Shown here piece by piece: positions 1 through 36,935 of a DNA stretch of 36,935 nt. The DNA is from Bacteroidales bacterium. GTDB taxonomy: Bacteria > Bacteroidota > Bacteroidia > Bacteroidales > UBA6680. A model generated the notes under the pieces. It made no database searches. It worked only from the letters and a program-made list of their open reading frames with translations, and had not been told where the DNA came from. Made by a program: the position numbers and the translations under genes. The stretch's first letter is position 1. Every line of letters starts with the position of its first letter. The stretch covers positions 1 to 36,935 of the forward strand of contig JAFGOQ010000222.1 of NCBI GenBank assembly GCA_016926405.1. Direction: 5' to 3'.

Positions 1-237
1 AGTTTCTATAATTTGCAATGCCAGTTCGGGAGTCACATTACCATATAAATAACTTCCTGTTTTGTCGATAACTTCAACCAAAGGTTCCTTGAAACACATA
101 CCAATACAACTGGTTTTTTTTAGTTCAAATTCAACTTTTGGCAACTGTAATACATAATTATTTAAAGCTTGATATACTTTGTTTGCTCCAGCTGCAATAC
201 CGCAACTACCCAAACCTACAACAACGGTTTTGTCCAT
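1..237 (-). CDS. NuoF/HydB-like NADH-binding subunit, N-terminal thioredoxin-like [2Fe-2S] domain (partial, runs off left edge)
   Basis: Reverse translation MDKTVVVGLGSCGIAAGANKVYQALNNYVLQLPKVEFELKKTSCIGMCFKEPLVEV...; starts 4 nt past the stop of the NuoE-like gene, same strand. Confidence 0.8.
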   Translation of the reverse strand, partial: MDKTVVVGLGSCGIAAGANKVYQALNNYVLQLPKVEFELKKTSCIGMCFKEPLVEVIDKTGSYLYGNVTPELALQIIET

Positions 238-241
238 AATG

Positions 242-763
242 CTAGTTTGTTTCTTCTTTTTGATATTCTTTAATAATCTTCCTGGCTTTAGTAGCATCTA
301 AATTCCCATACGTATCGCTACCAATCATCATTACAGGAGCCAGCGAGCAACAACCAAGGCAAGCAACCGACTCAAGAGTAAACAAGCTATCTGAAGTTGT
401 CTCTCCATCTTTGACATTAAGTATCTCTTGTATTGCTTCGCCAACAGCAGTTGCGTTTTGAACATGACATGCTGTTCCGTGACAAATTTTTATAATATTT
501 TCACCTACAGGCTTAAGTCTAAACTGAGTGTAAAATGTTGCAACACCAAATAAAGTAGACAATTCAATTCCTGTTTCTTGTGAAAGATATTCAAATACAA
601 TTGCTGGAATAAAACCATAAATATCCTGAGCGCCTTGCAAAAGTGAAATAGCAATGCCCTTTTTGCCTTTATATTTTTGAACTAATGGCTGTAGTAAACT
701 TAAATCAACATCTATAGAATTACTAGTTAAATCGGGTTTTAAGGCTATTCTTTGTACTCGCAT
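242..763 (-). CDS. NuoE/HydC-like thioredoxin-fold [2Fe-2S] subunit
   Basis: ORF 173 aa; motif CHGTACHVQNA...CLGCCSLAPVMMI typical of the NuoE/HndA family. Confidence 0.88.
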   Translation of the reverse strand: MRVQRIALKPDLTSNSIDVDLSLLQPLVQKYKGKKGIAISLLQGAQDIYGFIPAIVFEYLSQETGIELSTLFGVATFYTQFRLKPVGENIIKICHGTACHVQNATAVGEAIQEILNVKDGETTSDSLFTLESVACLGCCSLAPVMMIGSDTYGNLDATKARKIIKEYQKEETN

Positions 764-864
764 ACAGATATGGTTTAATTAACAGAAATAAAAACAGTTG
801 CAATTACGCGTCAATATATTTCAATTAATAGAGATTTCAAAATATACACATTGATAAACACAAT

Positions 865-882
865 GTTTTAATAGATTAACAA
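865..882. promoter_or_regulatory. Candidate Rex-like operator upstream of the NuoE/NuoF-like genes
   Basis: GTTTTAATAGATTAACAA (minus strand TTGTTAATCTATTAAAAC); 12/14 fixed positions match TTGTTAA-N4-TTAACAA; about 102 bp upstream of the start at 763. Confidence 0.45.
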
Positions 883-1057
883 CACATTTGACGCGATTAA
901 AAAAAGATAACAATAAGCAAAAAGAGAGATTAAACGATCTTCGAAAATCATAAAATATGAATATTTAAAGGCTCTAGAAAAACAAAATGTTATATCTTTA
1001 CAGATTGTTTTTTACCAATAGAAGTAAAATCAGACTAAACAGCTTTCTTTTTTAAAT

Positions 1058-3928
1058 ATGATACAGACAAAATTTATCATTGCAATAACACAACATCGAT
1101 TGTTCGGGCTTATTTTATCGCCTGTATTAATATCTATTAAAGAGGGTCAAAGTTTTTTCAATATCTCCGATCAACTTCTAACATCTAAAGTCACCAGAAA
1201 ATATTTCACCGACGAACAATATCAAATAATAACACTTGCAACAGAATATTCCGAAAACAGTCTGTTTAAACGCTTTGGCCGCGAAAAAAACACAACCGAG
1301 TTTATATCAAATATAACTCCAGAGAGAATCGAAAATATTGTTAGACCATTCATCGAAAAGAAAATTAATCAGATATTATCGATAGCTCAAAAATCAGATA
1401 TTCAGATTTATATTAAGAAAGATAAATTTAGCTCAATACATAAAGCCGACGAAGTATTTTTTAGCAAAGGGAAAATTAAACCTGTGTTTATTTTCGATAG
1501 AAATAGCGAAGGAATAAGATACTCGCTAATGATTTTGGCTGGTAAAAACGAAGTGAATATTTGCGATACAAACAGCTTTTTAATCACTTCAAATTCGGCT
1601 GTTTTTGTTGCCGAAAATGTTATTTACGGTATACCATCGGTTGATGGAAAAACTATTCAGCCATTTTTTGCTAAGAAGAATATTTTTATCGATAAGAAAA
1701 ACGAGAAGGTTTATTTCGAGAAATTTATAACTCGTATTGCTGGCAAGCACGATATTATTAACAAGGGTTTTGAGGTTATTAATAAAAGTTCGTCATTTAC
1801 ACCTATTCTAGAAATTAAAGAAGACTTAGCCGGAACCAATTTTTTTGAGCTTTCGTTTAACTACGACGGGAAAATTATTAAATCGTCGGAAGTTCAAGAG
1901 TCGTTTTCAACACTAAATATTATTAAAGGAAATTACTTTATAGAGAAGTACCAACGCAACATCGACGAGGAAAATACTTTTATTGAAAAACTTAAAACAA
2001 AAGGCATTGAACATAAAGGCGATAACATATACACTCCCGAAAACTCAACAAACACTGTTTACAATCACATTAACTGGGTCAACCAAAATAACAAATTTAT
2101 AACCTCGGCAAATGTTTCAATAAAACAGCCATCAAACTATAATTATTATACCGGAGGTATTGACATTAGCTACAATTCTGTTTCAAGAGAATCGTATTAC
2201 GAAATTGATTTCGGCATTTCGGCAGGTAACTTTAAGGTTCCATTAAAACGAATTAAGGCAGAAGTAAAAAAAGGCAACAACCAAATTACTCTCGAAAACG
2301 ATCAGGTAATGATACTGCCCGACGATTTCATGTCAAAATACCACGAACTATTTCAGTTTGCCGAAATTGTTGATAATAAACTAATATTAAAGAATCATCA
2401 TTACAGAATTATTAATAAAACCAAGCAAAACACAAAAACATACAAAGAGTTTGAGCCAAACAAAACATCTACTAGCGGGCTTCCTAAAGAACTAAAAGCC
2501 AACTTACGTCACTATCAAAAAATTGGCTATAACTGGATGCGATATCTTAAAAAGAATAATTTTGGTGGTTGCTTGGCCGACGATATGGGGCTTGGAAAAA
2601 CTATTCAAACACTCTCGTTATTGCAGAAAATTAAGGAAGATTATGCAGTTGTAGATGGCAACGATTCGCAATTTACAACGAATGATGCAAACGAGAAACC
2701 TGTAACTTTACTTGTTGTTCCTGTTTCGCTAATTCACAATTGGGAGAATGAAATAAAGAAATTTACTCCTGGATTAAAAACAAAAATTTACCGAGGAACA
2801 AATCGCAGAAAACAGTCTTCGTACTTTAACTATTTCGATATTATTATAACCTCGTACGGACTAATTCGCCAAGATATTGGGGTATTCGAAAACTACAATT
2901 TCGAATACATTATTTTAGACGAAAGCCAATACATTAAAAATCCCGAATCGCAGATATATAAAGCTGTTTCTAGGTTAACATCAACAAACAAACTTGTTTT
3001 AACAGGAACTCCAATAGAGAATAATTTAGTTGACTTATGGGCTCAGTTAAACTTTATAAACCCTGGTATTCTTGGTTCGCTTAATTTCTTTAAGAAAAAT
3101 TATGTCACCGACATTCATAAAAACAAAAACGAGTCGGCTCAAGATAAACTAAAAGACATTATTGAACCATTTATCTTGCGACGTAAAAAATCGGAAGTGG
3201 CAAAAGAGCTTCCTCCTGTTACCGAACAAATTATTTGGTGCGAGATGGATAACGAACAAGAACAACTATATAAAACCGAGCAGTCGGGATTTAGAGCATC
3301 TTTATTTCACAATCCCGAAAATATCGATAATTCAAACCAATCGTTTGCTATTTTACAGGCTCTAACAAAACTTCGTCAGGTGGCTAACCACCCACGATTA
3401 ATTGATGCCGAGAGTAATTTATCTTCGGGTAAGTTTAGTAACATTATTAATAATCTCGAAAACATTCTAGCCGAAGGTCATAAAGTACTTATATTCTCGT
3501 CGTTTGTTAAGCATTTAGAAATTATTGAAGAGTATCTTATTCGCAAAAAGCATAAGTATTCAAAACTTACTGGAAAAGATCGCAAACGCGAAGAAATTAT
3601 TAATGAATTTACACATAATCAGAACAACAAAATTTTTCTTGTTTCGCTTAAGGCTGGTGGTGTTGGACTTAATTTAACCCAGGCCGATTATGTCTTTATT
3701 CTCGATCCGTGGTGGAATCCAGCAGCCGAAGATCAGGCTATAAACAGAACTCACAGAATTGGACAAGAGAAAAATGTCTTTGTTCAACGATTTATTACTT
3801 TAGAAACAATTGAGGAGAAAATTCAACAACTAAAAGAAGCTAAAGCCGAATTGGCAAATACATTTATTAATAGCAACAATCCATTAGCAACAATAAACAA
3901 AGACGAATTAATAAAACTATTTAACTAA
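1058..3928 (+). CDS. SNF2/RapA-like DEAD/DEAH-box helicase
   Basis: 956 aa; DDMGLGKTIQTLSLL (Walker A), LDESQYIKN (DESQ box), LVLTGTPIENN, KAGGVGLNLTQADYVFILDPWWNPAAEDQAINRTHRIGQ. Confidence 0.95.
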   Translation: MIQTKFIIAITQHRLFGLILSPVLISIKEGQSFFNISDQLLTSKVTRKYFTDEQYQIITLATEYSENSLFKRFGREKNTTEFISNITPERIENIVRPFIEKKINQILSIAQKSDIQIYIKKDKFSSIHKADEVFFSKGKIKPVFIFDRNSEGIRYSLMILAGKNEVNICDTNSFLITSNSAVFVAENVIYGIPSVDGKTIQPFFAKKNIFIDKKNEKVYFEKFITRIAGKHDIINKGFEVINKSSSFTPILEIKEDLAGTNFFELSFNYDGKIIKSSEVQESFSTLNIIKGNYFIEKYQRNIDEENTFIEKLKTKGIEHKGDNIYTPENSTNTVYNHINWVNQNNKFITSANVSIKQPSNYNYYTGGIDISYNSVSRESYYEIDFGISAGNFKVPLKRIKAEVKKGNNQITLENDQVMILPDDFMSKYHELFQFAEIVDNKLILKNHHYRIINKTKQNTKTYKEFEPNKTSTSGLPKELKANLRHYQKIGYNWMRYLKKNNFGGCLADDMGLGKTIQTLSLLQKIKEDYAVVDGNDSQFTTNDANEKPVTLLVVPVSLIHNWENEIKKFTPGLKTKIYRGTNRRKQSSYFNYFDIIITSYGLIRQDIGVFENYNFEYIILDESQYIKNPESQIYKAVSRLTSTNKLVLTGTPIENNLVDLWAQLNFINPGILGSLNFFKKNYVTDIHKNKNESAQDKLKDIIEPFILRRKKSEVAKELPPVTEQIIWCEMDNEQEQLYKTEQSGFRASLFHNPENIDNSNQSFAILQALTKLRQVANHPRLIDAESNLSSGKFSNIINNLENILAEGHKVLIFSSFVKHLEIIEEYLIRKKHKYSKLTGKDRKREEIINEFTHNQNNKIFLVSLKAGGVGLNLTQADYVFILDPWWNPAAEDQAINRTHRIGQEKNVFVQRFITLETIEEKIQQLKEAKAELANTFINSNNPLATINKDELIKLFN

Positions 3929-3941
3929 CAAAGGAAAGCAC

Positions 3942-4490
3942 ATGAGACAATTATTTTTTATTGCAGCAACTGTAGCCTTTTGCGCTTGCAGTGGTTCGCC
4001 AGACAAAAAACAAAGCAAACAGGCGGATGAAAACAGAGAAACAATTGAAGCAACTATCTTAAAAGAAGGAGACTCTGCTCCCGATTTTAAATTTACTACT
4101 CTTAATGGTGAAGAGCACCAACTATCCGATTTTAAAGGAAAAACAGTTTTTATAAACTTCTTTGCACAGGCTTGTCCGTTGTGTATTAAAGAACTTCCTG
4201 TTTTAGAATCGAAAATTTACAACAAGTATAAAAATCGCGAAGATTTTGTTCTTATTGCTATTGGCAGAGAACATTCGTCTGACCAATTAAAACAATTTGT
4301 TAAAAAGTATAATGTTAATATGCCTGTTGCTCCCGATGTCGACAGAAGCCGATACTCGCTTTTTGCAACAAAGTTTATTCCTCGAAATATTCTTATAAAT
4401 AAAGAGGGTAAAATTGTTATGCACAAAGTAGGTTATTCCGAAGAGGAATTTAATGAGGTTATTAAAATTGTAGAGCAAGAGATTAAATAA
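3942..4490 (+). CDS. TlpA-family thiol-disulfide oxidoreductase (probable lipoprotein)
   Basis: Lipobox-like CACSGSP near N-terminus; thioredoxin-fold FFAQACPLCIKELPVL (CxxC) and FIPRNILINKEGKIV. Confidence 0.88.
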   Translation: MRQLFFIAATVAFCACSGSPDKKQSKQADENRETIEATILKEGDSAPDFKFTTLNGEEHQLSDFKGKTVFINFFAQACPLCIKELPVLESKIYNKYKNREDFVLIAIGREHSSDQLKQFVKKYNVNMPVAPDVDRSRYSLFATKFIPRNILINKEGKIVMHKVGYSEEEFNEVIKIVEQEIK

Positions 4491-4500
4491 AAACCTTTAA

Positions 4501-4536
4501 TATTGTAGAGATAAGCCTTGCTTTGTCTCTACAATA
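4501..4536. repeat. REP-like hairpin TATTGTAGAGA...TCTCTACAATA
   Basis: Perfect 11-bp outer arms around an imperfect inner stem; same GTAGAGA/TCTCTAC core as the element at 35291-35328. Confidence 0.6.
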
Positions 4537-4564
4537 TAAATGAATTAAAATCAACATAATAAAA

Positions 4565-6391
4565 ATGAAGAAGCACCTAGTTATATATTTAAAAATCATA
4601 CTTTTTTGGTTAGCATATTTTGTGTTTGCCCGATCGCTTTTTATGGTTTACAACTATAGTTACACAAAAAATCTTTCGGCTTTTGATACTATTGGTAGCT
4701 TTCTTCATGGAATACGATTAGATCTTTCTGTTACTGGATACGTTGCAATGCTTTGCGGAATATTATTTGCCTTTACAATTCCTTTCAAAACAAAAATTAT
4801 TTCCACAATATTAAAGTATCTGCACCTAATACTTCTATTTGTTGCAACACTTATAATTACTGCCGATTGCGAATTATATCGCAACTGGGGTTTCCGCATG
4901 GACTCAACCCCTTTATTATATCTAAAAACGCCATCAGAGGCTATGGCATCGGCATCGGTTGGTATACTAATTCTAGGATTCTCTCTTTTTGCAGTAATTT
5001 ATGTTTTATCGTTTTTATCGTTTAACAAAATTATTGTAAAGCCATTATGCAAAGCTAATCCAGGCAAATTGTATGGCATTCCGGCTTTTTTGCTTATTGC
5101 CGCTTCAATGTTTTTACCTATTCGTGGAGGTGTTGGTTTAGCTCCTATTAATAGCGGATCGGTCTATTTTTCGAAGAATCTATATGCTAACCACGCAGCA
5201 GTAAACGTTGTTTGGAATCTTAACTATTCAATATCTAAAATGGACAAGGTGAATAAAACTTACTCATTTATGGATAGCCAAAAAGCCGATAGCATATACT
5301 CGCAAATAAATATAAAAACAGATAATAAGCAGCAAGTTGTTTTAAACCAAGAATCGCCAAACGTAATAATTATAATGCTCGAGAGTTTCTCGTCAAAAGT
5401 TGTTGGATGCGTTGGTGGCGAAATGGGCATTACACCAAACTTAGATAAGATTGCTACTGAAGGTATTCTTTTTAAAAATATATACGCCAGTGGCGACCGC
5501 AGCGACAAAGGAATTGTAGCCATACTAAGCGGTTATCCAGCACAACCTACAACATCAATTATTAAACTTCCACAGAAAACACAAAGCTTACCATCGCTGG
5601 CAAAAAGCTTCTCCGAAAAAAATTATTCTACCGAATACTACTACGGCGGCGATGTAAATTTTGCAAATATGCGCTCGTACATTATTAGCTCGGGATACAA
5701 TAATATTGTCTCAATAGACGATTTCGACTCTAAATATTACAACTCTAAATGGGGTGTTCACGACCATGTTATGTTCGACAAATTTTTAAATGATATTAAC
5801 AACGAAAAGGGTAAGTTCTTTAAAACGCTTTTTACGCTTAGCTCGCACGAGCCTTTCGATGTTCCTATGAAAGATGTATTCCCAACTAATAACGAACCAA
5901 ACAAATATCGCAACTCTGTTTTTTATGCCGATAGTTGCCTTGGCGAATTTATTACAAAAGCAAAAAATACAAAATGGTGGAACAACACTCTTATTGTTTT
6001 GGTTGCCGACCACGGAACACGTCTTCCCGATAACTCGCCTGTCTATGTAGAAAGTAAGTTTACTATTCCTATGGTTTGGACAGGAGGAGCTATTAATAAA
6101 GCCCAAATTATCGATAAAATAGGTAGTCAAACTGATATTCCTGCAACTATTCTTTCGCAAATGAATTATAATGTTTCAGACTATAAATTCAGTAATAACC
6201 TACTATCGCAATGGCAAGGATACGCATTCTTTAACTATAATAATGGATTTGGATATGTAGATAACAGCGGCAAATTTATTTTCGACAACACCGGAAATAA
6301 AACTCTATTATTAGAAGGAGAAAACTCTAATGTTGAACAACGCGCAAAAGCCATTATGCAAATTTATAATAGCGATTTTATTAAGAGGTAG
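4565..6391 (+). CDS. LTA synthase-like sulfatase family membrane protein (phosphoglycerol/phosphoethanolamine transferase-like)
   Basis: 608 aa; N-terminal hydrophobic segments followed by NVIIIMLESFSSK, GITPNLDKIATEGILFKN, VLVADHGTRLP. Confidence 0.88.
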   Translation: MKKHLVIYLKIILFWLAYFVFARSLFMVYNYSYTKNLSAFDTIGSFLHGIRLDLSVTGYVAMLCGILFAFTIPFKTKIISTILKYLHLILLFVATLIITADCELYRNWGFRMDSTPLLYLKTPSEAMASASVGILILGFSLFAVIYVLSFLSFNKIIVKPLCKANPGKLYGIPAFLLIAASMFLPIRGGVGLAPINSGSVYFSKNLYANHAAVNVVWNLNYSISKMDKVNKTYSFMDSQKADSIYSQINIKTDNKQQVVLNQESPNVIIIMLESFSSKVVGCVGGEMGITPNLDKIATEGILFKNIYASGDRSDKGIVAILSGYPAQPTTSIIKLPQKTQSLPSLAKSFSEKNYSTEYYYGGDVNFANMRSYIISSGYNNIVSIDDFDSKYYNSKWGVHDHVMFDKFLNDINNEKGKFFKTLFTLSSHEPFDVPMKDVFPTNNEPNKYRNSVFYADSCLGEFITKAKNTKWWNNTLIVLVADHGTRLPDNSPVYVESKFTIPMVWTGGAINKAQIIDKIGSQTDIPATILSQMNYNVSDYKFSNNLLSQWQGYAFFNYNNGFGYVDNSGKFIFDNTGNKTLLLEGENSNVEQRAKAIMQIYNSDFIKR

Positions 6392-6472
6392 TTGTTAACA
6401 TAACTCTATTACAAAACTCACATAATAGAAAATTACTTTACAAAAAGCCAAACCTATTAAATACGCAAAATA

Positions 6473-7165
6473 TTGAAAAGCAACACTACTCAATTAGCCA
6501 ATCGTGGCTTTATTAACAATAGTATTGAACACAATTACAATAACTTATTATTTAACCAAAAGGTAGACTTACTAAGCAGTAAACTTGCCACAGACAGAAC
6601 ATTAGGTGCCCGATTGCTTTCTATTAATAGAGAGATAAGCGCTGTTGATATTCTGATAAATGCGCTTAAAAAAGAGAAAAAGCTTTACACTAAAATTGAA
6701 ATTTGTAATTCGCTTGTAACCTTTGGGCAACATGCCGTTGTTCCTCTTATTAACCAGTTGGGCAAAATTGGCAATAATCAATATAAGCAAATACCAACAC
6801 AGCCATTTAAAAAGATAAACTACCCTTTGCCTCGCGATATTGCTGCCCGAACATTAATGCGAATAGGCGAAAAGGCACTTCCACATTTATTACCTGTTTT
6901 AAAATCAAAAAACACATTACAATTAAGCGAAGCTATCGATGTAATTGGATATATATGCTTTTACAATTATCAGCCATCGGTATTTAATTTTATTGAAGAG
7001 TGTTTTATGTGCAACAAACAAAACCCATTAATACAATGGAAGCTTATTAGAGCAATGAGCGCTTTTCCAGAGAGTAAAGAGTTTTTAAAAAATCTGCTAG
7101 CAACAAACACTCTGCTAACAACCGAAATTAACAGAAGTATTTTGTTAATAGAACGAAATATTTAG
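6473..7165 (+). CDS. HEAT-repeat protein
   Basis: 230 aa, TTG start; alpha-helical repeats such as AVVPLINQLGKIG and IAARTLMRIGEKALPHLLPVL. Confidence 0.6.
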   Translation: MKSNTTQLANRGFINNSIEHNYNNLLFNQKVDLLSSKLATDRTLGARLLSINREISAVDILINALKKEKKLYTKIEICNSLVTFGQHAVVPLINQLGKIGNNQYKQIPTQPFKKINYPLPRDIAARTLMRIGEKALPHLLPVLKSKNTLQLSEAIDVIGYICFYNYQPSVFNFIEECFMCNKQNPLIQWKLIRAMSAFPESKEFLKNLLATNTLLTTEINRSILLIERNI

Positions 7166-7249
7166 GACTAAATAATAGCTATACAAATTAGTCTCTGCTA
7201 CAATGTTAATAACTCAGTGTTTGAGTAAAAAATAATAATTCAACCCCTA

Positions 7250-7354
7250 CCAATCGAGTTTTTCACCATGCCAATAGTTTATTTGGGCAGTCCAATCAAG
7301 TTTTAAGGCAATCCAATCAGATTTTACACCGTGCCAATCAAGTTTTGCCCGCCC
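7250..7354. repeat. Tandem array of five 21-bp units (CCAATCaagTTTT + variable 8 nt)
   Basis: Units start at 7250, 7271, 7292, 7313, 7334: ccaatcgagtttttcaccatg / ccaatagtttatttgggcagt / ccaatcaagttttaaggcaat / ccaatcagattttacaccgtg / ccaatcaagttttgcccgccc. Confidence 0.8.
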
Positions 7355-7367
7355 TGTAAGGGCTTTT
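7351..7367 (+). terminator. Short terminator-like hairpin at the end of the 21-bp array
   Basis: GCCCT-GTA-AGGGC followed by TTTT, between convergent genes. Confidence 0.4.
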
Positions 7368-7394
7368 CAGCGTTTTTGGTTGAAATATTATAAA

Positions 7395-9749
7395 TTACGA
7401 TATCTCTTTTTTAAGAAACTCCTCTGCCAGCTCTTGTGTTAGCACATCGGCATTAGTATTTTCTTGCAGAAAAGTAAACGGAACAATAAAATGGCAACCA
7501 TCTTTATAATGACTACAACCATAAGCCGATTTACCGCGCAACATCTCCCCTTTTCCACATTTAGGGCAGGTTATTACCTTTGGTTTTTCGGGCTGTTTTG
7601 GTGCAGAATCATTGACAACAGAAATATCTACATCAAAATTATTGTTTAACGATAAAATTGCAGATACTTTATTACCATCAACAGTAAAACCAGCTATTTT
7701 GGCTGTTTTACCTTTGCTAATAAGATTTGTTAATTGCTTATCGGTAAGTTTTTTCTCGTACAGAGTAAAATCGACTTTAAAAGTACAGCCATCTTTATAA
7801 CCAGTACAGCCATAAGCAGTTTTACCCTTTACTATTTCGCCCTTTTTACATTTTGGGCACACTATATTTTTGTCCGACGACTTATCGTTTTTCTTATCAG
7901 CTTTCTTTTTCTCTTGCTCCTCTTCTTCGTACGAAATGGTGATGCTTTTTTCGTTTTTTATCTCGTTTACCAAATCAACAATCATCTGTTTCATCTCCTC
8001 AATAAACGTCTTTGCATCGTACTCACCACGCTCAATCATACGCAGGTTTTTCTCCCATAAACCAGTAAGCTCAACAGATTTAAGCATCTCGTTTTTAATA
8101 ACAGCAATAAGCTCAACACCTGTCTGAGTTGGTATAATATTTTTTCGCACACGCTTAATATAACTGCGCTTAAAAAGAGTCTCAATAATATTTGCACGAG
8201 TCGACGGACGACCAATACCATTCTCTTTCATTGCCTGACTAAGTTCTTCGTCGTCAACAATTTTTCCGGCCGTTTCCATTGCTCTAAGCAGTGTTCCTTC
8301 GGTATATGGCTTTGGTGGTGTAGTCTCTTTTTCTAATATATCAGGCGAATGAGGCCCACGTTCACCTTTTTCAAAAACAGGCATAATTTGTTCGCCCTGC
8401 TCGCTAGTGTCGCCCTCTTTTTTAGGATATAAAACTCGCCATCCCTCTTCAACAATAAACTTTCCGGTGGCTTTAAATTCAATTGTTTGCACCTGTCCCA
8501 TAACTGTAGTATTTGAGACAATACAATCGGGATAAAACGCAGCAATAAATCTACGTGTAATTATATCGTAAACTATTTTTTCTTCGCGACGCAACGAATA
8601 ATCGGGCTTAACACCTGTAGGTATTATTGCATGGTGATCGGTAACCTTTGTATTATCGAAAACCTTCTTACTCTTTGGCAGTTTCTTCTCTAACAAAGGC
8701 TTTGTGTATTCCGAATAATAATCGAGCTTCGACATAATACCCGATATTTTTGGATACATATCATCGGGCAAGAAAGTTGTATCAACACGCGGATATGTAA
8801 CAAGCTTTTTCTCGTATAAATTTTGAATAAACTTAAGAGTCTCGTCGGCTGTAAAACCCGATTTTTTATTACACTCAACCTGTAAAGCAGTAAGATCGAA
8901 CAATTTTTGCGGAGCCTCTTTACCTTTCTTCTTAGTATATGAAGTAATTTCAAATTCCGACTCTTTTATCTGATCCATAACATCGGTAGCCTCATCAACC
9001 GACTGATATTTTCCTTTTGTCGAGTTAAAAAGAACATCGCGATAAGTTGTTTTTATCTCCCAATATTTTTGCGGAACAAAATTCTCAATCTCGTTATGAC
9101 GATTTACAATAAGCGCCAAAGTAGGTGTTTGCACCCTACCAATAGAAAGAACCCCTTTGTTATTTGCATATTTTAGAGTAAACAAACGGCTGGCATTCAT
9201 TCCTAAAAGCCAATCGCCAATGGCGCGGGCATTACCTGCAGCATAAAGCAAATCGTAATCTTTAGCATCGTAAAGTTTTTCGAACCCTTCGCGAATAGCC
9301 TCTTCTGTAAGCGACGAAATCCACAACCTTTTAACAGGTTTGTCGCATAAAGCTTTAGTAAGAACCCAACGTTGAATTACCTCTCCCTCAATTCCAGCAT
9401 CACCACAGTTTACAACATATTCGCAACCTGCCACAAGAGTTTTAATTGTATTAAACTGCTTTTGTACTCCGCTATTATCAATAAGCTTAATACCAAAACG
9501 AGGCGGAATCATAGGTAAAGCATACATATTCCAACTTTTCCACGACGGGGTATAATCGTCTGGAGCCTTTAGTGTACACAAATGGCCAAAGGTCCAAGTA
9601 ACCTGATAACCATTACCCTCGAAATAACCGTCTTTACGATTTGTGGCTTTAAGAATTGCAGCAATCTCTTTTGCTACGCTAGGTTTTTCGGCAATGCAAA
9701 CAATCAAAATAGTGGATTTTTTATTTGAAACAGATTCGAATATACACAA
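7395..9749 (-). CDS. topB: DNA topoisomerase III with two C-terminal C4 zinc fingers
   Basis: CIAEKPSVAKEIAAIL N-terminus, INCGDAGIEGEVIQRW Toprim, LSIGRVQTPTLALIV, two CPKCxKGExxxGKxAYGCxxYKDGC fingers. True start is probably slightly downstream of the ORF start. Confidence 0.93.
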   Translation of the reverse strand: MCIFESVSNKKSTILIVCIAEKPSVAKEIAAILKATNRKDGYFEGNGYQVTWTFGHLCTLKAPDDYTPSWKSWNMYALPMIPPRFGIKLIDNSGVQKQFNTIKTLVAGCEYVVNCGDAGIEGEVIQRWVLTKALCDKPVKRLWISSLTEEAIREGFEKLYDAKDYDLLYAAGNARAIGDWLLGMNASRLFTLKYANNKGVLSIGRVQTPTLALIVNRHNEIENFVPQKYWEIKTTYRDVLFNSTKGKYQSVDEATDVMDQIKESEFEITSYTKKKGKEAPQKLFDLTALQVECNKKSGFTADETLKFIQNLYEKKLVTYPRVDTTFLPDDMYPKISGIMSKLDYYSEYTKPLLEKKLPKSKKVFDNTKVTDHHAIIPTGVKPDYSLRREEKIVYDIITRRFIAAFYPDCIVSNTTVMGQVQTIEFKATGKFIVEEGWRVLYPKKEGDTSEQGEQIMPVFEKGERGPHSPDILEKETTPPKPYTEGTLLRAMETAGKIVDDEELSQAMKENGIGRPSTRANIIETLFKRSYIKRVRKNIIPTQTGVELIAVIKNEMLKSVELTGLWEKNLRMIERGEYDAKTFIEEMKQMIVDLVNEIKNEKSITISYEEEEQEKKKADKKNDKSSDKNIVCPKCKKGEIVKGKTAYGCTGYKDGCTFKVDFTLYEKKLTDKQLTNLISKGKTAKIAGFTVDGNKVSAILSLNNNFDVDISVVNDSAPKQPEKPKVITCPKCGKGEMLRGKSAYGCSHYKDGCHFIVPFTFLQENTNADVLTQELAEEFLKKEIS

Positions 9750-9947
9750 AAGAATTTGCTTGGCGAAAAAGCAAATGCGTAAAGATTATTTTCCATAGCC
9801 TATGTTTAAAACAATGGATTAAATATTAAAGAAATTATTTCATTCAATTTTTATAAAAGAATAATGTTGCAAAATTTCTATTTGCTGTCTATTAGTTGAA
9901 CACATTTTATAATGAGAGAAATAGTGTAACTATATAAAAAATACAAA

Positions 9948-10685
9948 ATGAAAAAAATTATCCTAATAAATCTGCTTCTGGCATTGTCTATTTTATCGTA
10001 CTCTCAACAAAAACTATTTAAAGAGCAGGGAAAAACACAAACTCTAACCTTAAAGGAATACAACACTCTTAAAGAAATAAAAGTTAAGAAACTGCAAAAA
10101 ATTAGTGCTGAAATAAAACTAGTTGAAATAATTATTGATTCTATAACAAATAACGAAAACATAATTTACACATATAAACTAGACAGAGTGTTTAATAATG
10201 GAGCAAGAATTTCATCGAATGCACAACAAGATGAAATATACTCTCTTTATGGCAAAACGTTCCCTGATTTTAACTTAACATCATATGATGGAAAAGAAGT
10301 TAAACTATCGGATTACAAAGGAAAACCTGTATTTATTGATCTCTGGTTTATTGGATGTAAAACTTGCGTAAAAGAGATGCCAACACTAAATAAAATCAAG
10401 GAAAGATATAAAGATAAAGTCACTTTTTTATCAATAACATATAACACCGAAAGCGAATTAAAAACATTCTTTACTACGCATAAATTCAATTTTATTCATT
10501 TAATAAATGCCAAAGAATTTTTAAATAACCTTGGAATAACATCGTACCCTAAGAATATTTTAATTGATAAAAATGGGAAAACACATCAAATAATGGGAGG
10601 CATAATACCAAAATTAGATTCTGAAGACAATATTGTTTCGGGTGATGGAGAGGAAATAATTAGAGAAATTGAAAAGGTATTGTAA
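9948..10685 (+). CDS. TlpA-family thioredoxin-like secreted protein
   Basis: Signal peptide MKKIILINLLLALSILSYSQ; PDFNLTSYDGKEVKLSDYKGKPVFIDLWFIGCKTCVKEMPTL. Confidence 0.88.
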   Translation: MKKIILINLLLALSILSYSQQKLFKEQGKTQTLTLKEYNTLKEIKVKKLQKISAEIKLVEIIIDSITNNENIIYTYKLDRVFNNGARISSNAQQDEIYSLYGKTFPDFNLTSYDGKEVKLSDYKGKPVFIDLWFIGCKTCVKEMPTLNKIKERYKDKVTFLSITYNTESELKTFFTTHKFNFIHLINAKEFLNNLGITSYPKNILIDKNGKTHQIMGGIIPKLDSEDNIVSGDGEEIIREIEKVL

Positions 10686-10761
10686 AATGATATAGATTTA
10701 TTGCAGCAGAGATATTTCAGCTTGTACACCCAAATATATTACCTGTAAAAACTAAACATTT

Positions 10762-11292
10762 GTGAACAATAAACAATTTGAAAACAACATATTACCATTA
10801 GCAACAAAAATATACCCCTTTGTTGCGCGAATTGTAGGTACCGACAATGCCACAGATTGTGTGCAAGAGATTATGATAAGACTATGGGAAAACAGAAAAA
10901 AACTTGATAAAGTTAAAAACATAGGTGGATATGCTTACCGTGTAGCAAACAATTACTGTATTTCTTTTATTAAAAAACAGAAAATTACGGTTCCAATTGA
11001 ACAAATTATCGACAGCCCAGACATTAATGTATCCGATGATAGAAAACAGAAATACAATTTTATAATACAAGAAATAAAAAGACTAAAAGAGCCTACAAAA
11101 TCAATTATTATTTATCGCGATTTAGATGGTTTAGAATACAGCGAAATTGAAGAACTAACAGGCTTTACACAAGCAAATATAAGAATGATACTATCACGTG
11201 GAAGAAAAACTCTTCGCACCGAATACAATAAAAATCATATTTATACCAGCGAAGAATTTGAATTTACAGAAGAATCAGTATTTAGCTTTTAA
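10762..11292 (+). CDS. ECF-family RNA polymerase sigma factor
   Basis: GTG start; sigma-70 region 2 (TDNATDCVQEIMIRLWENRKKL) and region 4 (LDGLEYSEIEELTGFTQANIRMILSRGRKTLR). Confidence 0.88.
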   Translation: MNNKQFENNILPLATKIYPFVARIVGTDNATDCVQEIMIRLWENRKKLDKVKNIGGYAYRVANNYCISFIKKQKITVPIEQIIDSPDINVSDDRKQKYNFIIQEIKRLKEPTKSIIIYRDLDGLEYSEIEELTGFTQANIRMILSRGRKTLRTEYNKNHIYTSEEFEFTEESVFSF

Positions 11293-11304
11293 CAACATTA
11301 TATC

Positions 11305-11661
11305 ATGCAACAGAATAACCAATTCGACGAAATATACGACCAGCTAAAGAGCGACATACAAGTTGGCGTTCCAAATAACTTGGAGAAAAACATAATGGCT
11401 AAAATTGAAAAAGAGAGAAAGTCGAAAAAAATAAAATTCAATCGATTTATTCAAATTTCGAGTTCAGTAGCCGCCGTGTTGGCAATAATAATTTCAATTA
11501 ATATTAATACAAATAAAGTTCAAGAAATCACCGACCAAGATGTGGCTCTGGTTGAAGAAGCGCTGAGTAAAATAAGCAAAAGTTTCGACATTGAGGAATC
11601 AAAACCATCGTACACACTTATTTATAAAACAAACGATATAGTAATCACAATAAACAACTAA
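11305..11661 (+). CDS. Small single-TM protein, candidate anti-sigma/regulatory partner of the ECF sigma factor
   Basis: 118 aa immediately downstream of the sigma gene; one TM segment (FIQISSSVAAVLAIIISINI), cytosolic N-terminus. Confidence 0.55.
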   Translation: MQQNNQFDEIYDQLKSDIQVGVPNNLEKNIMAKIEKERKSKKIKFNRFIQISSSVAAVLAIIISININTNKVQEITDQDVALVEEALSKISKSFDIEESKPSYTLIYKTNDIVITINN

Positions 11662-11673
11662 ATAATAGAACTT

Positions 11674-12459
11674 ATGAAAAGATTTATTTTGCTAATTATT
11701 GCAATATGCACCATTAATATTGCATTTTCCCAAGGAGGCGATCTTAAAACTATTGTTGAAAAGATGCAGAAAAATGGAACCGAAGTAAGTTTAAAAAAGT
11801 ACAGCGAAGCTGGTTTAAATTATATTTCAAAAAAAACAGAATCGCCAAAGCTTAAAGAGGCTTTAAAAAATATGATTTCGTTAACTATAGTATCGGCAAA
11901 AAACGGTAATATGAACGAACTAATAGGTTACTATAATGCTGAGATGTTTTTCAGAGATTACCTTACAGAAGTAAAAAGCGAAATAACTCCAAGTGGAACA
12001 ACAAACATTCATTTCTTTAAAACTAAAGAGAATAATGTTAAAGAGATATATTACGTAAAATATAAAGACAACGAGTTCTTTGAACTTATATACTTAATTG
12101 GAAAAGTAAACATAGATGATATTTCAAACCTATCGGGATTAATTCCCACAAATGTGCTTTCTGCAATAAATCCAGAGAAAATTAAGAATACTACAATTAG
12201 CTCCGAATTATCAAAAATTGTTACTTTCCTCGACAAAAAATCAGAAATTGAGATAGTATATGTAGTCGACGGAAAAATTAGTGATGGCAGTTTCTTCGAT
12301 TTATCTGCGGATAGTATCGATTCATTAGTTGTTGAAAAAAACCCAAGCCTTATTGAAAAATATGGTTCCGAAAATGTAATATTTATTACAACTAAAAAGA
12401 GAACAAAAAAGGATATAAGCACAAATAACAAAGCTAACTTATCTATCAAAAAGATTTAA
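11674..12459 (+). CDS. Secreted DUF4252-like protein with TonB-plug-like C-terminal segment
   Basis: Signal peptide MKRFILLIIAICTINIAFSQ; DUF4252-like body; C-terminus IVYVVDGK...SADSIDSLVVEKNPSLIEKYGSENVIFITTKK. Confidence 0.55.
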   Translation: MKRFILLIIAICTINIAFSQGGDLKTIVEKMQKNGTEVSLKKYSEAGLNYISKKTESPKLKEALKNMISLTIVSAKNGNMNELIGYYNAEMFFRDYLTEVKSEITPSGTTNIHFFKTKENNVKEIYYVKYKDNEFFELIYLIGKVNIDDISNLSGLIPTNVLSAINPEKIKNTTISSELSKIVTFLDKKSEIEIVYVVDGKISDGSFFDLSADSIDSLVVEKNPSLIEKYGSENVIFITTKKRTKKDISTNNKANLSIKKI

Positions 12460-12483
12460 CATAATTACAAATACACTAATAGT

Positions 12484-12517
12484 AAAAAAGGATTCCTATT
12501 GTTGGAATCCTTTTTTT
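12484..12517 (+). terminator. Rho-independent terminator
   Basis: AAAAAAGGATTCC-TATTGTT-GGAATCCTTTTTTT. Confidence 0.85.
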
Positions 12518-12600
12518 ACACATAAAAAGTGAAGATAAATAGTAATAAATGCTAGGGAATTTAACTATACTTTATACTTTTAAGGGTTAAAAAAAACGAA

Positions 12601-13140
12601 ATGACATTTTTAGAATTAGCAAACCTTCGTCAGAGCGACAGAAACTATAAAACAATAGATGTAGAACAAGAAAAAATAGATGCTATTTTGGAGGCAGCAC
12701 GTATTGCTCCTTCGGCTTGTAATGCTCAACCTTGGAAGTTTATAGTAGTAGATAAGGCCGATATAAAAAACCAAATTGCCGATGCAACCTCTGCAAAAGT
12801 ATTGGGTATGAATCATTGGACCAAACAAGCTCCTGTGCATATTGTAATAGTTGAGGAAGCAGCAAATATTACATCTAAACTAGGTTCTATATTTAAAAAA
12901 CGTCATTTCCCGCTTACCGATATCGGTATAACAGCCGAACATATATGCCTGCAAGCCGCTGAACTTGGTCTTGGAACATGTATGATTGGTTGGTTTAACG
13001 AGAAAAAGGTAAAAACAATATTAGAAATACCTAAAGACAAAAGAGTACAACTTATTATTACACTTGGATACCCCGCTGGCGAGAAACGCAAAAAAATAAG
13101 AAAAGAAAAACATCAAATTGTTTCATACAACAAGTATTAA
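12601..13140 (+). CDS. Nitroreductase family protein
   Basis: RQSDRNYKTIDV, AARIAPSACNAQPWKFIVV, ICLQAAELGLGTCMIGWFNE. Confidence 0.9.
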   Translation: MTFLELANLRQSDRNYKTIDVEQEKIDAILEAARIAPSACNAQPWKFIVVDKADIKNQIADATSAKVLGMNHWTKQAPVHIVIVEEAANITSKLGSIFKKRHFPLTDIGITAEHICLQAAELGLGTCMIGWFNEKKVKTILEIPKDKRVQLIITLGYPAGEKRKKIRKEKHQIVSYNKY

Positions 13141-13144
13141 TATT

Positions 13145-14158
13145 ATGATTGAAACCATTATAGAAGACTACTCACTTAAAAACCTAAATACATTTGGTAT
13201 TGACGTAAATGCAAAATATTTTACTGTTGCTAAAGATGTAGAGACACTAAAATATATTGTTGAAAGCTGTAAAACCGATGGAATAAAAACTCTAATTCTT
13301 GGTGGAGGAAGTAACATTCTTTTTACCAAAGATTTCGATGGTATGGTTATTAAACCCGACATTCAAGATGTTCGAATAATTTTTGAAGACGCCAAATACA
13401 CATATATTAAAGCAGGTGCTGGAATTGAATGGGACAGCTTTGTTGAATTTTGCGTTAACAATAATTTTTATGGTGCCGAAAACCTTTCGTACATCCCAGG
13501 AACTGTTGGCGCCTCTCCTATCCAAAACATTGGAGCATACGGAGCCGAAGCTAAAGATATAATTCACCTTGTTGAATATATCGATACAGAAGACAATACC
13601 GAAAAAGAAATTTCAAACTCAAAATGTAATTTTGGATATCGCGATAGTATCTTCAAAAACCAGTTAAAAAACAGAGCTATTGTAACAAACGTAATTTTCA
13701 AACTATCAAACACTCCTAACTTTAAACTTAATTACGGCGAGATTGAAAATTTAGTTGAAGCACAAGGCGAAGTATCTGCAAAAACAATAAAAGAGGTTAT
13801 TACCGAAGTTCGAAAATTAAAACTTCCCGAGCCTAAAGAGATTGGCAACGGAGGCAGCTTTTTTAAAAACCCAGTTGTCGATAACCAAGTGGCACAAAAA
13901 ATACAAGCTAATCATCCCGATATGCCCTCGTATCCTGCTGGCATAAAAACAAAGATCCCCGCTGGATGGTTAATTGAAAAAGCTGGCTGGAAAGGTAAAA
14001 CCGTAGGAAACTGTGGTGTACATAAAAACCAAGCCTTGGTACTTGTAAACTATGGAGGTGCTACAGGTAACGAAATTCTACAGCTTTCGAAACAAATAGC
14101 AAGCGACGTTTATAAAATGTTTGGCATTGAAATTACACCCGAAATAAATATTATTTAA
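13145..14158 (+). CDS. murB: UDP-N-acetylmuramate dehydrogenase (MurB)
   Basis: ATG at 13145 (MIETIIEDYSLKNLNTFGID); LGGGSNILFTKDF, YIPGTVGASPIQNIGAYG, GNGGSFFKNPVV, IPAGWLIEKAGWKG. Confidence 0.95.
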   Translation: MIETIIEDYSLKNLNTFGIDVNAKYFTVAKDVETLKYIVESCKTDGIKTLILGGGSNILFTKDFDGMVIKPDIQDVRIIFEDAKYTYIKAGAGIEWDSFVEFCVNNNFYGAENLSYIPGTVGASPIQNIGAYGAEAKDIIHLVEYIDTEDNTEKEISNSKCNFGYRDSIFKNQLKNRAIVTNVIFKLSNTPNFKLNYGEIENLVEAQGEVSAKTIKEVITEVRKLKLPEPKEIGNGGSFFKNPVVDNQVAQKIQANHPDMPSYPAGIKTKIPAGWLIEKAGWKGKTVGNCGVHKNQALVLVNYGGATGNEILQLSKQIASDVYKMFGIEITPEINII

Positions 14159-15248
14159 ATATTCTTCGTTTGTTAAGAGCTTTGCGATATTTATTTGCAT
14201 TATTATTATGCTCTCGCAAAGTCTTTGCAAACACATGCGAGCCATCAAAATCGGGGCTAGCACAGAAGTATAGATATTTATGATTTTCGCAATTTAAAAC
14301 CGCATCGATAGCCTGAATGGTAGGCATAGAAATTACTGAGGGCGGCAATCCATAATGCTTATAAGTATTAAACGGAGAATCAACATTTAAATGAACTGTT
14401 AAAATTCGTTTAATACTAAAATCGCCAATTGCAAATTTCACCGTTGGATCGGCCTGAAGTGGAATACGCTTTTTAAGTCGGTTTACATAAACACCTGCAA
14501 CAGTAGGCATTTCGCTTCTCTTATTTGTCTCTTCCTGAACAATTGAGGCCAAAATACAAACCTCTTTAGGCGTTAACTTTAACTTTTCGGCCTTTTTTAA
14601 ACGCTTATCATTCCAAAATAATTTATACTCGCTAAGCATTCTTTTTACAAGAACTTTTGGTTCTATATCCCAATAAACTTCGTAAGTATTAGGAATAAAG
14701 TTTGCCAAAACATTTATTGTATCGGCATTTTGCTGTGCCAAATATTCTTTATCGTTAAGTACTTTAAGTAACGAAACCGAATCGCACTCTATTTGAGTAG
14801 ACATCTTACCTGCCAAACTTTCGATAGTTCGAATATTGTTAAATACAAGTTTAACAATTGTCTGATTACCTAATCGCAAATAGTTTATAAGCTCATTATT
14901 ATTCTGATGTGGCTTAATAATATACTTTCCAGGTTTTACATATCTGTCGTATTTCTTAAGTCGGGTAACAATCTTAAATGTCTTACTACTTTTTAAAATA
15001 TTTTCTTTCTCCAGACTATTTATAACACTATCAATTGTGAAATTTTTGCGAATAACAAACTCTACATCTTTATCATTATTTGTATTGCTTTTTAAAACTA
15101 TATACCATCCCGAAAACAACACTATAAATGCAGTGAAAATAACAGATACTACTGCTAGAATAAAAATCTTACGAAGATCAATTCTATTATTACTTAAGAA
15201 TATTGCCTTTATTTTATTAAGAGTTGTTTTTTTCGAAAAGTCAGTCAT
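14151..15248 (-). CDS. mltG: Endolytic transglycosylase MltG (YceG-like)
   Basis: N-terminal TM; ILASIVQEETNKRSEMPTVAGVYVNRLKKRIPLQADPTVKFA, HLNVDSPFNTYKHYGLPPSVISMPTIQAIDAVLN. Confidence 0.92.
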   Translation of the reverse strand: MTDFSKKTTLNKIKAIFLSNNRIDLRKIFILAVVSVIFTAFIVLFSGWYIVLKSNTNNDKDVEFVIRKNFTIDSVINSLEKENILKSSKTFKIVTRLKKYDRYVKPGKYIIKPHQNNNELINYLRLGNQTIVKLVFNNIRTIESLAGKMSTQIECDSVSLLKVLNDKEYLAQQNADTINVLANFIPNTYEVYWDIEPKVLVKRMLSEYKLFWNDKRLKKAEKLKLTPKEVCILASIVQEETNKRSEMPTVAGVYVNRLKKRIPLQADPTVKFAIGDFSIKRILTVHLNVDSPFNTYKHYGLPPSVISMPTIQAIDAVLNCENHKYLYFCASPDFDGSHVFAKTLREHNNNANKYRKALNKRRIFK

Positions 15249-15387
15249 TATATATTAATCTAATAAATACATACAAAGTGCAAATATCAAAAATTAACTT
15301 GTTTTTCTATGCTTAAAATGTAACCGAATGGTTAAAAAAAGTATAAATATCTAAAATCTGAATTTTTATATCCCTCCGTAGATAAGA

Positions 15388-15421
15388 TTTGCCAACTATA
15401 TTGAAAAAAATATTACCTTTA
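15388..15421 (+). promoter_or_regulatory. Candidate Bacteroidota-type promoter for the response regulator
   Basis: TTTG (15388) with 22-nt spacer to TACCTTTA (15414), resembling the TTTG/TAnnTTTG -33/-7 pattern. Confidence 0.35.
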
Positions 15422-15444
15422 ATCGCATTTAAAAAACAAGATAT

Positions 15445-15819
15445 ATGTCTAAAATATTGTTAATAGACGATTCGTCGGTAAATAATTTTTTATTAGAAAG
15501 CATTTTAGAAGATAAGGGACATGTTATTTCTGCTACCAACGATCCCGAAGAAGGTGTTGAAATGGTTAAACAGATTATGCCCGACCTTATTCTTTTAGAT
15601 GTTATGATGCCTGTTATGGATGGGTTTGATGTATTATCAAAAATTAGAGAAGACCAAACAACAAAAAATATTCCTGTAATTATGGTTACAGCCGATTTAA
15701 GCTTTGCTTCAAAAAAGCGTGCTACAGAAATGGGTATTTCCGATTACATTTTAAAGCCTGTGGATATTGACGATGTTTGCGATAAAGTTGAAAGTGTTTT
15801 AAAATTAAACCAGATATAA
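15445..15819 (+). CDS. Stand-alone CheY-like response regulator receiver protein
   Basis: ILLIDDSSVN, DLILLDVMMPVMDGFDVL (phospho-acceptor Asp), IMVTAD, DYILKPVD. Confidence 0.92.
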   Translation: MSKILLIDDSSVNNFLLESILEDKGHVISATNDPEEGVEMVKQIMPDLILLDVMMPVMDGFDVLSKIREDQTTKNIPVIMVTADLSFASKKRATEMGISDYILKPVDIDDVCDKVESVLKLNQI

Positions 15820-15820
15820 T

Positions 15821-15855
15821 AAAAAAAGTCGATCGTAATTAGATCGACTTTTTTT
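15821..15855 (+). terminator. Rho-independent terminator
   Basis: AAAAAAAGTCGATC-GTAATTA-GATCGACTTTTTTT. Confidence 0.85.
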
Positions 15856-15919
15856 ATCGTTTATAATTTACAAAACACTGTCGGTGTTAACATAACCCGA
15901 CAGGTTTTATATGTAATTA

Positions 15920-17113
15920 TTACTCTACTTTACTAAGAACCTCTTTAATTCTTCTGAAAGCCTCTTTTAAACTTTCGTCTGAAGCTGCATACGACAAACG
16001 TACAGTGTTTGGCTCGCCAAAAGCTTCACCCGGAACAATTGCTACGTAAGCATTATTAAGAATATACATACACAAATCTTGTGCATCGTTAATCTTAACA
16101 CCGTTAATAGTTTTTCCAAAATAGTACGAAACATCAGGTAAGAAATAGAAAGCACCTTTTGGTAAGTTTGTCTTAAATCCTTCAATATCGTTTAACAATT
16201 CAAACACCATATCTCTACGACGCTTAAATGTATCAATCATCTCTTTCGATGTTGAATTTGGATTTTGAATAGCCTCTAAAGCAGCCATCTGAGCAACCGA
16301 ACAAGCACCCGAAGTCATTTGACCTTGTAACTTACTACAAGCCGATGCAATAATTTGAGGAGCGGCAATATAACCAATTCTCCATCCTGTCATTGCATAA
16401 CCTTTACTTACACCATTAACAATAATTACTCGGTCGAAAATTGATTTATGAACAGCAATACTTGCATGCTCGCCAACAAAGTTAATGTACTCGTAAATCT
16501 CGTCAGAGATAATATATACATGTGGATATTTCTCTAAAACCTTTGCTAAAGCAGCAAGCTCGTCAGCCGAATAAATACTTCCTGTTGGATTCGATGGAGA
16601 ACACAACATAAAAAGCTTAGTCTTATCGGTAATAGCATTCTCTAACTGCTCTGGAGTAATTTTATATTCGTTTGATTGAAGTGTATCAACAATAACAGGA
16701 GTACCATCGGCAAGTTTTACCTGCTCAATGTAACTAACCCAGTATGGTGCAGGAATAATAACCTCGTCGCCCTCGTTAACCATACTAAGCATAACATTTG
16801 CCAACGAGTGTTTTGCTCCAGCCGAAACAACAATCTGACTTGGAGTATATTCTAAGTTATTATCTCGTTTTAACTTATTTGTAATTGCAGTAAGCAAATC
16901 GGCATAACCAGGAACTGGCGAATAAAACGAGATATTATTATCGATAGCTTTCTTAGCTGCATCTTTAACAACATCTGGAGTAAAAAAGTCGGGCTCACCA
17001 ACACTTAAGTTAATAACGTCGTGTCCCTTAGCCTTAAGCTCTCTACTTTGTTGAGACATAGCTAATGTTTGAGAAATAGCTAATCTCGAAATTCTATTTG
17101 AAAGTACTGTCAT
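15920..17113 (-). CDS. Class I/II PLP aminotransferase (aspartate aminotransferase-like)
   Basis: INLSVGEPDF, SAGAKHSLANVMLSMV, CSPSNPTGSIYS, IVNGVSKGYAMTGWRIGY (Lys-PLP), VRLSYAASDE. Confidence 0.93.
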   Translation of the reverse strand: MTVLSNRISRLAISQTLAMSQQSRELKAKGHDVINLSVGEPDFFTPDVVKDAAKKAIDNNISFYSPVPGYADLLTAITNKLKRDNNLEYTPSQIVVSAGAKHSLANVMLSMVNEGDEVIIPAPYWVSYIEQVKLADGTPVIVDTLQSNEYKITPEQLENAITDKTKLFMLCSPSNPTGSIYSADELAALAKVLEKYPHVYIISDEIYEYINFVGEHASIAVHKSIFDRVIIVNGVSKGYAMTGWRIGYIAAPQIIASACSKLQGQMTSGACSVAQMAALEAIQNPNSTSKEMIDTFKRRRDMVFELLNDIEGFKTNLPKGAFYFLPDVSYYFGKTINGVKINDAQDLCMYILNNAYVAIVPGEAFGEPNTVRLSYAASDESLKEAFRRIKEVLSKVE

Positions 17114-17303
17114 GATATTTTAGTATTTTTTGATATTCAAACCTAAAAATTTCTTTGCCTATTGGGCAGTCACAAATTTACAATTTTAGACATTGTATTT
17201 ACCGTTTTTACAAAAATTAAAACTGCTATAAAATATAGAAATGACAATTGAAAAACACATTTGCGATAAACAGAATAAATTATACCGATTATTATTATCT
17301 TCG

Positions 17304-17327
17304 TTTCGGTAATTAATTTTACCGAAA
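17304..17327. promoter_or_regulatory. Inverted repeat TTTCGGTAA-TTAATT-TTACCGAAA upstream of the membrane-anchored hypothetical
   Basis: Perfect 9-bp arms; another TACCGA half-site at 17283; lies 36 bp before the start at 17363. Confidence 0.45.
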
Positions 17328-17362
17328 AAAAAGACAATACATATTTAAATAAACTGTTACCA

Positions 17363-17884
17363 ATGGAAAACACTATTAATATTTTATCAGTAATCTTACC
17401 TCTAATTATATTTGGTATTATAATTATATATATCATTAAATCGTTTTTACAAAACGAAAGTAAGCAGCGTATACAAGCTCAGCTTTTAGAGACACGAAAA
17501 GTTCTTATACCTCTTAAGTTTCAAGCATACGAGCGTCTTTCTCTGTTTTTAGAGCGCATTACTCCCGAAAATATTCTTATACGAATTAACAAACCTGGCA
17601 TATCGGCTAAAGAACTTCACTTAATGTGCATTAACTCAATAAAACAAGAGTTCGAGCACAACCTATCGCAACAAGTTTATGTTAATTACGACACTTGGAT
17701 GGTTATTAGAAAAGCAAAAAGCGAAATCGAAAAACTTATTAACGAAACAGCCAAAGAGCTTAAAAAAGACGACAACACAATGACATTCTCTACCGAGTTA
17801 TTAACATCGTTTGTTTCGCTACAAATAGACCCAATAGAGTCGGCACAAAGAAAGTTGAAACAAGAAATTGAGTTGCATTTTTAG
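17363..17884 (+). CDS. Membrane-anchored hypothetical protein (Bacteroidota conserved type)
   Basis: One N-terminal TM (ILSVILPLIIFGIIIIYIIKSFL) then a helical, charged cytoplasmic domain; 173 aa. Confidence 0.6.
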   Translation: MENTINILSVILPLIIFGIIIIYIIKSFLQNESKQRIQAQLLETRKVLIPLKFQAYERLSLFLERITPENILIRINKPGISAKELHLMCINSIKQEFEHNLSQQVYVNYDTWMVIRKAKSEIEKLINETAKELKKDDNTMTFSTELLTSFVSLQIDPIESAQRKLKQEIELHF

Positions 17885-17950
17885 AGAGCATAGCTTTATT
17901 GTTAATATAACAACAGCTTCACCAATACATTATCAATAATTTTTTGGTGA

Positions 17951-18232
17951 ACAATAGTTTGCAACACTTGATTAGCTATGAATTTTCGGAAAACATTAGT
18001 TTGCAATACTTGATTAACAAAGATTTTCTGGAAAACATTAGTTTGCAATACTTGATTAACAAAGAATTTCTGGAAAACATTAGTTTGCAATACTTGATTA
18101 GCTATAAATTTCCGGAAAACATTAGTTTGCAACACTTGATTAACAATAAATTTCTGGAAAACATTAGTTTGCAACACTTGATTGGCAATGAATTTCCGAA
18201 AAACATTAGTTTGCAACACTTGATTAGCTATA
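17951..18232. repeat. Tandem array of 42-bp units (six full copies plus a partial seventh)
   Basis: Unit starts 17951, 17993, 18035, 18077, 18119, 18161, 18203; consensus acattagtttgcaaYacttgattaRcNaNRaatttYYggaaa. Confidence 0.92.
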
Positions 18233-18234
18233 AA

Positions 18235-18268
18235 AAAAGCGGGCTTCACAAAATGTGAGCCCGCTTTT
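18235..18268 (-). terminator. Terminator hairpin downstream of hydC of hydrogenase 1, abutting the repeat array
   Basis: AAAAGCGGGC-TTCACA-AAA-TGTGA-GCCCGCTTTT; strong stem with T-tracts in both orientations. Confidence 0.75.
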
Positions 18269-18285
18269 ATATTTATTATCAACGA

Positions 18286-18774
18286 CTACAATCCGTCGTA
18301 CTCTTCAATAATTTTACGTACCTCGTCAGGCGACACACGACCGTAAGTTTTTTCTCCTACCATAACAACAGGAGCTAAACCACAAGCGCCAACACAACGC
18401 AAACAACTTAACGAGAATTTACCGTCTTGGGCTGTTTCACCAACTTCTAATTTAAGAACACGCTTAAACTCTTCTAATACTTTATCGGCACCACGCACGT
18501 AACATGCAGTACCAGTACAGATAGAAATAGGGAATTTACCTTTTGGTTTCATTGTAAAGAACGAATAAAATGTTACAACACCATAAACCTTTGCAACAGA
18601 AATATTCAATTCTTTAGCTACTACCTCTTGAATCTCGGCAGGAAGGTAACCAAAAATACTTTGAGCCTTATGAAGAACGTTAATTAACTCTCCCGGATCG
18701 TTATTAAACGATTTACATACATCTCTAAGAGTATCTAAATCCGTTTTCTTTAATTCTATAGTATATCCAGACAT
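18286..18774 (-). CDS. hydC: [FeFe]-hydrogenase gamma subunit, NuoE-like (hydrogenase 1)
   Basis: ISICTGTACYVRGAD...LSCLRCVGACGLAPVVMVGEKTYG; downstream of HydB and HydA. Confidence 0.9.
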   Translation of the reverse strand: MSGYTIELKKTDLDTLRDVCKSFNNDPGELINVLHKAQSIFGYLPAEIQEVVAKELNISVAKVYGVVTFYSFFTMKPKGKFPISICTGTACYVRGADKVLEEFKRVLKLEVGETAQDGKFSLSCLRCVGACGLAPVVMVGEKTYGRVSPDEVRKIIEEYDGL

Positions 18775-18808
18775 AATCTTTCTTTAATATTAGTAATACT
18801 CAATTAAA

Positions 18809-20590
18809 TTAATCCTCTTTTTCATGAATCACAGTCTGCTTACTAGCATAGTGAGTATGAAGAAGATGATGTGCTTTCTCGCTCATAGGAGTACCAAGGA
18901 ACTTTTCGTAAAGTTCTGCAATAGCAGGATTCTCGTGAGACTTACGGATAGCTTTTCCGTCGTCTTCGCGATAAAGAGCAGCAGCACGTTTTTTAAGGAT
19001 AGAAGAATCGCCATGGTGAAGAGGCTGACCACCACCACCAATACATCCACCAGGACAAGCCATGATTTCAATAGCGTGGAATTCAGACTTACCAGCTCTG
19101 ATATCTTCAAGTAATTTACGAGCATTACCCAAACCATGAGCAATACCAATATTTAATTCAAGTCCGTTAAAGTCAACTTTAGCAGCTCTGATACCCTCAA
19201 GACCACGTAATTGTTGGAATTCAACTTTCTCAAGTTTTTTCTTAGTGAAAACCTCGTAAGCAGTACGAGTAGCAGCTTCGATAACACCTCCAGTAACACC
19301 GAAGATAACAGAAGCACCTGTACTCTCGCCCATAGGAGAATCAAAATCTTCTTCTGGAAGAGTCTTGATATCCATGTTTGCTTGCTTAATAAGGTGAGCT
19401 AATTCGCGAGTAGTTAAAGCAAAGTCAACATCTGGGTTTCCGTCTACTTTAAACTCATCTCTTTCCGACTCGTATTTCTTAGCAACACAAGGCATAATTG
19501 AAACAACAACTAAATCCTCGCGCTTAACACCAATTTTGTCGGCAAAATATGTTTTTGCAATAGCACCAAACATCTGTTGCGGAGAACGAGCTGTTGATGG
19601 TATATCAATCATATCAGGGAATTGAGCTTCGAAGAAGTTAACCCAACCCGGACAACACGAAGTTAAAATAGGAAGTTTAACATTCTTATCGCCTTCAAGG
19701 TGTTTTGTAAGACGACCTAATAACTCAGTACCCTCTTCCATAATTGTAAGGTCGGCAGCAAAGTCAGTATCAAATACAAAATTAAAACCTAAACGACGAA
19801 GCGCAGCAGCCATCTGTCCAGTAACAAGGTTACCTGGTTCCATACCAAACTCTTCACCAAGAGCAGCACGAACAGCAGGAGCTGTTTGAACGATAACAGT
19901 TTTCGATGGATCGGCAAGAGCACGAATAACAGATGGAGTATGATCAACCTCTGTTAAAGCACCAGTAGGACAAACAGCCACACACTGTCCACAGTAAGTA
20001 CAAGTAGACTTCTGAAGATCCATTTCGAAAGCAGGAGCTACAACAGCTTCAAATCCACGATTAACAGCAAAAAGAGCACCTACAGTTTGTACATCGTTAC
20101 ACATTGTCTCGCATCTGCGACACATAACGCACTTATCCATATCGCGGATAATCGATGGTGAGTAGTCTTTCTGGTATGTCGACATCTCAGCAGTGTCTTG
20201 ATAAGGAATCTCGCGAACACCTAACTTAACAGCAAGGTCTTGAAGCTCGCAGTGACCCGACTTAGCACAAGATAAACACTCTTTTGGATGATCTGATAAT
20301 ATAAATTCTAAAACAGTACGACGAGCATTAATAACACGCATACTGCTAGTTCTTACAACCATTCCTTCGTCAACATTTGTTGAACACGATGGAGCAAGGT
20401 TTCTTCTGCCCTCAACTTCAACAACACAAATACGACAGCCACCTGGCTTATTCTCGATATTCATGCCATGAAGATCCATGTAACAAAGGACTGGTATATC
20501 TATTCCTAATTGTTTAGCCGCCTTATAAATAGTAGTACCTTTTTCTACTTCTACTTGTTGGCCATCTATAGTTAATTTTACTAAATTCAT
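18809..20590 (-). CDS. hydA: [FeFe]-hydrogenase catalytic subunit HydA (hydrogenase 1)
   Basis: H-cluster motifs TSCCPGW, MPCVAKKYE, EIMACPGGCIGGGGQP; N-terminal [2Fe-2S], HxxxCxxCxxxxxC [4Fe-4S] and 2x[4Fe-4S] domains. Confidence 0.95.
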   Translation of the reverse strand: MNLVKLTIDGQQVEVEKGTTIYKAAKQLGIDIPVLCYMDLHGMNIENKPGGCRICVVEVEGRRNLAPSCSTNVDEGMVVRTSSMRVINARRTVLEFILSDHPKECLSCAKSGHCELQDLAVKLGVREIPYQDTAEMSTYQKDYSPSIIRDMDKCVMCRRCETMCNDVQTVGALFAVNRGFEAVVAPAFEMDLQKSTCTYCGQCVAVCPTGALTEVDHTPSVIRALADPSKTVIVQTAPAVRAALGEEFGMEPGNLVTGQMAAALRRLGFNFVFDTDFAADLTIMEEGTELLGRLTKHLEGDKNVKLPILTSCCPGWVNFFEAQFPDMIDIPSTARSPQQMFGAIAKTYFADKIGVKREDLVVVSIMPCVAKKYESERDEFKVDGNPDVDFALTTRELAHLIKQANMDIKTLPEEDFDSPMGESTGASVIFGVTGGVIEAATRTAYEVFTKKKLEKVEFQQLRGLEGIRAAKVDFNGLELNIGIAHGLGNARKLLEDIRAGKSEFHAIEIMACPGGCIGGGGQPLHHGDSSILKKRAAALYREDDGKAIRKSHENPAIAELYEKFLGTPMSEKAHHLLHTHYASKQTVIHEKED

Positions 20591-20607
20591 TCTTGATAAC
20601 CCTCCAA

Positions 20608-22401
20608 TTATTTGATAAAAATTGCGTTAAACTTACACTTCTCGATACAAGCACCACACTTAATACATGTAGCAGTGTCGATAATATGAGCTTGTTTTCT
20701 CTCTCCCGAGATAGCACCAACAGGACAAACTCTAGCACAAGCAGTACAGCCAACACAGTTATCGGCCTCAATTACATATTGCATTAGATCTTTACAAGCG
20801 CCTGCAGGACACTTCTTATCTTCAACGTGAGCAAGATACTCGCTGTAGAAGTTTTTAATAGTTGAAAGAATAGGGTTTGGAGATGTTTGACCTAATCCAC
20901 ATAGCGATGTATCTTTAATTACATTACACATGTTAACTAATAAGTCAAGATCTTCTTTAGTACCGTTTCCTTTAGTAATTTTTCCAAGAATTTCGTGAAG
21001 ACGTTTGTTACCAATACGACATGGAGCACACTTACCACATGATTCTTCTACTGTAAATTCTAGGTAGAATTTAGCAACAGAAACCATACAGTCGTCCTCG
21101 TCCATAACAATCATACCTCCCGAACCCATCATAGATCCAGCAGCCATAAGAGTATCAAAGTCAATTGGTGTATCAAGGTGTTCTTCTGTTAAACAACCTC
21201 CCGAAGGACCACCTGTTTGAACAGCCTTAAATTTCTTACCATCTTTAATACCACCACCAATTTCGAAAATTACTTCGCGAAGAGTGATACCCATTGGAAC
21301 CTCGATAAGTCCAACATTGTTGATTTTACCAGCAAGAGCAAATACTTTTGTTCCTTTTGATTTCTCAGTACCAATGCTAGCAAACCACTCGGCTCCTTTA
21401 TTAATAATAACAGGAATATTAGCAAACGTCTCAACGTTGTTAACATTTGTTGGTTTTCCTTTATAACCCGACTCAGCAGGGAATGGAGGCTTAACAGTAG
21501 GCTCGCCACGCTCACCTTCCATAGAGTGAATAAGAGCAGTCTCTTCACCACAAACAAAAGCACCAGCACCGTAACGCATTTCGATATCAAAATCGAAACC
21601 TGTTCCGAAAATATCTTTACCAAGCATTCCGTATTCACGAGCTTGCTTAATAGCTGTTTTAAGTCTTTCGATTGCCAAAGGATACTCGGCACGAATATAA
21701 ATTAAACCAATAGATGCTTTTGTAGAGTAACCACAAATAGCCATTGCCTCAAGAACAGCATGTGGATCACCTTCAAGAATCGAACGATCCATAAAAGCTC
21801 CTGGGTCTCCCTCGTCGGCATTACAAACAACGTATTTCTGATCGGCATCGTTCTTAGCACAGAACTCCCACTTTAATCCAGTAGGGAATCCACCGCCCCC
21901 ACGACCGCGTAAACCCGACTTCTTAATTTCGTCGATTACTTGTCCTGGTGTTAACTCTGTCAAACATTTTCCAAGAGCCGAATAACCATCTCTTGCAATA
22001 TATTCTTCAATATTTTCTGGGTTAATAAAACCACAGTTACGTAAAGCTATACGAATTTGTTTTTTGTAAAAGCCCATGTGCTTAGAGTCACTAACATGCT
22101 CTTCTTTCTTAGGATCTTTGTACAATAAACGCTCAACTTTACGACCTTTAATGATATGCTCGTCGATAATTTCTTTAACATCATCAGGAGTAACCTGAGT
22201 GTAGAAAGTATTATCAGGCATAACTTTAACGATAGGTCCTTTTTCGCAGAAACCAAAACATCCTGTAGGAACAACTTGAACTTCGCCTGCAAGATTTTTT
22301 TCTTCTAACTCTTTTTTAAAATTTTCGATGATTGTTTCGCCAGCAGAAGCTCTACAACCAGTACCGGCACATACCAGTAAATGCATTTTATATTTTGCCA
22401 T
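20608..22401 (-). CDS. hydB: [FeFe]-hydrogenase beta subunit, full-length NuoF-like HydB (hydrogenase 1)
   Basis: N-terminal thioredoxin-like [2Fe-2S] domain, GLRGRGGGGFPTG FMN/NADH region, SCGKCAPCRIG, C-terminal CVGCTACARVCPVGAI...CIKCGACIEKC ferredoxin domain. Confidence 0.95.
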   Translation of the reverse strand: MAKYKMHLLVCAGTGCRASAGETIIENFKKELEEKNLAGEVQVVPTGCFGFCEKGPIVKVMPDNTFYTQVTPDDVKEIIDEHIIKGRKVERLLYKDPKKEEHVSDSKHMGFYKKQIRIALRNCGFINPENIEEYIARDGYSALGKCLTELTPGQVIDEIKKSGLRGRGGGGFPTGLKWEFCAKNDADQKYVVCNADEGDPGAFMDRSILEGDPHAVLEAMAICGYSTKASIGLIYIRAEYPLAIERLKTAIKQAREYGMLGKDIFGTGFDFDIEMRYGAGAFVCGEETALIHSMEGERGEPTVKPPFPAESGYKGKPTNVNNVETFANIPVIINKGAEWFASIGTEKSKGTKVFALAGKINNVGLIEVPMGITLREVIFEIGGGIKDGKKFKAVQTGGPSGGCLTEEHLDTPIDFDTLMAAGSMMGSGGMIVMDEDDCMVSVAKFYLEFTVEESCGKCAPCRIGNKRLHEILGKITKGNGTKEDLDLLVNMCNVIKDTSLCGLGQTSPNPILSTIKNFYSEYLAHVEDKKCPAGACKDLMQYVIEADNCVGCTACARVCPVGAISGERKQAHIIDTATCIKCGACIEKCKFNAIFIK

Positions 22402-22419
22402 CGGTAGATCCTCCCTTAA

Positions 22420-22812
22420 TTAGTCAATTGTTTCATAATTTTGCGGAATAATACCCTCTACTAATTCACCATTCTTGATGTACTTTTCGATGATTTCGTC
22501 CGCTTTTTTAATATCCACATATCCAAAAACTATTGGATCTTGACCAGGAAGTTTAACCTCTATAGTAGGCTCTGCATAGCAATAACCCATATCACCTGTT
22601 TGGGCAACTACTGCATCGATACTACGTTTTGGCAACTCTTCTGCAAAATAATTAAAAATCTCTTTGGCACCCGAAGCGATACCGCTGGTAGCCATACCAA
22701 CTTTAATTTGCACAATGCTTTCTGGGTTATCACCCTTCTCGCGCAAATCAATCTTTGACTTAAGTTCTCCTGAAAGCTTCTTTAAGTCGGCTAATGATTT
22801 AATTTTTGACAT
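22420..22812 (-). CDS. Thioredoxin-like ferredoxin-fold protein with degenerate [2Fe-2S] cysteines
   Basis: 130 aa; VGMATSGIASGAKEIFNYF...VVAQTGDMGYCYAEPTIEVKLPG, similar to TCGIAAGA...CIGMC pattern but with Cys replaced. Confidence 0.7.
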   Translation of the reverse strand: MSKIKSLADLKKLSGELKSKIDLREKGDNPESIVQIKVGMATSGIASGAKEIFNYFAEELPKRSIDAVVAQTGDMGYCYAEPTIEVKLPGQDPIVFGYVDIKKADEIIEKYIKNGELVEGIIPQNYETID

Positions 22813-22861
22813 AATAGTACTCGTTTATTTATCTCTTATTGCGTTTCGTATAAATTTCCTG

Positions 22862-22869
22862 CAAATTTA
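22862..22869 (-). promoter_or_regulatory. Candidate -7 element TAAATTTG for the hydrogenase 1 operon
   Basis: Minus strand reads TAAATTTG (TAnnTTTG type), 14 nt downstream of the Rex-like palindrome. Confidence 0.4.
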
Positions 22870-22883
22870 AGTTACAAATCCGA

Positions 22884-22901
22884 TTGTTAATAAAATAACG
22901 C
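22884..22901. promoter_or_regulatory. Candidate Rex-like operator upstream of the hydrogenase 1 structural genes
   Basis: TTGTTAATAAAATAACGC; 11/14 fixed positions match TTGTTAA-N4-TTAACAA; about 72 bp upstream of the start at 22812. Confidence 0.4.
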
Positions 22902-22919
22902 CCTAATTAACACCCTCTT

Positions 22920-23465
22920 TTACTTAATTTGTATTTCTTCTAAATTGGAGTTAATAAATTCAGTTAAAAAGCCATAGACTTCTGGTGTGTTTATCGAAAC
23001 ATCACCCAAAGCTTCCTTTATTTCGAGGGTTGTAAATTCAAATTCTGCACTATTTATTTTGTGCTTATATCTAAAATTTACATTTGGCGTTCCGGTAATC
23101 AACATAGCTAAAACACCAGATATATCGCCTAACTCGGGACGATCGATATTAGAATGCGAAAAATGAACTTCTACTTTTGTTCCTTTTCCTAATACCGACG
23201 AAATATTTAGCCATCCTCCTGTTTGTTCGGCATTCTGTTTAAATAGGGCTATTCCCATACCCACCTTTCGGGTGGTACGGGTAGTATAAAAAGGATCGGA
23301 AACTCTTTTTACAGTATCCTCGCTCATCCCCTTCCCGTTATCAATAATACAAATATCAAATGTATCGGAATCTAAATTCTCTACTACTTCAATTTCAACC
23401 AACGTAGCTTTAGCCGAAATTGAGTTATGAACAATATCAAGTATGTGAAGTGACAACTCCTTCAT
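22920..23465 (-). CDS. HATPase_c (GHKL) ATP-binding protein, hydrogenase-associated
   Basis: LHILDIVHNSISAKAT, CIIDNGKGMSEDTV, DPFYTTRTTRKVGMGIALFKQNAEQTGG; ATGA overlap with the PHP gene. Confidence 0.85.
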   Translation of the reverse strand: MKELSLHILDIVHNSISAKATLVEIEVVENLDSDTFDICIIDNGKGMSEDTVKRVSDPFYTTRTTRKVGMGIALFKQNAEQTGGWLNISSVLGKGTKVEVHFSHSNIDRPELGDISGVLAMLITGTPNVNFRYKHKINSAEFEFTTLEIKEALGDVSINTPEVYGFLTEFINSNLEEIQIK

Positions 23466-24202
23466 ATTTTAACAATTTTTCGACCATCAATTTTATTTAA
23501 GGCCATTCGAACTTCTTCAAAAGAAAGTTCCTTCATTTGTAACTCTGTAAATACTTTACCTATATCATCAACATAATGAGCATCTGAATTTCTAACAAAA
23601 GAAAAATCTTTTAAATATGAGTTTTCAACAATGAATTCAGAGAAATCGCAATGGGGCGATAACCCAAGTGCATCAAATTTTAATCCTTTAGGAACAAAAC
23701 CTAACTGACTAATAATGCTGTTTTTTGATTTGTCGATATGAGCAGGTATAAATATCCCATTTAACTGAGATACTTTTTCAGATATTTCGTCGATGCTTTT
23801 TCGTAATGCCGATGTTAGCAACAACTCTTCTTCATAAATAATATCTTCGTTTTTATCGATAACAACTTGGTATCCGAAAAACGAAGGATCGTTTAAAAAA
23901 CCAGGTAAATTTTCTTCAATAAAATCCTGAAATTCTATCAATTGATGATCTTTCTCGAAAAAAACTAAACAGTGAACCTCTTCCGATGTAGTAACCTCGG
24001 CACCACACAGAACCAAAATATCATCATTCTCTGCAAGTTCTTTTACCAAATAACACTGACGAACAGAGTTATGATCGGTAATACCTATAATATCGATATT
24101 TTGCGCCTTTGCCTTTGCAAGGATATTTTTAGGAGTCATATCCAAATCTCCACAAGGCGACAATAGTGTGTGAATATGTAAATCGGCCTTGTATAGATTC
24201 AT
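23462..24202 (-). CDS. PHP-domain metal-dependent phosphoesterase
   Basis: ADLHIHTLLSPCGDLDMTP, GITDHNSVRQC, GAEVTTSEEVHCLVFF, NSDAHYVDDIG. Confidence 0.9.
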   Translation of the reverse strand: MNLYKADLHIHTLLSPCGDLDMTPKNILAKAKAQNIDIIGITDHNSVRQCYLVKELAENDDILVLCGAEVTTSEEVHCLVFFEKDHQLIEFQDFIEENLPGFLNDPSFFGYQVVIDKNEDIIYEEELLLTSALRKSIDEISEKVSQLNGIFIPAHIDKSKNSIISQLGFVPKGLKFDALGLSPHCDFSEFIVENSYLKDFSFVRNSDAHYVDDIGKVFTELQMKELSFEEVRMALNKIDGRKIVKI

Positions 24203-24228
24203 TTTTTATTGATATTAATTCCTATATA

Positions 24229-24281
24229 AAAAAATTGCTCTCGCTGGTTAATGAGGTATTCAATAATCAGCGAGAGTTTTA
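24229..24281 (-). terminator. Rho-independent terminator between the secreted hypothetical and the PHP gene
   Basis: Minus strand CTCTCGCTG...CAGCGAGAG then CAATTTTTTT. Confidence 0.8.
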
Positions 24282-24295
24282 ATTCTCAAGATATG

Positions 24296-25069
24296 TTAGT
24301 TATAAACAATTTCTCTTTTAAATGTTACTCTATTTAGTCTTCGTTCCAACCAATTACCTTTATCATCAATTTTCACATAATCCCAACCTATTTTATTATT
24401 ATCTTCATTAACATCTGCAAATGAAGAAGATAAAATATCGAAAGAATCTGTATACTTAATGTTTTTCACTGAAAATACGTCAATAAAAAAACTTTCCAAT
24501 CTATGATTGTTATCTAGTTGCACATAATATTTACTAGAGCTTGGTCTCTTTTTGCCTTCACGTGTAACAAATAATTTGATATCGTACTTATTTTCAGCTT
24601 CTGAATAATTAAAATTATATTCAAAAGCCATACCTTGTTTTAGTCTAGTAATTGTTTTAATAGCGCCTTTTTTATCATACGAAAAATCCATTATCCGCTT
24701 GTCTGTAAGATTTATGTATGACAACAATTTACCTTTATAAAAGAAATCATACTTATAAACACGATTTCTTACAACAAAAGAAACGTTCAAAACCTCTCCC
24801 TTTTTGCCGTAAATAAACTTGCATACCCCATTATTTCCACCAACGTTAGAATTAACTACAACTTCCTTATAATTGGAGCAATCGGAACTAGGAAAAAAAT
24901 CTAGAATAGTTGATAGATTTCCATTCTTTGCAGACAATTCGTAATTCATAAAAAAGTCTATAATAAGACTTTTATTAATTCTCTTAATATCCTTTTTGCT
25001 ATTAGCCAAAATAGGCTGCAGTAAAGAAAATAAGCATAAAATAAAAATGGATTTTTTCAGTAATTTCAT
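24296..25069 (-). CDS. Secreted hypothetical protein
   Basis: Signal peptide MKLLKKSIFILCLFSLLQPILANS; beta-rich, ending DDKGNWLERRLNRVTFKREIVYN. Confidence 0.6.
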   Translation of the reverse strand: MKLLKKSIFILCLFSLLQPILANSKKDIKRINKSLIIDFFMNYELSAKNGNLSTILDFFPSSDCSNYKEVVVNSNVGGNNGVCKFIYGKKGEVLNVSFVVRNRVYKYDFFYKGKLLSYINLTDKRIMDFSYDKKGAIKTITRLKQGMAFEYNFNYSEAENKYDIKLFVTREGKKRPSSSKYYVQLDNNHRLESFFIDVFSVKNIKYTDSFDILSSSFADVNEDNNKIGWDYVKIDDKGNWLERRLNRVTFKREIVYN

Positions 25070-25113
25070 AATTGTTTTTTATTCACTTTGTTATTTGACT
25101 GTTTTATTTTAGA

Positions 25114-25452
25114 CTAATCAACAGTAATTGCATTATAAACTAATCCAGCTATTTCAAAAGCCGATAGTTCGGTACATAAAACTGGAATATTTTCTTCATT
25201 GCAATGGTCAATGGTATCGGGGGCAGCTTTAAAATTGCTAACCAAAATTATTGCCGACAACTCTTTAAGCGATGCTATTGCAGCAACATTCTTATGTGTC
25301 TGTAATGTAATCCAAATCTGGCCTGCTTTGCTATTTCCCATAACATCGCTAAGTAAATCGGACACATATCCACCCGAAATTTCGTTTTCAAGACCATTAT
25401 GACCTGCAACAACTTTCAGATTCAACTCTTTTACTAATTCAGAGACTCTCAT
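25114..25452 (-). CDS. DRTGG-like domain protein
   Basis: MRVSELVKELNLKVVAGHNGLENEISGGYVSDLLSDVMGNSKAGQIWITLQTHKNVAAIASLKELSAIILV. Confidence 0.8.
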   Translation of the reverse strand: MRVSELVKELNLKVVAGHNGLENEISGGYVSDLLSDVMGNSKAGQIWITLQTHKNVAAIASLKELSAIILVSNFKAAPDTIDHCNEENIPVLCTELSAFEIAGLVYNAITVD

Positions 25453-25475
25453 TTTTATACTATTAAAACCTGTTA

Positions 25476-26834
25476 TTACTTAGGATTTTTATTTAATCTA
25501 TTTTTTCCCCACACTCGTTCGATAATACGAATTGCATGTTCGGGACTTAAACGGTGATGCTTCTCCATTACACGTTGCATAAAAACGCAATGAGAAAGTG
25601 TTGCGTTATTTTGTGCAATATCTTCGGCCAAAGCTTTACAAGTGGGAGCTCCACAAGCGCCACAGTCGAAACCTGGCAGATAACTTGTTAGCTTACTCGC
25701 CTTTTTCATTTTTTCAAGTGCAACAGAAAGATTCTGATCGAGAATTATCGATCGAGGTTTAATCTCGTGTAACTTATTAAGCCCAAGAATCTCCTCTTTG
25801 CACGAAAACATATCGTCTTTGCGCTCTTGACGAGGCTCTATAGGATAGCTACTCATTCGCTTAGCTCGTTTATTAAGTCTTTCAATATTAAAGAATCTAT
25901 TCCCCGAAACTAAAATACCTCCAGCACAACTCTGATTACACGAACGAAGCTCAAGAAAATCAATATCGTGGTTCTCCTGATCTTCTATATGTTCAAGAAA
26001 CTCTATAACATTCGAAATACCATCGATAGAGAGATTACGTCCTTTAAAATGTCTTGCTTCGCCACCTGTTAAACTCCACAAAATACTCTCAGGCGAGAGT
26101 TTTCCCATATCCGAAGATGCTGTAGACTTAATTGTTTCGTTCGAAATTTTTCGATAAATCTTATCATACAGAAAATTCATATTAATAACCCCATCGATAT
26201 TCGATTTATCCTCGCCTTCGGGACTTTTTACAGCTGCTATTTTTGCTGCACATGGAGTAATATAAAATAGCCCTATCTCTTCTTCCAAAAAACCTTCCTC
26301 TAATAATTTCTTACGATAAAAAGCAGCAGTAATATCGGAAGGCGGATTCACTAAAATTAAATTGTCTAGTAACGATGGAAACCTAACCTGAATAAGCCTA
26401 ACAATTGCAGGGCAATATGTTGAAATATAAGGTTTCTCATGATTAGGAAACTCGCCATCTTTATAAGCATCAATAAGAACATCAACACCTTGTTCAACCT
26501 CAACAACATGAGTGAATCCAAGCTCGTAAAACGAGTTGTATATCTGCGATGTTTTTACTATCTCTGGAAACTGTCCTATAAGAATTGATGGTATAAGAGC
26601 CACCCTAGCTTTATAAGGCTGTATTGATTCTAGAGGATCGTGATGAACAAAAATAGCAGAAACAGGACATACTCTATAGCAATCACCACAATCGATACAT
26701 CTGTTCCCGTTAATATCAGCAACACCGTTCCAAACTCTAATAGCTTCGGTAGGACAAACACGCATACAGTGCGAACAACCGATACAAATATCGGGATCTA
26801 CTTTTATGGCATGATGGAAATGACTAAAATCCAT
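25476..26834 (-). CDS. [FeFe]-hydrogenase-like H-cluster domain protein with 2x[4Fe-4S] and C-terminal Fe-S domain (putative sensory, HydS-like)
   Basis: CIGCSHCMRVCPTEAI...CIDCGDCYRVCPVSAI; degenerate H-cluster motifs STYCPAIV, TPCAAKIAA, ELRSCNQSCAGG; CGACGAPTC-x16-C. Confidence 0.88.
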   Translation of the reverse strand: MDFSHFHHAIKVDPDICIGCSHCMRVCPTEAIRVWNGVADINGNRCIDCGDCYRVCPVSAIFVHHDPLESIQPYKARVALIPSILIGQFPEIVKTSQIYNSFYELGFTHVVEVEQGVDVLIDAYKDGEFPNHEKPYISTYCPAIVRLIQVRFPSLLDNLILVNPPSDITAAFYRKKLLEEGFLEEEIGLFYITPCAAKIAAVKSPEGEDKSNIDGVINMNFLYDKIYRKISNETIKSTASSDMGKLSPESILWSLTGGEARHFKGRNLSIDGISNVIEFLEHIEDQENHDIDFLELRSCNQSCAGGILVSGNRFFNIERLNKRAKRMSSYPIEPRQERKDDMFSCKEEILGLNKLHEIKPRSIILDQNLSVALEKMKKASKLTSYLPGFDCGACGAPTCKALAEDIAQNNATLSHCVFMQRVMEKHHRLSPEHAIRIIERVWGKNRLNKNPK

Positions 26835-26838
26835 ATAT

Positions 26839-27249
26839 CTAAAAATTAACTGTCATTGTAAGTGTAGTTCCCTCTCCAACTACCGACGAAAGATCTAATT
26901 CGTCGACATTCTTTTTAATATTAGGAAGCCCCATACCAGCACCAAAGCCCATCTCACGAACTTTTTGCGAGGCTGTAGAAAAACCTATCTCCATAGCCTT
27001 TTCTATATCTGGAATACCAGGACCACTATCTTCAAATTTCACTAAAATTCTATCTGTATCAATATCGGCGATAATTTCTCCACCATACGAGTGTGCTACA
27101 ATGTTCACTTCAGCCTCATACATAGCAACAACAATACGTTTTATAATTTTGGTATCGATATTTAATTGTTTAAGTATTTTTTTTATCTCACTCGATGCAG
27201 TTCCCGCATTAGTAAAATCGCCAGCTTCAACTTTAAAATCAAATTTCAT
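26839..27249 (-). CDS. RsbW-like anti-sigma / Ser-Thr kinase-type ATPase
   Basis: N-box YEAEVNIVAHSYGG, G1 DSGPGIPDIEKAM, G2 GFGAGMGLPNIKKNVD. Confidence 0.88.
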   Translation of the reverse strand: MKFDFKVEAGDFTNAGTASSEIKKILKQLNIDTKIIKRIVVAMYEAEVNIVAHSYGGEIIADIDTDRILVKFEDSGPGIPDIEKAMEIGFSTASQKVREMGFGAGMGLPNIKKNVDELDLSSVVGEGTTLTMTVNF

Positions 27250-27251
27250 AA

Positions 27252-27596
27252 TTAATAAACAGCTTTTAATCCTGCAGAAAATAATTTACCTATTGCCATA
27301 AACATCGACAAAGGCGATTGTAGAATAACCATACCATTTTCCTTGGCTACTTCTAACATATCGCTTGTAACAATTTTATTACGAACAAATAAAATACATT
27401 TAATATCAGACATCTCGGCTGTGCGAATACTCTGCAGATTAACAAGACCTGTAACCAAAAGGATGTCGTCTGTTTCAATAGTCAAAACATCGCTCATTAA
27501 GTCGGAGGCAAAACCTGCTTTTATTTCAAAATCTAAATTATCGTGCCCAATTTTTATTTCGGCACTAACACATTCAGCAATTTCTTTAATCGTCAT
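27252..27596 (-). CDS. DRTGG-like domain protein (paralog of 25114-25452)
   Basis: MTIKEIAECVSAEIKIGHDNLDFEIKAGFASDLMSDVLTIETDDILLVTGLVNLQSIRTAEMSDIKCILFV. Confidence 0.8.
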   Translation of the reverse strand: MTIKEIAECVSAEIKIGHDNLDFEIKAGFASDLMSDVLTIETDDILLVTGLVNLQSIRTAEMSDIKCILFVRNKIVTSDMLEVAKENGMVILQSPLSMFMAIGKLFSAGLKAVY

Positions 27597-27722
27597 TTAA
27601 TTGTTATATCGGATTACTTTTAAAGCGTTCAAGGTAGCAAAAACAAGGATAAAAACGCTAAAATTGTAGGTAAAAGTATAATATTTTGTTACGAAATAAA
27701 ATCGACATAAAACACAATATTA

Positions 27723-27740
27723 CTGTTATTCAAATAACAA
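27723..27740. promoter_or_regulatory. Candidate Rex-like operator upstream of the DRTGG/RsbW/HydS-like operon
   Basis: CTGTTATTCAAATAACAA; 7-bp perfect arms TGTTATT/AATAACA; 11/14 fixed positions; about 127 bp upstream of the start at 27596. Confidence 0.45.
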
Positions 27741-27760
27741 TTTGATTTATAAAACCATAT

Positions 27761-27796
27761 AAAAAAACAGGCAACCATAGAAGTTGCCTGTTAAAA
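27761..27796 (-). terminator. Rho-independent terminator after HydA2
   Basis: Minus strand AACAGGCAAC-TTCTATG-GTTGCCTGTTTTTTT. Confidence 0.85.
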
Positions 27797-27811
27797 TAAA
27801 TAAAATTGAAT

Positions 27812-29602
27812 TTAATACCTGTTGCGTTTACGATAATGCGTATGCAATAGTTTATGAGATAAATGCCCAAGAGGTTCATCCAAGTAATCCCTATATAATG
27901 CAATTATTTCAGGATTGTCGTGCGACTTACGAATAGCCATTCCCATATCCTCTTTATAAATAGCTAAAGTTCGTTTTCTACGAATTTCGGCATTAGTTGG
28001 AATAGGCTGACCTCCTCCACCAATACATCCACCAGGACATGCCATAATCTCGATAAAATGATATGGCGACTCACCAGCAGCTATCTGATCCATTATAATT
28101 CGAGCATTCTTTAGACCATGAGCAATAGCAACCTTAAGCTCTACTCCTTCAAGGAAAGACCATTCAGGAAGACATCCTTCTATTTTTATAGATGCATCTT
28201 TAATACCCTCTTCACCACGAACAGCTAGAATATTAAGGTTTTTAAAAGGTACTTCTCTTCCGGTAACAACCTCGTATGCTGTACGAAGAGCAGCCTCCAT
28301 AACTCCTCCTGTTGCACCAAAAATAACACCAGCACCCGACGATTCGCCCATAATATTATCGTACTTAGAATCCTTGAGATCCATAAACGAAATACCTGCT
28401 TGCTTAATCATGTGGCCTAACTCGCGAGTTGTCAATCCGCAATCTACATCGCGATATTCACTATCATTCATCTCTGGACGATTAGCCTCGTACTTCTTGG
28501 CAGCACATGGCATAATAGCAACAGAAACAATATCCTCTGGCTTAACACCAATTTTTTCGGCATAGTATGTTTTTGTTAATGCACCAAACATCTGCTGTGG
28601 TGATTTACAAGTAGACAAATGTCCTAGATGATCGGGATACATATGTTCGATAAACTTAACCCAACCAGGAGAGCAAGAAGTAATCATTGGTAATTTAACT
28701 TCTTTATTACCATCCTTAACAACTTTTCTAAGTCGCTTAAGAAGTTCGTTACCCTCCTCTACAATTGTAAGGTCGGCAGAGAAATCGGTATCAAGAACAG
28801 AATCGATACCCATTTTTTTCATTGCTGTAACCATTTTACCTGTTACACGCTCGCCAACAGGATAGCCAAGCATTTCACCTAAAGCAACACGCACCGATGG
28901 AGCAGTGTTCATAACAACATGCTTTGTTGGATCGCCAATAGCATCCCAAATCTCATTAAAGTAACGACGTTCTGTTAAAGCACCAGTAGGACAGCGATTA
29001 ACACACTGACCACAGTTTACACAAATTACATCGTTTAAAGGCAGATCAAGAAAAGTAGAGATACCCATATCTTTTCCTTTATGAGCTACACTAATAGCAT
29101 TAACGCCTTGTAATTCGGCACAAGTACGAACACAACGTTGACAACGAATACATTTCCTATCGTCTTTCTCTATTGACCACGACGATTTATCTACTTTAAA
29201 GTTTGGCTTTAAAACACTTAAATATGTGTCGTTATCAATATTGTATTCCGAAGCAAGTTCTTGCAATTCGCAGTTAGTACTACGGTAACAAGTAGTACAT
29301 TGTGTACTATGCTCCGATATTAATAATCCTATAATATCTTTACGAGCCTTACGAACTTTTGCACTATTAGTATTAACTACCATTCCCGATTGAGCAGGGT
29401 ATGCACATGAAGCCTGAAGGGTACGCATTCCTTCAACCTCAACAACACAAACTCTACAGTTACCAGCTACACAAAGATCTTCGTGATAGCAAAGAGTAGG
29501 AATTTTTACATTAACTTTTTTTGCTGCATCTAAAATAGATTGTCCCTCTTGAACCTCTACGGCGATGCCATCTATGGTAAGTTTTATCTTTTTTTCCATC
29601 AT
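27812..29602 (-). CDS. hydA: [FeFe]-hydrogenase catalytic subunit HydA paralog (hydrogenase 2)
   Basis: TSCSPGW, MPCAAKKYE, EIMACPGGCIGGGGQP; same N-terminal Fe-S domain layout as HydA1. Confidence 0.93.
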   Translation of the reverse strand: MMEKKIKLTIDGIAVEVQEGQSILDAAKKVNVKIPTLCYHEDLCVAGNCRVCVVEVEGMRTLQASCAYPAQSGMVVNTNSAKVRKARKDIIGLLISEHSTQCTTCYRSTNCELQELASEYNIDNDTYLSVLKPNFKVDKSSWSIEKDDRKCIRCQRCVRTCAELQGVNAISVAHKGKDMGISTFLDLPLNDVICVNCGQCVNRCPTGALTERRYFNEIWDAIGDPTKHVVMNTAPSVRVALGEMLGYPVGERVTGKMVTAMKKMGIDSVLDTDFSADLTIVEEGNELLKRLRKVVKDGNKEVKLPMITSCSPGWVKFIEHMYPDHLGHLSTCKSPQQMFGALTKTYYAEKIGVKPEDIVSVAIMPCAAKKYEANRPEMNDSEYRDVDCGLTTRELGHMIKQAGISFMDLKDSKYDNIMGESSGAGVIFGATGGVMEAALRTAYEVVTGREVPFKNLNILAVRGEEGIKDASIKIEGCLPEWSFLEGVELKVAIAHGLKNARIIMDQIAAGESPYHFIEIMACPGGCIGGGGQPIPTNAEIRRKRTLAIYKEDMGMAIRKSHDNPEIIALYRDYLDEPLGHLSHKLLHTHYRKRNRY

Positions 29603-29624
29603 TAAAAATGTTTTGAATAACGGG

Positions 29625-30788
29625 TTAATAAATCATCTCCTCACGGAAATTATGAACTATTGAGTAGAAAGAGTTAGCTACCGACTGCCCCAAACCACAT
29701 TTTGAAGTTGCTTTCATTGTCTCGGTAAGACTTAGCAAATCGTCAAGATATTCAGAACTCTTTTCGCCACTCTTAACAGCTTTAATCCCTTTTATTAGTT
29801 GCTGACAACCAACTCTACAAGGAGTACACTGTCCACACGATTCTTCTTCGAAGAAATCTAAATAGTTAAACAAAACATTATACATAGATCGAGAACTATT
29901 AAAAATCATCATCGAGCCTCCCGTAGGAACACCTTCGAATCCAATAATAGTTTCGGCAAACTTTTTACGAGGAACGCAAAATCCCGAAGCACCACCAACC
30001 TGAACAGCCTTAGTATCACCATCGCCAAAATCTTCTACAAAATCAGCTAACGACATACCTAATTCAAGCTCGTAAATACCAGCTTTTGGAGTATCGCCAG
30101 AAATTGAGAATACTTTAGATCCTCTTGAGTCGAATGTTCCCAGGTCTTTAAATTTAGCGGAACCCATATAGCAAATCATAAAGGCGTATACAAGAGTCTC
30201 AACGTTATTAATAACTGTAGGTTTACCCATGTATCCACTCTTTGTTGGATATGGAGGCTTGTTACGTGGTTCGCCACGATGTCCTTCCATACTTTGGAAT
30301 AAGGCACTCTCCTCGCCACATACGTAGGCACCGCTACCCATAAATATTTTAATACGGAAATCAAAATTCAATGCATCTAGTTCGGCATGAAATTTCTCTA
30401 ACTCCTCTTCTAATTTTGGACGAAGATAGTTGTACTCGCCCCTTAAATATAAGAAACCCTCTTTTGCATTAATCACTTTTGCTACAACAGCCATTCCTCC
30501 AAAAACACGTTGCGGAACTCGAGTAAGAATTTCGCGATCTTTGAATGTTCCTGGCTCACCTTCATCTGCATTACAAATAACATATTTAACAGGATCGGGT
30601 TCATCGGCTGTATATTTCCATTTCATTCCTGTAGGAAAACCAGCACCACCGCGACCTCTCAAACCAGATTCTAATATCTCGTTTAAGATTTGACTATTAT
30701 CTTTCTTAAAAGTCTCCTTAAGAACCTTCGAAAGAATGGCCTCTTCAATAAAAATTAAATCTACTCGTTTTAATTGCTTATCATTCAT
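29625..30788 (-). CDS. NuoF/HydB-like subunit, short form lacking both terminal Fe-S domains (hydrogenase 2)
   Basis: 387 aa; GLRGRGGAGFPTGMKW, CNADEGEPGTFKDR, EESCGQCTPCRVGCQQL; ends without a ferredoxin domain. Confidence 0.92.
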   Translation of the reverse strand: MNDKQLKRVDLIFIEEAILSKVLKETFKKDNSQILNEILESGLRGRGGAGFPTGMKWKYTADEPDPVKYVICNADEGEPGTFKDREILTRVPQRVFGGMAVVAKVINAKEGFLYLRGEYNYLRPKLEEELEKFHAELDALNFDFRIKIFMGSGAYVCGEESALFQSMEGHRGEPRNKPPYPTKSGYMGKPTVINNVETLVYAFMICYMGSAKFKDLGTFDSRGSKVFSISGDTPKAGIYELELGMSLADFVEDFGDGDTKAVQVGGASGFCVPRKKFAETIIGFEGVPTGGSMMIFNSSRSMYNVLFNYLDFFEEESCGQCTPCRVGCQQLIKGIKAVKSGEKSSEYLDDLLSLTETMKATSKCGLGQSVANSFYSIVHNFREEMIY

Positions 30789-30808
30789 TGTAATTGGTTT
30801 TAGGGTTA

Positions 30809-31285
30809 TTACTTACGAATATATTCGGCCAAAATTTCTCTGGCTTTATCAGGTGTTAATTCTGTGTAAGGTGTGCTATTTATTAACATAACAGGCCCCT
30901 TATGACACCACCCTAAGCAGTTTGTTGTCAACAACGAGAACTTCTTATCCTGTGTTGTTTCGCCTACCTTAATTTTAAGAGTATCTTCAATAGCCTTAAC
31001 AATCTGCTTCTTACCATGCATATCGCAAGTTATTGTCTTACACACTCTAATAACATTTTCGCCACGAGGAACAGTGTCTAAAAACGAATAAAAAGATGCT
31101 GTTCCATAAACATCGGCTGCCGAAACATCCAACTGTTTAGCTACTTCAATCATTGCTACATCAGAAAGGTATCGTTCTTTTTCAACAATACCTTGCAAGA
31201 TCGGCAATAAGCTCTCTCTGTTTCTACCATGCTTATCGGCAAGGTAGTTTACGTACTCTTCTAAATTCATCATTGATTTTGGCAT
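30809..31285 (-). CDS. NuoE/HydC-like subunit (hydrogenase 2)
   Basis: VCKTITCDMHGKKQI...LTTNCLGWCHKGPVMLINSTPY. Confidence 0.9.
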   Translation of the reverse strand: MPKSMMNLEEYVNYLADKHGRNRESLLPILQGIVEKERYLSDVAMIEVAKQLDVSAADVYGTASFYSFLDTVPRGENVIRVCKTITCDMHGKKQIVKAIEDTLKIKVGETTQDKKFSLLTTNCLGWCHKGPVMLINSTPYTELTPDKAREILAEYIRK

Positions 31286-31392
31286 TTATTGGGTTAAATA
31301 ATAATAAAATTAACTGATATATATTTGGTTACAAGGATCAATATATAAAAGATTAATGCTACTTCAAAAAAAAATCAGATGAAATATTTTCA

Positions 31393-31410
31393 TTGTTATC
31401 TAATTAACAA
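31393..31410. promoter_or_regulatory. Candidate Rex-like operator upstream of the hydrogenase 2 operon
   Basis: TTGTTATCTAATTAACAA; 13/14 fixed positions match TTGTTAA-N4-TTAACAA, perfect outer arms CATTGTTA/TAACAATG; about 108 bp upstream of the start at 31285. Confidence 0.6.
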
Positions 31411-31414
31411 TGCA

Positions 31415-31443
31415 TAAAAAAAGGCTACCATACGGTAGCCTTA
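31415..31443 (-). terminator. Rho-independent terminator of the S46 peptidase gene
   Basis: Minus strand AAGGCTACC-GTAT-GGTAGCCTTTTTTT. Confidence 0.85.
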
Positions 31444-31464
31444 GATTGTAAGCTAAATAAATTT

Positions 31465-33621
31465 TTATTTTATAATATCCATTTCATCAATAAGATGGGT
31501 TGCTCCAGCAAATTTATCGATAATAAAAAGTGCATATCTAACATCAAGAGTAATATTTCGACACTGCGAAGGGTCGTACATTACATCGCTCATTGTTCCT
31601 TCCCAACATCTATCGAAGTTAATTCCTACTAATTCGCCGTCTGCATTAAAAACGGGACTACCAGAATTACCTCCAGAAGTATGATTAGTTGCAACAAAAG
31701 CTACTGGAACTGTTCCATTGTGTTGATACTGGCCATAGTCTTTATTTTTGAAAAGCTCTTTCAGTTTGGCTGGAACATCATAATCATAAATATCGGGATT
31801 ATCTTTTGCCATAATACCCTCTAAAGTAGAGTAATATTCGTACTGAACACCATCGCGTGGAGTATAACCTTTTACATTACCATAAGCAACGCGCATTGTA
31901 AAATTGGCATCGGGGAATAGTGTTTTATTTGACTCCATTTTAATAAGACCGCTCATATAGTCGCGATATAATGGGTCTAAAGAAGCTTTAATCTGGCTAT
32001 AAGGAGCAACAACTTTTGCTTGATATACATTATAGAAATCCTCATAAACTTTATAGAAAGGATCGTTTATAACAGCATCGGAATTGTTATTATTGGCAAC
32101 CTCAGAAATAAGTTTACTAACTCGTGACTCTGTAATTAGTCTAGACTTGTTGTAAAGATATTTAGAGTACTCCATAAAGTCGCCATTATACTCTTTTTCT
32201 ACTACATCAAAAAAGGCAGGATAAAACTCAGGAGCAATATCGTTCTTATAAGCCTTCATCATCTCAACAAAGGTAAGCTGATCGATAGGCATATAATAGT
32301 CTTTAAAAAAGGTTTTGTTTTTTTGCTGAGCTTTAGCAATCATCTTATCAAGCTTTTCGCCTTTAAGACCTTTAATATCTTTTAAAAACGATTCGAAATT
32401 ACGAGCCATTTTTACTGCCTCAACAGATAATGCTGCTTCGCGATAATAGTCTAATGCTAGATTATACTTTTCTAGTTTCGAATACTGCTCATTAAAACCG
32501 TCTAGAATAGAACCATATTTTGCTTTTAAAGCTGCATCGGAATTAGCCCAAGCAGCAAATCGAGACTCTACATTTTTCTTAACCTCAACAGCATCTAATC
32601 TGTTTAAACCACGAATAATGCCTTTCCATTTTTTCCACGAGTTGGCAACGCCAGCATATTTCGATGAGTATTGAATACGAACTTTATCACTTCTATCCAT
32701 CTCGTCGCGCATAATATCCAAACGTGTTGTACGAAGAGCTATTTTATGAGGCAAAGATGTTTTTACCATAAAATCGACATCACGCGAATAAAGATACTCT
32801 TCGGTTGATCCAGGATAACCCAAAACCATTGAGAAGTCGCCTTCGTTAACTCCTTTTAACGATATTTTAAACGACTTTTTAGGAACGTAAGGAACATTGT
32901 CTGGCGAGTAATCGGCAGGATTATTATTCTTATCGGCATAAATACGGAACAAGCTAAAATCGCCTGTATGACGAGGCCACATCCAGTTGTCGGTATCGCC
33001 ACCAAACTTACCTATTGACGATGGTGGAGCACCAACCAATCGAACATCGGTAAATTCCTGATAAACGAACATATAGTAGTCGTTACCATAATAAAATGGT
33101 TTTACAACAGCCTGATAGTTATTACCTCTTGTTGCATTCTTCTTAATCTTGTTTATGTTTTTCTCAACAATTTCCTGACGCTTTTCCTCGGTCATTGTAG
33201 GTTTATAACCTTTTAAAACTTGCGAAGTAACATCGTCGATACGAACAAGAAACTTTACCGAAAGGCCTGGTGTAGCAAGCTCTTGCTCGCGTGTCATGGC
33301 CCAATATCCATCTGTCAGATAATCGTGCTCAACAGAGCTGTGTTGCTGAATAGATCCGTAACCACAGTGATGGTTAGTTAAAACTAAACCCTCTTTACTT
33401 ATTAGTTCACCAGTACAGCCACGACCAAAAATTACAATTCCATCTTTCATGCTTGCCTCATTGATATTATAAATATCGTCGGCAGAAAGTCTCAATCCTT
33501 TGCTTTGCATATCCTGAATGTTGAGCTGCTTTAACAGTGATGGCAACCACATCCCTTCGTCGGCAGAAGCTGAAAAAAGAATCGAAACCCCAAAAATCAG
33601 AGATAATAACGTTTTCTTCAT
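31465..33621 (-). CDS. S46 family dipeptidyl-peptidase (DPP7/DPP11-type)
   Basis: Signal peptide; EGLVLTNHHCGYGSIQQHS catalytic His, TNHTSGGNSGSPVFNADGELVGINFDRCWEG catalytic Ser. Confidence 0.93.
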   Translation of the reverse strand: MKKTLLSLIFGVSILFSASADEGMWLPSLLKQLNIQDMQSKGLRLSADDIYNINEASMKDGIVIFGRGCTGELISKEGLVLTNHHCGYGSIQQHSSVEHDYLTDGYWAMTREQELATPGLSVKFLVRIDDVTSQVLKGYKPTMTEEKRQEIVEKNINKIKKNATRGNNYQAVVKPFYYGNDYYMFVYQEFTDVRLVGAPPSSIGKFGGDTDNWMWPRHTGDFSLFRIYADKNNNPADYSPDNVPYVPKKSFKISLKGVNEGDFSMVLGYPGSTEEYLYSRDVDFMVKTSLPHKIALRTTRLDIMRDEMDRSDKVRIQYSSKYAGVANSWKKWKGIIRGLNRLDAVEVKKNVESRFAAWANSDAALKAKYGSILDGFNEQYSKLEKYNLALDYYREAALSVEAVKMARNFESFLKDIKGLKGEKLDKMIAKAQQKNKTFFKDYYMPIDQLTFVEMMKAYKNDIAPEFYPAFFDVVEKEYNGDFMEYSKYLYNKSRLITESRVSKLISEVANNNNSDAVINDPFYKVYEDFYNVYQAKVVAPYSQIKASLDPLYRDYMSGLIKMESNKTLFPDANFTMRVAYGNVKGYTPRDGVQYEYYSTLEGIMAKDNPDIYDYDVPAKLKELFKNKDYGQYQHNGTVPVAFVATNHTSGGNSGSPVFNADGELVGINFDRCWEGTMSDVMYDPSQCRNITLDVRYALFIIDKFAGATHLIDEMDIIK

Positions 33622-33633
33622 TTTTATATTATT

Positions 33634-34221
33634 TTAATTTATAAACTTTAATAACTCGGTATATAATTGCTGAACAGGAAGCCCCATTACATTAAAGTAC
33701 GAACCTTCTATTCGCTCAACGCCAATAGCGCCAATCCACTCCTGAATACCATACGAACCAGCTTTATCGTAAGGTTTATAGTTGTTAATATAAAATTCTA
33801 TCTCGGAGTCCGATAGATTTTTAAAAAACACTTGGGTAGTAGAGCAGAAACCTATTTCTTTATTATTTGTTCGAAAATATACTCCTGTAATAACTTTATG
33901 CGATCGTCCCGAGAGTGCTTTTAGCATATTAAAAGCATCGTAATAGTCGGCAGGTTTTCCTAAAACATTATCATCTAAAACAACAATAGTGTCGGATGTA
34001 ATTAATAAATCGTTTGAGTTTACTAAAGGTATGTTGTGCGATTTACCTCTGGACAAAAACAGAGGAACATCATTTACATCCATATCGTCAGGAAACACCT
34101 CATCGAAATCGTCGCCCAAACGAACTTGGAAATTTATGTTAAGCATTGCCAAAAGCTCTTTTCTTCGTGGCGACTGCGATCCTAAAAGTATATTGTAATC
34201 TTTAATTTTTTCTGTAAGCAT
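33634..34221 (-). CDS. maf: Maf-family nucleotide pyrophosphatase
   Basis: ILLGSQSPRRKELLAML, ITSDTIVVLDDNVLGKPADYYDAFNMLKALSGRSHKVITGV, GSYGIQEWIGAIGVERIEGSYFNVMGLP. Confidence 0.93.
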   Translation of the reverse strand: MLTEKIKDYNILLGSQSPRRKELLAMLNINFQVRLGDDFDEVFPDDMDVNDVPLFLSRGKSHNIPLVNSNDLLITSDTIVVLDDNVLGKPADYYDAFNMLKALSGRSHKVITGVYFRTNNKEIGFCSTTQVFFKNLSDSEIEFYINNYKPYDKAGSYGIQEWIGAIGVERIEGSYFNVMGLPVQQLYTELLKFIN

Positions 34222-34291
34222 TTATTATTTTAATTTAAAATTTAACTCCCCAAAACAACTCTTCTACTCCCATTCCCCTTAGGGCGAAAAA

Positions 34292-35233
34292 TCACATATA
34301 ATAATAAAACACAAATGAGTATAAAACACCAAATAGCATAATAACTTTAGACAGCAAACTACTTCTCGAAAAATCGGCACGTTGCTTGGCTTTAAGAACA
34401 CTATTTATTAAATAAATAATTGGCAGTATTAATAAAATAAGCAAATATATTGGGCTGAAATAACCTTCGAAAGTGGCTTTGTTAAACAGAAGGGCTATCA
34501 TTATAAGAACTAACGAAGTTAGAGTAACCACTAAAATTTTCGTCTTTTTTATTCCAAAAACAATAGGAATTGTTTTACGACCAAACTCGGTATCGCCCTT
34601 AATATCTTCGGCATCTTTAATTATTTCGCGAATTAAAGTAAGTGCAAAAGCAAAAAAAGTATACACAAAAATCCAGTAATAAAGATAGTGCGATGGTTTT
34701 GTAACAAACCAACTTATAAACGATTTTTCGGGATAAATGGCCCACATATCAACCATCCAAACCAAAAAAGGAACCGAGCCTGTAAGAATTGCAACTAACA
34801 GGTTTCCTAGAAATAGCTTTTGCTTAAAATAACTAGAGTAAAACCACAAAACAGTAATTTCGGCAATAAATAACAGAACCAAATAAGGCTTACCTATTGA
34901 GTAGGTAACATATCCACCAGCAACAACAGCTATAATATTTAGCATCCAATGCAACATAATTACTTTTCGTCTATTGATATGCTTACCAACAAGAACCCTA
35001 GCAGGACGATTTATCATATCGGCACGAGTATCGAAATAATCGTTTATAACATACCCACCAGCGGTTATAGCCATCATAGTAAGCACAAGTATAAAAAAGT
35101 CGATATGAGTAACAACTGGTCTGATATTTATATTATCAAATATTGGCAACAAAACTGCATATCGCATTGCATACATTGTAAATGCAATCATTAAAATGTT
35201 AGGCCAGCGGATTAGTTTTGAAACATTTTTCAT
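34292..35233 (-). CDS. UbiA-family prenyltransferase (geranylgeranylglycerol-phosphate geranylgeranyltransferase-like)
   Basis: RWPNILMIAFTMY, GGYVINDYFDTRADMINRPAR (NDxxD), LIREIIKDAEDIKGDTEFGRKTIPIVFG (DxxD), multiple TMs. Confidence 0.85.
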   Translation of the reverse strand: MKNVSKLIRWPNILMIAFTMYAMRYAVLLPIFDNINIRPVVTHIDFFILVLTMMAITAGGYVINDYFDTRADMINRPARVLVGKHINRRKVIMLHWMLNIIAVVAGGYVTYSIGKPYLVLLFIAEITVLWFYSSYFKQKLFLGNLLVAILTGSVPFLVWMVDMWAIYPEKSFISWFVTKPSHYLYYWIFVYTFFAFALTLIREIIKDAEDIKGDTEFGRKTIPIVFGIKKTKILVVTLTSLVLIMIALLFNKATFEGYFSPIYLLILLILPIIYLINSVLKAKQRADFSRSSLLSKVIMLFGVLYSFVFYYYM

Positions 35234-35248
35234 TGAATATTGGTAGTT

Positions 35249-35280
35249 AGTTATTAGTCTTTAGTATTTGATATTAGGTT
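35249..35280. repeat. Degenerate heptamer repeat (TAGTNNT) upstream of ubiA-like gene
   Basis: TAGTTAT|TAGTCTT|TAGTATT|TGATATT|AGG..., units starting 35249, 35256, 35263. Confidence 0.45.
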
Positions 35281-35290
35281 TTATTATTAA

Positions 35291-35328
35291 GTTTTGTAGA
35301 GACACACGGACGTGCATCTCTACAAAAC
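35291..35328. repeat. REP-like hairpin GTTTTGTAGAGA...TCTCTACAAAAC
   Basis: Perfect 12-bp outer arms with an inner CACG-GA-CGTG stem; abuts the 3' end of kdsC. Confidence 0.75.
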
Positions 35329-35329
35329 A

Positions 35330-35848
35330 TTATTCCCATTCATCGGGGCTAAACCAATCGCCATTTAAACGTAGCACTTGCTCTAGCACATCGCGCACAC
35401 AACCTTGGCCACCATTATATTGCGATATATATTTCGATATACTTTTAATCTCCATAACAGCATCGGCAGGACAAGTTGGCACTCCTACTCTTTTAAGCAC
35501 AGGGTAATCGGGTATATCGTCGCCCATATATAGAATATCGTCGTACTGTAAATTATATTTCTTCAAAAATTCTTCAATGTCATTTACCTTATCGGTTGAA
35601 TTAATAATAACATCTTTAACACCAAGATTCTGCATTCTGCCACGAACAGTTTCGCTACGGCCACCCGAAATAATTGCTATTTTGTAACCCTTTTTAACAG
35701 CGTTAGCAATGGCAAAACCATCGCGCATATTCGACTGGCGCAACAACTCGCCCGACTGATGAATTAAAACCTGAGCATTTGTAAAAACACCATCGTAGTC
35801 GAAAACAAAAGCTTTTACCTTGTTTAAATCTTCTTTAAAATTTGCCAT
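35330..35848 (-). CDS. kdsC: HAD-family 3-deoxy-D-manno-octulosonate 8-phosphate phosphatase (KdsC-like)
   Basis: AFVFDYDGVFTNAQV, IAIISGGRSETVRGRMQNLGV, YMGDDIPDYPVLKRVGVPTCPADAV, GGQGCVRDVLEQVL. Confidence 0.9.
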   Translation of the reverse strand: MANFKEDLNKVKAFVFDYDGVFTNAQVLIHQSGELLRQSNMRDGFAIANAVKKGYKIAIISGGRSETVRGRMQNLGVKDVIINSTDKVNDIEEFLKKYNLQYDDILYMGDDIPDYPVLKRVGVPTCPADAVMEIKSISKYISQYNGGQGCVRDVLEQVLRLNGDWFSPDEWE

Positions 35849-35857
35849 ATTGTTTTT

Positions 35858-35888
35858 TAGTCTTTAGTCGTTAGTTATTAGGATATAG
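35858..35888. repeat. Degenerate heptamer repeat (TAGNNNN) upstream of kdsC
   Basis: TAGTCTT|TAGTCGT|TAGTTAT|TAGGATA|TAG, with TAG at 35858, 35865, 35872, 35879, 35886. Confidence 0.5.
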
Positions 35889-35931
35889 TAATTTGGTAAT
35901 ATGGTGAAATAGTGATATAGGCATTCACATC

Positions 35932-36702
35932 TTACTTGTTACTTCTAATAATTCTCTCTGTAAATATCTTATAAATCTGTTGAAGTTCCTTGTCGTTACT
36001 CAGAAAATCGAGCTGTTTATCAATAATTTTAAGATCTTTTCGAGCAGCTGGGCCAGTCTGCGCTTGTTGTGGCGACAGCGTATTAAGTTTATTTACACAC
36101 TCTTCTATAAGAGGTTTCAGAACAGAGATATCTAAATCCGATTTTTTTAAAATATCGTCAGCTATTGAGTATAAATGATTTGTGAAGTTACAAGCAAAAA
36201 CTGCTGCTAAATGAAGCTGAGCACGCTTAAAACTATCGGTAACCTTAACTACTTTTGAAACCGATTGGGCTAGTTGAATAAGAGTCTGCTCTGTTTTAGC
36301 ATTGCTTGCCTCAATAAAAATTGGAATCGTTAGAAAATCAACCTGTTTCTCTTTCGAGAATGTTTGCAAAGGATAAAACGAACCATAGTTTTTAATTCTA
36401 TTGTTAAAAACATCAACAGAAACACTTCCCGAAGTATGAACAACAATGGCATTTGTGTTTGGCAATTGCTTAACTACTGACTCTATTGAGTCGTCGGAAA
36501 CGGCAATAATATACACCTCGGAATTTGGCAGATGGTTAATATTACAAACGGCATTTGCATTAACCTTTGCCGATAGTAATTTAGCATTATCGATAGAGCG
36601 GCTATAAACAGAGGTAATATTATGACCCACATTATATAAAGCAGAAGCCAAATGCGTTGCTACTCCCCCCGATCCTATTATTGATATATTCATTTTTACC
36701 AA
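35932..36702 (-). CDS. Rossmann-fold, DUF2520 domain-containing protein
   Basis: NISIIGSGGVATHLASALYNVGHNITSVYSR, HTSGSVSVDVFNNRIKNYGSFYPLQTFSKEK, AAVFACNFTNHLYSIADDIL. Confidence 0.88.
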   Translation of the reverse strand: MVKMNISIIGSGGVATHLASALYNVGHNITSVYSRSIDNAKLLSAKVNANAVCNINHLPNSEVYIIAVSDDSIESVVKQLPNTNAIVVHTSGSVSVDVFNNRIKNYGSFYPLQTFSKEKQVDFLTIPIFIEASNAKTEQTLIQLAQSVSKVVKVTDSFKRAQLHLAAVFACNFTNHLYSIADDILKKSDLDISVLKPLIEECVNKLNTLSPQQAQTGPAARKDLKIIDKQLDFLSNDKELQQIYKIFTERIIRSNK

Positions 36703-36935
36703 TTTTTATTGACGTATAAAGCTACAAAAACATATTTATAATTGAGAACTATTAAGTGTATTAACCCTCTAGTAAATTATTCACTTTATTATCAACTATT
36801 ATAGTTCAAACAATATAACCTAATAACCCATATCAAAATATTTTGTAAAACAAAAGGCAGATAATATAATAAAACTATATACCTATTTAGTTTAATTACA
36901 TAGTACATTAAATAAATTAATATAAACTATATTAT

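Follow-up and report, generated by a model that had tools for sequence, protein, structure and literature searches.

A conserved six-gene set with a putative sensory [FeFe]-hydrogenase next to hydrogenase genes in Bacteroidales

Six genes that lie beside [FeFe]-hydrogenase genes in a Bacteroidales bacterium, encoding DRTGG1, an RsbW-like ATPase, HydS, DRTGG2, a PHP-family protein and HATP2, are a co-inherited and conserved set. They were studied in a stretch of 36,935 nucleotides (contig JAFGOQ010000222.1, assembly GCA_016926405.1), here called the window. We give a probability of about 0.5 to the idea that the set is a control cassette with H2 as its input, acting on Hyd/Fdh-BC enzymes of the NAD/ferredoxin-linked (bifurcating) type, where we infer the sensing, the direction of the signal, the phosphorylation and the target. 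The basis for this is gene content, conservation, gene fusions, variants that have no HydS, intact cluster, ATP and metal motifs, and Rex-type sites.

The ORF list of the window has seven ORFs between two hydABC sets, all on the minus strand and with short or overlapping junctions. The order begins with DRTGG1 (27252..27596), a small stand-alone DRTGG-like protein with the motif FASDLMSDVL, followed by the RsbW/SpoIIAB-like GHKL ATPase (26839..27249; HATPase_c_2, 45.8 bits) and HydS (25476..26834; Fe_hyd_lg_C, 83 bits, with FeS PF04060 and Fer4). Next are DRTGG2, a second stand-alone DRTGG protein (25114..25452; PF07085, 29.5 bits with a cut-off of 25.2), a secreted hypothetical protein without a Pfam or NCBIfam match (24296..25069), the PHP-family metallophosphoesterase (23462..24202; PF02811, 35.9 bits) and HATP2, a GHKL ATPase whose C-terminal domain is conserved (22920..23465; HATPase_c, 55.7 bits). 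Coordinates, strand and Pfam matches thus bear out the seven-gene run described in an earlier note on this DNA, and recurrence and co-occurrence in other genomes rule out chance as the source of the arrangement. All of its members are conserved elsewhere except the secreted ORF, which is absent from all other loci compared, including two genomes of the same genus. This ORF is a local insertion outside the conserved module. A search for RNA families and tRNAs gave none.

Upstream of the module, also on the minus strand, is a hydrogenase set with HydC2 (30809-31285), HydB2 (29625-30788), which is short at 387 aa, and HydA2 (27812-29602), which is of the group A6 type and passes NF040763. The L1 motif of HydA2, TSCSPGW, was considered as an anomaly and dismissed because the identical motif is present in the solved HydA1 of A. 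woodii (7q4v). An intrinsic terminator with an 11-pair stem and a T run (27766..27792, minus strand) follows hydA2 and divides it from the module. Downstream, a 2Fe-2S ferredoxin-like protein, HydB1, HydA1 and HydC1 (18286..22812, minus strand) make up a group A [FeFe]-hydrogenase. This set is the usual downstream neighbour of the module in relatives and is probably on the same transcript.

The window holds only two predicted Rex-type palindromes. One, TTGTTATTTGAATAACAG at 27723..27740, has one mismatch and lies upstream of DRTGG1; the other, at 31393..31410 upstream of hydC2, is a perfect match. Perfect matches numbered 0 in 10 shuffles of the window. Among the loci compared, a predicted site was present upstream of DRTGG1 at 34 of 105 versus 1.2 in shuffles, and upstream of hydC2 at 14 of 21 versus 0.35, with strong enrichment limited to these two positions. 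A Rex gene was noticed only in one relative (G034, locus L142).

Conservation across genomes indicates that the genes belong together. DRTGG1, RsbW and HydS directly follow one another in 102 of the 106 loci compared from relatives, and the run of HydS, DRTGG2, PHP and HATP2 was seen in 61 of 91 loci. DRTGG proteins were present in all 128 Bacteroidales genomes with HydS compared with 9 of 264 without it (Fisher p = 2e-93, not corrected for phylogeny). The same gene set occurs in a Clostridia record, where HydS identity is 33%, and parts of it are present in a Desulfoluna MAG. These results strongly bear out the earlier prediction that these families co-occur with hydrogenases elsewhere. By contrast, action on the neighbouring hydrogenase, also suggested before, does not hold as a general rule because the module is also found away from hydABC. 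HydB1 is not within reach in eight six-gene loci and in Parabacteroides distasonis the module stands alone, which means that the module may act on something other than an adjacent hydrogenase.

By its sequence, HydS is a putative sensory [FeFe]-hydrogenase of the group D (M2e) type, without a PAS domain. Its catalytic motifs had been described as degenerate, but the H-cluster cysteines (C141, C195, C299 and C303) are all intact and the differences are limited to proton-path and second-sphere residues. In an alignment of 60 HydS sequences these four cysteines are invariant, as are the eight N-terminal cysteines and the C-terminal Cx2Cx4Cx16C motif (C391, C394, C399 and C416), and the lysine of TPCxxK is kept in at least 90%. 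The CpI residue C299 is replaced in HydS by Y140, CpI M353 by T193 and CpI M497 by R297; the position of Y140 is Phe in most relatives. Loss of the residue at CpI C299 and a change of M353 to Ser or Thr are marks of group D (PMC8163306), and HydS shows both. The group D proton path in TamHydS consists of S/T249, E252, D265 and E289 (PMC10407848). These residues are matched, by motif and spacing alone, by T256, E259, D271 and E295 of HydS, the last three of which are invariant in alignment A8. Pfam detected no PAS domain in HydS, and the AF2 model (pLDDT 89) has an [FeFe]-hydrogenase fold. HydS forms a clade separate from groups A, B and C, and in this tree, which does not include TmHydS, a long branch with 100/100 support splits it from the group C proteins of R. 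albus and Monoglobus. Having no fused PAS and, in the tree without TmHydS, no clade with group C, HydS was not placed among the group C sensory hydrogenases. The divergent HydS of genome G298 keeps the four cysteines and has lost K198.

Loci with altered gene content give some indication of what HydS does in the module. HydS is missing and the other five genes are kept in G034, G143, G146 and G090, and in G090 the catalytic subunit is a formate dehydrogenase alpha (TIGR01591, 902 bits) in place of HydA. HydS therefore looks like an exchangeable input. In G003, HydS is the sole PF02906 protein and HydF and HydG are retained. HydS there probably still undergoes maturation, and the module has persisted beyond the loss of HydA. 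No HydG was detected in the HydS-containing genomes G005, G074, G107, G191, G258, G277, G331 and G378. The genomes G005, G045, G052, G074 and G097, which also have HydS, lack both HydG and HydF. This makes an H-cluster-based sensor uncertain in lineages without a detected HydG. HydA with canonical motifs persists in G045 and G074, the genomes without detected maturases that were checked, so the missing maturases may have gone undetected. In some lineages at least, HydS might lack the [2Fe] subcluster and would then sense redox by its [4Fe-4S] clusters only. The persistence of HydS in genomes without detected HydG, or without HydG and HydF, fits this, as does the G298 protein with its four cysteines and no K198. 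However, the HydA proteins of G045 and G074, the retention of HydF and HydG in G003 and the conserved TPCxxK lysine argue against it, and we consider it very improbable.

DRTGG1 alone had no Pfam match, and its family profile matched that of DRTGG2 (hhalign 99.6%, E 1e-24). In the fused form it scores 24.2 bits as DRTGG, slightly below the cut-off of 25.2. This fused form, where DRTGG1 and RsbW are a single ORF, occurs in two genomes (loci L055 and L156) and suggests that the two act as one unit. A 457-aa DRTGG1 "fusion" at L123 was left uncounted; it has no family evidence and is most likely a frame that extends upstream of the usual start. The best NCBIfam match of the RsbW-like protein is SpoIIAB (TIGR01925), at 59.7 bits. 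The N-box residues E45 and N49 are invariant and the GFGAGMGL motif is invariant or nearly so. The protein is a candidate kinase for serine/threonine, or a candidate switch that works by binding a partner. With SpoIIAB as its best family match, it could also be an anti-sigma factor for a sigma factor encoded in trans. In such a partner-switching control of transcription, DRTGG1 would serve as the anti-anti-sigma factor replacing STAS proteins, PHP would be the phosphatase, and HydS would act upstream as the trigger. The complementary half of this kind of system, SpoIIE PP2C phosphatases, is paired with group C sensory hydrogenases both in the same genome and in Ruminococcus albus. On the other hand, the SpoIIAB score is far under the family cut-off of 135, and Pfam and NCBIfam found no STAS antagonist, sigma factor, response regulator or transcription factor among the module genes, which leaves the module without a conventional output. 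Transcriptional partner switching therefore seems improbable to us.

DRTGG2, which is conserved beside PHP and HATP2, had no match in a sequence search of the PDB. In PHP, residues H9, H11, D43, H44, E69, H77, H155, D207 and H209 are invariant, among them the metal-binding set of H9, H11, H44, E69, H155, D207 and H209, and the nearest solved relatives by sequence are EndoQ. The AF2 model of HATP2 (pLDDT 92.6) gave full-length Foldseek matches to MutL/PMS2/TopoVIB (TMq 0.55-0.57, rmsd 4-8 Å) compared with a TMq of about 0.45 to histidine kinases. The predicted structure is thus no further from MutL-type ATPases, in which the GHKL domain is joined to a transducer-like second domain, than from kinases. 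This resemblance would suit HydS and its partners being an accessory electron-transfer and assembly unit of a HydABC-type complex, with HydS as a redox valve and the GHKL ATPases as chaperones or gates, HATP2 being MutL-like. Gene order provides further examples: a Clostridia hyd operon contains HATP2 (HydC-HATP2-Fd-HydB-HydA), and in G142 HydC-HydB comes immediately after HydS, where a NuoG-like subunit takes the place of HydA; the G071 cluster is similar. By contrast, HydS is absent from 32 of 55 genomes with HydG, which disfavours a role of the module in maturation as a general need, and the DRTGG1-RsbW-HydS trio occurs without a nearby hydABC and in G003 without any HydA. The N-box glutamate of RsbW is also retained, as for a kinase, and we judge the accessory unit to be unlikely. 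Of the earlier proposal that a sensor controls a kinase/phosphatase-like switch, the sensor and switch find support in the DRTGG1-RsbW fusions, the modules without HydS and G003, but HATP2 is at least as MutL-like as it is kinase-like.

In the control cassette that we propose, HydS, a putative slow group D [FeFe] protein, would equilibrate with H2, and the DRTGG1-RsbW unit would receive its redox or conformational state. A partner, most likely DRTGG2 or the HydB/HydC machinery, would then be bound or phosphorylated by the RsbW-like protein. DRTGG2, PHP and HATP2 would be the second arm of the switch, where PHP might remove a nucleotide signal or reverse the mark, HATP2 could be a second switch or an ATP-driven clamp on the target enzyme, and the DRTGG domains possibly report adenylate state. 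Transcription of the operon would be driven from the Rex-type (NADH/NAD+) promoter region, so that expression would track redox and activity would track H2. A broader and doubtful extension is that a DRTGG-RsbW core with an exchangeable sensor (HydS with an H2 enzyme, none with formate dehydrogenase) is a general Rex-controlled cassette for NAD/ferredoxin bifurcating enzymes. If true, partner switching in response to H2 would here do without a PAS, histidine kinase or STAS domain.

The six-gene set recurs in many gut and sediment bacteria beside hydrogen-producing enzymes, and HydS probably senses H2. On the question of how group D [FeFe] proteins relay a signal (Land et al.), conservation of the module points to specific likely partners, DRTGG1 and the RsbW-like protein, which adjoin HydS in nearly every locus, fuse to each other in two genomes and survive HydS loss. 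The signalling question thus becomes testable with small soluble proteins. These Bacteroidales inhabit the rumen, the gut and sediments, and the module would bear on how H2 and formate are turned over there. In the literature searched, mostly outside subscription journals, we found no description of an RsbW/PHP/DRTGG hydrogenase module, and DRTGG together with hydrogenase in one paper only, a transposon study of D. vulgaris with a single mention of each.

Several known systems share features with this module. The [NiFe] sensor HoxBC-HoxJ is also a hydrogenase-like H2 sensor that feeds a GHKL protein, but it has another metal centre and a true histidine kinase with a response regulator. The Bfu family of electron-bifurcating enzymes similarly combines HydB/HydC with a partner that can be exchanged between HydA, formate dehydrogenase and Nfn; the part of that account used here (PMC9304861) does not describe the six-gene regulatory cassette. 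SpoIIAB/RsbW kinases have the same GHKL fold and catalytic N-box Glu/Asn, whereas the RsbW-like protein here is under the curated cut-off, the module has no STAS or sigma factor and DRTGG1 is fused or adjacent. Group C HydS-PAS proteins with SpoIIE/PP2C (Ruminococcus albus and hfs of T. saccharolyticum, the latter with a predicted Rex-type site upstream; PMC5886521) likewise have an altered proton path, catalytic hydrogenases nearby and a Ser/Thr switch enzyme. They use PAS and a PP2C phosphatase, whereas the module here has no PAS, an RsbW-like ATPase, DRTGG, PHP and HATP2, and its HydS is in a separate clade. TamHydS, the group D (M2e) protein of Thermoanaerobacter mathranii for which a sensory role was proposed (PMC8163306, PMC10407848, PMC13104023), and HydS both lack PAS, have two N-terminal 4Fe-4S motifs and the C-terminal Cx2Cx4Cx16C, have lost the proton-path Cys, have a hydroxyl residue at M353 and, by motif and spacing, share the group D Glu/Asp/Thr path residues. 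Each of them also lies near a bifurcating hydrogenase and near an ATPase that resembles histidine kinases. They differ at the C299 position (Phe/Tyr here, Ala in TamHydS) and at M497 (Arg here, Leu in TamHydS), and the published flanks of TamHydS are a histidine-kinase-like ATPase and an AraC regulator, whereas HydS here is part of a defined six-gene cassette found mostly in Bacteroidales.

The window contig belongs to a 2.9 Mb assembly that its relatives place in the Bacteroidales. On its minus strand, transcription order runs from HydC2-HydB2-HydA2 through DRTGG1, the RsbW-like ATPase, HydS, and DRTGG2 to a secreted ORF, PHP, HATP2 (the second GHKL ATPase), a 2Fe-2S ferredoxin-like protein, HydB1, HydA1, and HydC1. 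An earlier note had described a seven-gene H2/redox module at 22920-27596, and its gene list and coordinates are correct. The secreted ORF had no counterpart in any other locus compared. Because a strong terminator (27792-27766, minus strand) lies directly 3' of hydA2, the module has its own transcript start, and this transcript probably extends into the second hydrogenase. HydB2 (29625-30788, 387 aa) lacks both the 2Fe-2S domain found at the N-terminus of HydB1 (597 aa) and the ferredoxin domain at its C-terminus, which gives the two hydrogenase sets different architectures. HydA2 (27812-29602) has the L1 motif TSCSPGW, where Ser replaces the usual cluster-ligand Cys, in 24/24 aligned HydA2 sequences and likewise in the solved A. 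woodii HydA1. Immediately after hydC1 is an ORF of 126 aa (17902-18282) with no family match.

The module is conserved across genomes. The trio DRTGG1-RsbW-HydS is unbroken in 102 of the 106 loci whose upstream sequence is long enough to judge; of the four exceptions, one is a fusion (locus L055) and one a rearrangement (L105). HydS-DRTGG2-PHP-HATP2 are consecutive in 61/91 loci; in L085, L087, L093, L096, and L101 the second trio, DRTGG2-PHP-HATP2, is placed in front, and in others it lies elsewhere. Of 392 Bacteroidales genomes, 128 encode HydS and 137 match the DRTGG1/2 profile. All 128 genomes with HydS had DRTGG versus 9/264 of those without it (Fisher 2e-93, shared ancestry ignored). PHP and HATP2 track the same genomes (32/99 and 33/99). 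The set was found again in Subdoligranulum variabile (Clostridia; HydS identity 33%) and part of it in a Desulfoluna MAG.

In HydS, all four cysteines of the H-cluster are present, as are eight ferredoxin cysteines near the N-terminus and a C-terminal Cx2Cx4Cx16C cluster motif; every one of these positions is invariant in 60 relatives. Domain searches found no PAS domain. Residues T256, E259, D271, and E295 match the proton path reported in the group D protein TamHydS of Thermoanaerobacter mathranii (PMC10407848), the AlphaFold model is a confident [FeFe]-hydrogenase fold (pLDDT 89), and in a tree a long branch with 100/100 support sets HydS and a Clostridia relative apart from groups A, B, and C. 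Together, these data place HydS in group D (M2e type) and outside group C. The second sphere is altered (CpI C299 to Phe/Tyr, M353 to Thr, M497 to Arg). The catalytic motifs had been called degenerate; the term is better taken to mean an altered proton path than a dead cluster. A very divergent HydS in genome G298 (L154, 10170-11507) has an H-domain past Pfam recognition; it retains the four H-cluster cysteines and has Glu for the conserved Lys.

The RsbW-like protein retains the N-box Glu/Asn of SpoIIAB-type kinases and scores well under the SpoIIAB family cut-off; family searches found no STAS or sigma partner among the module genes. DRTGG1 has no Pfam match, but its profile matches that of DRTGG2. 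PHP retains its metal ligands. Because the HATP2 structure matches MutL/PMS2/TopoVIB over its full length (TMq 0.55-0.57) and histidine kinases over shorter stretches, HATP2 could work as an ATP-driven clamp instead of a kinase.

Natural variants provide information about how the parts relate. DRTGG1 and RsbW form a single ORF in genomes G071 and G142. HydS is lost, with the remaining five module genes kept in order, in G034, G143, G146, and G090, and in G090 formate dehydrogenase alpha occupies the HydA slot (TIGR01591, 902 bits). Group A HydA accompanies HydS in 68/69 near-complete HydS-containing genomes; G003 is the only case where HydS is the sole [FeFe] protein, and HydF and HydG are nonetheless kept. 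Parabacteroides distasonis has the six module genes on their own. In addition, 32 of 55 HydG-containing genomes have no HydS. Taken together, these observations suggest that HydS acts as an input that can be exchanged, that DRTGG1 and RsbW work as a single unit, and that the module does not serve in maturation.

The two loci with the DRTGG1-RsbW fusion, L055 and L156, have a HydC-HydB-NuoG-like subunit-NfnA-NfnB cluster, where the NuoG-like subunit takes the HydA position, along with a divergent HydS. In L143 (G090:C98, 11538-16950), Ferredoxin-HydB1-HydC1 directly follows the HydS-less module and a HydA-type N-terminus is fused to the formate dehydrogenase alpha subunit.

Among near-complete Bacteroidales genomes that encode both HydS and a group A HydA, HydG and HydF were both undetected in G005, G045, G052, G074, and G097, and HydG was undetected in G107, G191, G258, G277, G331, and G378. 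No HydF was found where tested among genomes without HydG. This absence runs by lineage (all three sampled f105 family genomes and both genus g23 genomes with HydS), and HydA cluster motifs are canonical in G045 and G074, the two checked. The maturase genes may have escaped detection, or these lineages may build the H-cluster by a different route.

We searched for the Rex-type palindrome TTGT[TG]A-N6-T[AC]ACAA with at most one mismatch, a pattern that agrees with the published T. saccharolyticum Rex consensus (PMC5886521). The window has two sites, a perfect one upstream of hydC2 and one upstream of DRTGG1, placed in the two promoter regions. Two such sites are not unusual in shuffled windows; a perfect site occurred in 0/10. 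Across loci, a site lies upstream of DRTGG1 in 34/105 (1.2 in shuffles) and upstream of hydC2 in 14/21 (0.35 in shuffles), and almost never ahead of inner module genes. In G034 a Rex gene is located between hydA2 and DRTGG1.

The best-supported reading is that the module is an H2-input switch on NAD/ferredoxin-linked Hyd/Fdh-BC enzymes. HydS would come to equilibrium with H2 and its state would be passed to DRTGG1-RsbW, which would act on a partner; PHP and HATP2 would be a reset or effector arm, and the output would be directed at these enzymes. Phosphorylation, the H2 response, and the target are what we infer. A CBS domain fused to an RsbW-like protein on a short contig (L155, G349:C366, 1055-1711), together with the DRTGG domains, suggests possible adenylate sensing, given what is generally known of these domain families. 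This contig may be contamination; G349 has no PF02906 and no HydG.

Group D HydS and its closeness to a histidine-kinase-like ATPase are already published (PMC8163306), and kinases, phosphatases, and PAS sensors have been noted upstream of C. thermocellum hydrogenases (PMC3492117). In the literature searched we found no description of the defined cassette, the DRTGG1-RsbW fusions, the HydS-less variants, or the Rex sites. For the group C HydS of R. albus, a PAS-to-kinase route has been proposed, as cited in PMC5707799. In contrast to the proposed HydS to DRTGG1-RsbW route, group C sensors pair with SpoIIE phosphatases. The window's own genome (G000) has two group C-like [FeFe] proteins with weak PAS domains, and in both cases a SpoIIE-type PP2C phosphatase comes next (C72, L161, 9191-12142; C84, L162, 6598-9649). 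From such pairs, it seems that group C and group D H2 sensors both draw on halves of the partner-switching toolkit.
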